Shown piece after piece: positions 1 through 64,000 of a stretch of DNA of 64,000 bases. Origin of the DNA: Microbacterium phyllosphaerae (GTDB lineage Bacteria > Actinomycetota > Actinomycetes > Actinomycetales > Microbacteriaceae). Positions within the stretch are counted from its first letter, which is position 1; each line of letters begins with the position of its first letter. The stretch covers positions 186,001 through 250,000 of the forward strand of contig NZ_JAGIOA010000001.1 in assembly GCF_017876435.1 (NCBI RefSeq). The letters run 5' to 3'. The notes below the pieces were generated by a model, which had not been told where the DNA came from, made no database searches, and saw only the letters and a list, made by a program, of their open reading frames with translations. The position numbers were made by a program, and so were the translations under genes.

Positions 1-353
1 GCGCGCAGCACGCGGCGCGAGATCGGCACGACGACGCCGGGCAGCTTGGGAGCCCAGAAGCCGCCGGTCCTGATGGCGGCACGCAGGTAGCCGGGCAGCA
101 GCGACGGGGTGATCTCCGACAGCTCGGCGAGGGTGCGGCCGGCGACGCTGAGGTCTTCGGGGCGCATCACGCCGTCGACGAAGCCGACGGTGAACGCGAG
201 TCCGTTCGGGTCCTTGAGCACCTCGGCGAGGCGCTGCGCGGCGGGCTCGACGGGGTGCGTCTCGCTCTCGGTGAGCCAGCGCTGCACGAGGGCGGCGACC
301 TCTTCGGTGCGCGGCGTCGTGTCGGGAGTGGTGGTGTCGGCGACGACAGTCAT
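1..353 (-). CDS. putA: PutA N-terminus, proline dehydrogenase / P5C dehydrogenase (partial)
   Basis: The first ~117 residues of a protein that runs off the left edge of the window. The readable part contains LAEVLKDPNGLAFTVGFVDG, then a stretch of the type MRPEDLSVAGRTLAEL and GGFWAPKLPGVVVPISRRVLR. This is the usual N-terminus of actinobacterial bifunctional proline dehydrogenase / L-glutamate-gamma-semialdehyde dehydrogenase, which oxidises proline to glutamate in two steps at the membrane. The ATG at 353 has a GGAAGG ribosome site about 12 nt upstream. The catalytic domains lie outside the window. A divergent LysR regulator starts 148 bp away and is the obvious candidate controller. Family assignment is by recognition of the N-terminal pattern only. 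Confidence 0.8.
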   Translation of the reverse strand, partial: MTVVADTTTPDTTPRTEEVAALVQRWLTESETHPVEPAAQRLAEVLKDPNGLAFTVGFVDGVMRPEDLSVAGRTLAELSEITPSLLPGYLRAAIRTGGFWAPKLPGVVVPISRRVLR

Positions 354-375
354 CAGGGGGTACCTTCCAGGGGAT

Positions 376-397
376 CGCACACCCGGGTACGTGTGCG
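376..397. promoter_or_regulatory. Inverted repeat in the putA leader
   Basis: CGCACAC, 8 nt, then GTGTGCG: perfect 7-bp arms 23 bp upstream of the putA start codon. Its position in the likely 5' leader fits either a protein-binding site or a small hairpin; function is inferred only. Confidence 0.4.
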
Positions 398-457
398 GCT
401 CGATCATTCTCAGGCGCACGAGTAGGCTACGTCTATCAACCGATCCGCGTGATTTCT

Positions 458-474
458 GTTCAGTCGAGCTGAAC
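458..474. promoter_or_regulatory. Candidate LysR-type box between putA and its regulator
   Basis: GTTCAG-N5-CTGAAC is a perfect dyad that contains the T-N11-A core (T460, A472) typical of LysR-family binding sites. It lies 28 bp upstream of the regulator's ATG in the divergent putA intergenic region, where autoregulating LysR proteins usually bind. A TAGGCT box (423-428) upstream could be the regulator's -10. Confidence 0.5.
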
Positions 475-501
475 GATTCACGGGGTCTGGAAAGGGTGTG
501 G

Positions 502-1455
502 ATGCTCGACGTCAACCGACTGCGAATGTTGGTCGAGCTGTCCCGCCGAGGAACCCTCTCAGCCGTCGCCGACGCCCTCTCCTACAGCAAGGCATCGGTG
601 TCGCAGCAGCTGAGCGCTCTGGAACGGGAGGTGGGCGTCCCGCTGCTGCGCAGGGTCGGCCGCGGCGTGCAGTTCACCCCGCAGGGCAACGTCCTCGTGG
701 CGGAGGCCATCGGCATCCTCGACCAGCTCGAACACGCCGAGGTCGCCGTCGCCGAGTCGCTCACCGAGGTCACCGGCACCGTCCACATCGCCGTGTTCCA
801 GTCGACCGCGCACTCGCTGCTCCCCGGCGCGCTCAACGCGCTGCGCGAGCAGCATCCGGCCCTGCGCGTCGAGGTCACCGAGAGCGACCCCGAGACCGGG
901 CTCGTCGGCGTCTCGAGCCGCGACTTCGATCTGATCCTCGCCGAGCAGTATCCCGGACGCACCCGACCGATCCACGCCGACCTCGACCGGGTGGTGCTCG
1001 TGCACGACTCGATCGCGCTGGCCCGGCGGCCGGGCACGCCGGAGACTGCGGATGCCACAGCTGCCGATGCCGATGCCGATGCCGATGCCGATGCCGATGC
1101 GACAGCGGCGCTGTGGTCGACGAGGGACGAGCCCTGGGTGCTCGAGCCCGCGGGCACGGCGTCACGGGCCTGGGCCGAACAGCTGTGCCGCACCGCCGGC
1201 TTCGAACCCGATGTGCGCTTCGAGGTCGCCGACCTCACCGCCCATGTGCGTCTCATCCGCGCCGGCCTCGCGGTCGGGCTGCTCCCCGAGCTCGTGTGGG
1301 CGGGAGAGCCGCCGACGGTCGCGCTCACCCCGTTGCCCGACGAACCGCGTCGGGAGATCTTCTCGTCGGCGCGGCGCGTGTCAGCCGCGGCGCCGTCGAT
1401 CCGCGCGGTGCGACGAGCGCTGGCATCCGCCGCTTCTCGCAATCTGCTCGACTGA
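502..1455 (+). CDS. LysR family transcriptional regulator (putative proline-utilisation regulator)
   Basis: 317 residues. An N-terminal winged helix-turn-helix (about 1-60, with ADALSYSKASVSQQLSALER) precedes a LysR substrate-binding domain (about 90-310). The frame is open far upstream, but ATG 502 is chosen because LysR proteins begin at MLDVNRLRMLVELSRRGT and a GGAAAGG ribosome site lies just upstream; GTG 496 is a weaker alternative. It is transcribed divergently from putA, so PutR-like control of proline catabolism is likely but unproven. An unusual insert, six GCCGAT hexamers (1063-1098), encodes an Ala-Asp run around residues 188-199, between the two lobes of the effector domain; most family members lack such a run. 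Confidence 0.85.
   Translation: MLDVNRLRMLVELSRRGTLSAVADALSYSKASVSQQLSALEREVGVPLLRRVGRGVQFTPQGNVLVAEAIGILDQLEHAEVAVAESLTEVTGTVHIAVFQSTAHSLLPGALNALREQHPALRVEVTESDPETGLVGVSSRDFDLILAEQYPGRTRPIHADLDRVVLVHDSIALARRPGTPETADATAADADADADADADATAALWSTRDEPWVLEPAGTASRAWAEQLCRTAGFEPDVRFEVADLTAHVRLIRAGLAVGLLPELVWAGEPPTVALTPLPDEPRREIFSSARRVSAAAPSIRAVRRALASAASRNLLD
1063..1098 (+). repeat. (GCCGAT)6 hexanucleotide repeat inside the LysR gene
   Basis: Six perfect tandem copies of GCCGAT, in frame, coding Ala-Asp pairs. Flanking GATGCCACAG and GATGCGACAG look like decayed edges. Length change by slippage would stay in frame. Confidence 0.9.
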
Positions 1456-1519
1456 GCAGTCCAGGGCACGGCGCCGGCTCTCGCGTGGTCGGCGCGCGGG
1501 CTCGTACGATCGGTCGCGC

Positions 1520-2392
1520 CTAGAGCGTCGCCGCGTGGTCGGGGACGAAAGCATGCTCGTCGATCGGCGGACGCGGGGCACCCGACGCCGCGGGGCGGTC
1601 GGGGAAGTGGACCTCTTCGGGGTCGAGCCGGCGGTAGGGGATCTGACTCAGCAGATGGTGGATGGTGTTGAGCCGCGCGGCCTTCTTGTCGTCGCTGTCG
1701 ATCGACCACCAGGGCGCGGCCTCGCGATCGGTGATGTCGAACATCGCATCCTTGGCCTGTGAGTAGTCCTCCCAGCGGGAGATGGAGGCCAGGTCGGTGT
1801 CGGAGAGCTTCCACCGTCGCATCGGATCGTTCAAGCGTGACCGGAACCTCTTCTCCTGTTCGGTGTCGGATACCGAGTACCAGTACTTCAGCAGGATGAT
1901 CCCGTCGTCGACCAGCATCTGCTCGACGACGGGGACCTGCGCGAGGAAGCGGTCGTACTCCTCGTCCGTGCAGTAGCCCATCACCTTCTCGACGCCGGCG
2001 CGGTTGTACCAGGACCGATCCATCAGCACGATCTCGCCCGTGGTGGGAAGCCGCTCGATGTACCGCTGGAAGTACCACTGGCCCCTCTCGCGTTCCGACG
2101 GCTGCGGCAGGGCGACCACCCGGGCGTGACGCGGATTGAGGTACTGCATCACGCGCTTGATCGCACCGCCCTTGCCCGCCGCATCGCGGCCCTCGAAGAT
2201 CACGAGAATCCGCGCATCTGCCGCGATGACCCACTGCTGCATGCTGACGAGCTCGATCTGCAGACGCCTCAGTTCCTTCTCGTACCGCTTCTTGTCGAGC
2301 CGTGTGTGCGTCTTCCTCTTGTCATGGTGCTTGTGCTTCTCGTCATGGGCCTTGGTCTTGGTCTGGGTCTTGGTCTTGGTCTTGCCGGCCAT
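1520..2392 (-). CDS. ppk2: Polyphosphate kinase 2 (PPK2)
   Basis: 290 residues. PPK2 enzymes transfer phosphate between polyphosphate and nucleotides in the cytoplasm. The Walker A motif GRDAAGKGG is at 68-76, followed by the lid-type motif DRSWYNR at 125-131, and conserved ISRWEDYSQAKD and a WW pair towards the C-terminus. Length fits single-domain PPK2. ATG 2392 is preferred over the upstream open frame because GGGAAGGACACG precedes it and the PPK2 core follows at the usual distance. The first 30 residues are unusual: a Lys/Thr alternation (KTKTKTQTKTK) and a His/Lys-rich stretch, encoded partly by AAGACC-type repeats (2349-2386), possibly suited to binding polyanions. It is convergent with the LysR gene and divergent from the nitroreductase gene. 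Confidence 0.93.
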   Translation of the reverse strand: MAGKTKTKTQTKTKAHDEKHKHHDKRKTHTRLDKKRYEKELRRLQIELVSMQQWVIAADARILVIFEGRDAAGKGGAIKRVMQYLNPRHARVVALPQPSERERGQWYFQRYIERLPTTGEIVLMDRSWYNRAGVEKVMGYCTDEEYDRFLAQVPVVEQMLVDDGIILLKYWYSVSDTEQEKRFRSRLNDPMRRWKLSDTDLASISRWEDYSQAKDAMFDITDREAAPWWSIDSDDKKAARLNTIHHLLSQIPYRRLDPEEVHFPDRPAASGAPRPPIDEHAFVPDHAATL

Positions 2393-2667
2393 CGTGTCCT
2401 TCCCGTCCGTGGCGTGGGTGACGGGCGGCCGCCCCACGCCCGATCTCGCGAGACAACCAGACCGGCACAGCCCGCAGAACCCCCTTGCTTTCGGAGGCGG
2501 CAGAGGATTCCCCACCGGACACGCGTGCGAGAGCCCGACATCCGCCCGCGGCACGCGCCCGGGGAAAGTCATACGGCGTCATCGGGAATATGCGTTCACA
2601 TGCATTCGTTGAGACCCTCGTACCCGGACGAAGGAGTCCGATCGACTCCTTTCCGAAAGGCACTTCC

Positions 2668-3255
2668 GTGAGCACTCCCGTGATTGACCGCACCGCCCCC
2701 ACCGAGCACCCCGTCCTCGACGTCCTCGCCGGGCGCTGGAGCCCTCGCGCCTACGACGCCGAGAACACGATCGACGACGCCAAGCTGAACGCCGCCCTCG
2801 AGGCCGCGCGCTGGTCGCCGTCGGCATACAACCTGCAGCCGTGGCGCTTCATCGTCGCTCGCCGTGGCACCGCGCTGTTCGACCAGGTCGTCGAGTCGCT
2901 CGTCGAGTTCAACCAGCTCTGGGCCTCGAAGGCCTCGGCCCTCATCGTCGCGATCGCCGAGACCGAGTCCGAAGAGGGCAAGGCCATCAGCCACGCGGTC
3001 TACGACCTCGGCCAGGCCGTCGCCCACTTCTCGGTGCAGGCGCACCACGAGGGTCTCCTCGTGCACCAGATGAGCGGCTTCGACCCTGAAGTCGTCCGCG
3101 AGTTCGCCGACCTGTCGCCGCGTTTCTCGGCCATCACCGTGATCGCCGTCGGCGAGTACGGCGACGCCGCCGGTCTTCCCGAGGGTCTCCAGCAGGGCGA
3201 GACCGCACCGCGCGTGCGTCGCCCGATCGACGAGACGGTCATCCTCAGCGCCTGA
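2668..3255 (+). CDS. Nitroreductase family protein
   Basis: 195 residues, the length of a compact FMN-dependent nitroreductase. The N-terminal RWSPRAYD and WSPSAYNLQPWRFI segments match the FMN phosphate-binding part of the fold, and the C-terminal half has AVAHFSVQAHHEGLLVHQMSGF. Such enzymes reduce nitro or quinone groups with NAD(P)H; the substrate here cannot be told. The start is GTG 2668, with GAAAGG seven bases upstream; an open frame further upstream has no comparable ribosome site. Transcribed alone and followed by a strong hairpin. The 275-bp region between it and the divergent ppk2 holds no gene I can support. Confidence 0.85.
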   Translation: MSTPVIDRTAPTEHPVLDVLAGRWSPRAYDAENTIDDAKLNAALEAARWSPSAYNLQPWRFIVARRGTALFDQVVESLVEFNQLWASKASALIVAIAETESEEGKAISHAVYDLGQAVAHFSVQAHHEGLLVHQMSGFDPEVVREFADLSPRFSAITVIAVGEYGDAAGLPEGLQQGETAPRVRRPIDETVILSA

Positions 3256-3271
3256 CACCCAGCCGCACCGC

Positions 3272-3309
3272 CGAAGGGCGCCACCCGATATACCGGGTGG
3301 CGCCCTTCG
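3272..3309 (+). terminator. Terminator hairpin after the nitroreductase gene
   Basis: A 16-bp perfect stem (CGAAGGGCGCCACCCG and its complement) with loop ATATAC, 16 bp after the stop codon. No U-tract, as is common in actinobacteria. Confidence 0.85.
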
Positions 3310-3328
3310 TGCGTGGGCCGCCCAGACC

Positions 3329-3334
3329 TAGACT
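3329..3334 (+). promoter_or_regulatory. -10 box TAGACT of a leaderless transcript (APC permease)
   Basis: TAGACT, then exactly 7 nt, then ATG 3342. The spacing puts the transcription start at or next to the start codon, and no ribosome site precedes the ATG. Confidence 0.65.
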
Positions 3335-3341
3335 CGTCCGC

Positions 3342-4853
3342 ATGGCGATTCAGCGAAGGATCAAATCGGTCGAGCAGTCGATGGCCGAGACGCACGACGA
3401 GAAACGCTCGCTGAAGCGCTCGCTCGGCGTCTGGGACCTGGCGGTCATGGGCGTCGCGGTGGCCGTCGGCGCGGGCATCTTCTCGGTCGGCGCCGAGGCG
3501 TCGGCGCGGCACGCCGGCCCCGCGGTGATCATCTCGTTCATCATCGCCGCGGCCGTGTGCGGCCTCGCGATCCTCTGCTACGCCGAGTTCGCCTCATCCA
3601 TCCCCGTCGCCGGCTCCGCATACACGTTCACCTACTCGACGCTGGGCGAATTCCTCGCGTGGATCATCGGCTGGGACCTCATCCTCGAGATGCTCATGGC
3701 CTCGGCGGTGATCGCGAAGTACTGGGGCGTCTACCTCGGCGACGCCGTCTCGCTGTTCGATCTCGAGATCCCGATGACCCTGCAGCTCGGCCCGCTGTCG
3801 TTCGACTGGGGCCCCGTCGTCATCGTCGCGATCTTCACGGTGCTGCTCGCCCTCGGCACCCAGCTGTCGAGCCGGGTGAACAGCGTGTTCACGGTGATCA
3901 AGGTCGCGATCGTGCTGTTCGTCATCGTCGTCGGGTTCTTCTTCATCAACGGCGCCAACTACACCCCGTTCGTGCCTCCCGCGCAGTCGGGTGCCGCCTC
4001 CGAGAGCGCGTGGACGCAGTCGCTCTTCTCGTTCATGACCGGCTCCGACCCGACGATGTACGGCGTCTTCGGCATCCTCAGCGGTGCGGCGCTGGTGTTC
4101 TTCGCGTTCATCGGCTTCGACGTCGTCGCGACCAGCGCCGAGGAGACCAAGGATCCCAAGCGCACGGTGCCCCGCGGCATCATCCTCGGCCTGATCATCG
4201 TCACCGTGCTCTACGTGATGGTCGCGATCGTCATCACCGGCATGGTGTCGTACACCGAGCTGGCGAAGCTCGACGAGCCGTCGCTCGCGAGCGCGTTCGA
4301 GCTGGTCGGCGCCACCTGGGCCGCTCAGGTCATCGCGATCGGCAGCCTGGTCGGACTCACCACCGTCGTGATGGTGCTGCTCATGGGCCTCGCCCGCGTC
4401 GTGTTCGCGATGAGCCGCGACGGCCTGCTCCCCCGCTCGCTCAGCGTCACCGACGCCAAGCGGGGAACACCGATCCGCATCCAGCTGATCGTCGGCGTGA
4501 TCATCGCGATCATCGCGGGCTTCACCGACGTGCAGGTGCTCGGCGACATGATCAACATCGGCACCCTGTCGGCGTTCGTGCTCGTGAGCATCGGCGTGCC
4601 GATCCTGCGCAAGAGCCGCCCGGACCTCGAGCGCCCGTTCACGGTGCCGCTGTCGCCGTGGCTGCCCTGGATCTCGGCGATCGCCTGCTTCTGGCTGATG
4701 CTCAACCTCAGCACCGAGACCTGGCTGCGCTTCGCGATCTGGCTGGCGCTCGGCCTGATCATCTACTTCGCGTACTCGCGGCGACACTCGATCATCGGCC
4801 GCGAACTCGAAGCCGATGCGCTGAAGGGAATCCGCAGACCGACAGCAGGTTGA
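3342..4853 (+). CDS. APC family amino acid permease
   Basis: 503 residues with about 12 hydrophobic segments. The GVWDLAVMGVAVAVGAGIFS segment near residue 30 is the conserved TM1 of the cationic-amino-acid-transporter branch of the APC superfamily. FFAFIGFDVVATSAEETKDP, near residue 265, is the signature of the same branch, with the conserved Glu-Glu after the TM6 helix. It probably imports an amino acid by proton or cation coupling at the cell membrane; substrate not determined. ATG 3342 is supported by a TAGACT box 7 nt upstream (leaderless). An alternative ATG 39 bp downstream is unlikely. The gene ends head-to-head with clpB at a 46-bp palindrome. Confidence 0.9.
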   Translation: MAIQRRIKSVEQSMAETHDEKRSLKRSLGVWDLAVMGVAVAVGAGIFSVGAEASARHAGPAVIISFIIAAAVCGLAILCYAEFASSIPVAGSAYTFTYSTLGEFLAWIIGWDLILEMLMASAVIAKYWGVYLGDAVSLFDLEIPMTLQLGPLSFDWGPVVIVAIFTVLLALGTQLSSRVNSVFTVIKVAIVLFVIVVGFFFINGANYTPFVPPAQSGAASESAWTQSLFSFMTGSDPTMYGVFGILSGAALVFFAFIGFDVVATSAEETKDPKRTVPRGIILGLIIVTVLYVMVAIVITGMVSYTELAKLDEPSLASAFELVGATWAAQVIAIGSLVGLTTVVMVLLMGLARVVFAMSRDGLLPRSLSVTDAKRGTPIRIQLIVGVIIAIIAGFTDVQVLGDMINIGTLSAFVLVSIGVPILRKSRPDLERPFTVPLSPWLPWISAIACFWLMLNLSTETWLRFAIWLALGLIIYFAYSRRHSIIGRELEADALKGIRRPTAG

Positions 4854-4863
4854 TGCGATCCGG

Positions 4864-4909
4864 ACACGGAAGAGGGGCGGATGCCGCGGCATCCGCCCCT
4901 CTTCCGTGT
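4864..4909. terminator. 46-bp perfect palindrome, bidirectional terminator
   Basis: The left arm starts ACACGGAAGAGGGGCGG and the right arm is its exact complement, centred between 4886 and 4887 with no spacer. It lies between the convergent 3' ends of the permease (4853) and clpB (4936), so it should end transcription from both sides. Each arm contains one copy of the genome-typical heptamer (GGATGCC 4879-4885, GGCATCC 4888-4894). Confidence 0.9.
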
Positions 4910-4935
4910 GTCTGCAGTCGCCCGCTCGCCGCGCT

Positions 4936-7155
4936 CTAGTCGTCGAGGAGCTCGGCCTCGATCACGTCGTCGTCGTCCGGCCCGGTTCCTGTGTCGGGCT
5001 CCGGGGCGGTCGACGTCAGAACGAGACCCGTGCCGTCGGCCGCCACATCGACCCGCACCGTGTCGCCGTCGTGCACCCCACCCGAGAGCAGTGCCGTCGC
5101 CAGCTTGTTCTGCACCTCGGTCTGGATGAGACGCCGCAGCGGACGGGCGCCGAACATCGGGTCGTATCCGCGCTCGGCGAGCCACGCCCGAGCATCGGGA
5201 GTGACCGCGAGAGTGAGCCGGCGGTCGCGCAGCCGGTCGTGCAGCTGATCGATCGACAGCTCGACGATCTGGGCCAGGTCGTCTTGGCTGAGCGCCGAGA
5301 ACATCACGATGTCGTCGAGACGGTTGAGGAACTCGGGCCGGAACGCCTGGTGCACGAGAGCCATCACCTGCTCGCGCTTCTCATCGGGCGACAGCGTCGG
5401 GTCGATGAGGATCGGTGAACCGAGGTTCGAGGTCAGGATCAGGATCACGTTCGTGAAATCGACCGTTCGCCCCTGCCCGTCGGTCAGACGACCGTCGTCG
5501 AGCACCTGCAGCAGCACGTCGAACACCTCGGGGTGCGCCTTCTCGACCTCGTCGAGCAGCACGACGCTGTACGGACGCCGCCGCACGGCCTCGGTCAGCT
5601 GGCCGCCCTGCTCGTAGCCGACGTACCCGGGAGGGGCGCCGACGAGCCGGGAGACCGAGTGCTTCTCGCCGTACTCCGACATGTCGATGCGCACCATGGC
5701 GCGCTCGTCGTCGAAGAGGAAGTCGGCGAGGGCCTTCGCGAGCTCGGTCTTTCCGACACCCGTCGGGCCGAGGAAGAGGAACGAGCCGGTGGGGCGACCC
5801 GGGTCGCTGATGCCGGCCCGCGAGCGCCGCACGGCATCGGACACGGCCTTCACCGCATCCTTCTGCCCGATGAGGCGCTTGCCGAGCTCGGATTCGAGGT
5901 GCAGCAGCCGCTCGCTCTCACCCTGCAGCAGCCGACCGACGGGGATGCCGGTCCACGCCGCGATCACGGCGGCGATGTCCTCGTCGGTGACCTGCTCGTT
6001 GACCATGCGGCCCTCGCTCGAGACGGCCGCTTCGGCCTGCTCGGCCTCGGCGATCTCGCGCTCGAGGCGCTTGATGGTCTCGTACTCGAGCTTCGAGGCA
6101 CGCGTGTAGTCGGCCTCGCGCATGGCGAGATCGCGCTGCGTGACCGCGTCGTCGAGCTTCTTCTTCAGGTCGCCGACGCGGTTCAGACCCTGGCGCTCGC
6201 GCGCCCAGCGGGCCTCGAGGTCGGCGAGCTGCGCCTCCATCCCCACGAGCTGCTCCCGCAGGGCCGCGAGACGCTCTTTCGAGGCGGCGTCCTTCTCGCG
6301 CTTGAGGGCGAGCTCTTCGAGCTTCATGCGGTCGACCTGGCGCTTGAGCTGGTCGATCTCGACGGGAGACGAGTCGATCTCCATCTTGAGCCGCGACATC
6401 GACTCGTCGATCAGGTCGATCGCCTTGTCGGGGAGCTGCCGGGCGGGGAGGTAACGGTTCGACAGAGCCGCGGCGGCGACCAGGGCGCTGTCGGAGATCG
6501 TCACCCCGTGGTGCGCCTCATACCGGCCCTTGAGTCCACGGAGGATCGCGATGGTGTCCTCGACCGTGGGTTCACCGACGTAGACCTGCTGGAAGCGGCG
6601 CTCGAGCGCGGCATCCTTCTCGATGAACTCGCGGTACTCGTTGAGCGTCGTCGCGCCGATCAGGCGCAGTTCGCCACGGGCGAGCATCGGCTTGAGCATG
6701 TTCGACGCGGCCACCGAGCCTTCGCCGCCGCCCGCTCCCATGAGCACGTGCAGCTCGTCGATGAACGTGATGATCTGCCCATCGGACTCGGTGATCTCTT
6801 TGAGGACGCTCTTCAGCCGCTCCTCGAACTGCCCGCGATACATCGCACCGGCCACGAGAGCCGAGATGTCGAGTGACACCAGCTCTTTGTCCTTGAGGGA
6901 TTCGGCGACGTCACCCGCGACGATGCGCTGCGCGAGCCCCTCGACGACGGCGGTCTTGCCGACGCCGGGCTCACCGATCAGCACCGGGTTGTTCTTGGTG
7001 CGGCGGGTGAGCACCTGGCTGACGCGCCGGATCTCGCTGTCTCGACCGATCACGGGGTCGAGCTTGCCCTGACGGGCGCGGTCGGTGAGGTTGATCCCGA
7101 ACTGCTCGAGGGCGGACTGCTGGTCGTCGTTCTGGGTGCTCTGTGGGCTGGGCAT
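4936..7155 (-). CDS. clpB: ClpB-type disaggregase lacking the N-terminal domain
   Basis: 739 residues, versus about 860 for typical ClpB; the missing part is the ~140-residue N-domain. AAA-1 has GEPGVGKT near residue 64 and FIDELH near 133. A long charged coiled coil (about 265-395) is the ClpB middle domain that contacts DnaK. AAA-2 has GPTGVGKTE near 470 and a [14 protein letters not shown] stretch. The protein should thread aggregated proteins together with the DnaK system in the cytoplasm. Start ATG 7155 is firm: AGGAGGAACAC precedes it, and a HAIR operator lies 42 bp upstream, so the short form is genuine and not an internal start call. The acidic tail [13 protein letters not shown] resembles the DnaK tail in this window. 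Confidence 0.93.
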
Positions 7156-7196
7156 GTGTTCCTCCTGAGGAGACTCCTTATGGTCGGCGTCCGAAA

Positions 7197-7217
7197 GTTG
7201 AGTGGACTTGACTCAAG
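7197..7217. promoter_or_regulatory. HAIR operator (HspR site) upstream of clpB
   Basis: GTTGAGT-N7-ACTCAAG on the plus strand, 13 of 14 positions equal to the HspR-associated inverted repeat consensus CTTGAGT-N7-ACTCAAG. It is 42 bp upstream of the clpB start codon and directly abuts the coaBC stop codon (7219-7221). HspR is encoded at 37698-38129. Confidence 0.92.
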
Positions 7218-7218
7218 T

Positions 7219-8433
7219 TTAGCGCATTCTGCGCACAGCATCCAGGATCGCTCCTGCCACCTCGCGTTTCGAGCCTGACGCGGATGCCACGACAGCACCA
7301 CCCCCTCCGACGATCTCGACCGCGTTGTCCCTCTTCTCGAAACCGTGCTCGGCGTTCGCGAGGTTGACGGCGAGCAGGTCGACGCCCTTGCGCTCGCGCT
7401 TGCGGCGAGCGCGATCCAGCCGCTCGTCCGCGTCCTCGGAGGTCTCGGCAGCGAACGCGACGATCGTCTGCCCCTCCGGCGCATGACCGTCGGCACGGAG
7501 AGCCGCCAGCGCTCCGACGACGTCCTCGTTCTCGACGAGCTCGAGGTGCGTCAGCAGGCCCTGCTCCTTCGTGAGCTTCTGATCCGACACGGATGCGGGT
7601 CGATAGTCGGCGACCGCGGCCGCCATGATCACGAGGTCAGCGCTCGCGGAGGCATCCTTCATCGCTGTCGAGAGCTCGGCGGCGGTTCCCACAGACACGA
7701 CGCGGACCGACGGATGCCGTGCCTCGGCGAGCACGTCGGCCGAGACATTCGCGGCGACGACCGTCACGTCGGCTCCGCGGGCGGCGGCCTCCGCCGCGAG
7801 CGCGATGCCCTGCCGGCCGCTGGAGCGGTTTCCGAGGAATCGCACGGGATCGATGGGCTCGCGGGTGCCGCCGGCCGAGATCGCGACGCGCAGTCCGGCG
7901 AGGTCACGCGGTGCGAGCAGGGCGAGGGCGGCCTCGACGATGACCTCGGGCTCCGACATACGACCCGGCCCGCTGTCTCCTCCGGCGAGCTCACCGTCAG
8001 CCGGGCCGACCAGGTGCACCCCGCGTGACGCGAGGGTCGCGATGTTCGCCTGGGTCGCCGCATTGCGCCACATCTCGGCGTGCATGGCGGGCGCGAGGAC
8101 GACAGGAGCCTCGGTGGCGAGCAGCGTGGTGCCGAGCAGGTCGTCGGCGATGCCCGCGGTGATCTTCGCGATCGTGTTGGCGGTGGCCGGAGCCACGATC
8201 ACCAGGTCGGCGTTCTGACCGAGAGCCACGTGCCGCACGCGGGCGACGTCGTCGTGCACGCTGGTCGTGACCGGATGCCGACTGAGCGCCTCCCACGTCG
8301 GTGTGCCGACGAAGCGCAGTGCGTCCTCCGTCGGCACCACGGTCACCTCATGACCCGCCTTGGTCAGCAGACGCACCAGGTGCACTGTCTTGTATGCGGC
8401 GATGCCACCTGTAACCCCGACGACGATGTTCAC
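7219..8433 (-). CDS. coaBC: Bifunctional phosphopantothenoylcysteine decarboxylase / phosphopantothenate-cysteine ligase
   Basis: 404 residues, normal for CoaBC, which makes 4'-phosphopantetheine for coenzyme A. The N-terminal flavoprotein half begins VVGVTGGIAAYKTVHLVRLL and has ADLVIVAPATANTIAKI and PAMHAEMW near 115. The C-terminal CoaB half has ISAGGTREPIDPVRFLGNRS near 185 and the ADYRP motif near 265. At the clamp loop the sequence reads GELAGGDSGPGRM: the Cys and the Asn (PxMNxxMW) of the E. coli enzyme are Gly and His here. I believe this is common in actinobacteria, but I cannot check it. GTG 8433 is chosen; CAGAAT six bases upstream suggests a leaderless start. ATG 8454 would add seven residues. 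Confidence 0.93.
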   Translation of the reverse strand: MNIVVGVTGGIAAYKTVHLVRLLTKAGHEVTVVPTEDALRFVGTPTWEALSRHPVTTSVHDDVARVRHVALGQNADLVIVAPATANTIAKITAGIADDLLGTTLLATEAPVVLAPAMHAEMWRNAATQANIATLASRGVHLVGPADGELAGGDSGPGRMSEPEVIVEAALALLAPRDLAGLRVAISAGGTREPIDPVRFLGNRSSGRQGIALAAEAAARGADVTVVAANVSADVLAEARHPSVRVVSVGTAAELSTAMKDASASADLVIMAAAVADYRPASVSDQKLTKEQGLLTHLELVENEDVVGALAALRADGHAPEGQTIVAFAAETSEDADERLDRARRKRERKGVDLLAVNLANAEHGFEKRDNAVEIVGGGGAVVASASGSKREVAGAILDAVRRMR

Positions 8434-8586
8434 GGTTCGATTCTGCCGCAGCATCCACCCCACCGGGGCTGAGCCGGGGATGCCGCGCGAACCCCGAAGC
8501 CGGGACCCCGGCCCTGCACGCCGCTCGACGCCGGCCCTGCACGCCGCCAGACGCCCGCCGCACCATCCCGGCCTACACCGCCGACC

Positions 8587-8592
8587 TAGACT
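8587..8592 (+). promoter_or_regulatory. -10 box TAGACT of a leaderless transcript (NRDE gene)
   Basis: TAGACT, 7 nt, then GTG 8600. Same box and spacing as the APC permease gene; no ribosome site is visible. Confidence 0.65.
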
Positions 8593-8599
8593 TGTCCCC

Positions 8600-9301
8600 G
8601 TGTGCACCGTGGTGATCGATGTGGCCGGCCCCGACTCCGCGCGTCTGCTCGCGGTGCGCGATGAGGATCCGCAGCGCGAGTGGGATGCCCTCGGCGAATG
8701 GTGGCCGGACGCGCACCCCGGGGTCTCGGGCATCCGCGACCGACGGGCGGGTGGCGCCTGGCTCGCGGTCAACCTCTCCGAGCGCCGCCTCGCCGTGCTG
8801 CTCAACCGCGCCGACGTGGTCGATCTCGCCGGCGACGCGGCTGTCTCTCGCGGCTCGCTCGCACTGGAGTCCGTGGCGGGCCGCTCCCCCGTCGCGCCAC
8901 TGCAGATGCACGGCTTCAATCTGCTCGAGGTGCGTCCCGAGGGGTCGCGCGTGCTGAGCTGGGATGGTGTCGAGCTGCGCGAGACGCCGATCGGCGATGG
9001 CATCCATATGATCGCCCACGACGATCTCGACGACCTCGGGACTCCTCGCATCGCCGCCTGGCTGCCCGCGTTCCGCGCCCTCGGCCCGGCCGCCGAGAGC
9101 ACGGACTGGACACGCGAGTGGACCTCTCTGCTCGCATCGTCGTCGCGACTCGACCCCGAAGACGACCGCGCGATCATCCGCGACAACCGGCCCCACGGAT
9201 ACCCCACGCAGTCGCTGCTCTACTGCACGGCATCCGTCACACCGGCAGGGGTCGAGGTCGACTACCGTGCACTCCCGAGCCCCGGCCACTGGGACCACTG
9301 A
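8600..9301 (+). CDS. NRDE (TANGO2-like) family protein
   Basis: 233 residues starting VCTVVIDVAG. A cysteine directly after the initiator and the AVRDEDPQREWDALG segment (the NRDE-type motif, here VRDE) mark the NRDE/TANGO2 family, whose N-terminal Cys is thought to act as an Ntn-type nucleophile after Met removal. The biochemical role in bacteria is not settled. GTG 8600 is preferred because it exposes Cys2 and has TAGACT 7 nt upstream; the longer open frame would bury the cysteine. It ends at a 22-bp palindrome shared with the convergent GlxA-type gene. Confidence 0.8.
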   Translation: MCTVVIDVAGPDSARLLAVRDEDPQREWDALGEWWPDAHPGVSGIRDRRAGGAWLAVNLSERRLAVLLNRADVVDLAGDAAVSRGSLALESVAGRSPVAPLQMHGFNLLEVRPEGSRVLSWDGVELRETPIGDGIHMIAHDDLDDLGTPRIAAWLPAFRALGPAAESTDWTREWTSLLASSSRLDPEDDRAIIRDNRPHGYPTQSLLYCTASVTPAGVEVDYRALPSPGHWDH

Positions 9302-9307
9302 CGCACC

Positions 9308-9329
9308 GCCGGGGCGGCGCCGCCCCGGC
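9308..9329. terminator. 22-bp palindrome between convergent genes
   Basis: GCCGGGGCGGC followed by its exact complement, 6 bp after the NRDE stop codon and 14 bp before the end of the minus-strand GlxA-type gene. Likely a bidirectional terminator. Confidence 0.75.
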
Positions 9330-9342
9330 ACGCTGAGACCGA

Positions 9343-10320
9343 TCAGGCCGCGGAGGACTCCGCGTCGTCCACGCAGGAGAAGCGCGCCCGATAAGCGGTC
9401 GGGGTCGTGCCGAGCACGCGTGAGAAGTTCTGCCTCAGTACCGCGGCCGACCCGAAGCCGCACTCGTCGGCGATCTGCTCGAGCGACAGATCGCTGCGCT
9501 CCAGCAGGCGCTGGGCGTGCAGCACCCGCTGGCGGGCCAGCCAGGCCGCAGGTGTCGCGCCGTACTCGGCCTTGAACCGGCGGGCGAAGGTGCGCGGCGA
9601 CATGAGCGCGCGGGCCGCGAGCTGATCGACACCGAGGTCGTCGCGCAGGTGCTCGACCGCCCAGTCGGCGACCGCTGCGAGCGAGTCGCTCTGGACCACC
9701 GGGATCGGGCGATCGATGAACTGCGCCTGCCCACCGTCGCGCTGAGGCGGCACCACCATGCGCCGGGCGATGCGATTGGTGAGCTCGGCGCCGAGCTCCT
9801 GACGCAGCAGGTGCAGGCACGCGTCGATGCCCGCGGCGGTGCCCGCGCTCGTGATGATCCGCCCGTCCTGCACGAAGAGCACGTCGGGGTCGATGTCGAT
9901 CTGCGGGTACATCTCGGCCATGATGTCGGCATACATCCAGTGCGTGGTGGCGCGACGACCGTCGAGCACCCCCGCCGCGCCGAGGATGAACGACGCACTG
10001 CAGATGGTCAGCAGCCAGGCGCCGCGCGCCACCGCGTCGCGGGCCACATCGAGCAGGAGCGGATCGATGTTCGGCCAGTACTCGCGCGGCACCGGGCAGA
10101 GCACGACGAGATCTGCCTCGTACGCGAACGAGAGATCGTGCTCGACGTTGATCGAGAATCCGAGCTTCGACTTCACGACCCCGGGATGCGGCGCGATGAC
10201 CCGGAAGTCGAAGTTCGGCACTCCGTCGTTCGAACGGTCGAGGCCGAACGCCTCGCAGGCGAGACCGAATTCGAACGGCGCGAATCCGTCTTGGACGACG
10301 CAGGCGACGGTCTTCATCAT
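9343..10320 (-). CDS. GlxA family AraC-type transcriptional regulator
   Basis: 325 residues. The N-terminal DJ-1/PfpI-like domain (about 1-180, with LLTICSASFILGAAGVLDGR around a nucleophile-elbow cysteine) is joined to a C-terminal AraC double helix-turn-helix (about 220-315, with SLEQIADECGFGSAAVLRQN). Such proteins usually activate genes for amine, amino acid or quaternary-ammonium use; the target here is unknown, and no catabolic gene sits beside it. ATG 10320 follows a GGGAGAGC ribosome site; ATG 10317 is equally possible. Confidence 0.88.
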   Translation of the reverse strand: MMKTVACVVQDGFAPFEFGLACEAFGLDRSNDGVPNFDFRVIAPHPGVVKSKLGFSINVEHDLSFAYEADLVVLCPVPREYWPNIDPLLLDVARDAVARGAWLLTICSASFILGAAGVLDGRRATTHWMYADIMAEMYPQIDIDPDVLFVQDGRIITSAGTAAGIDACLHLLRQELGAELTNRIARRMVVPPQRDGGQAQFIDRPIPVVQSDSLAAVADWAVEHLRDDLGVDQLAARALMSPRTFARRFKAEYGATPAAWLARQRVLHAQRLLERSDLSLEQIADECGFGSAAVLRQNFSRVLGTTPTAYRARFSCVDDAESSAA

Positions 10321-10395
10321 GGCGCTCTCCCGAGGTTGGCAGTTTTCCTACGGTCGTAGTCTATCCGGCCACTCGTGGCGGAACAACAGCGAACG

Positions 10396-10401
10396 TAGCG
10401 T
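10396..10401 (+). promoter_or_regulatory. -10 box TAGCGT of a leaderless transcript (small membrane protein)
   Basis: TAGCGT, 7 nt, ATG 10409. Supports the start of the 53-residue protein. Confidence 0.55.
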
Positions 10402-10408
10402 TTCTGCC

Positions 10409-10570
10409 ATGTTCATTCTCATCGCACTCCTCGCCCTCGGCGTGTGGGCGCTCGTCGCCACCGTCATCGAACTCCGCCGCGACGGATACCGCCGCATTCC
10501 CACCGACTGGTCCCGCGTCTCAGGCCGCGACGCTCTCGACCGAGCCGAGGCGGGGCGCGTCTACCGCTGA
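10409..10570 (+). CDS. Small single-pass membrane protein, unknown
   Basis: 53 residues. Residues 2-21 (FILIALLALGVWALVATVIE) form one membrane helix, followed by a short basic-rich cytoplasmic tail ending RAEAGRVYR. I do not recognise a family. The start is supported by a TAGCGT box seven bases upstream, the same arrangement as at five other genes here. The gene lies alone between the GlxA-type regulator and the Pro/Gln-rich membrane protein genes. Confidence 0.65.
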   Translation: MFILIALLALGVWALVATVIELRRDGYRRIPTDWSRVSGRDALDRAEAGRVYR

Positions 10571-10611
10571 CGTCCGCCGAGCCCCTCTATCCGCCCGGCG
10601 AATCGCGCGGC

Positions 10612-10617
10612 TACGCT
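10612..10617 (+). promoter_or_regulatory. -10 box TACGCT of a leaderless transcript
   Basis: TACGCT, 7 nt, ATG 10625; no ribosome site precedes the ATG. Confidence 0.6.
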
Positions 10618-10624
10618 CGACATC

Positions 10625-11170
10625 ATGAGCGAGCCTCAGCAGCCCCCCGCGCAGCCGTACGGAACTCCCCCGCACTCGGCGCCGCAGTCACCACCCTCGT
10701 CGCAGACTCCCGCGGTCGAGGGAGCGCACCCGGCACCGCAGCACTATGCGGGACAGCAGCAGCACCCGGCACCGCCGCAGTTTGCGGGACAGCCCTACGG
10801 CTCGCAGCACCCTCCCGCATCCGCTCATCCCGGCTCTGCGGCCACGAGCCCGAGCAGCGGCGGGTCGCTGGGCCGCCTGGCGTTCATCATCTCGCTCGTG
10901 GCTCTCGGGATCGGCCTCCTCGTCACGCTCTCCTTCCCCCTCGTCGTCCGCTCGTTCTATGACGCGTCCGGGATCGGCGCCTTCAGCGCGATCGGCAACG
11001 GGCTGGTGCTGGTCGTCTCCGTCCTGGCGCTCATCCTGGGCCTGATGTCGATGCGGCGCCCCGGCCAGCAGATCCTCACAGGGATCGCCATCGGCATCAG
11101 CGCATCGGCGACCGCCGGAATCGTGATGTCGTGGTTGTCGAACCTCGCCTTCGCGCTCGCCTACAACTGA
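10625..11170 (+). CDS. Pro/Gln-rich membrane protein, paralogue A
   Basis: 181 residues. The first ~75 are a disordered Pro, Gln, Tyr and His-rich region with QPYG and QHYAGQQQ units. Three hydrophobic helices follow: about 82-103, 114-135 and 147-175. The layout resembles DUF4190-like small actinobacterial membrane proteins with a cytoplasmic low-complexity N-terminus, but I cannot assign a function. The next gene encodes a paralogue with the same architecture and starts 16 bp downstream, so the two probably form an operon. Confidence 0.8.
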   Translation: MSEPQQPPAQPYGTPPHSAPQSPPSSQTPAVEGAHPAPQHYAGQQQHPAPPQFAGQPYGSQHPPASAHPGSAATSPSSGGSLGRLAFIISLVALGIGLLVTLSFPLVVRSFYDASGIGAFSAIGNGLVLVVSVLALILGLMSMRRPGQQILTGIAIGISASATAGIVMSWLSNLAFALAYN

Positions 11171-11186
11171 CCGGGAGCACCCCTTC

Positions 11187-11807
11187 ATGAGCGAATCACA
11201 GCCCTCCTCCGGCACACACCACCTTCCCCAGGGCCAGCAGTTCCCACCGGCACCGCAACCGGGACAGCCATACTCTGCACCAGGACAGCAGTACCAGAAC
11301 ACCGGACAGCCGTATCCGCCCACATCTCAGCCGGCTCAGCCCTCCGACCGGCCGTCTCAGTCCGCACAGCCCGGCCAGCCATACGCTCAGCCCGGCCAGC
11401 CATACGCCCAGCCCGGCCAGCCATACGCCCAGCCCGGCCAGCCATATGGCACGCCGCACCCCACCGCAGGGTCGGGGACTCCCGGCTCTCCGAAGGGAGC
11501 GAACCCCCTCGGCCGTACCGCCTTCCTCGTGGCGGTGCTCTCCGTCGGATTCGGACTGGTCTCCCAGCTGCTGCTGCAGTTCCTCTACGCGAACTCGATC
11601 ATCGACTGGATAGCGATGGGCGCGGTGCCGAGCATCCTGAACTTCCTCGTGTTCGTGGGCGCCGCGACCGGAATCGTGCTGGGCATCGCGGCACTGCGGC
11701 GTCCGGCACCACACCTGCTCGCCGCGATCGCGATCGGTCTGGCCGTGAACACGGTTCTGGGGACGCTCGCTTCGGGGCTCTCGAGCGTGTTCTACAACTT
11801 CTTCTGA
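11187..11807 (+). CDS. Pro/Gln-rich membrane protein, paralogue B with PGQPYAQ repeats
   Basis: 206 residues, same plan as its upstream neighbour: a disordered N-terminus of about 105 residues rich in Gln, Pro and Tyr, then three hydrophobic helices (about 112-132, 145-165, 172-198). The N-terminus carries four 7-residue PGQPYAQ-type repeats encoded by near-identical 21-bp units. Both proteins start MSE and have an LRRP-type or MRRP-type loop before the last helix, pointing to tandem duplication. Sticky low-complexity tails of this kind can mediate self-association at the membrane; that is inference. Confidence 0.8.
   Translation: MSESQPSSGTHHLPQGQQFPPAPQPGQPYSAPGQQYQNTGQPYPPTSQPAQPSDRPSQSAQPGQPYAQPGQPYAQPGQPYAQPGQPYGTPHPTAGSGTPGSPKGANPLGRTAFLVAVLSVGFGLVSQLLLQFLYANSIIDWIAMGAVPSILNFLVFVGAATGIVLGIAALRRPAPHLLAAIAIGLAVNTVLGTLASGLSSVFYNFF
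11367..11450 (+). repeat. Four 21-bp tandem repeats (PGQPYAQ)
   Basis: Units at 11367-11387, 11388-11408, 11409-11429 and 11430-11450, each beginning CAGCCCGGCCAGCCATA; they differ only at the last few bases. Confidence 0.95.
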
Positions 11808-11816
11808 CGCGCCCGA

Positions 11817-13040
11817 TCAGCCGGCGAGCACGCGCTCGTAGACCTCGATCATCGCGGCCGTGCGCGACGACTGCCGGAACGCCTCCGAGACCTCGCGCAT
11901 CGGCACAGGCGCGTCGCCCGCAGCGATGTCGGATGCCGCTCGGCGCAACGTGTCGATGAGACCCGCCTTGCGCTGCTCCTCGGTGCCCGCTGCTCCGGGA
12001 ACGGCCCAGAGACCACCGCCGAGCTCGGCCGCGATGTCGGGGTCGCTGATCACCGAGGGCGTACCGAGCGTCGCCGCTTCGAACGGCGTCATGCCCTGCG
12101 TCTCGAAACCGATCGACGTCTGCACGAGAGCATCCGCAGCGGCGATCCGCGCCAAAGTGTCCTGGTAGCTCAGCTTGCCGACGAAGCGCACGTTCGCCAT
12201 CCCCGCGACGATCTTCTCTGCGGCAGGCCGCTGCGCACCGCCGCCGATGATCTCGAGATCGGCATCGACCCCTGATTCGACGAACGCCTGCAGGAAGGGC
12301 AGCAGCCGCTTCTCGGGACTCATTCGGCCGAGCCACACGAACCGGGGGCGACCGGGCGCGCGCTCCGCGGGAGCTGAGGCGAGGGTCTCTTCGCGCACGT
12401 CATCGTCGATGCCGTTCCAGACGACGTCGACCGGGCTGAACACGCCGTGCTCCTCGAGGCGGCGTGCGAAGTGGGTCGAGGGGGCGGTCACAGCCGAGGC
12501 TCCGCTCGCGATGCCGCGCAGGAACGCCCAGCCGTCACTGCCGTCGACACGCGAGGATGCGACTCCGTGCAGCGCTCGGCGCCGCCAGAGGTTCAGCGCC
12601 CCGAGCACAGGGCGGTGCAGCGGCGTCACCGCGGCGATGCCGACGTCGACCCTGTTGTGCATGGTGTGCACCACGGGGATGCCGTGCCGCGCAGCGTAAC
12701 GGTGACCGATGAACGCGCCCCAGAAGTCTGCCTGCAGGTGCACGAGGTCGACCGGGGGGCGGTGTGTCATCGCACGGTCGAGGAACCGATCGGTCGCTCG
12801 CCCCGGCCAGCTCATCGAGTACTCGCGGTCGACGGTGATCGGCACGGACGGCAGGTCGACGTTCGCGGGGTCGGGAGCATCGGATGCCCGCGATCCGTGC
12901 ATCTTCGGGGCGACCACGGTCACCGTGTGGCCGGCGCGCTCGAGGAACTCGCGCTGCAGCCGCATCGACACCTGCGCGCCGCCGAGGGAGTCCAGGTGCT
13001 GATCGCCGAAGAAGACGATGTGCATGGCGCGGGCCGTCAC
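11817..13040 (-). CDS. GT4 family glycosyltransferase (second of a pair)
   Basis: 407 residues, GT-B fold. The N-terminal half has FFGDQHLDSLGGAQVSMR, the C-terminal half RFVWLGRMSPEKRLLPFLQA and the donor-site region SIGFETQGMTPFEAATLGTP (the E-x7-E type motif of GT4). It should transfer a sugar from a nucleotide or lipid donor onto a lipid or wall acceptor at the inner face of the membrane. The GTG at 13040 overlaps the upstream gene's stop as GTGA, giving translational coupling; ATG 13027 (MHIVFFGD) is a possible alternative and may be the true start. Adjacent glycosyltransferases of this kind often make glycolipids or mannolipids in Microbacteriaceae. Confidence 0.88.
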   Translation of the reverse strand: MTARAMHIVFFGDQHLDSLGGAQVSMRLQREFLERAGHTVTVVAPKMHGSRASDAPDPANVDLPSVPITVDREYSMSWPGRATDRFLDRAMTHRPPVDLVHLQADFWGAFIGHRYAARHGIPVVHTMHNRVDVGIAAVTPLHRPVLGALNLWRRRALHGVASSRVDGSDGWAFLRGIASGASAVTAPSTHFARRLEEHGVFSPVDVVWNGIDDDVREETLASAPAERAPGRPRFVWLGRMSPEKRLLPFLQAFVESGVDADLEIIGGGAQRPAAEKIVAGMANVRFVGKLSYQDTLARIAAADALVQTSIGFETQGMTPFEAATLGTPSVISDPDIAAELGGGLWAVPGAAGTEEQRKAGLIDTLRRAASDIAAGDAPVPMREVSEAFRQSSRTAAMIEVYERVLAG

Positions 13041-14263
13041 TCGGGCAGCGGCTCGTCGCGGTACAGCGCCTCGAACGTGTCGAGGGTGCGGTTGATGTCG
13101 TGGATCGCGACGCCGTCGAGAGATGCCTGCTGCATCCGCGCGTACTCGGCCGGAGCCGCGGTGAGCACGTCGGTCAGCCGCGCGGCGAGAGCGTCGGCAT
13201 TGCCCGGCTCGAACAGGTAGCCGTTCTCACCGTCGTGCACCAGGTGCGGCAGGGCGACGGCATCCGCCGCGACGATCGGGAGCGCCGAAGCCATCGCCTC
13301 CATGGTCGCGATCGACTGCAGCTCGGCGATCGAGGCGATCGTGAACACCGAGGCGCGTGACAGCAGCGCCCGGAGCTCTTCGTCGGTCGTGCGGCCGTGG
13401 AAGGTCACCCGATCCGCGAGACCCAGCTGATTCGTGAGGCTTTCGAGCTGCTTGCGCTGGTCGCCGCCTCCGACGATGTCGAAGGTCGTGTCGAGCGCCG
13501 GGTCGAGCTTCGTCATGGCCTCGAGGATCACCTCGACCTGCTTCTCGGCGGTCAGGCGGCCGACGAAGATGATGCGGTTCCTCTCTCGGGGGGCGATCAC
13601 CGGCGTGTACTGGGTGCGGTCGATGCCGCAGCTCACGGGGATGACGTTCTCGACGGCGACGGTGCGCTCGAGGAAGTCGGCGGCGCGACGCGTGGGCGTG
13701 GTGATCGCGCGAGTCAGAGCGAACGTGCGCTTCGCGTCACCCCAGGCCCAGCGCAGCACGAGGTCATCGACCCATTTGGGCATCGTGGTGTGGTCGAGGA
13801 TGTTCTCGGCCATCACGTGGTTCGTCGCGATCACCGGGATGCCGCGCTCGTGCGCGATCCGGGCGAGGCCGCGGCCGATCACGATGTGCGACTGGATGTG
13901 CACCACGTCCGGCTGCACGCTGTCGAGGATCTTCCGGGCGTAGTGCTTCACACGCCACGGCCAGACGAAGCGCAGCCAGTCGTGGGGGGCCCAGCGCACC
14001 GACGGAAGGCGGTGCATCGTCATCGGCTCGCCCTCGATCACCTCGGTCTGCGCGGGCGTGCGGCGGTACGCCACGTTCGGAGCGACGACGTGGACGTCCT
14101 CACCCCGCTGCACGAGCCCTGCCGCGAGGCGTTCGGCGAAGCGGGCTGCGCCGTTGATGTCGGGCGCGAAGGTGTCGCATCCGATCAGGATGCGCAGGGG
14201 ACGCTGCCCGGGGTCGGGGGCGACGTCGGGAGCACTCGTCGGATCGGAGGTAGAGGAGGACAT
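13037..14263 (-). CDS. GT4 family glycosyltransferase (first of a pair)
   Basis: 408 residues. After a ~20-residue disordered lead come ILIGCDTFAPDINGAARFAE, VVHIQSHIVIGRG and, in the second GT-B lobe, RIIFVGRLTAEKQVEVILEA and SIAELQSIATMEAMASALPI. The pattern matches PimB/MgtA-like mannosyl- or glucosyltransferases that act on phospholipid or diacylglycerol acceptors. It is co-transcribed with the next GT4 gene through a 4-bp overlap. ATG 14263 has TAAGG upstream, and TACCGT 8 nt before the ATG could equally serve a leaderless start. Confidence 0.88.
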   Translation of the reverse strand: MSSSTSDPTSAPDVAPDPGQRPLRILIGCDTFAPDINGAARFAERLAAGLVQRGEDVHVVAPNVAYRRTPAQTEVIEGEPMTMHRLPSVRWAPHDWLRFVWPWRVKHYARKILDSVQPDVVHIQSHIVIGRGLARIAHERGIPVIATNHVMAENILDHTTMPKWVDDLVLRWAWGDAKRTFALTRAITTPTRRAADFLERTVAVENVIPVSCGIDRTQYTPVIAPRERNRIIFVGRLTAEKQVEVILEAMTKLDPALDTTFDIVGGGDQRKQLESLTNQLGLADRVTFHGRTTDEELRALLSRASVFTIASIAELQSIATMEAMASALPIVAADAVALPHLVHDGENGYLFEPGNADALAARLTDVLTAAPAEYARMQQASLDGVAIHDINRTLDTFEALYRDEPLPE

Positions 14264-14371
14264 TCTGCCTTACGGTACGGCGGTCAAGGAGCCCGATCGG
14301 GCGCTGGCCACTCTACCCGAGGGGCCTGATCGAGCCTCCGAGGCATACCGGCATCCCTCAGCCTCACCCCC

Positions 14372-14377
14372 TAGCGT
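14372..14377 (+). promoter_or_regulatory. -10 box TAGCGT of a leaderless transcript
   Basis: TAGCGT, 6 nt (which include GGAGG directly against the start), ATG 14384. The ribosome-site-like GGAGG is too close to the ATG to act normally, so a leaderless start is favoured. Confidence 0.5.
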
Positions 14378-14383
14378 GGAGGC

Positions 14384-14974
14384 ATGCGACTGACAGCCGA
14401 CGCCGACCCCCAGCAGTGGATCCCCGTCACGGACTCGCTCGGCTGGAGGGGGCGGCGTCATCGCAAGGCCGCCATCCGGATGCTGCTGGGGCAGGTGAAC
14501 TCGGCGATCGGCGTCACTGAGCGGCCCGGTTCTCGGTTCGGTGCCTGGGCGATGAGCCAGGCTGCTCCTCTGCTGATGCGCAGGGCCGACGGTCGCGTGC
14601 TCGTGTGGACATGGAAGGCCGACCCCGAACTCGTCGTCGCGATGGCCACGGTGCAGGCGCTGACCCCCGAGGTGCGCATCGCCCGCGCATCCATGCCGAT
14701 GGACTACGACGACACCGGGTCGTTCTCGAGCCGCTGGCTGGGTGCGGGCGAGAAGCTCGTGGTGGCGATGCCGCCGTCGCCCGCCTCGCCGCCGTTCGCC
14801 ACCTACACCTGGGACACGGGCACTCACCTCGTGACGCTGACGGCGGTCTGCAGCGACCGTGAGCGTTTCGGCACTCTCGACGCAGCACTCGACGACCTGG
14901 CTCGCAGCATCCGCATCGCCGACGAGCTGTCGGGCGGCGAGTCGCCCGACGTGCTGCGCCTCGGACCCGCCTGA
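14384..14974 (+). CDS. Conserved hypothetical protein
   Basis: 196 residues, no signal peptide and no membrane helix. It begins with DADPQQWIPVTDSLGWRGRR and has alternating hydrophobic strands through the middle, suggesting an alpha/beta cytoplasmic domain. I do not recognise the family or any catalytic motif. It sits between the glycosyltransferase pair and a VOC protein gene, so context gives little. Its stop codon lies inside a 16-bp unit that is duplicated in tandem. Confidence 0.65.
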   Translation: MRLTADADPQQWIPVTDSLGWRGRRHRKAAIRMLLGQVNSAIGVTERPGSRFGAWAMSQAAPLLMRRADGRVLVWTWKADPELVVAMATVQALTPEVRIARASMPMDYDDTGSFSSRWLGAGEKLVVAMPPSPASPPFATYTWDTGTHLVTLTAVCSDRERFGTLDAALDDLARSIRIADELSGGESPDVLRLGPA

Positions 14975-15002
14975 ACTCGGGCCAGCCTGAACTCGGGCCA
15001 GC
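14971..15002 (+). repeat. Two 16-bp tandem repeats starting at the stop codon
   Basis: CTGAACTCGGGCCAGC at 14971-14986 and 14987-15002, followed by a partial third unit. The first copy contains the TGA of the preceding gene. Confidence 0.9.
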
Positions 15003-15017
15003 CTGAGTGCAGTTCTC

Positions 15018-15380
15018 TTACCCGGTCGGCGGTTGCCACAGTTCGATCGCGAGACCTTCGGGGTCGTGGATGCGGGCGAAAGTGCCGTATTCCGCGGTGT
15101 TCCAATCATCGCGTCGCTCGACCGAAATCCCTGAGGCGTCCAACCGCGTGACGAGCTCCTCGATGTTCGAGACTCTGAGATTGAGCATGAACTGCTGATC
15201 GGCGGCGAAGTAGTCGCTGTCGGCGGCGAACGGCGCGAAGACTGTCATGCCGGCCTCCTGCTGCCACATGCCGTCGTGCCCTGCCCCGATTCCGAGATGC
15301 TCGCGGTACCAGGCGGCTCGAGCCTCCGGGTCTCTGCTGCGGAAGAAGAGTCCGCCGATGCCTGTGATGTCAGTGCTCAT
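15018..15380 (-). CDS. VOC family (glyoxalase/dioxygenase-fold) protein
   Basis: 120 residues, a single pair of beta-alpha-beta-beta-beta modules. GLFFRSRDPEARAAWYREHL at the N-terminus and RIHDPEGLAIELWQP at the C-terminus are typical of the vicinal-oxygen-chelate fold; the Glu of IELW is the usual metal ligand. Members include glyoxalase I, extradiol dioxygenases and antibiotic-binding proteins, and the sequence does not say which. Start ATG 15380; an AGGGTC upstream could act as ribosome site. It is the next gene downstream of nothing obvious on its strand, as the HNH gene lies beyond a small repeat array. Confidence 0.82.
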   Translation of the reverse strand: MSTDITGIGGLFFRSRDPEARAAWYREHLGIGAGHDGMWQQEAGMTVFAPFAADSDYFAADQQFMLNLRVSNIEELVTRLDASGISVERRDDWNTAEYGTFARIHDPEGLAIELWQPPTG

Positions 15381-15458
15381 GACCCTGTTCTACTCCTGTC
15401 CGGGGTGCTCAGGTCTGCGTTGTTCCTGTCTGCGTTGCTCAGGTGTGCGTTGCTCAGG

Positions 15459-17126
15459 TCAGACCCGCAGCGGGGCACCACGAACGTGCTCACCTGCCGG
15501 GAGGCTGAGTCGTGGGGTGCGCCAGCGTTGGTCGGGGTCCCACCATCGTGGCCCTCGCACCTGTGGGACGCCCGCGCTCATCCGGATCTCCCACCCCGAC
15601 GTGCCGAGAGATCGGTGATGCCACCAGCACAACGGCACACCGTTATCCGTATGGGTCGGCCCACCCCTCGCATGCTCGGTGACGTGGTGGATCTCGCACC
15701 AGGACGCCGGAACGTGGCACCCGGGGATCAGACACTCCTTGTCGCGGGCGATGATCGCTCGGCGTTGATGCACGGTGAACACCCGGTCGGTGGTCGTGAT
15801 CCCGATGATCCGCCCCTCATCCATGAGCACACGCTGGATCGTCCCCGAGCATCCGACGTGCGCGGCGACGGAGACGGGGACGTGGGCGCCGGATCCGGGA
15901 ATCGTCGCCCACCCGCCATTGCCGCGGTTGCGGCTGACACCGTGGGCGGCGAGGTCTTTCGCATCGACGTTCACGACGAGGACCGGTGACGACCCACCAA
16001 GGGTCGGCATGTCCTTGTGGCGGGCAGCGATTCCGAAAACCATCATGAGAGCGTCATGGCGTTTCTGCGCCGCCGTGCGATCATCAAGCACGCAGCGCGG
16101 GTCAGAGTTAAACGGATCGGAACCCTCGCCGTCGTCACCTGCACCCGCACCCGCACCCGCACCAAAGTCGGCAGCAGCATCGGAACCGGCACCAAACCCA
16201 GCACCCGCACCAGCACCAGCACCAACACCAGCACCAAAGTCCGCACCGGCGTTCGCACCGTCGTCCGCGCCAAGGTGCGCATCCGCATCGAAGTCCGTCC
16301 CGTCGTCGGCAGCGTCGCTCGGGGCGAAGTGCACGCCAGGCATCGGCGGCCCATCGCCTTTCGGGTTCAGGATCGCGTCGATGATCAGCTGCAGTTGCGC
16401 CGCGACCTCCGGGGTCAGATACCCCCGGATCGCATGCATCCCGTCTTTCAACCGGCCGATCGTGATCCCCCGGCGCCGACGCGCGTCCTCATCCTTCGGC
16501 TCCTCCCCGTCGGGGTCGAACATCGACGCGAGATCCTCCGCGAGAGCCTTCAGATCCTGCACCGTCGGCGCAGGACCCGACTCAGCATCGTCTCCATCCC
16601 CCTCGGGGTCCTCATCGGCATCTTCGGCGTCGGCCACGAGCCCGTGCCCGCGCGCGCACCCCGCCAACGCGACATCCGCCGCCAAACGTTGATCGATCGT
16701 GAGTCGATCCCACACCCTCTCGATCGGACCAGTCGCCGCCACAAACCCGGCCACCCCGACCACCCCGTCCAGCAACGCGAGGCGCAGCTCCGCCCACCGG
16801 GCCGGCATCCGCTCCCCCGACAGACTCACCGGGCGCCGCACCAGATCGACGACCCGGTCGACCCGCGCCGCACCCCGCACATCCACCCGCAGCACCCGCT
16901 GCACCAACTCATTCATCCCCCGACACCCCGCCGCATGCGGAAAATCCCCCGCATCACCCGTCGCGATCGTCTCAACGATCACCGCCTCGACCCGCCGGAA
17001 CGCGGCCCCCGCGCCCTGCAACACGGTGATCCGGTCCGCCTCACTCAGCCCCGCGAGCGCGTCGTCGGACAGCACCGTGTCGAGGTCAGCGACGACCCGA
17101 TCCAGAAGCCCCACAGTGCTGTTCAT
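15459..17126 (-). CDS. DUF222 domain HNH endonuclease
   Basis: 555 residues. The N-terminal DUF222 domain (about 1-245) contains ITIGRLKDGMHAIRGYLTPE. A C-terminal HNH domain (about 470-515) has the zinc-binding pair CLIPGC, the catalytic CEIHHVTEHARGG and the LCWWHH histidines. Between them is a ~70-residue Asp, Gly, Ala-rich linker with GAGAGAGAGFGAG runs (DNA about 16138-16280). These proteins occur in many copies in actinobacterial genomes and are related to the mycobacterial REP13E12 family. Nuclease activity is expected from the motif, but the biological role is unknown; selfish or defence functions have been suggested for relatives. ATG 17126 follows AGGGG. Confidence 0.88.
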   Translation of the reverse strand: MNSTVGLLDRVVADLDTVLSDDALAGLSEADRITVLQGAGAAFRRVEAVIVETIATGDAGDFPHAAGCRGMNELVQRVLRVDVRGAARVDRVVDLVRRPVSLSGERMPARWAELRLALLDGVVGVAGFVAATGPIERVWDRLTIDQRLAADVALAGCARGHGLVADAEDADEDPEGDGDDAESGPAPTVQDLKALAEDLASMFDPDGEEPKDEDARRRRGITIGRLKDGMHAIRGYLTPEVAAQLQLIIDAILNPKGDGPPMPGVHFAPSDAADDGTDFDADAHLGADDGANAGADFGAGVGAGAGAGAGFGAGSDAAADFGAGAGAGAGDDGEGSDPFNSDPRCVLDDRTAAQKRHDALMMVFGIAARHKDMPTLGGSSPVLVVNVDAKDLAAHGVSRNRGNGGWATIPGSGAHVPVSVAAHVGCSGTIQRVLMDEGRIIGITTTDRVFTVHQRRAIIARDKECLIPGCHVPASWCEIHHVTEHARGGPTHTDNGVPLCWWHHRSLGTSGWEIRMSAGVPQVRGPRWWDPDQRWRTPRLSLPAGEHVRGAPLRV

Positions 17127-17480
17127 ACCCCTGAGTCAACACGGGACCACCGACATTCGAGCCCCGAAACAACCCCGAATTACCCCAGATCAGAGCACGT
17201 ATCCCAGCCTTCCGGCATGCTGCGAGTAACCGCTTCAAACCGAACCAAATGCGAACCGAACCGGACACACCGCCGGCGCTCCCTGCCGGACCGCGTCAAG
17301 ACAGCGTCACAGCGGCATGAAGACAGCAACAAGACGGCGCCTCAACCGCAACACGGCAACGCCAAGGCCGCGTCACAACCGCGCCACGACCGCGTCACAA
17401 CCGCGCCATGACCGCATCACGGCTGCGCACGGCTTCAGCGCTGAGCTGCACCCCTGACCGAGTACACAGCCGAGCCGCGA
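17127..17480. other. 354-bp intergenic region, A/C-rich, with a 22-bp period repeat
   Basis: No supportable gene. The plus strand is unusually rich in A and C and poor in G and T compared with flanking genes. CGCGTCACAACCGCGCCA occurs at 17369-17386 and again at 17391-17408, with decayed relatives on both sides. It separates the HNH gene from the MmcQ gene and may be a remnant of the HNH element's upstream flank. Confidence 0.6.
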
Positions 17481-17891
17481 TCAGTCCAGCCCGCGCTCAG
17501 CGAGCCACTGCTTCGCGACGAGCACGGGCGCGCGCACCAGCCAGGCATCCGCGATGATCTCGGCGAGCCGATCCCTCTCGACCGTGTCGAGCTGCACGAG
17601 CAGCCCCGGATACCCGTCGAAGTGCGGGATGGAGAACAACCCGTCGGGCTCCGCCGCGAGCAGCGCGGCCTTCTCTTCGAGGCTCGCCACCCGCACACCG
17701 AGCACCGGCCCCTCCGGCCACTCGAGTCCCAGGTCGGCGAGCTGGCGGAGATCGACCTTGCTGGGCCCACGGATCCACGCGATCTGCCCGCTCGGCAGGC
17801 GCCACGAGGGCTCTCCTGTATGGCCACCGGGGCGCTCGGTCACGCCGGGGAGCGCGAGCGCGATCTCACGCACATCATCAAGGGTGACCAT
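17481..17891 (-). CDS. MmcQ/YjbR family protein
   Basis: 136 residues. VREIALALPGVTERPGGHTG at the N-terminus and the closing IADAWLVRAPVLVAKQWLAE fit the MmcQ/YjbR family, a small alpha/beta double-wing fold of unproven function that is often called DNA-binding. Start ATG 17891 is inside a longer open frame; it is chosen because homologues begin VTLDDVREIALALPG, and GGAGG lies 12 bp upstream. Divergent from the DUF2252 gene with only 42 bp between start codons. Confidence 0.8.
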   Translation of the reverse strand: MVTLDDVREIALALPGVTERPGGHTGEPSWRLPSGQIAWIRGPSKVDLRQLADLGLEWPEGPVLGVRVASLEEKAALLAAEPDGLFSIPHFDGYPGLLVQLDTVERDRLAEIIADAWLVRAPVLVAKQWLAERGLD

Positions 17892-17933
17892 CTGCCTATC
17901 GTCCTCCCGCACGGCCACTGCCACAATGGCCGA

Positions 17934-19295
17934 ATGAGCACCGAGTGGTCCGCGCCACCCTCCCCCGCAGACCTGCTCGCCCGTGGCGAGACTGCGCGCA
18001 AACGAACACCGCGCCGCGCGCTCGCGACGCTCGCCGGCGGGACGCGCGACCCCCTCGGCATCCTCGACGCCCAGAACCGCACGCGCATCCCCGAGCTCGT
18101 GCCCCTCCGCACCGAGCGGATGTCGGCGAGCCCTTTCGCTTTCTACCGGGGGACGGCCGCTCTCATGGCGGCAGATCTGGCCGATGCACCGCACAGCGGC
18201 ATCCTCGTCGCCTCCTGCGGCGACGCGCACGTGTCGAACTTCGGCTTCTACGCCTCACCTCAGCGCAGCCTCATGTTCGATCTCAACGACTTCGACGAGG
18301 CCGCCTGGGCGCCGTGGGAGTGGGATGTCAAACGGCTGGTCTCCAGCATCGTGGTGGGCGGACAGTCCACGGGACGGGCGGATGCCGTGATCGATCAGGC
18401 GGTGCTCGCCGCCGTCGATTCATACTCCCGAGGTCTCCGCCGGATCACCTCGCTCAATCCTCGGGACCGCTACTTCACCCATTTCGATGTGGAGTCGACG
18501 CGGGGGATGCTCGACAAGGACTCGCGCAGGGCGATCCGCACCGCCATCGCCCAGGCGCAGCGACGCACCGGTGAGCGCGCGGTGCGTCGGCTCACAGCGA
18601 CGGATGCCGCAGGCCGGCGACGCTTCTCGTACCAGGCCCCGACCACCACCCCTGTCGATGAGCAGCTGCTCGCACTGGTGCACGGCCTCGTCGAGCAGTA
18701 CCGGAAGACGGCGACTCCCGATGTCGCTCTGCTGTTCGAGCACTACACCGTCAGCGACGTCGCGCGACGAGTCGTGGGCGTCGGCAGCGTCGGGACGCGC
18801 TGCTACCTGGTGCTCTTCCAGGACGGAGAGGACGGCACGCTGCTGATGCAGCCGAAGGAGGCCGTGCAGAGCGTGCTCGTCGAATACGGGCGCATCGAGC
18901 AACCGCCGTCTCTGCGCGAGCGGATCCAGGCGCACGGCGAAGGCGCCAGGGTCGTCGCGATGCAGCGCATCCTGCAGGCGCTCTCCGATCCGTTCCTCGG
19001 GCACCTTCGTAGCCCCACGGCCGACTTCTACGCCCGGCAGTTCCACGATATGAAAGGCAGCGTCGAGGTCGAGGCGCTCGACGACGGCCCGTTCATCACC
19101 TATGCGCAGGCCTGTGCCGCCGTCATCGCCCGTGCGCACAGCCAGTCGGTCACGGCAGCCGAGGTCGCCGGCTACATCGGCGGAGGCAGAGCGGTGGCGA
19201 CCGCACTGCTGGAGTGGGCACGGGCGTACGCCGCGGTCTCGCTCGCCGACTTCGAGGCTTTTCGCGAGGCGAATGCGGAGAGCGAGACCGCCTGA
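17934..19295 (+). CDS. DUF2252 family protein
   Basis: 453 residues. PFAFYRGTAALMAADLA near 68, SCGDAHVSNFGFY near 98 and DLNDFDEAAWAPWEWDVKRL near 118 are the conserved blocks of DUF2252, whose GDxHxxN and D-F-D motifs resemble those of aminoglycoside-phosphotransferase-like kinases. The substrate is unknown. The start ATG 17934 follows CACAAT by six bases, suggesting a leaderless transcript. It abuts the 3' end of the convergent alpha-mannosidase gene with no space between stop codons and no hairpin. Confidence 0.85.
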   Translation: MSTEWSAPPSPADLLARGETARKRTPRRALATLAGGTRDPLGILDAQNRTRIPELVPLRTERMSASPFAFYRGTAALMAADLADAPHSGILVASCGDAHVSNFGFYASPQRSLMFDLNDFDEAAWAPWEWDVKRLVSSIVVGGQSTGRADAVIDQAVLAAVDSYSRGLRRITSLNPRDRYFTHFDVESTRGMLDKDSRRAIRTAIAQAQRRTGERAVRRLTATDAAGRRRFSYQAPTTTPVDEQLLALVHGLVEQYRKTATPDVALLFEHYTVSDVARRVVGVGSVGTRCYLVLFQDGEDGTLLMQPKEAVQSVLVEYGRIEQPPSLRERIQAHGEGARVVAMQRILQALSDPFLGHLRSPTADFYARQFHDMKGSVEVEALDDGPFITYAQACAAVIARAHSQSVTAAEVAGYIGGGRAVATALLEWARAYAAVSLADFEAFREANAESETA

Positions 19296-22289
19296 TCAGC
19301 GCGCGATACGCAGCGTCCGCACCTCGAACGGGCGCAGCCGCAGCTCGCCGCCAATACGCGCGTCGTCGATCGCATCCTCGATCAGCGACACCTCGCGGAT
19401 CTCCCGATGCTCGAACCCTGCGCTGATCGACCCGGTCGTGCGGCGCCCGAGCGCCTCGTACAGGCGCACGACCACATCGCCCGACCCGTCATCCGCGAGC
19501 TTCACGCCCGACACGACGATGCCCTCGCCCTCCACCGAGACCAGCGGCTCCACCTCACGGCCACCGTGCATGCGCGTGGCGGGGCTGTTGAGCGCGATGC
19601 CCTCGGCCGTCGCGATCGCGGCATCCGCTCCGATCACGAAACCGACCTCGATCGCGTGGTGACCGTGATCGGTGTCGGGGTCGGGGAAGCGCGGCGCACG
19701 CAGCAGCGAGAGGCGGACGGTCGTGGCGACCGCGTCGTCCGACACCTCCCGCGACGTGTCGTACCCGTAGATCGAGTCGTTCACGAGCGCGACGCCGAAG
19801 TCCTGCTCGCGCACCAGCACGAACCGATGCATCGAGGTCTCGAACTTCGCCGCCTCCCAGCTCGTGTTCGTGTGCGTGACGCGCGACTGGTATCCGAACT
19901 GCGTCTCCGCCTCGGTGTGCGCCGCCTGGATGTCGAGCGGGAAGGCGAGCTTCAGCAGCTTCTCGGTCTCGTGCCAGTCGATGTCGTTGCGCAGTGCGAC
20001 CGAGCGCGAGCCGGGCGCGAGCACGATCGTCTGCTCGATCGTCGACTCCGAGAACGCCCGCGTGACGGTCACGACCGCTGAACCGTCGACGACGGACGCC
20101 GCGATCTTCGCGACCTCGGTGAGGTCGTCGACGCTGTTGCGGTAGTACTTGTCGATGTCCCACGCGTCCCACATGTTCGGGAAGTCCTGGTGCAGCTGGA
20201 ACAGGTTCGCGGCGCGCCCCTCGGCCACGGCTTCCCGACCGGACGCCTTGTCGACCGCTGAGACGATGAGACCGTTCGCCGACACGAGGACCGAGACGAG
20301 CTCGTTCTCGAGGCGCCATCCGCCGTCCTCCTCGGTGAGCGAGACGGATGCCGCGGTCGGAGCCTCGGCGAAGGCGGCGCCCAGCGCGCGCCCTGCACCG
20401 ACCGAGCTCGGCACGAATCGCAGCTCACGCTCGCCCTCGCCGGCGAGCGACCGGCGGGCGGCATCCGCGAGTGCCTGCGCGTCGGAGACCACGCCCGAGA
20501 GGACCTCGGCCGCCTCGCGATGCACCCACGCTATGGAGGTGCCGGGGAGGATGTCGTGGAACTCATGCAGCAGCACGGTCTCCCACAGGCGGTCGATCTC
20601 GGCCTTCGGATACGCGGCGCCGGTGCGCACGGCATCCGTCGCCGCCCACAGCTCCGCCTCGACGAGCGTATGCTCGGCCCAGCGGTGCAGCGCCTTCGTC
20701 GCATGCTGGCTGGTGAGCGTTCCACGGTGCAGCTCGAGATACAGCTCGCCCACCCAGACGGCGGGGTTCGGGATCTCGGCGCGAGCGGCGTCGAAGAAGA
20801 CGTCAGGATGCTCCCACTCGACCCGAGCGCTGCCCTCGAGGTTCTGCAGTCGGGTCGCCTTGCCGGTCATCTCGCGCGTCGTGCCGCCACCGCCGTCGCC
20901 CCAGCCGACCGGCGCGATCGACCTCGAGCTGACGCGGTTCTCCTTGAACTGGCGCGAGGCCTTCGCGACCTCCATGCCGCTGAGCTGCGAGTTGTAGGTG
21001 TCCATCGAGGGGAAATGAGTGAAGACGCGGGAGCCGTCGATGCCCTCCCACAGGAAACTGTGGTGCGGGAAGACGTTCTGCTGATTCCACGAGATCTTCT
21101 GCGTGAAGAACCACTCGAAGCCCGCGCGGCGCATGAGCTGCGGCAGCGCCGGGGAGTAGCCGAAGCTGTCAGGCAGCCAGACACCCTTCGAGCGGATGCC
21201 GAACTCGCGCTCGAAGAACCGCTGACCGTACGAGAACTGCCGCACGAGCGATTCGCCGGACGGCATGACGGTGTCGGACTCGACCCACATACCGCCCAGC
21301 GGCAGGAAGCGCCCGGCCGCCACGGCCGCCTTCACCCGCTCCCACACCTCCGGCCTGTGTTCCTTGAGCCACGCGTACTGCTGCGCACTGGACATGCCGT
21401 ACTGGAACTCCGGCTGCTCCTCGATGAGCGTCGTCATCGACGAGGTCGTGCGCGCGACCTTGCGGATCGTCTCGCGCAGGGGCCACAGCCAGGCCGAGTC
21501 GATGTGTGCGTGGCCCACGGCCGAGATGCGGTGGGCGCTCGCCTCCGCGGGGGCCGAGAGAGCCGGAGCGAGCACGGCACGGGCATCGGATGCCGTCGCC
21601 GCGACATGCTGCAGGTCGAGAACGTCGAGGGCGTCATCCATGGCCTGCAGGATGCGCATGCGGCGGGGCGAGGTCTCGGGCAGTTCGGCCTGCAGCTCGA
21701 ACAGCACCTCGAGGTCGAGGGACAGCTCGTACACCTCGGTCTCGAACACCGCGAGCTCGAGGCGTCGGGTGCGGTACAGCGGCTCGGGCGACGAGGTGCG
21801 GATGTCACCCTCCTGCGTGGGCGCGAAGGAGGGGAAGTCCAGGATCAGCGGATTGGCGGCTGCCTCGAGATAGAACTCGACGCTCTCGTCGCCCTCGGCG
21901 GCATCCGCGATGGCGAGCCACTGGTTGCGCGGGTTGATGCTCTTGATCGGAGTGCCGTCGGGGCGGTAGGCGAGGGCCTCGCATTGGAAACCGGGCATGT
22001 GATCGCTGAAGCCGAGGTCGATCAGCGCCTCGACCCTGCGGCCGGCCCACTCGGCCGGGATGCGCCCCGAGAGCCGGAACCATGTGGTCGACCAGGCCGG
22101 ACCCCACGTGCGGGGAACGGATGCGGGCGCGAACTCGAGCGCGAGCCCCGCACTCGGGCCGATCGGCTCCCCCGGCAGCTCGTTGACCTCCACCTCCAGC
22201 GGCACGGATGCCGAGTGGATCGCCGGACGGATGCGCTCGTCGAGCACCCGTCTGACGCGGCCTACGGTGAGCGAGGTTCCATCATGCAT
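19296..22289 (-). CDS. GH38 alpha-mannosidase
   Basis: 997 residues with no signal peptide, so cytoplasmic. The catalytic domain has GHAHIDSAWLWP at 259-270 (zinc ligands His262 and Asp264) and WLPDSFGYSPALPQ at 371-384, whose Asp374 should be the nucleophile. HEFHDILPGTS follows near 555, then a long C-terminal beta domain. GH38 enzymes remove alpha-linked mannose from glycans with retention. ATG 22289 has GGAGA eight bases upstream. Divergent from a GH5-type beta-mannosidase-like gene across a 109-bp control region, which suggests that the two act on the same imported mannose-containing glycan. Confidence 0.93.
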   Translation of the reverse strand: MHDGTSLTVGRVRRVLDERIRPAIHSASVPLEVEVNELPGEPIGPSAGLALEFAPASVPRTWGPAWSTTWFRLSGRIPAEWAGRRVEALIDLGFSDHMPGFQCEALAYRPDGTPIKSINPRNQWLAIADAAEGDESVEFYLEAAANPLILDFPSFAPTQEGDIRTSSPEPLYRTRRLELAVFETEVYELSLDLEVLFELQAELPETSPRRMRILQAMDDALDVLDLQHVAATASDARAVLAPALSAPAEASAHRISAVGHAHIDSAWLWPLRETIRKVARTTSSMTTLIEEQPEFQYGMSSAQQYAWLKEHRPEVWERVKAAVAAGRFLPLGGMWVESDTVMPSGESLVRQFSYGQRFFEREFGIRSKGVWLPDSFGYSPALPQLMRRAGFEWFFTQKISWNQQNVFPHHSFLWEGIDGSRVFTHFPSMDTYNSQLSGMEVAKASRQFKENRVSSRSIAPVGWGDGGGGTTREMTGKATRLQNLEGSARVEWEHPDVFFDAARAEIPNPAVWVGELYLELHRGTLTSQHATKALHRWAEHTLVEAELWAATDAVRTGAAYPKAEIDRLWETVLLHEFHDILPGTSIAWVHREAAEVLSGVVSDAQALADAARRSLAGEGERELRFVPSSVGAGRALGAAFAEAPTAASVSLTEEDGGWRLENELVSVLVSANGLIVSAVDKASGREAVAEGRAANLFQLHQDFPNMWDAWDIDKYYRNSVDDLTEVAKIAASVVDGSAVVTVTRAFSESTIEQTIVLAPGSRSVALRNDIDWHETEKLLKLAFPLDIQAAHTEAETQFGYQSRVTHTNTSWEAAKFETSMHRFVLVREQDFGVALVNDSIYGYDTSREVSDDAVATTVRLSLLRAPRFPDPDTDHGHHAIEVGFVIGADAAIATAEGIALNSPATRMHGGREVEPLVSVEGEGIVVSGVKLADDGSGDVVVRLYEALGRRTTGSISAGFEHREIREVSLIEDAIDDARIGGELRLRPFEVRTLRIAR

Positions 22290-22326
22290 GCGGTGTTCTC
22301 CATCGAAGCCGGGTTTCTCAGCCTAA

Positions 22327-22335
22327 TTTACTAAA
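22327..22335. promoter_or_regulatory. AT-rich operator candidate in the mannosidase divergent promoter
   Basis: TTTACTAAA, a perfect odd palindrome inside the only A/T-rich patch of this divergent promoter. A TAGGCT box for the minus-strand gene (22325-22320) touches it, and TAGAGT (22365-22370) may serve the plus-strand gene. A plausible site for the LacI regulator at 23738-24760; no second copy was found to confirm it. Confidence 0.35.
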
Positions 22336-22398
22336 GCGATATAGCTGCGAGAGCCGAATCGCGTTAGAGTCTGTGCACCGACCCCCGAAAGGACAGCG

Positions 22399-23700
22399 AT
22401 GCCCTCCTCTGCCGCCCCTCTTCGCTTCGGCGCGAACTACACGCCCCGCTCCCAGTGGATGCACGCATGGATGTCGCTCGACCTCGACGACGTGCGTCGG
22501 GACTTCGCCTCGCTCGCCGAGCTGGGCCTCGATCATCTGCGGATCTTCCCGCTGTGGACCGTGCTGCAGCCGAACCGCACCCTGATCCGCGCCGAGGCCG
22601 TCGACGACGTGCGCGCGGTCGTCGACGTCGCAGCGGAGTTCGGGCTCGACGCGAGTGTCGACGTGATCCAAGGGCACCTGTCGAGCTTCGACTTCATCCC
22701 GTCATGGCTGTTCACGTGGCACGACAAGAACATGTTCACGCATCCCGACGCCCTGAGCGGTCAGGCCGAGCTCGTCACGCGTCTGGGCGAGCGGCTCGGA
22801 GACGCCGACAACTTCCTCGGTTTCACGCTCGGCAACGAGACGAACCAGTTCTCGGCGCGGACCCACCCGTCGCCGTGGCCGGTCACCGAAGCCGAGGCCG
22901 CGAACTGGATCAGCACGCTGCTGGACGCCGCGCACCGCTCGGCGCCAAGGCAACAGCACGTGCACAGCGAGTACGACGCTGCCTGGTACATGGACGGCCA
23001 CGGGTTCACCCCGGCGCTCGCCTCGCGCCTCGGCGACATCACGACCGTGCACTCCTGGATCTTCAACGGCACCGCCCAGAAGTACGGCGGCCGGTCCGTG
23101 GCATCCGATCGCCACGCCGAGTACATGATCGAGCTCGCCCGCGCGTTCACCACCGAACCCGGAAAGCCGATCTGGCTGCAGGAGGTCGGCGCCCCGTCGA
23201 ACTGCCTGACGCCGGAGCAGACGCCCGACTTCCTCGAGGCCACCCTGCGCTCGGTCGTGCGCACCGACGACCTCTGGGGTGTCACGTGGTGGTGCTCGCA
23301 TGACGTGAGCCGCAGTCTCGCGGACTTCCCCGAGCTCGAGTACACCCTGGGCCTGGTCGACCAGAACGGCGAGGCGAAGCCGATCGGACGCCGATTCGCC
23401 GAGCTGATCCCCGAGCTGCGCGAGCGCCAGCCCGCCCCGGCGCGCACTCTCGGCATCGTGGTGGAGGTCGACGAGGCCGAGACTCCCGTCAGTCGCGGCG
23501 CCATGAGCCCCGGGGGGTCGATCTTCCAGGCCTGGGTCGATGCGTGCGAGGCAGGGGCCGATCCCGCGTTCGTGACCTCGAAGGACGCCGCGGATCCGTC
23601 CGTGCTCGCGGCGCGCGGCATCACCGAACTCGTGCGCCCGACCGTCGAGCCCTGGTCGTACGAGTCGCAGAACACGGTGGTCGAGCACAGGGCGGAGTAG
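22399..23700 (+). CDS. GH5-type glycoside hydrolase, beta-mannosidase-like
   Basis: 433 residues, no signal peptide. A TIM-barrel clan A hydrolase. The acid/base is Glu147 in TLGNETNQF, and the nucleophile is Glu262 in [28 protein letters not shown] opens the barrel. The pattern resembles the GH5 subfamily with beta-mannosidases that split Man-beta-1,4-GlcNAc from N-glycan cores in bifidobacteria, but I cannot separate this from other GH5 subfamilies by eye. ATG 22399 has GAAAGGA at 22387-22393. Divergent from the GH38 gene and followed by a convergent LacI regulator, it should complete mannose release from a core left by the alpha-mannosidase. Confidence 0.8.
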
Positions 23701-23737
23701 CCCGAGTCCGCGGCCGCACCGCGGGCGAGGGCGGGCC

Positions 23738-24760
23738 TCAGCGCGCCCGCGCCGTGCTCTCGCGCACCGTCAGCACAGGCGCCGAGCCGGTGCGGTCGGG
23801 AAGCGGCGCGGGCGCGGCGATCTGGTCGATCAGGAAGTTCGCGGCATCCGCTCCGAGTCCGAAGGTGTCTCTTGTCATGGCCGTGATCGACGGATGCACG
23901 AGTGCGGCCACCGTCGAATCGTCGAACGACGCGATCGACAGCTCCGTGGGTACGGCGATGCGGCGCTCCTGCGCGGCGCGGAGGCCCGCGATCGCCATCA
24001 CGTCGCTGTCGAAGACGACGGCACTCGGCGACGCCCCATCCGCGAGCAGTCGGCCGAGTGCGGCGGATGCCGCGGCCGGTGACGAGTCGGTCGGGATCAC
24101 CGCACCGGCGATCCCCTGAGCGGAAAGCCCTGACAGAGCCTCGGACCGCAGCCTGGTGTGCTGGAACTCCGCCGGACCCGAGACGTACGCGATGCGGCGA
24201 TGGCCGAGACCGGCCAGGTGTGCGAACAGCGTGTGCGCGACCCGCCGGTCGTCGACCTGAAGCGTCGCAGGGTGGCCGGGCTCGGAGCGGACGCTGCCGA
24301 TGATCACGGCGGGCAGGCCAAGGTCGCGCAGCACCGGCATCCGCGGATCATCGTCACGGGGATCGATCACGACCACCCCGTCGACCTGGTGCGAGCTGCG
24401 CCAGCGCCGATAGGTCGCGATCTCGTCGTCGATCGACGGCACGAGCACCGTCTGCAACGCGAGACGATGCGGCGCGAGGGCCGACTGCACACCGGCCATG
24501 AGATCGGTGAAGAAGGCCTCGGCGCCCAGCGTGCGGGCAGGCCGGTTCACCGCGAATCCGATGACCCCGGCACGAGCGCCCGCCAGCGCGCGTGCCGTCG
24601 AGCTGGGCAGCCAATCGTGCTGCGCGGCGACCTCGAGGATGCGGGCGCGCGTCTCCGCGCTCACCCCCGGGCGCCCGTTCAGCGCGAACGAGACCGCCCC
24701 GGGCGAGACCCCGGCGAGTCGCGCGATGTCGGTGATCGTCACGCGTCTCGCCGGGCTCAT
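23738..24760 (-). CDS. LacI family transcriptional regulator (mannoside locus)
   Basis: 340 residues. The N-terminal helix-turn-helix (about 7-28, TITDIARLAGVSPGAVSFAL) and hinge helix are followed by a periplasmic-binding-protein-like effector domain. It probably represses the adjacent mannosidase genes until a sugar inducer binds. Start ATG 24760 lies inside a longer open frame; TACAGT at 24772-24767 is six bases upstream, so the transcript may be leaderless. It sits between the GH5 gene (convergent) and the isomerase gene (same strand, upstream by 38 bp), so it could also be read from the isomerase promoter. A direct link to the TTTACTAAA site is inferred from proximity. Confidence 0.88.
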   Translation of the reverse strand: MSPARRVTITDIARLAGVSPGAVSFALNGRPGVSAETRARILEVAAQHDWLPSSTARALAGARAGVIGFAVNRPARTLGAEAFFTDLMAGVQSALAPHRLALQTVLVPSIDDEIATYRRWRSSHQVDGVVVIDPRDDDPRMPVLRDLGLPAVIIGSVRSEPGHPATLQVDDRRVAHTLFAHLAGLGHRRIAYVSGPAEFQHTRLRSEALSGLSAQGIAGAVIPTDSSPAAASAALGRLLADGASPSAVVFDSDVMAIAGLRAAQERRIAVPTELSIASFDDSTVAALVHPSITAMTRDTFGLGADAANFLIDQIAAPAPLPDRTGSAPVLTVRESTARAR

Positions 24761-24766
24761 CCCCTC

Positions 24767-24772
24767 ACTGTA
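24767..24772 (-). promoter_or_regulatory. -10 box TACAGT of a leaderless transcript (LacI gene)
   Basis: TACAGT on the minus strand, 6 nt, ATG 24760. Confidence 0.5.
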
Positions 24773-24798
24773 ATGATCCGTGGGCCCGCAGCCCTCGC

Positions 24799-26430
24799 TC
24801 AGATCGTCGCGTCTCCGACGACGTTGACCTTGATGCCCATGCCCGCGAACATCGCGGCCTTCGCGATGAGCGCCCTGTCGGCGGTCTCTGCGTCCGGCGC
24901 GTAGACGAGCTGCGCGTGGTTCGCCTTGTGGCGGGCCATGAACTGGTCGCGCGAGATGCCGTGCAGCACCACGTGCGCGATCGGCCACTCGGGGTTCGTC
25001 GCATCCTTGCGGCGCTGGGTCTCTGCGTCCGGCAGCTCGACGACCGAGGCCCGGAAGATGTCGGCCTGCAGGATGCCGTCGGCGATGAACACGCGCGACA
25101 GCACGATCTCGCCCGGTTTCGAGACGCCGTTGATCGTGGCGCCGCCCGCCGGGAAGAAGACGTGCCCCTGACGCCAGCCCTCGGCGTGCTGCCAGCCGCC
25201 GAGGTGCGACGCGGGCACCGAGCCCGAGATCTCGTAGACCCAGACGAACTGCCCGTCGAAGTCCTCACCCCAGCGCACGTCGTGCAGCGTGTTGTCAGGG
25301 ACGAGCCCCATCGCGCGCCACACCCGATCGGTGACGAGCGCGTCGACGGCGACGCCCTCGTCGGCCTCGTTGAAGTGCGGGAAGGCGCGGCCCTCGTGCA
25401 GCACGCGCGAGCCGTCACGCGAGGTCACCGGCGGGCGCTCGGTCGAGTTCAGGATGCCTTCGGCGAGGTCGGATGCCGGCACCAGGTCTTTCAGACCCTG
25501 CTGGTACTGGATGCCGACCGCGTCGAGCCCGAAGTCGTCGGCGATGCGGAGGGCGGCGATGTACATCTTCAGCTGCCACTGCACCTGCTCACGGGTGAGC
25601 TCGGTCTCGGCGTCCTCGCCGTAGCGGAACGTCATGCCGGCGTCGATCAGCCAGTCGTACGCGGCATCCGCCTCAGCATCCGAGACCTCGAGCATCTCGG
25701 CGTAGAGCGCCGACTGCGAGAGGCGCTCCTTGTAGATGCCCGTCCGGTTCAGCAGCTCGTCATCGAAGATCGCGTTGTACATGCCCATGCAGCCCTCGTC
25801 GAAGACGCCGATGATGGCCTTCTCGGCGAGCAGCTCGGCGGCGAGCGCCTCTCCGAGCTGCTTCTCGGGGCTGTCGGGCAGCTCGGGCAGGGGACGCACG
25901 TGCGAGGCGTCGTGCGTGATCGATCCGGTCTCCGTCCACTCGCGGATCCCGGCTCTGAACCACTCGTCGGTGAAGTCCACCGACCAGATCGTGGCGTAGG
26001 GCTTGTCCATCTTCGTGAGGCCGGCGTTCAAGCCGAGCAGTCCGACGAGTCCTGGCCAGTCCCCCGCGAAGTTCGCGACGGTGAGGATCGGCCCCTCGTG
26101 CGTGCGAAGGCCGGCGAGCACGTGGTGCGAGTACTGCCACACGGCCTCGGCGACGATGAGCGGAGCATCCGTGGGGATGTTCTTGAAGACGTCGAGGCCC
26201 ATGCGCTGGCTCGAGATGAAGCCGTGCCCGGTGGCGGGGTCGACGTCGTTGGCGCGGATGACGGTCCAGCCGAGATCCGCGAAGACTCCGGTGACGCCGG
26301 CTTCGAGCTCGACCTGCACAGGCCAGCCGCCGGTGTTCGCGGCTTCGCGCAGGTCGCCCGAGGCGATCAGATACGCGGTCTTCGGGGCAGATGCCGGTCG
26401 GGATGCCGGTGCCGGCAGGGTGTAGGTCAT
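24799..26430 (-). CDS. L-fucose/L-arabinose isomerase family protein
   Basis: 543 residues, cytoplasmic. FDEGCMGMYNAIFDDELLN near residue 230 is the conserved metal-site region of the fucose/arabinose isomerase fold, with further conserved Asp, Glu and His residues in the C-terminal half. These enzymes use Mn2+ to interconvert an aldose and a ketose; L-fucose, D-arabinose or a related sugar are candidates. No matching kinase or aldolase lies nearby. ATG 26430 has an excellent AAGGAGG. Upstream are a TTGTGC-N18-TACAGT promoter and a LacI-type operator, which tie its expression to the LacI gene at 26541-27527. Confidence 0.82.
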   Translation of the reverse strand: MTYTLPAPASRPASAPKTAYLIASGDLREAANTGGWPVQVELEAGVTGVFADLGWTVIRANDVDPATGHGFISSQRMGLDVFKNIPTDAPLIVAEAVWQYSHHVLAGLRTHEGPILTVANFAGDWPGLVGLLGLNAGLTKMDKPYATIWSVDFTDEWFRAGIREWTETGSITHDASHVRPLPELPDSPEKQLGEALAAELLAEKAIIGVFDEGCMGMYNAIFDDELLNRTGIYKERLSQSALYAEMLEVSDAEADAAYDWLIDAGMTFRYGEDAETELTREQVQWQLKMYIAALRIADDFGLDAVGIQYQQGLKDLVPASDLAEGILNSTERPPVTSRDGSRVLHEGRAFPHFNEADEGVAVDALVTDRVWRAMGLVPDNTLHDVRWGEDFDGQFVWVYEISGSVPASHLGGWQHAEGWRQGHVFFPAGGATINGVSKPGEIVLSRVFIADGILQADIFRASVVELPDAETQRRKDATNPEWPIAHVVLHGISRDQFMARHKANHAQLVYAPDAETADRALIAKAAMFAGMGIKVNVVGDATI

Positions 26431-26464
26431 GACTCGCGTCCTCCTTGATCGCACGTGTTCTGCC

Positions 26465-26494
26465 ACTGTACGCGAAATCGATTTCACGGCACAA
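26465..26494 (-). promoter_or_regulatory. Promoter and LacI-type operator of the isomerase gene
   Basis: Minus-strand -35 TTGTGC (26494-26489), 18 bp, -10 TACAGT (26470-26465). The spacer holds the palindrome GAAATCGATTTC (26474-26485), which matches TGAAANCGNTTTCA at 13 of 14 defined positions. A bound repressor would block polymerase. Confidence 0.75.
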
Positions 26495-26540
26495 GGCGTG
26501 AGGATGCTCCCGTCTCAGCGAGAGAGCGCGGCAGACTCCG

Positions 26541-27527
26541 TCAGACCCTGACGACGCTGGCCGGCTGGATCTCGTTGCGCAGCACCACCGTGCGCGAGGG
26601 CTGGCCGTCGCCACCGATGCGCTCCAGCAGCATGCGCGCCGCTGTGACTCCCATATGACGGGCGGGCAGCCGAACGACCGTCACCGCGGTCGGCGAGAGG
26701 GTGGTGAAAGGCAGCGATCCGATCACGGCGACGCCGACCTGCGGTGGGGTCAGCCCGTGTTCCGTCAGCACCTGGATCGCGCCGACGCCGATGAGGTTGT
26801 TCCCGGCCACGACGGCATCCGGCGGCTCGGGGAGCGCGAGGAGCTCCTCCATCGCCGTGCGCCCTCCGTCGACGCGGAACGTGGCGAACCGTTCGAGTTC
26901 GTCGAGGTCGAGATCCGGATGCGCCGCCCCCAGCGCCGACCGCCATCCGGCGGCTCTCTCGGCGGCCGTGTCGATGTGCTCCGGCCCGCCGATGTAGGCG
27001 ATGCGACGGTATCCGGCATCGATGAGATCTTTCGCTGCCGAAATGCCCGCCGCCCGGTTCGCCATGACGACGCCGTCGATGTCGTAGCTCGTGCTGCGGT
27101 CGACCGCGACGACGGGACGACCGGTCGCGAGGATGCTGTCGAGGTCGGAATCCTCGTCGGCGGTCGCGATGATGACGCCCGACATGTGCTCGGCCATGGC
27201 GATCCGCAGGTAGGTCGCCTCCTTCTCGACCTGGGCGTCCGTATTGCACAGCACCACGGAGTACCCGGCCTCGGAGGCGATATCCTCGACACCGCGGGCC
27301 ATCTCGGTGAAGTACGGATTCTCGATGTCCGGGATGACGAGAGCGATCACCTCGGAGCTCTGCCGACGCAGGTTGCGTGCGGTGCGATTGGGCGTGAAGC
27401 TCAGCTGCTCGGCCGCGCGGCGCACGGCAGCGACCTTCTCGTCGGAGACGCTGGTCCCGTTGAACACGCGAGAGACGGTGGCCGGCGAGACCTGCGCGAG
27501 CCGGGCGACGTCGTAGATCGTGACCAT
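26541..27527 (-). CDS. LacI family transcriptional regulator (isomerase locus)
   Basis: 328 residues. VTIYDVARLAQVSPATVSRV is a classic LacI helix-turn-helix (residues 2-21), followed by the hinge and a sugar-binding domain with LVIPDIENPYFTEMARGVED. ATG 27527 is preferred over the open frame further upstream: TACAGT lies six bases before it (leaderless), and a LacI operator (27536-27549) overlaps that box, implying autoregulation. The same operator type lies in the isomerase promoter, 111 bp from the 3' end of this gene. The regulator therefore likely controls the isomerase and itself. Confidence 0.9.
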   Translation of the reverse strand: MVTIYDVARLAQVSPATVSRVFNGTSVSDEKVAAVRRAAEQLSFTPNRTARNLRRQSSEVIALVIPDIENPYFTEMARGVEDIASEAGYSVVLCNTDAQVEKEATYLRIAMAEHMSGVIIATADEDSDLDSILATGRPVVAVDRSTSYDIDGVVMANRAAGISAAKDLIDAGYRRIAYIGGPEHIDTAAERAAGWRSALGAAHPDLDLDELERFATFRVDGGRTAMEELLALPEPPDAVVAGNNLIGVGAIQVLTEHGLTPPQVGVAVIGSLPFTTLSPTAVTVVRLPARHMGVTAARMLLERIGGDGQPSRTVVLRNEIQPASVVRV

Positions 27528-27533
27528 CGGCAC

Positions 27534-27549
27534 ACTGTAACCGGTTTCA
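27534..27549 (-). promoter_or_regulatory. Leaderless -10 box overlapped by a LacI-type operator
   Basis: On the plus strand TGTAACCGGTTTCA (27536-27549), 13 of 14 identical to the palindrome TGAAACCGGTTTCA. It overlaps the minus-strand TACAGT -10 (27539-27534), which is six bases before ATG 27527. Confidence 0.8.
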
Positions 27550-27589
27550 CGATTCGCGGCGAGCACACACGGCCCCGCACGCCCGTGAC

Positions 27590-29287
27590 TCAACCCGCGA
27601 GCATCCGATCCCGCACCTGACGACGCAGCACCTTGCCGATGAGCGAGCGCGGAAGATCATCCATTGCGACGATGCGCTTGGGAACCTTGTAGGGAGTGAG
27701 CCTCGTGCGGCAGAAGTCGCGCAGGGCGCCCGCGTCGAGTTCCGCGCCGTCACGGAGCACCACGGCCGCCGCGACCTCTTCGCCGCCACTCGAGCGCGGG
27801 AGGCCGACCACGGCGGCAGCGAGCACGTCGGGGTGCGCCTGGAGCGCATCCTCCACCTCGGTGGGAGATACGTTGAACCCGCCCGTGATGATGAGCTCCT
27901 TGAGGCGGTCGACGATCGTCACGAAGCCGTCGGCCGACACCTCGGCGATGTCGCCGGTGCGCAGCCACCCGTCAGCGAGCAGCACGTCGGCGGTCTCACT
28001 CGGTCTGCGCCAGTATCCCTGGAACACCTGCGGGCCGCGGACCAGCAGCTCGCCCCGCTCCCCCACGGGAACGTCGATGTCGGTGTCCGCCGGATCGACG
28101 ACGCGGATCTCCGTGCTCGGGAAGGGCACGCCCACTGTTCCGGGGCGCCTACTGCGACCCATCGGGTTGCCGAGCGCGACGGGTGAGCTCTCGGTCATGC
28201 CGTAGCCCTCGACGAGCAGCCCTCCGGTCGCCTCTTCCCATCGCTGCACCGTCGCGACCGGCAGGCTCATGGCGCCGGAGATCGCGAACCTCACGGTCGA
28301 GAGGTCGATCGTTCCGCGGGATGCGGCCCTCGCGAGCTGGTCGTAGATCGGCGGGACAGCGGGGAGGAACGTCGGTGGGCTCGTGCGCGCCGCCTTCGTG
28401 ACGAGGCCGAGATCGAACGTCGGGAACAGCACCAGCTTCGCGCCGATGCTCATCGCGAAGGTCAGACAGAGCGTCATGCCGTAGGCGTGGAACAGCGGCA
28501 GCACGCCGTAGAAGGTCTCCTCCCCGGCGACCAGACCCGGCACCCACGCCTGCCCCTGCATCGCGTTGGCGCGCAGGTTCGCGTGCGTGAGGATCGCGCC
28601 CTTCGGCACGCCCGTCGTCCCGCTCGTGTACTGCAGGAGTGCGGTGTCTCCGAGGGTCGGGCCCTCGACGCGGCGCGAGAGGCGGCGATGATCGACCATC
28701 TTCTTCCAGGGCAGCGCTCTGCGCGCCTTCGGGGTGCTCGTCAGCTTCGCCCCCGACGCGCGCGCCTTCGGGAGGGGCAACCGCAGCAGGAGCCGCTGCG
28801 CAGCGGGCATGGCCTCGGTCAGATCGACGCTCACGATGTGCTCGACCCGCAGGTCGGCGGGGAAGTCCGCGATCGTGTCGACCGTCTTGTCCCAGACGAT
28901 CGCGACCTTGGCCCCGTGATCCTCGAACTGATGCCGCAGCTCCCTGGCGGTGTAGAGCGGGTTGTGCTCGACGACGATCGCGCCGAGGCGGAGCGCCGCA
29001 TAGAAGGCCACGACGTGCTGAGGGCAGTTGGGCAGCACCAGCGCCACACGGTCGCCCTTGCTCACGCCCAGGCGCCGCAGCCCCTCGGCGGCGCGCAGGA
29101 TCTGATCGCCGAGGTCACGATACGACGTGACGGCGCCGAAGAACTCGAGCGCCGGTCGTCGGCCGAACGTCGTGATGCTCGCCTCGATCATCTCGGGCAA
29201 CGTCTGGGACGGAGTCTCGATGTCGGCGGGGACACCATCCGCATAGGAGTCGAGCCACGGGCGGGAGTCGTACGGATTGACGGGCAT
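27590..29287 (-). CDS. Long-chain acyl-CoA ligase (AMP-binding family)
   Basis: 565 residues. The AMP-binding P-loop LLQYTSGTTGVPKGAILTH is near 215, VEGYGMTESSPVALGN near 355, GWLRTGDIA near 435, and the C-terminal KELIITGGFNVSPTEVED with the catalytic Lys of the SLIGKVLRR segment near 550. This fits FadD-like enzymes that convert a fatty acid, ATP and CoA to acyl-CoA. ATG 29287 starts the usual short Pro-rich lead; the open frame extends further but has no better start. It follows the DapA-family gene on the same strand after 88 bp; operon membership is possible but not clear. Confidence 0.9.
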   Translation of the reverse strand: MPVNPYDSRPWLDSYADGVPADIETPSQTLPEMIEASITTFGRRPALEFFGAVTSYRDLGDQILRAAEGLRRLGVSKGDRVALVLPNCPQHVVAFYAALRLGAIVVEHNPLYTARELRHQFEDHGAKVAIVWDKTVDTIADFPADLRVEHIVSVDLTEAMPAAQRLLLRLPLPKARASGAKLTSTPKARRALPWKKMVDHRRLSRRVEGPTLGDTALLQYTSGTTGVPKGAILTHANLRANAMQGQAWVPGLVAGEETFYGVLPLFHAYGMTLCLTFAMSIGAKLVLFPTFDLGLVTKAARTSPPTFLPAVPPIYDQLARAASRGTIDLSTVRFAISGAMSLPVATVQRWEEATGGLLVEGYGMTESSPVALGNPMGRSRRPGTVGVPFPSTEIRVVDPADTDIDVPVGERGELLVRGPQVFQGYWRRPSETADVLLADGWLRTGDIAEVSADGFVTIVDRLKELIITGGFNVSPTEVEDALQAHPDVLAAAVVGLPRSSGGEEVAAAVVLRDGAELDAGALRDFCRTRLTPYKVPKRIVAMDDLPRSLIGKVLRRQVRDRMLAG

Positions 29288-29375
29288 GACCCCATCATGT
29301 CGCGGGCGCCTGTGAGAAGGGGCGACAGAAAGGGCGACAGCGCCGAAGCCCTGCCGCCCCGCCCTCCCCCGCCCC

Positions 29376-30245
29376 CTACCGGTGGGCGGCCACGACCTGC
29401 GCGACCGCGGCGCGCTCGGCATCCGTCGGCTCGGCGATCGCCATGCGGCAGTGCGTGTCGACGACGTCGAGCACCCGGTAGGCCTCCTTCATGCGCGCCA
29501 TGTCGCCGCCGATGAGCGAGACCACATCGTCGACCGCGGCCTGGGCGGCGGCGATCGCGCCGGCATCCCCCGAGCGTCCTGCGTCGGCCAGCGCGCGGAA
29601 CGGCTTGGGGGTGACCGACGAGACGCCCGACACGACACCCTGCGCGCCGACCTGCACCGCGGCGATCAGGTCGCGATCGGCGCCCGTGTACAGATCGAAG
29701 TCGGCGGGCACCGCGGCGCGGTAGGCGGCGATCTCGTCGAGCGACAGTTCGCTGACCTTCGCACCGACGACGTTCGGCAGCTCGGCGAGGCGCGCGAGCA
29801 GCTCGACCGAGACCGGATTGCCGCTGCGGGCCGGATAGATGTAGACGTAGAGCCGGCCGTCGCCGATCGCATCGGACAGGGCCGCGAAGTACTCGAAGAT
29901 CGAGTCGTCCGTCGCCTTCAGGTAGTACGGCGTGAGCGCGGCGAACTCGGTCGCGCCCAGTCCCTTCGCGATCTCGACCAGGCGCAGGGCCTCGAACGTG
30001 CTGGGCTGGCCGACGTGCACGACGACGCGCATCCGATCCTTCAGCTCCGCGAGCGCCGCCTCGACGATCGCCGCGAACTCGGTGGCGTCGACCGCGGGGA
30101 ACTCGCCGGTCGTGCCGAGCACGAAGGCGCCCTCGTTCCCGGACTCTGCGACGAACCGGAAGATCGCCCGCGACCCCTCGAGATCGAGTGCGCCGTCGCT
30201 GTGGAAGGCGGTGGGCACGGCGGTGAGGATGTCGTAGCGGGTCAC
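29376..30245 (-). CDS. DapA family (dihydrodipicolinate synthase-like) lyase
   Basis: 289 residues, a TIM-barrel class I aldolase. GTTGEF (44-49), the Tyr137 of YVYIYPA and the Schiff-base Lys163 of VGAKVSE are the expected catalytic elements. DapA relatives act on pyruvate-containing substrates: aspartate semialdehyde, N-acetylneuraminate, 2-keto-3-deoxy-sugar acids, and others. A role in lysine synthesis is unlikely because the gene overlaps tctA: its GTG start (30245-30243) and the tctA stop share four bases (GTGA). I infer that it cleaves or dehydrates the acid brought in by the Tct transporter. The product is unknown. Confidence 0.85.
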   Translation of the reverse strand: MTRYDILTAVPTAFHSDGALDLEGSRAIFRFVAESGNEGAFVLGTTGEFPAVDATEFAAIVEAALAELKDRMRVVVHVGQPSTFEALRLVEIAKGLGATEFAALTPYYLKATDDSIFEYFAALSDAIGDGRLYVYIYPARSGNPVSVELLARLAELPNVVGAKVSELSLDEIAAYRAAVPADFDLYTGADRDLIAAVQVGAQGVVSGVSSVTPKPFRALADAGRSGDAGAIAAAQAAVDDVVSLIGGDMARMKEAYRVLDVVDTHCRMAIAEPTDAERAAVAQVVAAHR

Positions 30246-31897
30246 TTCTCGGTCTCCTTGGAGTTCTTGCGGGCCTTGCGGGCCGCGCGGGCTGAGGTGT
30301 CGACATTGCGCACGGTCGACGTGAGCAGGTCGGGGTCCGCGGCGAGCTCTTCGTGCGCCTTCTCGATCTGCTCGACCGTCGAGGCCGACAGGATCGAGTC
30401 CTCGAGCGAGGCGCGCTCACCACGAGGGCTGCGGGCCGCACGGATGGCCGGCATCACGATCGACAGCACCGCGAGCACCAGCAGCACGATCGCGATCGGG
30501 CTCACGACCTCGAAGAACGGGCGGGTCGGCAGGATCGCCAGCGTGCGAGCCAGGTTCTCCTCCGCAAGCGGGCCGAGGAGCAGGCCGAGCACGATGGGCC
30601 CGGCCGGCACCTGCATCCGCTTGAGCAGCACGCCGATCACACCGAACACGAGCATCGTGACGACGGTCGAGAGGCTGTTCGAGGTGGCGTACGTGCCGAT
30701 GATGCAGAAGATCAGGATGCCGCTCCACAGGTACGGCTGCGGCACGTCGAGCAGCTTGACCATGCCCTTCATGCGGACGAGGCTCAGACCCAGCGAGAGC
30801 AGCGTCGCGACGAGCATGATGCCCACGATCGAGACGACGAGGTCGGGGCGGTTCGTGAACAGGGTCGGGCCGGGGGTGATGCCCCAAATGATCATCGAGC
30901 CGATCATCACCGCCATCACCGAGTCACCCGGGATGCCGAGCGCCATCGTCGTCGTGAGTGAGCCGCCGAGTGTGGCGCTCGAGGCGGTGTCGGAGGCGGC
31001 GACGCCCTCGATCGACCCCTTGCCGAACATCTCGGGGTGCTTCGAGGCCTTGCGGGCACGCTCCCAGCCGATGAGGCCCGCGATGTCGCCACCGGCCGCG
31101 GGGATGAGCCCGACTCCGAGTCCGACAGCGCCGCCGACCGCGGTCGCCCGCCCGCTCTGCTTCAGCTCCGAGCGATTCGGCCACCAGCGACCGAGGCTCG
31201 AGATGGGGCGCACGTTCGACTTCCGATACGTGAGCAGCTGGTCGAAGAGCTCGGCGATGCCGAACAGTCCGATGATCACGGCGATGAAGTTGACGCCCTC
31301 GACCAGCTCGAGCACCCCGAAGGTGAAGCGCTGGTCGGCCGTGGCGGCGTACGTTCCGACGGTGCCGAGCATGAGGCCGAAGAGACCGGCGAGGATGCCC
31401 TTGAGCATCGACTTCGACGAGATGCCGATCATGATCGAGATGCCGAAGACGACCAGCGCGAAGAGCTCCGGCGACTTGAAGTAGTCGCGGGCGAAACTCG
31501 CGATCGGCACCGCCGCGACGGCGAACAGCACGAGGGAGGCGAGGATGCCGACGGCCGAGACGATCGCCGAGATCGTCAGGGCGAGGCCTGCTCTGCCCTG
31601 CTTCGCCATCGGATAGCCGTCGAGCGTCGTGGCGATCGACGCCGGGGTGCCCGGGGTGTTGATGAGGATCGAGGGGACGCGATCACCGAAGTTCGCGGCG
31701 ACGTAGATCGTGAGCAGCACGGCGAGGCCCTGCACGGGCTCGAGGGTCAGTGTGAATCCGGCGGCGAGGGCGACGGCCATGGTCGCGGTGATGCCGGGGA
31801 AGGCTCCGACCATGAAGCCGAGCAGGAGCCCGACGAGCATGTAGAGCAGGATCGAGATGTCGAGGAGCGAGTTCAGCCCCTCCATGAGCGCGTTCAC
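30242..31897 (-). CDS. tctA: Tripartite tricarboxylate transporter, large permease TctA
   Basis: 551 residues, about 11-12 membrane helices. GFMVGAFPGITATMAVALAA near residue 27 and the later GLIPAAGGDIAGLIGWERAR near 275 are the conserved TctA signatures, and SILINTPGTPASIATTLDGY near 75 is the first pore motif. It forms the main channel with TctB and receives substrate from the lipoprotein TctC. The start is GTG 31897, overlapping the tctB stop as GTGA. The C-terminal ~45 residues are basic and cytoplasmic. The open frame before 31897 is shadowed by tctB. Confidence 0.93.
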   Translation of the reverse strand: MNALMEGLNSLLDISILLYMLVGLLLGFMVGAFPGITATMAVALAAGFTLTLEPVQGLAVLLTIYVAANFGDRVPSILINTPGTPASIATTLDGYPMAKQGRAGLALTISAIVSAVGILASLVLFAVAAVPIASFARDYFKSPELFALVVFGISIMIGISSKSMLKGILAGLFGLMLGTVGTYAATADQRFTFGVLELVEGVNFIAVIIGLFGIAELFDQLLTYRKSNVRPISSLGRWWPNRSELKQSGRATAVGGAVGLGVGLIPAAGGDIAGLIGWERARKASKHPEMFGKGSIEGVAASDTASSATLGGSLTTTMALGIPGDSVMAVMIGSMIIWGITPGPTLFTNRPDLVVSIVGIMLVATLLSLGLSLVRMKGMVKLLDVPQPYLWSGILIFCIIGTYATSNSLSTVVTMLVFGVIGVLLKRMQVPAGPIVLGLLLGPLAEENLARTLAILPTRPFFEVVSPIAIVLLVLAVLSIVMPAIRAARSPRGERASLEDSILSASTVEQIEKAHEELAADPDLLTSTVRNVDTSARAARKARKNSKETEK

Positions 31898-32430
31898 AGC
31901 GGGATCCTCAGTAGCATGCCGAACACGACGTAGACGAACGCCGTGACGGAGACGGAGTAGATGATCAGGCTCAGCCAGCGGCGGTGGCCGTAGAGAAGCA
32001 TGAGGCCGGCCATCAGCAGGGCGGCCGCCACCGGGAAGACCTCGATGCGATAGCCGAACAGGATGACGGTGCCGAGCGACCAGACGGCGATGAACACACC
32101 CGCGATCGCGAGAGTGGCGACGACCCGGATCACACCTCCCGACTGGATGCGGTCGAGGTCCTCGCGGCCCTGTGCGGGCCGTGTGACGGCCACCGCGAGA
32201 ACGGCGAGCGAGATGACCACGGCGGTGACGGCGATGACCATGGGCCAGAAGCGCGCATCGATCTGACCGGGCGCAGCCTCGCGGCGCAGCGGGATCTGGG
32301 TGGCGAGGAACAGATAGCCCGCGCTGAACGCGAGGGCGACGAATCCGAAGACGATCTCGAGCGGCCGCGACGCGGGTGCGCCCTGCTGCTCGTCCTGCTC
32401 GGCCGGGCTGGTGGCATCGGCGTGGGACAT
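31894..32430 (-). CDS. tctB: Tripartite tricarboxylate transporter, small permease TctB
   Basis: 178 residues with four hydrophobic helices (about 23-45, 62-83, 103-125, 135-175), the normal plan for TctB, whose sequence is poorly conserved. Position between tctC and tctA supports it as much as sequence does. ATG 32430 has GGAAGGAGCACC immediately upstream, an excellent ribosome site. It ends in a 4-bp overlap with tctA. Confidence 0.88.
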   Translation of the reverse strand: MSHADATSPAEQDEQQGAPASRPLEIVFGFVALAFSAGYLFLATQIPLRREAAPGQIDARFWPMVIAVTAVVISLAVLAVAVTRPAQGREDLDRIQSGGVIRVVATLAIAGVFIAVWSLGTVILFGYRIEVFPVAAALLMAGLMLLYGHRRWLSLIIYSVSVTAFVYVVFGMLLRIPL

Positions 32431-32469
32431 GGTGCTCCTTCCCTGGTCTGACGTGCGGCATCGGATGCT

Positions 32470-32496
32470 GCGGGGCCGGTGATGAGCCGGCCCCGC
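32470..32496 (-). terminator. Stem-loop between tctC and tctB
   Basis: GCGGGGCCGG (32470-32479), 7-nt loop, CCGGCCCCGC (32487-32496): a perfect 10-bp G/C stem in the 80-bp gap between the binding-protein gene and the permease genes. It likely ends part of transcription or protects the tctC mRNA, favouring excess binding protein. Confidence 0.75.
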
Positions 32497-32510
32497 TCTC
32501 CGAGTGCCGG

Positions 32511-33479
32511 TCAGCCCAGGAGCTCCTTGAAGAGGTCGAACTGCTCGTCGACGAAGGTCGTCCACTCCGCCGAGTCGCGGTAGACCACGAGGTTTCCCGC
32601 GTCCTTCTGGAACTGCTGGTAGGTGTCGGACTCGACGGCTTCCTTCACCGCGGACTCCAGCTCGCCCTTGACGTCGTCCGGCAGGCCCTTGGGGGCGTAG
32701 ATGCCACCCCACCCTCCGAAGACCACGTCTTCACCGATGGCCTCATCGACCGTCGGCACGTCCTCGGCATCCGGGTGGCGCTCGTCGTTCATGACCGCGA
32801 GGATGCGCACGGCCTCGCCCTGCGCGAGGGCCTCACCGAGACCCGACACCGCGGCGACCGTCTCTCCGGATGCGGCGGCGGCGACGGCGGTCGCACCACC
32901 GTCGTACGGCACGGGCGAGAAGGTCGCGTCGGTCGCATCGCCGAGGCCGACGGTCGCGGCCTCCCAGATCGATCCGGCACCGGAGTTGGCGACCGTGACG
33001 GCGCCGGACTTCGCCTGGGCGACGAGGTCTTCGAGCGACTCGATGCCGCTGTTGGCGCCGACCGTGATGACTCCGGGAGCCAGCATGATCTGGCCGAGCA
33101 GATCGAAGTCCTCGGGGAGCACGTTCGCGCTCTGCGTGGTGTTGAGCATCGCGATCTCGACCGGGGCGAATCCGATCACGTAGCCGTCGGGATCCTGCGC
33201 GCCGACGTACTCCATGGCGAGCGCGCCTGCGGCACCGGGCATGTTCTCGGGGATGACGCTGACGCCGAGGATCCCCTCGAGCTCGGTGGCGAGGGCGCGC
33301 GACGACAGGTCGGACCCGCCGCCGGGGTTGGCCTGGATGATCAGGCGGATGTCGTTCTCGGGAAAGGCGGATGCCGCATCCTCACCCTCTTCGACCTTGG
33401 TGCAGGCCGACAGGACGAGAGCGGTGGCGGCGGCGGCCGCGATCGCGGCGGCCGCCCGGGTGATGCGCATGCGGGGCAT
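32511..33479 (-). CDS. tctC: Tripartite tricarboxylate transporter substrate-binding lipoprotein TctC
   Basis: 322 residues. A lipoprotein signal peptide with an Ala-rich core ends in the lipobox LSAC (Cys26). NDIRLIIQANPGGGSDLSSR, the later MPGAAGALAMEYV and YAPKGLPDDVKGELESAVKE near 270 are the usual Bug/TctC family blocks. It captures a carboxylate outside the membrane and passes it to TctA/B. ATG 33479 follows GAGGAGCAAAG. An operator-overlapped promoter and a 5'-UTR hairpin lie upstream, so this is the first gene of the tctCBA-dapA-like operon. Confidence 0.93.
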   Translation of the reverse strand: MPRMRITRAAAAIAAAAATALVLSACTKVEEGEDAASAFPENDIRLIIQANPGGGSDLSSRALATELEGILGVSVIPENMPGAAGALAMEYVGAQDPDGYVIGFAPVEIAMLNTTQSANVLPEDFDLLGQIMLAPGVITVGANSGIESLEDLVAQAKSGAVTVANSGAGSIWEAATVGLGDATDATFSPVPYDGGATAVAAAASGETVAAVSGLGEALAQGEAVRILAVMNDERHPDAEDVPTVDEAIGEDVVFGGWGGIYAPKGLPDDVKGELESAVKEAVESDTYQQFQKDAGNLVVYRDSAEWTTFVDEQFDLFKELLG

Positions 33480-33495
33480 CTTTGCTCCTCTACGT

Positions 33496-33517
33496 GGGTC
33501 GACCTTGTTGTCGACCC
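33496..33517 (-). promoter_or_regulatory. 5'-UTR hairpin of tctC
   Basis: GGGTCGAC, CTTGTT, GTCGACCC: a perfect 8-bp stem between the -10 box and the ribosome site of tctC, just downstream of the expected transcription start. It could stabilise the mRNA 5' end or be a second protein site. Confidence 0.5.
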
Positions 33518-33521
33518 TCCG

Positions 33522-33555
33522 ACCGTAGCAGTGTTGACTGTTAACAGTCAACACT
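33522..33555 (-). promoter_or_regulatory. tctC promoter with a 26-bp perfect palindromic operator
   Basis: The palindrome (33530-33555) has the arm AGTGTTGACTGTT followed by its exact complement. Minus-strand -35 TTGACT (33551-33546) is part of it; after 18 bp comes -10 TACGGT (33527-33522). The core TGTTAACA recurs upstream of the GntR gene, so the GntR/FCD protein is the probable binder. Confidence 0.88.
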
Positions 33556-33620
33556 CGGAGTGGTGCTCGAAGCCGTGCGGTCGAGTCGGTCCGCGCAGGT
33601 TCGGGATCGAGAGTCGACCG

Positions 33621-34286
33621 TCAGGCCGGGCGGCCGGCGAGCTCGCTGAGCATCCGATCGCGGGCGCCGTCGAGATGGGCGGTCAGGACCGAGGCCGCCT
33701 CCTCCGGTGTGCCGGAGCGCATCACGTCCATCAACTTCACGTGATCGTCCGACGACTCGTGGAGGTCGTCGTCGTGATTGATCGTGACCTCGAGGAGCGA
33801 GGCGAAGGTCGGCAGGTACTGGCTCCAGGCACCCTGCAGCCGGGGGTGGTCGGCCAGCGCGTAGATCTCCGAGTGGAACTCGAGGTCGGCGGCGACGAAA
33901 GCCGCGTGATCACCACTGTCGGCGGCGGCACCCATCCGCCCGACGGCCGCAGCCATCGCCGCCCAGCGCGCGTCGTCGTCCACTCGCATGGCCCGCGAGA
34001 GCGCCAGCTGCTCGAGGGCGCCGCGCAGGCTGTACAGCTGATCGACGTCGTCCTGCGAGAGTCCGGTGATGTACACGCCACGAGGGCGCTGCACCTCGAC
34101 GAGCTTCTCGAAGCTGAGCTGGGTGAGCGCGTCGCGGATCGGTCCCCTGCTCACCGAGAACTCCTCGGCGAGGGCCTCTTCGGTGATGCGGGCGCCGGGC
34201 GCCAGCTCTCCGCGGACGATGCGCTGGCGCAGGACCTGCGCGACCTGCGCTCCGAGGGACTCTCCGCGCTTCACGGTCTGTGTCAC
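33621..34286 (-). CDS. GntR family (FCD domain) transcriptional regulator
   Basis: 221 residues. The N-terminal winged helix (about 12-75, with ITEEALAEEFSVSRGPIRDA) precedes an FCD effector domain (about 80-210, with D-x3-H and two further His residues that often bind a metal and a carboxylate). This FadR-type subfamily commonly senses organic acids. GTG 34286 has AGGAGG with ideal spacing. Its ribosome site overlaps a CTGTTAACAG palindrome, implying autoregulation. The same core sits in the tctC promoter just downstream, so the protein should switch the Tct-DapA operon. Confidence 0.9.
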   Translation of the reverse strand: MTQTVKRGESLGAQVAQVLRQRIVRGELAPGARITEEALAEEFSVSRGPIRDALTQLSFEKLVEVQRPRGVYITGLSQDDVDQLYSLRGALEQLALSRAMRVDDDARWAAMAAAVGRMGAAADSGDHAAFVAADLEFHSEIYALADHPRLQGAWSQYLPTFASLLEVTINHDDDLHESSDDHVKLMDVMRSGTPEEAASVLTAHLDGARDRMLSELAGRPA

Positions 34287-34295
34287 GGTGACCTC

Positions 34296-34310
34296 CTGTT
34301 AACAGTTGAC
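34296..34310. promoter_or_regulatory. GntR autoregulatory operator
   Basis: CTGTTAACAG (34296-34305) followed by TTGAC. It shares the TGTTAACA core and the TTGAC half with the 26-bp operator at 33530-33555 and covers the ribosome site and expected transcription start of the GntR gene. A -10-like TATCCT lies at 34316-34311. Confidence 0.75.
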
Positions 34311-34335
34311 AGGATACACACCGGGCGACAAGGCG

Positions 34336-34362
34336 GAGGGAGCGCCGCGACGGCGCTCCCTC
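34336..34362 (-). terminator. Terminator hairpin downstream of the DoxX gene
   Basis: GAGGGAGCGCCG, CGA, CGGCGCTCCCTC: a perfect 12-bp stem, 28 bp after the DoxX stop codon, separating it from the GntR gene promoter on the same strand. Confidence 0.8.
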
Positions 34363-34390
34363 TCTCGGCCTCGCGCCGAGCACCTTCCCG

Positions 34391-34831
34391 TCAGCTGAGC
34401 CAGGCGGGAACGCGTCCGCGGAGGAACGCCCCGTCGAGCGAGAAGCGTCCGGCTCCGGTGAAGGCCAGCGCGAGCGCTGCGACCCCGAGTACCGCGACGA
34501 ACTCGTATCCGCCCTCGCCCACCCACAGGCCCGCGGGCAGGTGCACGGCGACGAGCGCCACGACCATGTCGACCGCGAGCAGGATGCCGACGGGGCGCGT
34601 GAAGAGTCCGAGCGCCAGCAGGATGCCGCCGATCAGCTCGACGAACGCGACGACGGGCGCGGCGATCTCGGGCAGCGGGACGCCCATGCCGGCGAAGCTG
34701 CCGATGGCCCCGGGGAGGGTGTACTCGAAGATCTTCTGCGCTCCATGAGCGGCGAAGACGAAGCCGACGACGACGCGCAGGACGAGGAGTCCCAGCGAAG
34801 AGGCGGCGGAGGGGGCGGTGGTGTTCGTCAT
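34391..34831 (-). CDS. DoxX family membrane protein
   Basis: 146 residues with four membrane helices. VVGFVFAAHGAQKIF near residue 22 and GGILLALGLFTRPVGILLAV near 75 are DoxX family blocks. DoxX-like proteins are small integral membrane proteins linked in some bacteria to thiol or quinone redox balance; the exact role here is unknown. ATG 34831 is supported by GAAGGA ten bases upstream. Confidence 0.88.
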   Translation of the reverse strand: MTNTTAPSAASSLGLLVLRVVVGFVFAAHGAQKIFEYTLPGAIGSFAGMGVPLPEIAAPVVAFVELIGGILLALGLFTRPVGILLAVDMVVALVAVHLPAGLWVGEGGYEFVAVLGVAALALAFTGAGRFSLDGAFLRGRVPAWLS

Positions 34832-35037
34832 GAGGAGATGTTCCTTCGTGGCAGGACACCGCGCGCCAGGCGCGGAGCAGGGTCGTTCCCTGCTCCCACG
34901 GTAGAAAGCGCACTTTTCCTTCTCCTGAGCGCGCCCTACTCGGAGCCCGCGTCGAGCAGCCTTCCGTAGACTCGCCGGGTGGCGTGAATCACGCTGGGGA
35001 GGGCGATGGTCGCAGCCGGGAGAGGGCAGGGACGAAG

Positions 35038-35682
35038 GTGAGGGCACGATCGGCATTCGGTGTGCTGCGCCTGGCGACGGCATCCGTGTGCACCGTCGCG
35101 CTCGTGCATCGCCTGTTCTGGGGCCTGAGCTCGCGCACGATCGCGGGCGAGAACTTCTTCGCCTACCTGACCGTGCAGTCCAACTGCGCGCTCGTCGTCG
35201 TGCTGCTGATCGGGGCGGTGCTGGCGTTCATCCGGCCCGCGGATCCACGCTGGTTCACCGTCTCCTTGGCGCTGGTGCTGACCTGGACGATCACCGCAGG
35301 GCTCGCCTTCGCGCTGATCGTGTGGCAGGCGGGATTGCGCGGCATCCGCGTCGACGTGCCCTGGTCCGATCAGGTGCTGCATTTCTATCTGCCCGCGTGC
35401 ACGGCCATCGCCTGGGTGCTCACGCCGGGGCACCGCGGTGTGCCGTGGTGGGTCGTGCCGACGGCACTGGCCTTTCCCCTCGCCTGGGGAGGGGTCACCC
35501 TGTGGCGCGGCCCCTCGGTGGGCTGGTACCCCTACTACTTCCTGGATCCTCGTCAGGTGTCGGGCCCGCCCGAGTTCCTGCTGACGAGCGCGATCGCTCT
35601 GGCGATCTTTGCCCTCGTCGCAACGGTCATCGTGCTCGTCAGCAGGATGCGACGGCGAGGCCACGAGCGCCCCGAGGTCTGA
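35038..35682 (+). CDS. Pr6Pr-like (FAR-17a/AIG1-type) six-helix membrane protein
   Basis: About 214 residues from GTG 35038, with six hydrophobic helices. FFAYLTVQSNCALVVVLLIG and LHFYLPACTAIAWVLTPGHR match the Pr6Pr family of six-helix membrane proteins, related in fold to eukaryotic AIG1/ADTRP hydrolases; conserved Asn and His residues near the membrane face would be the catalytic pair if the family analogy holds. The start is uncertain: GTG 34984 is in frame and lies just after a TAGACT box (34967-34972), while GTG 35038 has AGGGA nearby. Convergent with the amine oxidase gene, 18 bp apart. Confidence 0.7.
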   Translation: MRARSAFGVLRLATASVCTVALVHRLFWGLSSRTIAGENFFAYLTVQSNCALVVVLLIGAVLAFIRPADPRWFTVSLALVLTWTITAGLAFALIVWQAGLRGIRVDVPWSDQVLHFYLPACTAIAWVLTPGHRGVPWWVVPTALAFPLAWGGVTLWRGPSVGWYPYYFLDPRQVSGPPEFLLTSAIALAIFALVATVIVLVSRMRRRGHERPEV

Positions 35683-35700
35683 ACCCCGCGCAGGACCCCG

Positions 35701-37089
35701 CTAGACGGCGGTGAGGAACGGCGCGAGCGAGGCGATCGCCGCCTCCAGCACCTTCTGATCGTCGAGCTTCGCGAACGCGTCGGCGGCTTCTCCTCCGACG
35801 ATGCCGACGACGACGTCCTCCCCCGTGACCGGGGCGAGGTTGAACCAGGTGCGGATGAGCCCGTCGCCGCCGACGGCATGCCAGATCGCCGCCTCGGGTT
35901 CGCCCTCGGTCTGCGGCGCCGCGAAGGCGAGCGGCTCGTCGAACCTCAGCCAGACGGTCTCGATGCGCCCCATGCCGAGCGCGGCGATCGCACCGCGGTG
36001 GCCGAACGGCAGCGCCGGAGCGAACTGCAGCCCCTCACCCTTGAGCACTCCGAGCGGCACCGTGATCAGCACCCGGTCGAACGACAGCGATTCGCCCGAC
36101 GCGATGCCGAGACTCACACCCTTCTCGTCGTAGGCGATGCGGCTCACGGGCGACGAGAGACTGAGCTTCGCACCGTCGAGCAGCCCCTCGATCACAGGCG
36201 TCAGGTCGCCGAGCGGCGCGATGTACTCATCGGCCGGAAGCGCCGGCGGGAACCACGACGACTCCTGCGCGGCGTCAGCCCCGGAGAACGCCGTGATCGA
36301 GGCGAGCAGCGCCGCGAGCCCCGGCTCGGTGGGGTCGGCCCCCGCCTCGGTCAGCGCATCCTCGAGAGAGATGTCGGTGACGCCCTGCTGCGCCGAGGCG
36401 ATCGCCGCCTGCACGGGCTCGGTGGAGACCGGCTCGACGTCGCCGTCGGCGGACCGCCATCGCGTTCCGGTGAGCGAGACGTCGCGGACATCGAGCTCGG
36501 TGAGGTGGTCGCGTATCTCACCGTCGGATGCGCCGAGAAGCCATCCTCCCAGCTGCGCCGGGAAGGGCCAGGCCTTGTCGTCGACGACGGAATGGATGCG
36601 TCCGCCGACGCGATCGCGCGCCTCGAAGACCGTGACCTGCAGACCGTCGGCGACGAGCCGTGCTGTCGCCGCGGCCCCGGCCAACCCCGCGCCGATCACC
36701 GCGACCCGTTCGCCTGTCGCCGCCGCACGCAGGAGCTGCCCGGCGGCGCGGTCACCCGAGCGGAGAGCGCCCGCGATCGTGCCCGGCGCCTCGGTGTCAG
36801 TCGCTTCGCCAGACAGGAACAGGCGGTCGTCGATCGGCTCCGCGAGCGCATCGCGTTCGCTGACCTGTGTGCCGACGGGCGTGAAGCTCGCGGCGCCGAG
36901 CGCGAAGGGATCCGTGGACCACGAGCTGCGGGCGAACGCCGCCGGGGTGATCGTGTCGGATGTCGGCTTCGGAGTCGGCGACCGGTCGGGCGTGGGCGAC
37001 GGCGCCGGCTCGGGCGTGCAGGAGGCCAGCAAGACCCCCAGAACGCCGGCTCCGGCGCCCATCAGCAGTGTGCGACGCGTCATCCTCAT
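35701..37089 (-). CDS. Tat-exported lipoprotein flavin amine oxidase, apparently circularly permuted
   Basis: 462 residues. A twin-arginine signal (TRRTLLMGAGAGVLGVLLA) ends in the lipobox LASC (Cys24), followed by a Pro/Ser/Thr linker. Residues ~54-120 (WSTDPFALGAASF, RDALAEP, RLFLSGEATD, PGTIAGALRSGDRAAGQLL) are the block that normally ENDS flavin amine oxidases. The dinucleotide-binding start RVAVIGAGLAGAAATARL comes only at ~128, and the protein stops at VVGIVGGEAADAF plus ~25 residues, where others continue into that block. So the order is C-terminal block then N-terminal domain. FAD-dependent oxidation of an amine outside the membrane is expected; substrate unknown. ATG 37089 or 37083. 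Confidence 0.85.
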   Translation of the reverse strand: MRMTRRTLLMGAGAGVLGVLLASCTPEPAPSPTPDRSPTPKPTSDTITPAAFARSSWSTDPFALGAASFTPVGTQVSERDALAEPIDDRLFLSGEATDTEAPGTIAGALRSGDRAAGQLLRAAATGERVAVIGAGLAGAAATARLVADGLQVTVFEARDRVGGRIHSVVDDKAWPFPAQLGGWLLGASDGEIRDHLTELDVRDVSLTGTRWRSADGDVEPVSTEPVQAAIASAQQGVTDISLEDALTEAGADPTEPGLAALLASITAFSGADAAQESSWFPPALPADEYIAPLGDLTPVIEGLLDGAKLSLSSPVSRIAYDEKGVSLGIASGESLSFDRVLITVPLGVLKGEGLQFAPALPFGHRGAIAALGMGRIETVWLRFDEPLAFAAPQTEGEPEAAIWHAVGGDGLIRTWFNLAPVTGEDVVVGIVGGEAADAFAKLDDQKVLEAAIASLAPFLTAV

Positions 37090-37257
37090 CGTGTCGCAAC
37101 GATACCGCGCGCGGATGGATGCGCGGGTTCGGTATTCCCTTCTGCACCGAAGCGGGGCTCGCCCCGACTCTCCCCAGACCCGCAGGATCGCGCACGGGCG
37201 GTCGGCGTCCGACGACCCCACACTGCCATTCTGGCGCGACGCTCACAGGATGGAGTC

Positions 37258-37680
37258 ATGACGATGAACGAGCCTCAGGTCTGGACGCTCATAGGGGTGT
37301 TCGGTGCCGCACTCCTGGGTGGCTTCACCCTTGTGACGACGCATTTCGGCAGAGTGGTGCGGGCCGAGATCGGCCGTCTCGACGGCACGCTCTCCGGAAA
37401 GATCGGCCATCTCGAGGGAACACTCACCGGGAAGATCGAGGCGCTGGACGGCAGGCTCACCGGACAGATCGAAGCACTCGACCACCGACTCACTGGGCAG
37501 ATCGAAGCGCTCGACCACCGACTCACTGGGCAGATCGAAGCACTCGACCACCGACTCACTGGACAGATCGAAGCGCTCGATGCGCATCTGAACGGTCGCA
37601 TCGACATACTCGACCACCGACTCGACACCCTCGACAAGGAGGTCGCGAACCTCGCCACCAAGGTGTGGCGATCGTCGTAG
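37258..37680 (+). CDS. Membrane-anchored 11-residue-repeat coiled-coil protein, unknown
   Basis: 140 residues. One membrane helix (about 9-27, TLIGVFGAALLGGFTLV) is followed by a nearly pure coiled coil of 11-residue units of the type LTGQIEALDHR, seven or eight copies, the central four almost identical in DNA. Eleven-residue (hendecad) periodicity predicts a long right-handed or straight coiled coil projecting from the membrane, probably oligomeric. I know no assigned function. ATG 37258 has AGGATGGAG upstream. It lies alone between the amine oxidase gene and hspR, facing the latter. Confidence 0.75.
   Translation: MTMNEPQVWTLIGVFGAALLGGFTLVTTHFGRVVRAEIGRLDGTLSGKIGHLEGTLTGKIEALDGRLTGQIEALDHRLTGQIEALDHRLTGQIEALDHRLTGQIEALDAHLNGRIDILDHRLDTLDKEVANLATKVWRSS
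37456..37587 (+). repeat. Four 33-bp tandem repeats (hendecad coiled coil)
   Basis: Units at 37456-37488, 37489-37521, 37522-37554 and 37555-37587, each starting CTCAC(C/T)GG and containing CAGATCGAAGC(A/G)CTCGA; alternating A/G at one base suggests a recent duplication of a 66-bp pair. Degenerate copies flank them on both sides. Confidence 0.95.
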
Positions 37681-37697
37681 GGGTCGCCCTCGGCGGG

Positions 37698-38129
37698 TCA
37701 GTCCCGCCCGCCGCCCGGATGCCAGAGGACGACCTCGGCCGAGCGGCGGAGGCGGCGACCACTGGGCATCGGGATGACACCCGCGGCACCGGCGGCGAAC
37801 ACGCGGACGCCGGGGCGGTTCTCCCGCTCCGCACGCAGCGCGGCGTCGAGCTCTGCGACGCGGCGCCGCAGCATCCGATTCTCGTCTTCCAGATCGAGGA
37901 GTCGGGCGATGGCCGGGAGGCTCACGCCCTCGGACGACAGCTGGGCCACCTCGCGGAGCTGCTCGATGTTGCGGGTCGAATAGCGGCGCGAGCCGCCGGA
38001 TGTGCGGCCGGGCACCACGAGTCCGATGCGGTCGTACTGCCGAAGGGTCTGGGGGTGCATGCCCGAGAGCTCAGCCGCGACGGCGATCGCGAACACCGGG
38101 GTGTCGGCATCCATGCGCTGGTCAGCCAC
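37698..38129 (-). CDS. hspR: HspR, MerR-type heat-shock repressor
   Basis: 143 residues. A MerR helix-turn-helix (about 14-60, with AAELSGMHPQTLRQYDRIGL and SGGSRRYSTRNIEQL) precedes a coiled dimer helix (about 78-105) and a variable tail. The MHPQTLRQYDR segment is typical of HspR. It represses dnaK operon and clpB transcription at HAIR sites and uses DnaK as co-repressor in Streptomyces; that DnaK feedback is inferred here. The start is GTG 38129 with GAGG upstream; ATG 38114 is less likely. It is the last gene of dnaK-grpE-dnaJ-hspR. Its stop codon falls in the loop of a small hairpin, GGCGGG-TCAGT-CCCGCC (37692-37708), a possible terminator. Confidence 0.92.
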   Translation of the reverse strand: MADQRMDADTPVFAIAVAAELSGMHPQTLRQYDRIGLVVPGRTSGGSRRYSTRNIEQLREVAQLSSEGVSLPAIARLLDLEDENRMLRRRVAELDAALRAERENRPGVRVFAAGAAGVIPMPSGRRLRRSAEVVLWHPGGGRD

Positions 38130-38187
38130 TGTGGATCACCTCTTCCTCGGTGCTCGCGTTCGTCATCGTTCTCTTCCGACCGAATCT

Positions 38188-39177
38188 CTACCGACGGGCC
38201 TTGGCCATCAGGTCGGCCCGGGGGTTCTCAGACGGCTCGAGTGCCTGGAACTTCTCCAGCGCCTCCCGAGCAGCCTCGTCGAGGTGCGACGGCACCGCGA
38301 TCTGCAGCTCGGCGAGCAGGTCGCCCGTGCCCTTCGAGGTGGTCACGCCGCGTCCCTTGACGCGCAGCACGCGTCCGGACGGGGTGCCGGGGGCGACACG
38401 GAGCTTGACCGTGTCGCCGCCGAGCGTCGGAACCTCGATGGTCGCGCCGAGCGCCGCCTCGGTGAAGGTCACCGGCACGACCACCCGCAGGTTCAGTCCC
38501 TCGCGGGTGAACACCGGATGCGGCCGCACCGCGATCTGCACCACGACGTCACCGCGCTCCCCGCCGTCCGGCGAGGGGCGGCCGCGGCCGCGGAGCCTGA
38601 TCTTCTGACCGTCGGCGACGCCGGCGGGGATCTTCACCTTGAACGGCTTGCCGTCTTCGCCCTGCAGGCTGATGGTCTCACCCTGCACGGCGGTGGCGAA
38701 GTCGAGCGTGGTGCGCGCCGTGACGTCGGCTCCCTTCTGGGGGCCGCCGAACCCGCGGAATCCACCGGAGGTCTGCCCGAACCGACCGGAGCCGAACGAG
38801 CCACCCTGACCCTGATTGAACATCGCGAAGATGTCCTCGAAGTCGGCGGACTGCTGCTGCCCTCGCCCCTGCTGCCCGAACCGGCTGAAGACGTCTTCGA
38901 AGCCGCCCGCGCCCGTGCCGCCCGCCGTGAAGCGTGCGCCCGAGCCCATCGCGCGGATCTCGTCGTACTCCTTGCGCTGTTCCGCGTCAGAGAGCACCGA
39001 GTACGCCTCGCTGATCTCTTTGAACTTCGCCTCGGCCTTCTCGTCACCCTGATTGGAGTCGGGGTGGTATTTGCGAGCGAGCTTTCGGTACGTCTTCTTG
39101 AGATCGGCGTCGCTGACGTCCTTCGAGACCCCGAGGGTCTTGTAGAAGTCCTTGTCGAACCAGTCCTGGCTAGCCAT
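38188..39177 (-). CDS. dnaJ: DnaJ chaperone, type without zinc fingers
   Basis: 329 residues. The J-domain (about 8-72) carries His38-Pro39-Asp40, needed to stimulate DnaK ATPase. A Gly/Phe/Gln-rich region follows (about 80-145), then the two substrate-binding beta domains with GVADGQKIRLRGRGRPSPDG. No CxxCxGxG zinc repeats are present, so this is a type II (CbpA-like) DnaJ, the form usually found in actinobacterial dnaK operons as DnaJ1. ATG 39177 starts just 7 bp after the grpE stop codon. Confidence 0.94.
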   Translation of the reverse strand: MASQDWFDKDFYKTLGVSKDVSDADLKKTYRKLARKYHPDSNQGDEKAEAKFKEISEAYSVLSDAEQRKEYDEIRAMGSGARFTAGGTGAGGFEDVFSRFGQQGRGQQQSADFEDIFAMFNQGQGGSFGSGRFGQTSGGFRGFGGPQKGADVTARTTLDFATAVQGETISLQGEDGKPFKVKIPAGVADGQKIRLRGRGRPSPDGGERGDVVVQIAVRPHPVFTREGLNLRVVVPVTFTEAALGATIEVPTLGGDTVKLRVAPGTPSGRVLRVKGRGVTTSKGTGDLLAELQIAVPSHLDEAAREALEKFQALEPSENPRADLMAKARR

Positions 39178-39184
39178 CGATCAC

Positions 39185-39802
39185 CTACTCTGCGGGAACG
39201 GCGACGACGACCTTCGCGGGACGCAGCTCGACATCACCGAGGCGGTAACCCACCTCGACGACTTCGAGCACCGTGGTCTTTTCGACGCCCGGGGTGGGCT
39301 GCTGGAAGATCGCCTCGTGGCGCTGCGGGTCGAATTCCTCGCCCTTCTCACCGTACGAGACGACACCGAGGCGCTCCACCACCGTGCGCACCTTGCCCGC
39401 GATCACGGCGAAGGGCGTGCCCTCGACCAGATCGCCGTGCTGGGCGGCGCGGTCGAGATCGTCGAGCACGGGGATGAGGCCCTTGGCGGCCTCGCCCTTC
39501 GCGCGCTCGATCTCGACCTGACGCTGCTCTTCGGTGCGGCGGCGGTAGTTGGCGTACTCGGCCTGGAGGCGCTTGAGGTCGTGCAGGAGCGCGTCCTCGG
39601 CATCCGCGAGCGCGGCATCCCCTGCGGCGGCCTCAGCCGTCTGATCCGCGTTCAGGATGTCGTCGATCGTGAAGTCCGCGTCGGAACCCTCCGCGGCCCT
39701 GGCCTCATCGGAGTCCGGGTTCTGCGGCGCGGGGCCGGATGCCTGAGCATCCGACCCCTCGCCGCGAACCTCGTCGTCACCTTCGAAGTTCTTGTCCGTC
39801 AT
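39185..39802 (-). CDS. grpE: GrpE nucleotide exchange factor
   Basis: 205 residues. A disordered acidic N-terminus (about 1-65) is followed by the long dimer-forming helix (ALLHDLKRLQAEYANYRRRT near 90) and the beta domain ending EVVEVGYRLGDVELRPAKV, the standard GrpE C-terminus. It releases ADP from DnaK. It starts 2 bp after the dnaK stop codon. Confidence 0.94.
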   Translation of the reverse strand: MTDKNFEGDDEVRGEGSDAQASGPAPQNPDSDEARAAEGSDADFTIDDILNADQTAEAAAGDAALADAEDALLHDLKRLQAEYANYRRRTEEQRQVEIERAKGEAAKGLIPVLDDLDRAAQHGDLVEGTPFAVIAGKVRTVVERLGVVSYGEKGEEFDPQRHEAIFQQPTPGVEKTTVLEVVEVGYRLGDVELRPAKVVVAVPAE

Positions 39803-39804
39803 GA

Positions 39805-41667
<1,863 letters not shown>

Positions 41668-41726
41668 GTGATTCTCCTTTGTTGCTGAGGTTGATGTGGT
41701 CTGGAAATCCGGGGCGATCAGGGAAA

Positions 41727-41747
41727 CCTGAGTCGCGATGACTCAAC
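41727..41747. promoter_or_regulatory. HAIR operator 1 upstream of dnaK
   Basis: CCTGAGT-N7-ACTCAAC, 12 of 14 positions identical to the HspR consensus CTTGAGT-N7-ACTCAAG, 60 bp upstream of the dnaK start codon. Confidence 0.88.
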
Positions 41748-41779
41748 TGTACTCCGACGTCCGGATGCTGTCAAACAAA

Positions 41780-41800
41780 GTTGATATGAATCGGCTCAAC
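41780..41800. promoter_or_regulatory. HAIR-like operator 2 upstream of dnaK
   Basis: GTTGATA-N7-GCTCAAC, a weaker match embedded in the perfect dyad AAAGTTGA-N11-TCAACTTT (41777-41803). Several HAIR copies upstream of dnaK are known in Streptomyces. It lies near the start of the divergent CbiX-type gene but 137 bp from it. Confidence 0.65.
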
Positions 41801-41924
41801 TTTGGTCTGGCCGCGTTTCCGACCGGACCTACGAGCCCACACATCCGCACCCGCACATCCGCGCCCGCACATCCGCCCCGGGCCGGAGCGAGATGCTCGA
41901 AACACCGTCGTCACACGGCTCGCC

Positions 41925-41930
41925 TACAGT
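41925..41930 (+). promoter_or_regulatory. -10 box TACAGT of a leaderless transcript (chelatase gene)
   Basis: TACAGT, 6 nt, ATG 41937. Confidence 0.6.
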
Positions 41931-41936
41931 CTCAGC

Positions 41937-42677
41937 ATGCGCCGCCCGATCCTGCTCGCCGTCTCACATGGGACCTCGGATGCCGAAGGCGCCCGAGCGA
42001 TCGCCGACCTGGTCGACGCCGTCGCGGCAGCCGTCCCCGACGTCGAGGTGCGCAGCGCCTTCGTCGACGTGCAGCAGCCCGACGCGGCCGACCTCCTGCC
42101 GACGATCGAGGGCCCGGTCGTGATCGTGCCGCTGCTGCTGTCACGCGGTTTCCATGTGCACCACGACCTGCACGGCATGGCGGCGAAGAAGGCGGATGCC
42201 GTCGTCAGCAACCCGATGGGACCCGACCCTCGACTCGCTGAGGTGCTGGCGGATCGCCTCGCCGACGCATCGGCCGATACGCCCTCCGCCGACACCGGAG
42301 CCCGCGAGCCCGTGATTCTCGCGGTCGCCGGCTCTCGCGACGCCGACTCCTTGACGGATGCCGAGGCCATGGCGTCCCTGCTCTCCCTCCGCCTCGGCGC
42401 GCGGGTCGAGCTCGCCTACCTCGCCGCCCGTCAGCCCGATCTGCCCACGGCGGTCGCCGCGCACCCGGACGCGGTCGTCTCGACCTATCTGCTCGCTCAG
42501 GGGTTCTTCTTCGACATGACCGTGAGCCAGGCCGACGGCAGAACCGTCACCCTGCCCCTGCTCGACGGAACCACCGTGCCGCAGCCCCTGATCGACCTCA
42601 TCGTCGCCCGCTACGACGAGGCGTCGGCGCGACTGCTCTCCCCCGTCGGCCCGATCACCGAAGCCGCACGATCGTGA
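41937..42677 (+). CDS. Sirohydrochlorin chelatase (CbiX family)
   Basis: 246 residues, two halves of the CbiX fold. PILLAVSHGTSDAEGARAIA with the catalytic His10 is at the N-terminus, and VVIVPLLLSRGFHVHHDLHG near 68 holds further metal-site His residues. It inserts a metal, probably Fe2+ to make siroheme, into sirohydrochlorin. It overlaps the uroporphyrinogen methyltransferase gene by four bases, so the pair makes siroheme for sulfite or nitrite reductase. The NAD-dependent precorrin-2 dehydrogenase step is not encoded here. Confidence 0.88.
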   Translation: MRRPILLAVSHGTSDAEGARAIADLVDAVAAAVPDVEVRSAFVDVQQPDAADLLPTIEGPVVIVPLLLSRGFHVHHDLHGMAAKKADAVVSNPMGPDPRLAEVLADRLADASADTPSADTGAREPVILAVAGSRDADSLTDAEAMASLLSLRLGARVELAYLAARQPDLPTAVAAHPDAVVSTYLLAQGFFFDMTVSQADGRTVTLPLLDGTTVPQPLIDLIVARYDEASARLLSPVGPITEAARS

Positions 42678-43453
42678 CAGCCGACGGCATCGACCCGACC
42701 GCCGGATCCGTCACGACCGCCGGATCCGTCACGCTCGTCGGCGCCGGCCCCGGCGATGCCGGGCTGCTGACCGTGCGGGGGCTCCGTGCGCTGCAGGAGG
42801 CCGAGGTGATCGTCGCCGACCGACTCGGGGCGCGAGCCGTGCTCGCCCAGCTCGCCGATGACGGCGTACGGATCGATGCCGAGGTCGTCGACGTCGGCAA
42901 GCTCCCCGGTCACCATCCTGTGCCCCAGGACGGCATCAACGAGCTGCTCGTGTCGCTCGCCCACGAGGGGCGCCGCGTGGTGCGGTTGAAGGGCGGCGAC
43001 CCGTTCGTCTTCGGCCGGGGACGGGAAGAGCAGCTGTTCTGCGAAGCGGCCGGCATCCCCGTCGAGGTGATCCCCGGCGTGACGAGCGCCGTCGCCGTGC
43101 CGGGGCTGGCCGGCATCCCCCTGACACAGCGCGGCGTCGCCGAGACGTTCACCGTCGCCAGCGCCCACGACCAGATCGAGGCGCTCGGCGGTGGGCGCGA
43201 CCACACCGTGGTGCTGCTGATGGGCGTGAACACCCTCGGTCACTCCGCGCATGTCCTGGCCTCGGGCGCGCGCGGAGGCGACTGCCCCGTCGCGATCATC
43301 GAAGACGCATTCGGCGCACGCGAGCGTGTGACCGTCGGCACGCTTGAGACGATCGCCCACCTCGCTGCGGCTCGGCAGGTGCGATCCCCCGCGGTCGTCG
43401 TGATCGGCGACGTCGTCGCCCTCAGCCCATACGCCGGGATCGCCCCGAGTTAG
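42674..43453 (+). CDS. cobA: Uroporphyrinogen-III C-methyltransferase
   Basis: 259 residues, single-domain SUMT. VTLVGAGPGDAGLLTVRGLR near 18, then LKGGDPFVFGRGREEQLFCE near 105 and a stretch around VIPGVTSAVAVPGLAGIPLT near 133 are the conserved SAM and substrate blocks. It adds two methyl groups to uroporphyrinogen III to give precorrin-2. The start is GTG 42674 (GTGA overlap with the chelatase stop). The short N-terminal extension holds a duplicated 18-bp segment encoding TAGSV twice. Confidence 0.93.
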   Translation: MTADGIDPTAGSVTTAGSVTLVGAGPGDAGLLTVRGLRALQEAEVIVADRLGARAVLAQLADDGVRIDAEVVDVGKLPGHHPVPQDGINELLVSLAHEGRRVVRLKGGDPFVFGRGREEQLFCEAAGIPVEVIPGVTSAVAVPGLAGIPLTQRGVAETFTVASAHDQIEALGGGRDHTVVLLMGVNTLGHSAHVLASGARGGDCPVAIIEDAFGARERVTVGTLETIAHLAAARQVRSPAVVVIGDVVALSPYAGIAPS

Positions 43454-43502
43454 GTGACCCTCAGTCGCGAGGTGGCAGACTGGATGCGACGGAAGGGCAC
43501 TG

Positions 43503-44483
43503 ATGACTGACACGGACGCCTACGACGTGCTCGTGATCGGCGGTGGCCCCGCCGGGCTCTCCGCCGCCCTCAACCTCGGCCGCTCCCTCATGCGCGTGCT
43601 CGTCGTCGACGCGGATCGCCCGCGCAACGCCGCCACCCTGAACTCGCACGGGTTCCTCACCCGCGACGGGGTGCCGCCGCACGAACTGCGCCGCATCGCC
43701 CGCGAGGAGCTCGCCGCCTACCCGAACATCGAGGTGCGCACCCGCGTGCGGGTGCTCGAGCTCGAACGCACGGATGCCGGTGGGCAGTCGGATGCCGGCA
43801 GTGGGACGGATGTCGGCGGAGAGCACTCCCGCTTCACGGCATCCATCGGCCGCAAGGACCCGTCCGAGGTGGTCGCCGCGCATTCCGTACTGCTGGCCAC
43901 AGGCCTCCGCGAGACCCTCCCCGACGTGCCGAACCTGCGCGGCTTCTACGGCATCAGCCTGTTCAGCTGCGCGGCCTGCGACGCGTGGGAGATGCGCGGG
44001 AGACGACTCGCGCTCATCGGCACGACGCCTGACCTCGCCGACCGCGCGCGGCTCATCGCGCGCTGGACCGACGAGCTCACCGTGTTCACGCTCGGCGCCG
44101 ACACCGTGTCGACCGCGCAGGAGGCCGAGCTCACCGCCGCAGGCGTCGCGATCGTGCGGCATCCGATCACCGAACTCGTCGGCGACCGGGGCCGTATCGA
44201 GGCGATCAAGGTCAGCGACGGAACGGTCGTCCCGGTCGAGGGCGGGTTCGTACGCCCGGAGTGGGAGACCGACCTGTCGTTCCTGCGCGACTTCGCCCCG
44301 TCGGTCGATCACGACGGACACCTCGTGACGGATCGCTCGGGCCGCACCGACGTCCCGGGGCTCTACGCGGCAGGCGACGCCGCGATCCCCGGCCCGCAGC
44401 AGCTCATCGTCGCGGCCGGTGCCGGTGCGCGGGTGGCGTCGGTGATGGTGCAGGATGCCGTCGGCATCGCATCGGCGCACTGA
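43503..44483 (+). CDS. Thioredoxin-reductase-like FAD/NAD(P) oxidoreductase
   Basis: 326 residues. DVLVIGGGPAGLSAALNLGR opens the FAD domain (about 8), and SCAACDAWE near 158 holds a CxxC pair in the position of the thioredoxin reductase redox disulfide. GLYAAGDAAIPGPQQLIVAA near 290 is the closing FAD motif. The NAD(P) domain has a degenerate glycine motif (LIGTTPDLADRA), so the electron donor is uncertain, and it may be one of the NADPH-poor or ferredoxin-like variants. ATG 43503 has GGAAGGG upstream. It follows cobA by 49 bp; no thioredoxin gene is adjacent. Confidence 0.85.
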   Translation: MTDTDAYDVLVIGGGPAGLSAALNLGRSLMRVLVVDADRPRNAATLNSHGFLTRDGVPPHELRRIAREELAAYPNIEVRTRVRVLELERTDAGGQSDAGSGTDVGGEHSRFTASIGRKDPSEVVAAHSVLLATGLRETLPDVPNLRGFYGISLFSCAACDAWEMRGRRLALIGTTPDLADRARLIARWTDELTVFTLGADTVSTAQEAELTAAGVAIVRHPITELVGDRGRIEAIKVSDGTVVPVEGGFVRPEWETDLSFLRDFAPSVDHDGHLVTDRSGRTDVPGLYAAGDAAIPGPQQLIVAAGAGARVASVMVQDAVGIASAH

Positions 44484-44524
44484 CAGCCGCCGGATCCGTC
44501 CCGCGAGCGCGCGTGGGCCCCGAC

Positions 44525-44530
44525 TAGGCT
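44525..44530 (+). promoter_or_regulatory. -10 box TAGGCT of a leaderless transcript (lipoprotein)
   Basis: TAGGCT, 7 nt, ATG 44538; no ribosome site. Confidence 0.6.
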
Positions 44531-44537
44531 GACCGGC

Positions 44538-45212
44538 ATGACGCGCATCTCGCAGGTCTCGCCGCTCGTCCGCCTCGCCGCCGTCTCTGTCGTCGCGCTG
44601 GCCGTGTTGCCGCTGAGCGGCTGCCTGTATGCCCAGATCCCGGCCGACGTGCCCGACGGCGACGGACCCGACCCGTCGCCCACGGCCAGCCCGACCGAAG
44701 AGGCCTCCGGAGATCTGCCGTCGACTCTGACCTTCGACGAGGGCGCCGCGCTCGCCCCGTCGGCGTACATCCAATGGGGTGACGGCTTCGTCGTCGACGA
44801 CGGCTGGAAGATCGTCAAGCCCGACGACGGCAACGGCGGCTGGACCTACGGCACGGTGGACGACACCTGCACCGCACAGTTCTGGCAGGGGCAGATCCCC
44901 GACGTGCCGACGGTCGCGGGCGATGACAGCGTCAGCTCCGACGCGATGCTCGCCGTGATCCTGGGCGAGACGGACGCGGCGGCCATCACTCCGCTCGCCA
45001 CGACCGGCGCGTTCAGCTACCAGACCGGCGGCAACGCGGACGTCGAGAACCGGCAGGTCGAGGGCGAAGCCGGCGAGCGCACCTGGAGCATGGCCGCGCG
45101 GGCATTCACGGCGACCGGGGTCGGACTCTACGTGATCGTCGACTGCACGGGCGGCGACATCGACGCGACGATGGCCGAGGTCATCGACAAGAACGCCGTC
45201 GTCGTGCAGTGA
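44538..45212 (+). CDS. Putative lipoprotein, unknown
   Basis: 224 residues. A lipoprotein signal peptide (VRLAAVSVVALAVLPLSGC, Cys about 30) is followed by a Pro/Ser/Thr/Glu-rich linker and a ~165-residue outer domain with two cysteines (TCTAQF near 114 and VDCTGG near 208) that may pair. I recognise no family. The start is supported by a leaderless TAGGCT box. Its stop codon lies in a terminator palindrome shared with the convergent DUF3817 gene. Confidence 0.78.
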   Translation: MTRISQVSPLVRLAAVSVVALAVLPLSGCLYAQIPADVPDGDGPDPSPTASPTEEASGDLPSTLTFDEGAALAPSAYIQWGDGFVVDDGWKIVKPDDGNGGWTYGTVDDTCTAQFWQGQIPDVPTVAGDDSVSSDAMLAVILGETDAAAITPLATTGAFSYQTGGNADVENRQVEGEAGERTWSMAARAFTATGVGLYVIVDCTGGDIDATMAEVIDKNAVVVQ

Positions 45213-45230
45213 CGCCCGTCGGGCGTCACT
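45208..45230. terminator. Shared palindromic terminator holding both convergent stop codons
   Basis: AGTGACGCCCG, one T, CGGGCGTCACT: 11-bp perfect arms. The plus-strand TGA (45210-45212) and the minus-strand TGA (45228-45226) both lie inside it, symmetrically placed. Confidence 0.9.
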
Positions 45231-45687
45231 TGCCGCCGGGCGGCCCGACCAGCAGCAGGATCACGTACAGCGCCACGATGCCCACGACGAGCAGGATCGC
45301 GAGCACCCACGGGCGACGGAGGAACCATCGCATGAGGCGGTCGTACCAGCGGGCGTCGCGCGGGTCGGCGGTCTGCTCCAGACGCCAGTCACCGGCCAGT
45401 CGGCCGGTGCGGTGCAGCCAGATCTCCATCGGGATGGTCGCGTAGGGCACGATCGCGCTCACCACGGCGAGGATCGCGACGCCCACGTTCCAGCGCTGGT
45501 TGAGCGCGACGAGCACAGCGGTCGCGGCGTAGGCGAGGAACACGAAGCCGTGGATGCCTCCGCCGATCGTCACGACGATGCCGGGGGCGCCGACGGCGCG
45601 GGCGATGATCGCCGAGATGAGGATCGTCCAGGTGATCGCCTCCGCGATCGCGAGGACTCGGAACAGGCGGTCGGGTGTGCGGAACAC
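45226..45687 (-). CDS. DUF3817 family membrane protein
   Basis: 153 residues with four helices: about 9-30, 34-60, 68-88 and 124-147. FRVLAIAEAITWTILISAII and GGGIHGFVFLAYAATAVLVA are the conserved DUF3817 blocks; the Glu of AEAITW and the His of GGIHG are membrane-embedded polar residues. No function is known for the family. GTG 45687 follows GAGGAG with good spacing. Confidence 0.85.
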   Translation of the reverse strand: MFRTPDRLFRVLAIAEAITWTILISAIIARAVGAPGIVVTIGGGIHGFVFLAYAATAVLVALNQRWNVGVAILAVVSAIVPYATIPMEIWLHRTGRLAGDWRLEQTADPRDARWYDRLMRWFLRRPWVLAILLVVGIVALYVILLLVGPPGGK

Positions 45688-45757
45688 GGGACTCCTCGGG
45701 TGGGGGTCCTTCCAGCGTATCCGGAATACCTATGCGCCCCTGGGCGTTGCCGAAGGC

Positions 45758-46675
45758 ATGGTGACCGTCGATTCCGCAGCCCTCGGACAGGTGCTCGACT
45801 CCGTCGACCTGCGCGTGGGAATCGCTCGACGCGTCGCGCTGGCCGCAGGCGGGGTCTTGCCGCTGCCTTCGGGCGCCGCCACTCTCGTCTACATCGCCGA
45901 CGGTTCGGTCAGCGGACATCCGCCCCTCACCACCGGATGCCGCCTCGACGTCGACCGCACCGCGCAGATCGTGGCCGTCGACGACCGACCGCTGAGCGCG
46001 AACCTCGTCAGGGGCGATGCCTTCCTCACGCTCGGCCGCGCGCCGATCGCTCTCGAAGCAGGGTCTGCGACCGACCTCGTGGTGGTCGACCTCGAGTTCT
46101 CGGACAGCGCGTCGATGCTCGCCGCCGTGCTCCCCGATCCGATCACCGTCATGTCGTTCGACGCCCTCGAGCCCGCCGCGGCCGCCCTCGCCGGCAGCAT
46201 GGGGCCGACGGACCCGCCGTCGTACCCGGTGCGGCAGGGCGATCCCGTGATCTGCCGGATCATGGCGCAGACCGTGCTGCTGAGCGTCATCCGCGCCTGG
46301 GCCGCGAACGGCTGCGCTCCCGCCGGATGGCCGTCCGTCTCGAAGGATCCGTTCCTCGATCGCGTCGTCGAGGCGATCCACGAGCAGCCCGGTCGCGAAT
46401 GGACCGTCGAACGCCTCGCGAGCGTCGGGGCGATGTCGCGCTCGGTCTTCGCCGAGCGCTTCCGCAGCGCGATCGGCCGCTCCCCCGCCGACTACGTCAC
46501 CGAAGTGCGCATCGACGCCGCCAAGCGGATGCTGAGCGCGGGCCGGTCCGTCAGCGAGACCTCGCGCGAACTGGGCTACGCCTCGGACGAGGGATTCAGC
46601 CGCGCCTTCCGCCGCCGCACCGGCATGACCCCGTCCGCCTGGCGTGCATCCGAACTCACCGCCGTTCCCGCCTGA
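45758..46675 (+). CDS. AraC family transcriptional regulator
   Basis: 305 residues. The N-terminal cupin-type effector domain (about 1-185) is followed by an AraC double helix-turn-helix (about 200-298, with SVSETSRELGYASDEGFSRA and the closing TGMTPSAWR). AraC proteins with this cupin type are commonly found beside MFS exporters, as here, and probably control the convergent MFS gene or a related operon. ATG 45758 has GAAGG immediately before it; spacing is short, but no better start exists. Confidence 0.87.
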   Translation: MVTVDSAALGQVLDSVDLRVGIARRVALAAGGVLPLPSGAATLVYIADGSVSGHPPLTTGCRLDVDRTAQIVAVDDRPLSANLVRGDAFLTLGRAPIALEAGSATDLVVVDLEFSDSASMLAAVLPDPITVMSFDALEPAAAALAGSMGPTDPPSYPVRQGDPVICRIMAQTVLLSVIRAWAANGCAPAGWPSVSKDPFLDRVVEAIHEQPGREWTVERLASVGAMSRSVFAERFRSAIGRSPADYVTEVRIDAAKRMLSAGRSVSETSRELGYASDEGFSRAFRRRTGMTPSAWRASELTAVPA

Positions 46676-46697
46676 GCCCGGAGCGCGGAGCGCGGCT

Positions 46698-46740
46698 GCC
46701 CTGAGCTCGGAGCCCTGAGCTCGGCAGCCCTGAGCCCGGC
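46698..46740 (+). repeat. Three ~14-bp tandem repeats after the AraC stop codon
   Basis: GCCCTGAGCTCGG-type units at 46698-46711, 46712-46726 and 46727-46740, related to the sequence around the stop codon at 46673-46675. Confidence 0.8.
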
Positions 46741-46770
46741 GACCCGGTTCGAGACTGCCGGAACCGCCGC

Positions 46771-47976
46771 TCAGGCGACGGCCGCCGCCGCGGTGCTCCT
46801 GCGGTTGGACATTCCGAAGAGCACGGCACCGACCAGCAGCGAGACGGCCCCCAGCACGTACACGAACTCGACGTCGAGGGTGTCGACGAGCAGTCCTCCG
46901 AGGCCCGCCGCGATCGTGATCGCGCCCTGGAATCCGACGACGACCAGGCTGCCGCCGGCCTCGAGCCGGTCGGGCGTGCGATGACCCACCCAGGTGTTGA
47001 TCACCAGCAGCCACGACGAGAAGAAGAAGCCCCACACGAGCACCACGATCCCGATGCCCAGGACGGACCCCGAGAGGAAGATCATCGACAGCACCGACAC
47101 CGCGATCACGAGCGGCGCGAACACCGCGAAGAACGCGAAGGTGCGGTCGATGAAGAACCCGAGCCCGAGGTTGCCCGCAAGACCTCCGACACCGAAGAGC
47201 GCGAGCAGCAGGATGATCGTCGACGGCTCGACCTCGGGGATGCGCTCGAGCGCGAGTCGCACGTACGTGTAGGCGAGAAAGTGTCCGAGAACGACGAGCA
47301 CGTGTCCGACCATGCCGAGTCCGATGCCCGGGCGACGAAGGGTGTCGACGAGAAGGCGGATGCTCGACGCCTGCTCGGCCGGGACCGACGGCAGCATGAA
47401 TCGCAGTGCCACGGCCAGCACCACCATGAGCACGCCGGCGATCGCGAAGACCGTCTGCCAGTCGACGATCTCGCTGAGCATGACGCCGAGCGGGACTCCC
47501 GCGACCGTGGCGAGCGAGACACCCGCGGAGGTGAACATGACGCCGCGTCCGAGGTGCTCGGGCCCCGCGAGCCGTACGGCGACCGTGATCGACATGGCCC
47601 AGAACGCGCTGATCGCCGCCCCCAGCAGGAACCGTGCGAGCAGCACGATGATGAGGTTCGGCGCGATCGCGACGATGAGGTTTGACGCGGCGGCGGCGAG
47701 CGCCATCCAGATGAGCAGCGACCGCCGGTCGAGGCGGGGGAAGATCAGGCCCACCGTCGGGGCGACGATCAGGCCGACGAGTGCGGTGACCGTCACGGTC
47801 TGCCCCGCCTGCCCCGGCGTGACGCCGAGGGCGTCGGCCATCTCGGTGAGCACGCCGTTGGGCAGGAACTCCGCCGTGACGAGCAGGAAGCCCATCAGCA
47901 TCAGCACGATGAGCCCGCCGTAGCGGATGCTCTCGGTGCGGGCGGTCGTCACGGGAACGGGCGCGGTCGTGGTCAT
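46771..47976 (-). CDS. MFS transporter (DHA1-type)
   Basis: 401 residues with 12 membrane helices. VTAEFLPNGVLTEMADALGV near 33 and the first-loop LIFPRLDRRSLLIWMALAAA segment match DHA1-family drug or sugar efflux permeases of the AraJ/PbuE type. Export of a small molecule by proton antiport is the expected role; substrate not determined. ATG 47976 is the only strong start. Convergent with the AraC gene. Confidence 0.88.
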   Translation of the reverse strand: MTTTAPVPVTTARTESIRYGGLIVLMLMGFLLVTAEFLPNGVLTEMADALGVTPGQAGQTVTVTALVGLIVAPTVGLIFPRLDRRSLLIWMALAAAASNLIVAIAPNLIIVLLARFLLGAAISAFWAMSITVAVRLAGPEHLGRGVMFTSAGVSLATVAGVPLGVMLSEIVDWQTVFAIAGVLMVVLAVALRFMLPSVPAEQASSIRLLVDTLRRPGIGLGMVGHVLVVLGHFLAYTYVRLALERIPEVEPSTIILLLALFGVGGLAGNLGLGFFIDRTFAFFAVFAPLVIAVSVLSMIFLSGSVLGIGIVVLVWGFFFSSWLLVINTWVGHRTPDRLEAGGSLVVVGFQGAITIAAGLGGLLVDTLDVEFVYVLGAVSLLVGAVLFGMSNRRSTAAAAVA

Positions 47977-48080
47977 GGTTCAACACTCGCAGGCGTGGAG
48001 CCCCCGTGCCCGACGCGGCGTCCACGGCATCCGACCATTCGTCCGGACCGGACGCCTCTCCCTCTGCATCGGAGGGGCTC

Positions 48081-48110
48081 TGGACAGCATCCGCCCGTGC
48101 CCTCTAGGCT
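48081..48110 (+). promoter_or_regulatory. Promoter of the leader ORF and RIO kinase
   Basis: -35 TGGACA (48081-48086), 18 bp, -10 TAGGCT (48105-48110). Unlike the leaderless cases, the first ORF begins 54 bp after the -10 box. Confidence 0.6.
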
Positions 48111-48163
48111 CGACGTCGCACCGGGGTTCTCCCGGAAGGCCCGAGCGAGAGGAGTGGATGACA

Positions 48164-48226
48164 TGAACGCAGTCTCTGTCGCGCCCCTCGCCGACTTCCT
48201 TCCTCTCGAGGCCACCCGCTCCTGAT
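48164..48226 (+). CDS. 20-residue leader peptide upstream of the RIO kinase
   Basis: A short ORF reading MNAVSVAPLADFLPLEATRS. AGGAG at 48151-48155 sits eight bases before the ATG, a better ribosome site than that of the downstream kinase. A 9-bp hairpin overlaps its last codons and stop. No run of a single amino acid is present, so classical amino acid attenuation is unlikely; translational coupling is a simpler idea. I do not know a homologue. Confidence 0.6.
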
Positions 48227-48239
48227 CCGCGGTGGCCTC
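48208..48239 (+). promoter_or_regulatory. Hairpin over the leader stop codon
   Basis: GAGGCCACC (48208-48216), 14-nt loop containing the leader TGA, GGTGGCCTC (48231-48239). A ribosome finishing the leader would melt it; an idle leader would let it form just before the kinase ribosome site. Confidence 0.6.
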
Positions 48240-48258
48240 CCTCTCTCGGAGCCACACC

Positions 48259-49161
48259 GTGTCTGATCTCTTCGCTTCGTCCGAAGCATCCTCTTCCCGT
48301 CCCTCCACCCGTTCGTCGGCCGCGTCGACGTTCGACGCCTCGCCCTTCGAATCCGTCCCGACCTTCGCCGACGTCGAACCCGGCGACGGCCAGCGCTGGA
48401 CCACCTGGCCCGCGATCACCCCGTCGGAGCGCGGACCCCTGCCCTGGCCCGCCTGGGTCGTGACGAGCGCCGGCGCGCTCGACACCGAGCTCGGCATCCT
48501 CAAGACCGGCAAGGAGGCCGACGTGTTCCTGCTCGAACGGGCGGTGCCGGATGACCCTGCGCAGCGCACACTGCTCGCCGCCAAGCGCTATCGCGACACC
48601 GACCACAGCAGCTTCCACCGCTCGGGCGTCTACACCGAGGGCCGCAGCACCAGGAACACACGCGACACCAGAGCGCTCGCGAAGAAGTCCGAGCACGGCC
48701 GGGCGGTCGCCGCCCTGCAGTGGTCGTTCGCCGAGTTCGATGCACTCTGCCGCATGTGGGAACTCGGCGCGCCGGTGCCCTACCCCGTGCAGGTCAACGG
48801 CACCGAGCTGCTCATGGAATTCGTCGGCGATGCGCATGGCGTCGCGGCTCCCCGGCTCGCGGCGGTGCGCAGCGACCGCGCCGAGCTGGCGGATCTGTAC
48901 GACCAGATCGTCGACCTGATGCGCATCTTCGCCGCGGCCGGCTTCGCCCATGGTGACCTCTCGGCCTACAACCTGCTCGTGCACGACGGGCGCGTGCGGG
49001 TGATCGACCTGCCGCAGATCGTCGACATCATCGCGAACCCGCAGGGCCTCGACCTGCTGCACCGCGACTGCGTCAACATCTGCGACTGGTTCACCCGCCG
49101 CCGCGTCGAACGGGATGCCGAAGAGCTGTTCGCCGAGATGCTCGCGGCGTCGTACGAGTGA
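48259..49161 (+). CDS. RIO1-like serine protein kinase
   Basis: About 300 residues. GILKTGKEADVFLLERAVPD near 78 is the RIO-type nucleotide loop, AAKRYRD holds the ATP lysine, GFAHGDLSAYNLLVHDG near 227 is the catalytic loop, and RVIDLPQIVDI is the RIO metal-binding loop (DLPQ replacing DFG). RIO kinases act as ATPases in ribosome maturation in eukaryotes and archaea; bacterial members are less studied. The first ~45 residues are Ser/Ala-rich and disordered. GTG 48259 has CGGAG upstream; GTG 48232 is in frame but lies inside a hairpin. A leader ORF ends 33 bp before it. Confidence 0.85.
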   Translation: MSDLFASSEASSSRPSTRSSAASTFDASPFESVPTFADVEPGDGQRWTTWPAITPSERGPLPWPAWVVTSAGALDTELGILKTGKEADVFLLERAVPDDPAQRTLLAAKRYRDTDHSSFHRSGVYTEGRSTRNTRDTRALAKKSEHGRAVAALQWSFAEFDALCRMWELGAPVPYPVQVNGTELLMEFVGDAHGVAAPRLAAVRSDRAELADLYDQIVDLMRIFAAAGFAHGDLSAYNLLVHDGRVRVIDLPQIVDIIANPQGLDLLHRDCVNICDWFTRRRVERDAEELFAEMLAASYE

Positions 49162-49183
49162 GCGGCCTCAGCTCACTCGTACG
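49151..49183 (+). terminator. Terminator hairpin overlapping the RIO kinase stop codon
   Basis: CGTACGAGTGAGC, 7-nt loop, GCTCACTCGTACG: a perfect 13-bp stem. The TGA stop (49159-49161) is in the left arm. Confidence 0.88.
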
Positions 49184-49228
49184 GCGCGCCGTCACCCTCC
49201 GTTCATTCCACGCCGCCAGACTTCGAGC

Positions 49229-50641
49229 ATGAGTGAATCCCCGCAGAGCGGCGCGGTGCCCGAGCCCGCCGCGACGGCCAACAGCGGCGCGGTCGGAGTG
49301 ATCGGCCTCGACCTGCGTGGCGAGACACCGGCCCCCAAGAAGCAGGTCTACTCGTGGGCGCTGTGGGACTGGGCGACGCAGCCCTTCAACACCGTCATCC
49401 TCACCTTCATCTTCACGGCGCTGTACCTCACGACCGAGGCGTTCCTGCCGGCCTCGATCGCGGGACTCGACGCGAAGGATCCGATTCGCGAAGCCGCCGA
49501 GGCCGACCTCGCGTCGGGCCTCGGACTCGGCTCGACGATCGCCGGCATCGCGATCCTTCTGATCGCCCCGGTGCTCGGCCAGCGCGCGGATGCCGCGGGG
49601 CGTCAGAAGCTCTGGCTCGGCATCGGCACCGGTGCGCTCGTCGCCTGCATGCTCGGACTGTGGTTCGTCGAGCCGACGCCGACGCTCTTCTGGCTCGGTG
49701 TCGCACTGATCTCGGCCGGATCCGTCTTCGGCGAGATCGCCGCCGTGAACTCGAATGCGATGCTCATCGGAATCGCGAACCCGAAGACCGTCGGCCGCAT
49801 CTCGGGCCTCGGCTGGGGATTCGGCTACATCGGCGGCATCATCGCGCTCGTCCTCGTCGTCGTCTTCTACATGCTCGACTGGTTCGGCCTGCCGGAGGAC
49901 GGCGGACTGCCGTTCCGCATCATCGCCGTCGGCTGCGCGATCTGGGCGATCGTCTTCTCCATCCCGATCTTCCTCAACGTGCCCGAGCCATCGCTCGGCC
50001 GCCCCGAGCGCAAGGTCGGCTTCTTCGCGTCGTACGGACTGCTCGTGAAGGACGTGGTCGGCCTGCACCGCAACCCCGACACCCGTCAGACGTTCTGGTT
50101 CCTGCTGTCGAGCGCGGTGTTCCGCGACGGCCTGGGCGGCGTCTTCGCCTTCGGCGCGGTCATCGCGAGCCAGGTGTTCGACTTCGCCTTCCTCGACCTC
50201 GTGATCTTCGGCATCGCGGCGAACCTCATCGCGGGAGTCTCGACGATCATCGCCGGACGCTACGACGACCGGTTCGGCCCGAAGCGGATCATCCTCGTCT
50301 CCCTCGCATCCATGGTGATCGCCGGTCTCGCCGTGTTCTTCCTGGTGGATGCGGGCACGATCGTGTTCTGGATCGGCGGCCTGCTGCTCTGCGCCTTCGT
50401 CGGCCCCGCCCAGGCTGCATCGCGGTCGTTCCTCGCCCGCATCACCCCGGCCGGGCGCGAGGGCGAGATCTTCGGCCTCTACGCCACGACCGGGCGGGCG
50501 GCGAGCTGGATGGCATCGGGCGCATGGACGCTGTTGATCGTGCTGTCGGGGTCGACGGCCTACGGCATCCTGGGCATCGTGCTCGTGCTGATCGCGGGCT
50601 TCCTGCTACTGCTTCCGGTGAAGGCGACGCAGCGCGTCTGA
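49229..50641 (+). CDS. UMF1-type MFS transporter
   Basis: 470 residues with 12 helices. YSWALWDWATQPFNTVILTF near 40 is the opening block of the UMF1/Atg22-like family of MFS permeases, and NPKTVGRISGLGWGFGYIGG near 195 is its second signature. Fungal Atg22 exports amino acids from the vacuole; bacterial relatives have no settled substrate. ATG 49229 follows CAGACT by six bases, again a leaderless pattern. Confidence 0.86.
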   Translation: MSESPQSGAVPEPAATANSGAVGVIGLDLRGETPAPKKQVYSWALWDWATQPFNTVILTFIFTALYLTTEAFLPASIAGLDAKDPIREAAEADLASGLGLGSTIAGIAILLIAPVLGQRADAAGRQKLWLGIGTGALVACMLGLWFVEPTPTLFWLGVALISAGSVFGEIAAVNSNAMLIGIANPKTVGRISGLGWGFGYIGGIIALVLVVVFYMLDWFGLPEDGGLPFRIIAVGCAIWAIVFSIPIFLNVPEPSLGRPERKVGFFASYGLLVKDVVGLHRNPDTRQTFWFLLSSAVFRDGLGGVFAFGAVIASQVFDFAFLDLVIFGIAANLIAGVSTIIAGRYDDRFGPKRIILVSLASMVIAGLAVFFLVDAGTIVFWIGGLLLCAFVGPAQAASRSFLARITPAGREGEIFGLYATTGRAASWMASGAWTLLIVLSGSTAYGILGIVLVLIAGFLLLLPVKATQRV

Positions 50642-50675
50642 GCGGCCCGCTGACGGCCGACCCGAGCACCCCACC

Positions 50676-50703
50676 TTGGCATCCCCTATACACCTCGGAT
50701 AAT
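50676..50703 (+). promoter_or_regulatory. Promoter of the wall-polymer operon
   Basis: TTGGCA (50676-50681), 16 bp, GATAAT (50698-50703). It lies in an unusually A/T-rich stretch 43 bp before the first start codon, the only clear promoter in the whole nine-gene operon. Confidence 0.65.
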
Positions 50704-50745
50704 CTGGCGTAAACAACACCGAAGTGAAGAAATGGGGAACCCTTC

Positions 50746-51888
50746 GTGCGCGAGCGGCTTCGCGGGAGCCGAGTTCTGCAGGCGGCCCGGTTCCTTCCCT
50801 ACTCGATCCCTCACTTTTTCTGGCGGATCCTCCGGCCGGTGAGAGCGGAGCGAGTTCTCTTCCTCTCCGATTCCCATGACGGCTTCACCGGGAACATGGC
50901 CTTCCTGCGCGACGCGATCGCGCGGCGCCACCCCCACGCAGAGATCGTCGGGGTGTTCAAGCCCCGCCTCTCCGCGCGCCGTTCCGTGCGCGACTTCGTG
51001 CGGCTCCCGTACCTCATCGCGACCAGCGGCATCATCGTCCTCGACGACTTCTACCCGCTGATCTACCAGCTCTGGATGCGACGCAGGAACCGTCTCGTGC
51101 AGATCTGGCACGCGGCTGGCGCCTTCAAACAGGTCGGCCACAGCCGGGCCGGGTTGCCGGGCGGGCCGCTTCCGGGCAGCCGGATCCACCGGAACTACAC
51201 CGACGCCGCCGTGAGCTCCGAGGGGATCGTCGACGACTACGCAGAGGCCTTCGGAATCGCGCGGGAGCGCGTGCATGCCTGGGGGATGCCGCGCTCGGAC
51301 GTCTTCTTCGATGACGACGCACGAACGGAGATCCGGACGAGGGTCCGCGAGCGATTCGGAATCCGCGACGATCAGCGCTTCGTGGTCTACGCACCGACGT
51401 TCCGGGGCAACGGGCAGCTCTCCGCGAAGGCCGCGCCGGTCGCCGACTGGGCCGCCATCGCGCAGACGCTCGGTGACGACTGGCGGGTGGGCGTGCGCCA
51501 GCATCCGTTCGTCCGCACCACCGGCCTCGCCGCGGGGATCATCGACGCCTCAGCCGAGGCCGACATGAACGACCTGCTCATGGCGACCGACGTGCTCATC
51601 ACCGATTATTCGTCGGCGATCTTCGAGTATGCGCTGCTGCGGCGCCCGATCGTGTTCTTCGTTCCCGACCTCGAGGACTACACCGAGGCTCGGTCGTTCT
51701 ATCGCCCGTTCTCGGACTACGCGGTCGGCCCCGTCGTCAGCGATGCGGGGGAGCTCGCCGCCGCCATCGCCGACGCCCTCGTCGACGATGTGCGGCTCGA
51801 CCGGTTCCTCGCCGAGTTCTGCGGGGCGCTCGACGGGAATTCCAGCGACCGGATCGCTGATGAACTCCTTCGAGGGGCAACCGCGTGA
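50746..51888 (+). CDS. CDP-glycerol/ribitol phosphotransferase family protein A
   Basis: 380 residues. QIWHAAGAFKQVGHS near 122, YAPTFRGNGQ near 215 and LITDYSSAIFEYALL near 285 are the core motifs of the CDP-glycerol glycerophosphotransferase family (TagB/TagF/TarL). Such enzymes add glycerol- or ribitol-phosphate to a lipid-linked acceptor at the inner membrane face. First of three family members in this operon; by length and lack of extra domains it may be the primase. GTG 50746 follows GGGGAAC. It overlaps the next gene by four bases. Confidence 0.9.
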   Translation: MRERLRGSRVLQAARFLPYSIPHFFWRILRPVRAERVLFLSDSHDGFTGNMAFLRDAIARRHPHAEIVGVFKPRLSARRSVRDFVRLPYLIATSGIIVLDDFYPLIYQLWMRRRNRLVQIWHAAGAFKQVGHSRAGLPGGPLPGSRIHRNYTDAAVSSEGIVDDYAEAFGIARERVHAWGMPRSDVFFDDDARTEIRTRVRERFGIRDDQRFVVYAPTFRGNGQLSAKAAPVADWAAIAQTLGDDWRVGVRQHPFVRTTGLAAGIIDASAEADMNDLLMATDVLITDYSSAIFEYALLRRPIVFFVPDLEDYTEARSFYRPFSDYAVGPVVSDAGELAAAIADALVDDVRLDRFLAEFCGALDGNSSDRIADELLRGATA

Positions 51889-53066
51889 TCCGGCGGTTGA
51901 TCCAGGGCGTGCGCCTCGACATCATCGCGGCGTACGCCGCCAGGCTGGCCCTGGCCCTCGTCGGCGTCGTGCTCTCTCCCCTGCCCCGACGCAACAAGGT
52001 GACGCTTCTGACGCGGCAGAGCTCGAGGCCTCCCTCCGACTTCATCCTGCTGAGCCAGGCGCTGACGCGCGCCGACCCCTCGCTCGACGTCGTGATCGTC
52101 GCGAAGATGGTGCCGCCGGGAATCGTACGCAAAGTCGCCTACGCCGCACATCTGGTGACCGAGATGTATCACGCGCAGACCTCCCGCGTGCTGGTGGTCG
52201 ACGGGTACTCGATCATCGCCTCCGCCGCGCGGCACTCCGAGGGCCTCATGATCGTGCAGGTCTGGCACGCGCTCGGATCGCTGAAGAAGTTCGGGCTGAG
52301 CATCCTCGGTCAGCCGGGCGGTCGGGATCCGAAGCTCGCGAAGGCGATGAGGATGCACGCCGGCTACGACCTCGTGATCGCGAGCGCCGAGCGATGCCGC
52401 GCCCCCTTCGCCGACGCATTCGGGGTGAGCGTCGACAAGGTCGTGGCCGCTCCGCTTCCGCGCGTCGACCGCCTCGTGGATCCCGAGCAGAAGCTCAAGG
52501 CCCGCGCGACCTTCGACCACCTCTACCCCCAGCTCGCGGGGCAGCGCATCGCCGTGTTCGCTCCGACGTTCCGCACCGAGGGCCTCACCGAGGCCGTCGA
52601 CCCGGTCGAACTCACGCTCGCGCTCGAAGAGGCCGGGTACGCCACCATCACGAAGCTCCACCCCCTGCTGCCCGCGCCGCGCCACCCGAAGCTGCGCACG
52701 GCACCGGGGATGTCGACGCAGGAGATGCTCCTGGTCGCAGACATCTTCATCACCGACTACTCGTCGGCGGTCTTCGAAGCCGCTGTCGCCGGCGTGCCCT
52801 CCTATCTGATCGCGCCGGATCTCGATCAGTACTCGGCGAAGCGAGACTTCTACGTCCGATACCCGGATGCGCTGGGGCTCCCGCTCGCGATGGACGTGAC
52901 CGAACTCGTCACGCAGGTGCACGCGGACGCGGGCTCGACAGCCGATGCCACCCGACTCCGCGACGACTGGGTGCAGATGCCCGAGCAGGGCCTCGCGGCC
53001 GACGCGCTCGCGCGGATCATCCTCGAATGGGACGACGCGCGCGCACGACGCAAGGAGAGGCCATGA
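51885..53066 (+). CDS. CDP-glycerol/ribitol phosphotransferase family protein B
   Basis: 393 residues. A hydrophobic N-terminal helix (about 12-30) may sit on the membrane. QVWHALGSLKKFG near 126, FAPTFRTEG near 224 and FITDYSSAVFEAAVAG near 289 are the same phosphotransferase motifs as in its neighbours. A polymer-extending role is plausible. GTG 51885 overlaps the preceding stop (GTGA). A 2.8-kb frame that reads through here in another register is a shadow. Confidence 0.9.
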   Translation: MIRRLIQGVRLDIIAAYAARLALALVGVVLSPLPRRNKVTLLTRQSSRPPSDFILLSQALTRADPSLDVVIVAKMVPPGIVRKVAYAAHLVTEMYHAQTSRVLVVDGYSIIASAARHSEGLMIVQVWHALGSLKKFGLSILGQPGGRDPKLAKAMRMHAGYDLVIASAERCRAPFADAFGVSVDKVVAAPLPRVDRLVDPEQKLKARATFDHLYPQLAGQRIAVFAPTFRTEGLTEAVDPVELTLALEEAGYATITKLHPLLPAPRHPKLRTAPGMSTQEMLLVADIFITDYSSAVFEAAVAGVPSYLIAPDLDQYSAKRDFYVRYPDALGLPLAMDVTELVTQVHADAGSTADATRLRDDWVQMPEQGLAADALARIILEWDDARARRKERP

Positions 53067-54454
53067 CGACGAACACTCGCACGGTAGCTGTGATCCTGGC
53101 GGGCGGGATCGGCGTACGGGTCGGCCTCGGCATCCCGAAGCAGCTGATCAAGATCGCCGGCAAGGCGATCGTCGAGCACACACTCGAAGTGCTCGAAGCC
53201 AGCTCTCACATCGATGAGATCCTGATCGTGATGAACGCGGGGTCGCTGCGTGAGCTCGACGAGCTGAAGGATCCGCAACGGTTCCCGAAGCTCACCCGGA
53301 TCATTCCCGGGGGCGACACGAGGAACGACTCGACTCAGGCGGCGCTGGCCGTGCTGGGCGACGACCCGCGCACCAAGGTGCTGTTCCACGACGCGGTGCG
53401 ACCGTTCGTCGACGACCGCATCCTGCGCGACTGCGTCGACGCCCTCGACGACTACGAGGCCGTCGACACCGCGATCCCGTCGGCGGACACGATCATCCAG
53501 GTCGACTCGGCGTCGCACATCACCCGGATCCCCGACCGTTCGCAGTTGCGCCGCGGGCAGACGCCGCAGGCATTCCGGCTCGGAACGATCCGTCACGCGT
53601 ATGAGCTCGCCAACCAGGACCGTTCCTTCCACGCCACCGACGACTGCGGTGTCGTGTTCACCTATCTGCCCGACGTGCCGATCTACGTGGTCGACGGCAC
53701 ACCGGAGAACATGAAGGTGACCGAGCCGATCGACGTGCACATCGCCGACAAGCTCTTCCAGCTCCAGTCCGAGAGCCTCTCCGCCTCGCCGGAGTCGCCC
53801 GATCTCACCGGCAAGACGATCGTCGTCTTCGGCGGCAGCTACGGCATCGGCGCGAGCATCGTCGAGCTCGCCCGTGCCGCCGGGGCCGACGTCCACGAGT
53901 TCAGCCGGTCCAGCACCGGCACGGACGTGCGGTTCCGGGGCCGGGTCAAGAAGGCCCTCAAGTCGGTGTACGAGAAGACCGGCAAGATCGATGCGGTGAT
54001 CATGTCGGCCGGAGTGCTGCGGGTCGGCCCGCTCGCGACCACCAAGGTGCGCGACATCGAGACCAGTATCGAGACGAACTTCCTCGCCCCCGTCATCGTG
54101 TCGCGCGCCGCCCACAGGTACCTGCGCGAGACACACGGACAGGTGCTGCTCTTCACCTCGAGCTCGTATACCCGCGGGCGGGCGAACTACGGCGTCTATT
54201 CGGCCAGCAAAGCGGCCGTGGTCAATCTCACTCAGGCCCTCGCCGAAGAGTGGGCCGACGACGAGGTGCGGATCAACTGCATCAATCCGCAGCGCACGAA
54301 GACGCCGATGCGCGAGGCGGCGTTCGGCGACGAACCCGCGGGCACGCTGCTCGACGCCGATATCGTGGCATCTGTGAGTCTGCGCGTCCTCGCCAGCGCG
54401 ATCACCGGCCAGATCGTCACCGTTCGGGTCGAACAACCCGAACCCGAGGGATGA
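53063..54454 (+). CDS. Bifunctional CDP-ribitol synthase-like protein (cytidylyltransferase + SDR reductase)
   Basis: 463 residues. Residues ~7-235 form an IspD/TarI-type cytidylyltransferase (AVILAGGIGVRVGLGIPKQL; FHDAVRPFVDDR). Residues ~245-463 form an SDR reductase (VVFGGSYGIGASIVELA; catalytic YSASK). This domain order is that of Haemophilus Bcs1/Acs1, which reduce ribulose 5-phosphate and couple the ribitol 5-phosphate to CTP, giving CDP-ribitol. CDP-ribitol is therefore the likely product, feeding the phosphotransferases beside it. ATG 53063 overlaps the preceding stop (ATGA) and has AAGGAGAGG. Confidence 0.88.
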   Translation: MTTNTRTVAVILAGGIGVRVGLGIPKQLIKIAGKAIVEHTLEVLEASSHIDEILIVMNAGSLRELDELKDPQRFPKLTRIIPGGDTRNDSTQAALAVLGDDPRTKVLFHDAVRPFVDDRILRDCVDALDDYEAVDTAIPSADTIIQVDSASHITRIPDRSQLRRGQTPQAFRLGTIRHAYELANQDRSFHATDDCGVVFTYLPDVPIYVVDGTPENMKVTEPIDVHIADKLFQLQSESLSASPESPDLTGKTIVVFGGSYGIGASIVELARAAGADVHEFSRSSTGTDVRFRGRVKKALKSVYEKTGKIDAVIMSAGVLRVGPLATTKVRDIETSIETNFLAPVIVSRAAHRYLRETHGQVLLFTSSSYTRGRANYGVYSASKAAVVNLTQALAEEWADDEVRINCINPQRTKTPMREAAFGDEPAGTLLDADIVASVSLRVLASAITGQIVTVRVEQPEPEG

Positions 54455-55938
54455 GACACACCGACATGGCACCCCCGCTTCGTATCGTCATCGTCTCGTT
54501 CGTGGACGACAACTTCGGCGACAATCTGATTCGCATCAGCTTCCAGGGCCTGCTCCACGTCGCCCTCGAGAACCACGGGCTCACGAGTGACGACTTCGAA
54601 CTCGTGCCGATGCCGCTGAAGAGCGTCGATGCCGACCTGATCGCCGGCGCGGATGCCGTGTTCTTCGCGGGCGGGGGGCTCTTCGGCCTGTCGTACCTCG
54701 ACTTCTTCACCCACCTCGAGCAGATCGTCGACATCACCGACAACCACGGCATCCCCGTGGTGTTCTCATCGATGGGCCTCAACAACATGGGAGCGGAGAA
54801 CGGGAGCGTCGACGCCATTCGAGGCATCGTGAGCCGACGCTCCGTCAAAGCCGTAGCGGTGCGAGAGAACCTCCCGCTGTTCCGCGAACTCGTGACGGGC
54901 CTCCCTTTCGAGGTCCGGCAGGTCGCGGACCCCGCCGTATGGACCAAGTACCTCTATGGCATGACGGACGTGGTCCCCGACGGCAGTCTCGGCATCAATG
55001 TCGTCCGAGGCGGCCTGTTCGCGGCGAATGACCGTGCGTGGGGGCTGACCGCCGAGATGACGTATCTCTCCGAGGTCATGGAAATCGCGGAGGCCGCGGG
55101 CCAGAACACGCAGCTCTACACGAACGGCAGCCTGGACGACAACAACACCCTGCGGTTCTTCGCCCGGGAGAAGAAGGTTCCTGTCGATCAGGTGATCCTC
55201 CCGCAGACGACGCGCGAGGTGATCGAGGCGATCGCGTCGCGCTCGGCGATCGCCTCGATCCGCATGCACTCGTCGATCATCGCCTACTCGTTCGGCATCC
55301 CGTCGATCGCGCTCGAATGGAACGACAAGCTCCCGCACTTCTACGAGGCCATCGGGCACCCGGAGCGTGTCATCCCCTTCGGCGAGTGGTCAGGCGAGCG
55401 GTCCGTCGAGGCACTGCGACGTGCAGGTTCCGCACCGGAGGCGGACCCCGGGTACCGGGACTACCTGATGTCCACCTACGACTACATCCACGAGGCGGTC
55501 GGCACTCACGTGCTGAAGGATCGCTCCCTGGTCGGCGCGCCACGACATGACTTCGACGGAGTCGCGGATGCTCTCGTACGCCGCTCGCATCTGATCGACG
55601 AGGATGAGAACGACCTTCGTTTCAAGATGGGGAAGGCCGAACGTGCGTACCTCGGGCGGTTCATCACCATTCGCAGCCATGAGAAGAAGATCTCCGAGTT
55701 GACCAGGGGTTCTGCTGAGAGGGATCAGAGGATATCGGGACTTCTCCAGGATTCCGCAGCTCTTCGTGACAAGCTCGAGGAGCAGAGGGCGCAGATCCGC
55801 CGGCAGAAGCGGGAGCTCGACATGCGCCTCACGACACGAGTCGCCCGCCGCCTCCGACGTCTTCTCAGCGGCTCCGCCGCGAGCGAGAAGAAGAGCGCTC
55901 AGCGCGACGAGAACACGGACAGCGACCCCATTCGATGA
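54451..55938 (+). CDS. Polysaccharide pyruvyl transferase family protein with C-terminal coiled coil
   Basis: 495 residues. DDNFGDNLIRISFQGLL near 18, AVFFAGGGLFGLSYLDFF near 66 and IRMHSSIIAYSFGIPSIALE near 272 are the conserved blocks of the pyruvyl transferase family (CsaB/WcaK type), which attach ketal pyruvate from PEP to a sugar. The last ~100 residues form a charged coiled coil (ISELTRGSAERDQRISGLLQ and beyond) with a basic C-terminus. Pyruvylated teichoic acids are known in actinobacteria, and this fits. ATG 54451 overlaps the previous stop; ATG 54466 is an alternative. Confidence 0.87.
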   Translation: MRHTDMAPPLRIVIVSFVDDNFGDNLIRISFQGLLHVALENHGLTSDDFELVPMPLKSVDADLIAGADAVFFAGGGLFGLSYLDFFTHLEQIVDITDNHGIPVVFSSMGLNNMGAENGSVDAIRGIVSRRSVKAVAVRENLPLFRELVTGLPFEVRQVADPAVWTKYLYGMTDVVPDGSLGINVVRGGLFAANDRAWGLTAEMTYLSEVMEIAEAAGQNTQLYTNGSLDDNNTLRFFAREKKVPVDQVILPQTTREVIEAIASRSAIASIRMHSSIIAYSFGIPSIALEWNDKLPHFYEAIGHPERVIPFGEWSGERSVEALRRAGSAPEADPGYRDYLMSTYDYIHEAVGTHVLKDRSLVGAPRHDFDGVADALVRRSHLIDEDENDLRFKMGKAERAYLGRFITIRSHEKKISELTRGSAERDQRISGLLQDSAALRDKLEEQRAQIRRQKRELDMRLTTRVARRLRRLLSGSAASEKKSAQRDENTDSDPIR

Positions 55939-57905
55939 TTAAAGTTTCGGTAATCGTGCCCACGTACGCGACGCCGCCAGACGGCTTGCGCAGGCTGGTC
56001 GCGTCGCTCGACCGGCAGACCCTTGCGACGGACGAGTTCGAGATCATCTTCGTCGACGACGGGTCTCCGGACGGCACGATCGACAGGCTCCGCGACGTCC
56101 AGTCGACCCGCCCGCACGTGCGCATCGAGCAGATCGAGAACTCGGGGTGGCCGTCGAAACCGCGCAACGTCGGCACCTCTGTCGCGCGAGGCGAGTACAT
56201 CGCCTACATGGATCATGACGACGAGCTCTACCCCGATGCGCTCCGCGGGGCGTACGAGTTCGCGAAAGCGCACGGATCCGATGTCGTGAACGGCAAAGAG
56301 GCGTACACGCACACACCGAACTGGGCGTTGAAGACCTACACAGGTGACCTCCCTCAGGTGATCGGGCGGCGGGATCAGCATCCGCTGATCCCGATGAACC
56401 CCCACAAGCTGTACCGCGCCGCGTTCCTCCGCGATCACGACATCCGTTTTCCCGAGGGCCGCAAGGTCATGTGGGAGGACGCGTTCTTCAACCTCCAGGT
56501 CGCTCGTCACGCCGAGGTCATCTCCACGCTCTCGAGCGTCCCGTACTATCACTGGGTCGTCACTCCCGGCAGCGGCTCCACCACCTTCCTGAAATGGGCC
56601 GAAGACTACTGGACGATGCTGCGGCGCGTGCTCGAGGCGACGGAGAGCGAACTCGCCGGCAGTGCGCTCGAGCCTCAGCGCATGCAGCTGCTGCGTCATC
56701 AGTACGAGGCCCGTGTCGTCGGTGTCTTCGATCAGAAGTTCATGAAGAGGCCCGAAGAGGCGCGCGTCTTCCTCTTCGACCATGCCCGAGCCCTCCAGAC
56801 CGACTTCGGACTCACCCGTTTCGACGATCAGCTCAGTTCTTCGAGGCGCATCAGAGCGCACCTCCTCGCCGCGAACGATCGTGCGCGGCTGGAGCAGGTC
56901 TGCCGCGAAGACGTGCCGATCACGGGCTGGTCGCGAGCGCGGTCGCTGGGATGGCGGAACGGCATTCTGCACGTCGAGGCGGAGGCGGACTGGTCGGAGA
57001 AGGACGGCCGGCGTCACGCACTCGAACGCGAGGGCGATCGGATACTCAAGCGGTTCTCGCCCGCGGTCACGTCTGGGGTTCCCGACGAATACCGCGACGT
57101 GACGTCAGAGGTGACGGATGCCACGGTTCAGCTCTCGGTGCGCTCGCGATCGTCCCGGATCGTCTGGCACACCGACTCGTCTCGGGAGATCACGATCGCC
57201 GACGCACCCGACGGAGGCGTCGATATCTCGGGTCGCCTGGTGGGGACGATCGACCCGATGAGCGCGGCGTTCGGCTCTCGCCTGAACTCGACACACTGGG
57301 ACATCCTCGTCCTGACGGCGGCGATGAACTCGGTGAATCATCGGAACATGCTGAGCGACATCCCTGCGAGCCTGACGATCACGGACGGCCATCTGCACAT
57401 CGTCTACCCGAACGACGGCGGCTATGCCACCGTCATCCCGGACGGACACCGCGAAGCCGTGCGCCGTCTCAGCCCTGTCTCGGCGGTGAGCACGGAGAGC
57501 GACGAGATCGTCATCACCCTCGACGGCGACCACGACGGCTCCGGTGTCGTCGACACGGTTGCCGGACTGGATGAGACCGTCGACGGCGACGGCGACTTCC
57601 AGGATGTCCCCGCGACGATCCGGGTCGCCGACGGCGTCGCGACCCTCACCCTCCGTCCCCCCGCGTCGACGTTCCGCTTGCGCGTCGGGGATCGGACCGC
57701 CTCTCGACCGACGGCGTGGAGAGTGCGGGTCACCGACACGGGCGTCGACCTCGACCCCGAGCTCCCGCCGCCGCCGCCCACACCACCCACACCACGCGAG
57801 CCCGCACCGCGGAGCACGACCGATGCGTCGCAGGGCGACAGACCACTCTTCGCCCGGATCAAACGCCGGGCCGGCCGAACACTACGCAGATGGGGACTTC
57901 GATGA
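55935..57905 (+). CDS. GT2 glycosyltransferase with large C-terminal domain
   Basis: 656 residues. The GT-A domain (about 1-300) has VSVIVPTYATPPDGLRRL, the nucleotide site FVDDGSPDGT and MDHDDELYPDAL (DxD type). MWEDAFFNLQVAR near 180 is the acceptor-side motif. Residues ~340-610 form a beta-rich domain rich in Asp, Thr and Val, without obvious family, and the last ~30 residues are a Pro-rich then basic tail. It most resembles TarQ/TarS-like enzymes that glycosylate teichoic acids. ATG 55935 overlaps the preceding stop (ATGA). Confidence 0.85.
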   Translation: MIKVSVIVPTYATPPDGLRRLVASLDRQTLATDEFEIIFVDDGSPDGTIDRLRDVQSTRPHVRIEQIENSGWPSKPRNVGTSVARGEYIAYMDHDDELYPDALRGAYEFAKAHGSDVVNGKEAYTHTPNWALKTYTGDLPQVIGRRDQHPLIPMNPHKLYRAAFLRDHDIRFPEGRKVMWEDAFFNLQVARHAEVISTLSSVPYYHWVVTPGSGSTTFLKWAEDYWTMLRRVLEATESELAGSALEPQRMQLLRHQYEARVVGVFDQKFMKRPEEARVFLFDHARALQTDFGLTRFDDQLSSSRRIRAHLLAANDRARLEQVCREDVPITGWSRARSLGWRNGILHVEAEADWSEKDGRRHALEREGDRILKRFSPAVTSGVPDEYRDVTSEVTDATVQLSVRSRSSRIVWHTDSSREITIADAPDGGVDISGRLVGTIDPMSAAFGSRLNSTHWDILVLTAAMNSVNHRNMLSDIPASLTITDGHLHIVYPNDGGYATVIPDGHREAVRRLSPVSAVSTESDEIVITLDGDHDGSGVVDTVAGLDETVDGDGDFQDVPATIRVADGVATLTLRPPASTFRLRVGDRTASRPTAWRVRVTDTGVDLDPELPPPPPTPPTPREPAPRSTTDASQGDRPLFARIKRRAGRTLRRWGLR

Positions 57906-58972
57906 GCACCAGGAACGACCCGATGACTTCCCGTCCCGGCGTGGTCGACGGCGACGTGCTCGAGATCCTCTCGAACGATCTCCCCTGGCATGAGCTCGAC
58001 GGCAGGACCGTCCTGGTCACGGGCGCCGCGGGAATGATCCCGTCGTATGCGGTGCGGGTCCTGCTCGCGCTCAACGACCAGCGCGATGCCGGAATCCGCG
58101 TGCTCGGTCTGGTGCGCGACGCCGAGAAGGCCAGGGCTCTCCTGTCCGACGTGATCGATCGCGACGACTTCACCCTGATCACCCAGGACGTCACCGCACC
58201 GCTCGACCTCGATGGCCCCGTCGACGTCGTGATCCACGGCGCCTCACCGGCCCGCCCCTCGCTGCACGCAGCGACCCCCGTGACCACGATCCGCGCGAAT
58301 GTGCAGGGCACGTTCAACCTGCTCGATCTGTGCGTGCCCTCAGGTCGCTTCGTACTCATGTCGTCGGCCGAGGTCTACGGCCAGCGCGCAGACGGCGGGT
58401 CACTCGTCGCAGAAGACCAGTACGGCGCCGTCGACATCCTGAGCCCCCGTTCGTCTTATACCGAGGGAAAGCGCGCGGCCGAGACGATCGCGGTCAGCTA
58501 TCACGCCCAGTACGGCATCCCGGTGACGATCGCTCGATTCGGTCACATCTTCGGCCCCGGGATGCTTCTGGACGACGGTCGAGTGCAGGCGGACTTCACT
58601 GCCGACGTGCTGGCAGGTCGCGACATCACGCTCAACAGCGACGGCAGCGCCCGCCGCACCTACACGTACGTCGCCGACGCGGTCGCCGGAATGTTCTACG
58701 CGATGCTCCGAGGCGAGTCCACCGCGTACAACGTCGCCGATCGTGGGGGGTTCATCTCGATCCGCGACCTCGCCGAGACGTTCACCCGGGCTCGCCCGGA
58801 GAAGGCCCTCACCGTCCGTTTCGGAGAAGGCGTCGACACCTCGGCGTACAACCCGGTGCGCGGACAGGGTCTCGACGACACCCGACTGCGCGACCTGGGG
58901 TGGGCTCCCGCCGTCGGCCTCGAAGCCGGCGTCGACCGCACGATCATCTGGCACGAAGAGAGAACCCCATGA
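57902..58972 (+). CDS. NAD-dependent epimerase/dehydratase (extended SDR)
   Basis: 356 residues. The nucleotide motif VLVTGAAGMIPSYAVRVLLA is near 38, SSAEVYGQ near 142 and the catalytic Tyr-x3-Lys of YTEGK near 178. The fold and length match nucleotide-sugar 4-epimerases and 4,6-dehydratases; it may make the donor sugar for the GT2 just upstream. Product not identifiable from sequence. ATG 57902 overlaps the preceding stop. A longer open frame is a shadow of the GT2 gene. Confidence 0.88.
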   Translation: MSTRNDPMTSRPGVVDGDVLEILSNDLPWHELDGRTVLVTGAAGMIPSYAVRVLLALNDQRDAGIRVLGLVRDAEKARALLSDVIDRDDFTLITQDVTAPLDLDGPVDVVIHGASPARPSLHAATPVTTIRANVQGTFNLLDLCVPSGRFVLMSSAEVYGQRADGGSLVAEDQYGAVDILSPRSSYTEGKRAAETIAVSYHAQYGIPVTIARFGHIFGPGMLLDDGRVQADFTADVLAGRDITLNSDGSARRTYTYVADAVAGMFYAMLRGESTAYNVADRGGFISIRDLAETFTRARPEKALTVRFGEGVDTSAYNPVRGQGLDDTRLRDLGWAPAVGLEAGVDRTIIWHEERTP

Positions 58973-60753
58973 GCGAAGCTTCCGAGGACACTTCCACGGG
59001 GCATATCGAGACTGTCGAGGGGGCGCCGCCCTTCGCACTCACGGTCGAGCGGATCGTGTGGGAGCGCGTGCTCGTCACCCTGCATCTGCGCGTCACTCCG
59101 CTGTCGGGACCGGACGCGGCGAGTAACGTTCCCGACGACCTCGCCTTCGAGGTCGTCGATCTGGAACGCGCCTACCCGGTCGACAGCACGTACGTCGGCG
59201 ACGGGCGGTACCGGATCGACGTCAACATCACCCGCTTCGGGGCACGACGTCAGTTCCCCAACGGCACGTGGCGCATCCGATCGCAGTCTCAGGACGCAGG
59301 CCCGGTGATCGCCGGCTACGACGGCACCGAGCTCGCCAAGCTCGACGAGGCCTCTCGGGTGTTCCTGTACAACAAGAACCGCTCCGTCGTGACCGTCTCG
59401 TTCGGCATCGCCGAGAACATCGATGCTCTCGATTTCGTCATGCGCTGCTACCAGTTGAACCGTTCCGGGGCGAAGCCCAAGCGAGTCGGGCCCGTCAAGT
59501 GGTTCAAGCGGAAGTACCTCAACGAGCCTCGCATGATGAAGCGAGCGGCGTTCATCTACAAGTGGATCAACCGGCTGGTCGGCGTGCGCAAGGGGCAGAT
59601 CCTCTTCGCGTCGGACCAGCGCCTCACGATCGCCGGCAACCTGCTTCGCGTCCGCGATCGCCTGGTCGAGCGAGGCCTCGACAAGGAACTCGACTTCAAG
59701 TACTCGTTCCGTCTGCCCAAGTCCGGCGGCTGGGGCACGACGATCCGCATCCTCTACCTCATGGCGACGAGCGAGGTCATCCTCCTCGACGACTACTTCG
59801 GCCTGCTGAAGAGCGTGAAGATCGACACGGAGCGAAGCAGGGTCGTGCAGCTGTGGCACGCCGGAAGCGGATTCAAGTCGGTCGGCTACAGCCGTTTCGG
59901 CAACATCGGCTCGCCGAAGCTGTGGCATCCGCACCGGCAGTACACCTACGCGATCACCGGCTCGGAGCATCTCGTCCCGGTGTATGCCGAGGCGTTCGGC
60001 ATCGAAGAGGCCGCGGTGATCCCGACCGGCCTCCCTCGCGTCGACTGGTTCCTGGACGAGGAGCGGACGCGGCGCTTCACCGAGGACTTCGCGCAGGAGC
60101 ATCCCGAGATCGCCGGCAAGCGCGTCGTGCTCTTCGCCCCGACGTTCCGCGGTCGATCGATCTACACCGCGTTCTACGACTACAGTTGGATCGATTTCGA
60201 CGCGCTTTACGAGGCTGTCGGACCCGACACGGTGGTGCTCTTCCGCATGCACCACTTCGTGAAGGATGCCGTGCCGATCCCCGAACAGTACCGGGATCGC
60301 TTCTTCGACTTCACGCACTATCCCGACGGTCTGAGCCTGCTGCACGTCGTCGACCTGCTGATCACCGACTACTCGTCGATCATCTACGAGTTCTCGCTCC
60401 TCGACCGGCCGATGATGTTCTACGCACCCGACCGGGTGAACTATGCCGCGACCCGCGGGTTCCACCGGGACTACGACGAGACCGCTCCCGGAAGAGTGTG
60501 CTCGACGTTCCCCGAGGTGCTCGAGGCGATCTCGACCGGCGAATTCGAGGTCGAGAAGGTCGCGCAGTTCCGTGCCGAGAACTTCGACCGCATCGACACC
60601 GGTGCCGCGGATCGCGTCATCGACTGGCTCGTTCTGCGAGACGCGCCGCCCTCGGCGCTCACGGTCGACACGTCGGAAGAAGTCCCGGTCGCCGCAGAGC
60701 ACCACGAGCCCGTCGCTGAAGAGCATGAAGAGGAAGAGGAGGCCGCCCGATGA
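58969..60753 (+). CDS. CDP-glycerol/ribitol phosphotransferase family protein C (large)
   Basis: 594 residues. An N-terminal ~190-residue region with a beta-rich module precedes the phosphotransferase core: LWHAGSGFKSVGYSRFG near 296, LFAPTFRGRS near 386 and LITDYSSIIYEFSLLD near 465. The extra N-terminal part is typical of polymerising TagF/TarL-like enzymes, which hold the membrane and the growing chain. The C-terminus ends in an acidic Glu run (HEEEEEAAR). ATG 58969 overlaps the preceding stop (ATGA). Confidence 0.9.
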   Translation: MSEASEDTSTGHIETVEGAPPFALTVERIVWERVLVTLHLRVTPLSGPDAASNVPDDLAFEVVDLERAYPVDSTYVGDGRYRIDVNITRFGARRQFPNGTWRIRSQSQDAGPVIAGYDGTELAKLDEASRVFLYNKNRSVVTVSFGIAENIDALDFVMRCYQLNRSGAKPKRVGPVKWFKRKYLNEPRMMKRAAFIYKWINRLVGVRKGQILFASDQRLTIAGNLLRVRDRLVERGLDKELDFKYSFRLPKSGGWGTTIRILYLMATSEVILLDDYFGLLKSVKIDTERSRVVQLWHAGSGFKSVGYSRFGNIGSPKLWHPHRQYTYAITGSEHLVPVYAEAFGIEEAAVIPTGLPRVDWFLDEERTRRFTEDFAQEHPEIAGKRVVLFAPTFRGRSIYTAFYDYSWIDFDALYEAVGPDTVVLFRMHHFVKDAVPIPEQYRDRFFDFTHYPDGLSLLHVVDLLITDYSSIIYEFSLLDRPMMFYAPDRVNYAATRGFHRDYDETAPGRVCSTFPEVLEAISTGEFEVEKVAQFRAENFDRIDTGAADRVIDWLVLRDAPPSALTVDTSEEVPVAAEHHEPVAEEHEEEEEAAR

Positions 60754-61463
60754 ACATCGCCGCGATCTTCGCCGGGGGGATCGGCTCACGTATGAGCTCG
60801 GCGAGCCTGCCCAAGCAGTTCCTGGAGATCCATGGGACCCCGCTGATCGTCCACACGATCCAGCACTTTCAGGATCACCCTGAGATCGACCGCATCGCCG
60901 TCTCGATCCTGCCCGAATGGCGCGATCGGTTCGCACGTCTCGTGGCCCGCTACGAGCTGACCAAGGTCAACTGGATCGTCGACGGCGGTGCCACCGGACA
61001 GGAGTCCCGTCACCGCGCGCTGCGCGCGATCGCGAACGAGTGCCCGAGCGACTCCGTCGTCCTTCTGCACGACGGAGTGCGCCCCTTGATCAACGCCCAT
61101 CTGATCAGTGAGAACATCCGCACCGTGCGGGAGCATGGACCGGCCATCACGACCACCAAGTTCAACGAGACGGCGATCTCGTCATCTGACGGGCTGGTCG
61201 ACGAGGTCTATCCGCGCGACAACCTGTACGTCGCCCAGGCGCCGCAGAGCGCGCGTCTCGATGTGGCGATGGACGTCTACGACCGCGCGGTCGCCGAGGG
61301 CGAGAACGATTCGATCGACACGTGCAGCCTGCTCCGGCGCTACGGACATGCGCTGTATCGGGTCGATGGGCCGAGGTCGAACATCAAGATCACCACCGCG
61401 GAGGATTACTACATCTGCCGCGCGTTCTTCGATGTCATCGAACACCGTCAGATCGGTGGCTGA
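60750..61463 (+). CDS. IspD/TarI family cytidylyltransferase
   Basis: 237 residues. IAAIFAGGIGSRMSSASLPK at the N-terminus, LLHDGVRPLINAHLIS near 107 and GPRSNIKITTAEDYYICRAF near 207 are the conserved IspD/TarI blocks. It couples CTP to a polyol or sugar phosphate. Two facts make CDP-glycerol or another polyol a better guess than the isoprenoid precursor: the operon context, and the presence of a separate CDP-ribitol-type enzyme upstream. No dedicated reductase is adjacent. ATG 60750 overlaps the preceding stop. Confidence 0.87.
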   Translation: MNIAAIFAGGIGSRMSSASLPKQFLEIHGTPLIVHTIQHFQDHPEIDRIAVSILPEWRDRFARLVARYELTKVNWIVDGGATGQESRHRALRAIANECPSDSVVLLHDGVRPLINAHLISENIRTVREHGPAITTTKFNETAISSSDGLVDEVYPRDNLYVAQAPQSARLDVAMDVYDRAVAEGENDSIDTCSLLRRYGHALYRVDGPRSNIKITTAEDYYICRAFFDVIEHRQIGG

Positions 61464-63651
61464 GCCCTCGTCGACGACGACAGTGGAGTCGTCCCAGAAT
61501 CTGCTCTCCGACGGCCCGACGTCCCGAGCCGCGCTTCGAGCGCGCCGCGACAAGCGGGTGTTCCGTACCGACATCCAGGCGCTGCGAGCCGTCGCCGTGC
61601 TGCTGGTGGTCGTCTACCACTTGCGCCCGAACCGGATCCCCGGTGGATTCATCGGCGTCGACGTCTTCTTCGTCATCTCCGGGTTCCTCATCACCAGCCA
61701 CCTCGTCCGCGAGGCATCCCGCAGCGGCACAGTGAAGCTCGGCGCGTTCTGGGCGGCCCGTGCACGGCGCATCCTGCCCGCGAGCCTCGTCGCCATCGCC
61801 GTGACGATCGCACTCACCGCATGGGTCGCTCCCGTCACTCTGCTGGCCGACCTGCAGCGTCAAGCCCTCGCGTCGATCTTCTATGTCCAGAACTGGGTGC
61901 TCGCGGCAGATGCCGTCGATTACTCGGCCGCCGACAATGAGGCGACAGCATTCCAGCACTTCTGGTCGCTGTCGGTCGAGGAGCAGTTCTACGTCTTCTG
62001 GCCGCTGATCGTGCTCCTCGCCGTCTGGCTCGTGACCAGAAGACTCACGTCGACAGCTCACGCAGTCGATCCGGCCACACGGGAGCGCAACCTCCGCTGG
62101 ATGCTGGCGGCCCTCTTCGGTGCGGTCGTGCTCGCTTCGCTCGCGTTCTCCGTCTCGGCCGTCGCGGACGGCCAGGCGAACGCCTACTTCGTCACCACGA
62201 CCCGAGTGTGGGAGCTGGGAGCAGGCGGACTTCTCGCGCTCGTCAGCGTCCGCCGACTGGCGTCCGTCTGGCGTGCGGTCATCGCCTACCTCGGCATCGG
62301 GCTCGTGGGCTACTCAGCCTTCGTGCTGACGAACGAGACGCCGTTCCCCGGGCTCGCCGCGATCCCGGTGATCCTCGGCACCTGTGCCATCATCTTCGCC
62401 GGGTCTCCCTCGACAGACGGTTCGATCGACGGACCGGGCCGGTTCGACCCGTGGACGTGGGTGTCGCGTCTGAGCGTCGTGCAGTGGATCGGTGATCGTT
62501 CGTACTCGCTCTATCTGTGGCACTTCCCGGTGATCGTGCTGTGGATGATGGTCGCCGATCGCAAACCGGACTACCTGGACATCATCGCGATGTCGGTCAT
62601 CTCCGTCGTCGCCGGCCATCTGAGTTACCGCTTCATCGAGCAGCCGACACGGCAGGCGGCATTCTTCCGCTCGTCGACTCGTCGGTCTCTGAGCGCCGCA
62701 GGCATCGCCATGATCCTCGTCGCGCTGATGACGTTCGCCTACCCCTGGTCGACCGCCCAGGCGGCTGCCGCGGGCGACTGGGATGCGCTGGCGACCGAGT
62801 CGCGCTCGCTTCCTGCCGTCGGAGCACAGGCTGTCTCCGATGACACTGTTCCGACGTTCACCACGTCTGAGGCCGCGGTGACCCCGAACCCGTTGCAGGC
62901 CGATGAGGATCGAAACATCGCATTCACCGCCGACGAATGCGTGGCGGAGGGCCGCGACGTCGACACGCCGACGTGCACCGCGGGAGACACGTCCGCTGCG
63001 ACGACCATCGCCCTGGTCGGAGACTCGCATGCTCGCATGTACTCGACGGCGCTCGCCGACATGGCCGAGAAGCAGGGTTGGCTTCTGACGACGCACCTTC
63101 GCAATGCATGCCCGTTCTCGCCTGTGCCGCGCGACAGCGAGGTGCAGAAAGAGCTCAGCTGCACCGAGCCGAACGCCGAGGTGCTGGACGAGCTGCTCGC
63201 CGACCCGCCTGATCTCGTGATCACGACCTGGTCGTTCGCGGTCACCTTCTTCGACGACGATGCACCCGGTGTACCTGGCGCGGATGGCTTCGCGACGTAC
63301 TGGAACACCCTGGAGAACGCCGGCATCGAGGTCCTCGTGCTCAGGGACGTTCCACGCATGGATGAGAACATCCCCGACTGTGTGGCGGAGCACTACGACG
63401 ATCCCGACGTCTGCGCTCGTGACCGTGACGACGCCCTCCCTGGGGCTGCGCTGTTCGCCGAAGCGGTCGCCGCAGCTCCCGACGTCGCGGTCGCGGACTT
63501 CACCGACGTGTTCTGCGATGACGAGATCTGCAAGCCGGTGATCGGCAACGTCATCGCGTACTCGGATGACCACCACCTCACGGACTCGTTCGCCGTGTCG
63601 ATGATCCCCCTGCTCACCGACGCGGTGGAGGACGCCCTTCCTTCGACGTGA
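61456..63651 (+). CDS. OafA/YrhL-type acyltransferase with SGNH domain
   Basis: 731 residues. The N-terminal acyltransferase-3 membrane domain (about 35-410, ten or eleven helices) has the RTDIQALRAVAVLLVVVYHL block, whose His is catalytic, and FIGVDVFFVISGFLITSHL. A linker leads to an extracytoplasmic SGNH domain (about 480-725) with LVGDSHARMYSTAL (nucleophile Ser in GDSH) and a D-x-x-H pair in SDDHHLTDS. Such enzymes move acetyl groups across the membrane onto wall polysaccharide or teichoic acid. GTG 61456 overlaps the previous gene by 8 bp; GTG 61483 is possible. Last gene of the operon. Confidence 0.9.
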   Translation: MAEPSSTTTVESSQNLLSDGPTSRAALRARRDKRVFRTDIQALRAVAVLLVVVYHLRPNRIPGGFIGVDVFFVISGFLITSHLVREASRSGTVKLGAFWAARARRILPASLVAIAVTIALTAWVAPVTLLADLQRQALASIFYVQNWVLAADAVDYSAADNEATAFQHFWSLSVEEQFYVFWPLIVLLAVWLVTRRLTSTAHAVDPATRERNLRWMLAALFGAVVLASLAFSVSAVADGQANAYFVTTTRVWELGAGGLLALVSVRRLASVWRAVIAYLGIGLVGYSAFVLTNETPFPGLAAIPVILGTCAIIFAGSPSTDGSIDGPGRFDPWTWVSRLSVVQWIGDRSYSLYLWHFPVIVLWMMVADRKPDYLDIIAMSVISVVAGHLSYRFIEQPTRQAAFFRSSTRRSLSAAGIAMILVALMTFAYPWSTAQAAAAGDWDALATESRSLPAVGAQAVSDDTVPTFTTSEAAVTPNPLQADEDRNIAFTADECVAEGRDVDTPTCTAGDTSAATTIALVGDSHARMYSTALADMAEKQGWLLTTHLRNACPFSPVPRDSEVQKELSCTEPNAEVLDELLADPPDLVITTWSFAVTFFDDDAPGVPGADGFATYWNTLENAGIEVLVLRDVPRMDENIPDCVAEHYDDPDVCARDRDDALPGAALFAEAVAAAPDVAVADFTDVFCDDEICKPVIGNVIAYSDDHHLTDSFAVSMIPLLTDAVEDALPST

Positions 63652-63666
63652 CCTGCGAAGCGGGAG

Positions 63667-63672
63667 TAGCCT
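63667..63672 (+). promoter_or_regulatory. -10 box TAGCCT of a leaderless transcript (CDF gene)
   Basis: TAGCCT, 6 nt, GTG 63679. It shows that the CDF gene has its own promoter and is not the tail of the wall operon. Confidence 0.6.
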
Positions 63673-63678
63673 GACCGC

Positions 63679-64000
63679 GTGACGGTCATCATCGCTTTCC
63701 TCGCCAACATCCTCGTCGCGATCGCCAAGACCGTCGCGGCGGTGCTCACGTCGTCGGCATCGATGGTGGCGGAGGCCGCGCACTCGTGGGCGGATGCGGG
63801 GAACGAGATCTTCCTCCTCATCGCCGACCGCCGCGGTGCGCGGGAGAAGGATGAGCGGCATCCCCTCGGCTACGGTCGTGCGGCGTTCGTGTGGTCGCTG
63901 ATCGCAGCGTTCGGCATCTTCACCGCCGGGTCGATCGTGTCGATCATGCACGGTGTGCAGGAGCTGTCGGAGACGGGCCCGGTCGAGAGCCCTGCCGTCG
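63679..64000 (+). CDS. Cation diffusion facilitator transporter, N-terminal part (cut by window edge)
   Basis: The first ~107 residues. IAFLANILVAIAKTVAAVLT is the first membrane helix, SMVAEAAHSWADAGNEIFLL carries the metal-site pair His and Asp (HSWAD), and HPLGYGRAAFVWSLIAAFGI is the second family signature. CDF transporters export Zn, Fe or Mn by proton exchange; the metal cannot be told. GTG 63679 is supported by TAGCCT upstream. The rest lies beyond the right edge. Confidence 0.9.
   Translation, partial: MTVIIAFLANILVAIAKTVAAVLTSSASMVAEAAHSWADAGNEIFLLIADRRGAREKDERHPLGYGRAAFVWSLIAAFGIFTAGSIVSIMHGVQELSETGPVESPAV

Follow-up and report, generated by a model that had tools for sequence, protein, structure and literature searches.

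In this study, we found that a gene in a 64,000-nucleotide stretch of the Microbacterium phyllosphaerae genome (contig NZ_JAGIOA010000001.1, positions 186,001 to 250,000; the window) almost certainly encodes, judging by its sequence, a naturally circularly permuted member of the flavin amine oxidase family. The usual chain order of this family is N-terminal part, middle part and C-terminal block (N-M-C), but the window's protein, P0001, runs C-N-M. Its two pieces match one family in swapped order and jointly cover the family profile without duplication. Since N-M-C is only the usual order of the family, P0001 is regarded as a permuted member and not as a non-member. Relatives were collected in a close set (P0001 and the best 120 of 1605 relatives) and an alphaproteobacterial set (P0122, a permuted Erythrobacter relative, and the best 120 of 3427). 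The features of the gene and its neighbor are as follows:

35701..37089, minus strand: permuted flavin amine oxidase family gene, 462 aa, stop included (ORF and translation)
37018..37089, minus strand: Tat-like signal with TRRTLL, ending in a lipobox-like LASC, residues 1-24 (motif reading of the translation)
36952..37017, minus strand: Pro/Thr-rich linker, residues 25-46 (translation and alignment)
36730..36951, minus strand: displaced family C-terminal block, residues 47-120 (PF01593 371-443; LSD2 703-773)
36889..36891, minus strand: Ala67 at the GSYSY tyrosine position (aligned with Tyr50 of P0122)
36805..36807, minus strand: Glu95 of the displaced SGEAT motif (E in 121/121 close and 121/121 alphaproteobacterial proteins)
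35704..36717, minus strand: family N-terminus (FAD Rossmann motif) through the middle part, residues 125-462 (PF01593 to position 365)
36676..36693, minus strand: GAGLAG dinucleotide-binding motif, residues 133-138 (translation; first Gly in 121/121 close relatives)
35956..35958, minus strand: Thr378 at the family's flavin-facing lysine position (same column as Lys329 of P0122)
34984..35682, plus strand: Pr6Pr family membrane protein, 232 aa (NCBIfam NF038065, 88.2 bits, cut-off 30)

The frame, strand and coordinates of the gene in the original prediction were correct according to ORF and translation. The translated protein starts with MRMTRRTLLMGAGAGVLGVLLASC. After the Pro/Thr-rich linker it reads WSTDPFALG...GEATDTEAPGTIAGALRSG, followed by VAVIGAGLAG and the remainder of the enzyme, with GGR at residues 162-164 downstream of GAGLAG. 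The FAD-site block with its W-x-x-DP and GEA motifs is present at residues 47-120. As predicted, the C-terminal-type block comes first (SSWSTDPFALGAASF...RDALAEPIDDRLFLSGEATDTEAPGTIAGALRSGDRAAGQLL, about residues 54-118), but the GAGLAG motif, placed at about residue 128 in the prediction, is located at residues 133-138. The protein ends as foreseen at VVGIVGGEAADAF, and the trailing residues, given as about 25, number 23.

Compared with PF01593, the whole 462-residue protein reaches an E-value of 7.4e-47 and 161.1 bits (gathering score 19.8) in three stretches. Scanned alone, residues 45-121 match profile positions 371-443 of 443 (E 1.9e-15; matching part residues 48-120), while residues 122-462 match with E 9.4e-32 and their best stretch stops at position 365. 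PF13450 additionally matches at the start of the part formed by residues 125-462. The swap is also seen against LSD2 (4gu0), where residues 123-171, 294-454 and 47-117 of P0001 align with chain residues 335-380, 533-692 and 703-773. Likewise, residues 108-188, 235-402 and 37-99 of P0122 align with residues 109-189, 393-567 and 582-656 of LSD1. Thus, the split PF01593 matches and the LSD2 alignment bear out the proposal that the block at residues 54-120 corresponds to the C-terminus of the family in swapped order. In the control L202, a normal-order protein, profile positions 1-442 were matched as a single piece. Chance resemblance of the front block was considered and rejected, because the block alone reaches an E-value of 1.9e-15. 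Homologs with the swapped order, whose presence in several genomes the original prediction had named as support, were found by block HMMs, and all 242 proteins (P0001, P0122 and both best-120 relative sets) are C-N-M. A simple motif pattern missed one protein, P0101, which the block HMMs assign as C-N-M. It is plausible that the termini lie close enough together in the amine oxidase fold to be joined. The PDB alignments covered the top three chains for P0001 and the top one for P0122. Among the 60 PDB matches listed for P0122, no best stretch spans the C-block motifs plus GxGxxG; therefore, there is no sign of a solved permuted structure.

Duplication is a usual route to permutation, and a partial duplication, in which the C-block was copied to the front and a C-terminal copy was missed or is kept in relatives, would be an alternative description of the gene. 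A possible starting point for a permuted gene exists in one alphaproteobacterial genome, in which two normal-order copies lie in tandem 39 bases apart (L163). However, every one of the 101 permuted frames in the fetched loci, and every one of the 242 proteins, has exactly one C-block, so that the second C-terminal copy named in the original prediction as a refuting case did not turn up, and the remaining part of P0001 stops at profile position 365 of 443. The duplication reading is already refuted for the members examined, and its probability is negligible. The tandem genes are located at L163:466-1713 and 1753-2997 (plus strand). A junction-spanning match with internal stops in G1047 was rejected as a candidate permuted gene; it is this tandem pair, combining the C-block of the first copy with the N-part of the second.

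The permuted form reaches beyond the genus to other Microbacteriaceae, several actinobacterial families and Alphaproteobacteria. A permuted-order model built from 12 permuted sequences finds matches at E-values up to 1e-30 in 155 of the 366 genomes of the genus, and all but two of the matches listed start at model position 28 or earlier and extend beyond the junction. At E-values up to 1e-15, 182 of the 398 genomes sampled from the family give matches, normal-order relatives included; by hand count, more than 100 of the matches listed outside the genus cross the junction, representing 27 genus codes. Block order was determined directly for the fetched loci only, and by block HMMs the loci of Cryobacterium, Herbiconiux, Rathayibacter, Agromyces, Leifsonia, Frigoribacterium and Erythrobacter sanguineus are permuted; the Demequina maris locus has the normal order. 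In the class and phylum samples, which are sparse and of which part of the first-look candidates were scored, ten permuted members outside Microbacteriaceae plus one truncated candidate (class, 296 genomes; block HMMs) and one further permuted member, L201 (phylum, 129 genomes), were detected. In samples with the same limits, full-length matches were obtained in 2 of 289 alphaproteobacterial genomes and in 4 of the 150 genomes of the Pseudomonadota sample, the seed being counted in both. The permuted form is therefore sparse among the sampled genomes of these groups, and many relatives of P0122, often metagenomic, came from the protein search (best 120 of 3427). L210, L212 and L213 are, like L201, permuted by block HMMs, L212 and L213 being divergent members from Pseudomonadota. 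Samples of Chloroflexota (101 genomes), Acidobacteriota (99) and Bacteroidota (99), also sparse and scored for part of the first-look candidates, gave matches in 10, 4 and 9 genomes, respectively; no listed match extends over the junction, and all 15 frames fetched have the normal order. Altogether, the fetched loci contain 101 C-N-M frames, 60 N-M-C frames and two partial ones, counts in which some genes appear twice owing to overlapping or differently cut loci. A plasmid search with P0122 returned 7 records, none spanning 80% of the query. Two permuted proteins, P0163 and P0196, come from contigs of equal length, are both named Alterisphingorhabdus coralli and are probably paralogs within one genome. 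An amine oxidase paralog of normal order, L209 (G000 C1:2096652-2097686), is also encoded in the window's own genome.

Whether the permuted forms go back to one event or to several was addressed with trees of 121, 72 and 73 hand-picked rows, whose sequences had been rearranged into a common order; 49 of the 121 rows, including long-branch normal-order rows and near-copies, were left out of the 72-row tree. Unconstrained, these trees require 5, 3 and 4 changes of order, respectively, and the permuted forms appear as one clade in 0 of 200 bootstrap trees in both the 72-row and the 73-row analysis. Together with the starred branches of the 72-row tree, which force three changes, and the position of the normal-order L202 next to the alphaproteobacterial permuted clade, this favors independent permutations in as many as five lineages, all at one loop. 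On the other hand, the starred branches of the 121- and 73-row trees force one change only, and although the free trees split the permuted forms, a single origin was not rejected by AU tests. The tree with a single permuted clade has a p-value of 0.087 (log-likelihood 25.01 lower) or, after the addition of further normal-order rows, of 0.453 (4.26 lower), and joining the alphaproteobacterial with the main actinobacterial lineages gives 0.383. Moreover, five proteins, drawn from four or five lineages, share a nearly identical cut. The moved part starts at profile positions 368-375 in each of them. In four, the rest of the protein ends at 365-366, and in L187 it ends at 326, the match there breaking off early. 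About 6 residues link the two blocks by the HMM edges. The Tat-like RR signal, which is frequent in every lineage except the Pseudomonadota-2 pair, would also be explained simply by one inheritance. Several independent permutations thus appear somewhat doubtful. The data allow one origin with spread or a few origins, and because the cut position is shared, we lean towards one.

In P0001, a twin arginine, a hydrophobic stretch and a lipobox cysteine can be read, which we take, by motif, to be a putative signal of the Tat-lipoprotein type; P0001 would accordingly be a Tat-exported lipoprotein. RR occurs within the first 40 residues in 117 of 121 proteins of the close set and in 91 of 121 of the alphaproteobacterial set, and the lipobox pattern in 120 and 5 of 121, respectively. 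Divergent L213 has no obvious signal sequence. An RR-type signal is also present in 21 of 45 normal-order relatives (loose pattern). Therefore, the signal is either older than the permutation or independent of it.

The active-site columns were read in a 121-row alignment. At the lysine position, K stands in 34/37 normal-order rows, in 21/21 Alpha, 7/8 Act-3, 2/2 Act-2 and 2/2 Pseudomonadota-2 rows and in L201; in the Microbacteriaceae rows, K is found in 6/50 and T is the commonest residue (33). Because these six rows retain the lysine, it has not been lost throughout the family. The tyrosine of GSYSY, presumably the aromatic residue of the substrate cage, is Y in 30/37 normal-order rows, in 1/50 Microbacteriaceae rows and in 34/34 of the remaining permuted rows. 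The larger sets give the same picture. At the lysine site, the close set has T in 118/121 and S, M and A once each, with no K, and the alphaproteobacterial set has K in 121/121 and Y at the tyrosine in 117/121. P0001 has neither the catalytic lysine (Thr378) nor the cage tyrosine (Ala67). Gly133, Arg164 and Glu95 are kept in 121/121 proteins of both sets and Glu156 in 119/121 (close) and 120/121 (alphaproteobacterial); Trp57 and Trp183 are kept in 121/121 close relatives. The dN/dS values of 0.165-0.342 (Nei-Gojobori, 12 comparisons with relatives) indicate that the gene is under purifying selection.

Taken together, the permuted gene probably encodes a circular permutant of the LSD1/polyamine oxidase family that is a Tat lipoprotein and an FAD enzyme. 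About 70 residues that normally end the family's chain, including the FAD-site motifs W-S-x-D-P, G-E-A and P-G-T, lie here between the putative Tat lipoprotein signal and GxGxxG. The usual two-domain amine oxidase fold is predicted, with a short linker connecting the former termini and the new termini in a surface loop. The intact FAD-site residues suggest FAD binding, and the protein may be exported by Tat in the folded state and anchored outside the membrane. According to PMC12272882, the lysine of the family is bonded via water to flavin N5, and a dehydrogenase retaining this lysine is described as well; in light of the latter, the lysine alone cannot decide between oxidase and dehydrogenase. 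In the window's lineage, both the flavin-facing lysine and the aromatic tyrosine are replaced, and it is tempting to speculate that the substrate is oxidized there without a fast reaction with O2, by a dehydrogenase that passes electrons to a membrane acceptor. This is a tentative proposal with somewhat less than even prospects, and the fact that no gene for an electron acceptor was identified counts against this step.

Alternatively, P0001 might be an ordinary O2-using amine or polyamine oxidase of which merely the chain order has changed. Among PDB chains, LSD2 and LSD1 rank first in sequence similarity, and the alphaproteobacterial permuted members keep the lysine (121/121) and the tyrosine (117/121), for which reason this explanation is the likeliest one for those members. 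For P0001 itself, which has neither residue, it is somewhat unlikely. It is also conceivable that the lineage has a decayed or non-catalytic FAD protein, that is a pseudoenzyme or a structural or sensory lipoprotein, as the Microbacteriaceae have replaced lysine and tyrosine, in most rows also the W and H of GASWIHG, and the lysine site holds several different residues. Decay fits poorly with the invariance of the FAD residues, Trp57 and Trp183 (121/121; Glu156 119/121), with dN/dS values far below 1 and with the retention of the gene in 155/366 genomes of the genus, and we consider it unlikely.

The Pr6Pr gene is convergent with the permuted gene, lying end to end with it, and the two do not form an operon. 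Of the 23 loci fetched for the Microbacteriaceae lineage, 22 contain it, adjacent and convergent in 20; it occurs in 0 of 11 loci of other lineages. The exceptions are L083 (same strand), L084 (5.2 kb off) and L085 (absent, the contig ending close by). Potentially, the Pr6Pr protein is part of the same system as the permuted enzyme. It has no Pfam match, and no paper on Pr6Pr was found in the openly licensed literature. Further genes of the near region code for a TctC-type receptor protein (32511-33554), a GntR/FCD regulator (33621-34286) and a DoxX-type protein (34391-34990), all on the minus strand. The most far-reaching scenario would be a permuted branch with the LSD1/polyamine-oxidase fold in two phyla, whose Microbacteriaceae members are membrane-anchored, quinone-linked FAD dehydrogenases without the lysine that work with Pr6Pr, and in which permutation occurred more than once at a hot-spot loop, possibly by trimming of tandem copies such as L163; taken as a whole, this is improbable.

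At the level of sequence, the permutation is real and widespread, apparently a stable alternative form of a well-known enzyme family. Among the flavin amine oxidases are MAO and LSD1, which are widely used as drug targets and biocatalysts, and the annotation of the family presumes a single chain order. The same cut in distant bacteria suggests that new termini next to the C-terminal FAD block are compatible with the fold, and the shared cut could be a ready site for engineering. In addition, natural pairs with the lysine kept or lost would allow the contributions of lysine and chain order to be separated.

While the family is known, the permuted variant seems to be new. In agreement with the original prediction, which knew of no earlier description, no permuted amine oxidase was found in the openly licensed literature, so that a description elsewhere is possible, and none appears in the available portions of PMC2876114, PMC12272882, PMC6222107, PMC1282579 and PMC4349129. 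The database names of the relatives (FAD-dependent oxidoreductase, flavin monoamine oxidase family protein, monoamine oxidase) do not hint at permutation. P0001 is not a member of the hydroxysqualene dehydroxylase HpnE (TIGR03467), with which it shares a weak profile similarity (79.4 bits, cut-off 283); this similarity exceeds that of P0122. With the PF01593 family (LSD1/KDM1A, LSD2/KDM1B, polyamine and spermine oxidases, MAO), P0001 shares all parts of the profile as well as GxGxxG, GGR and GEA. It differs from this family in the order of C-block, N-part and middle and, within the window's lineage, in the replaced lysine and tyrosine. Actinobacterial Tat-type amine oxidases such as L192 and L203 and the paralog L209 belong to the same family in N-M-C order, and the normal-order proteins L191, L192 and L203 carry RR...C signals as P0001 does. 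Natural circular permutants with a chain order altered within one domain are described, in PMC1282579 and PMC2876114, for DNA/RNA methyltransferases and glutathione synthetase. These represent the same kind of event as in P0001, in unrelated enzyme families.
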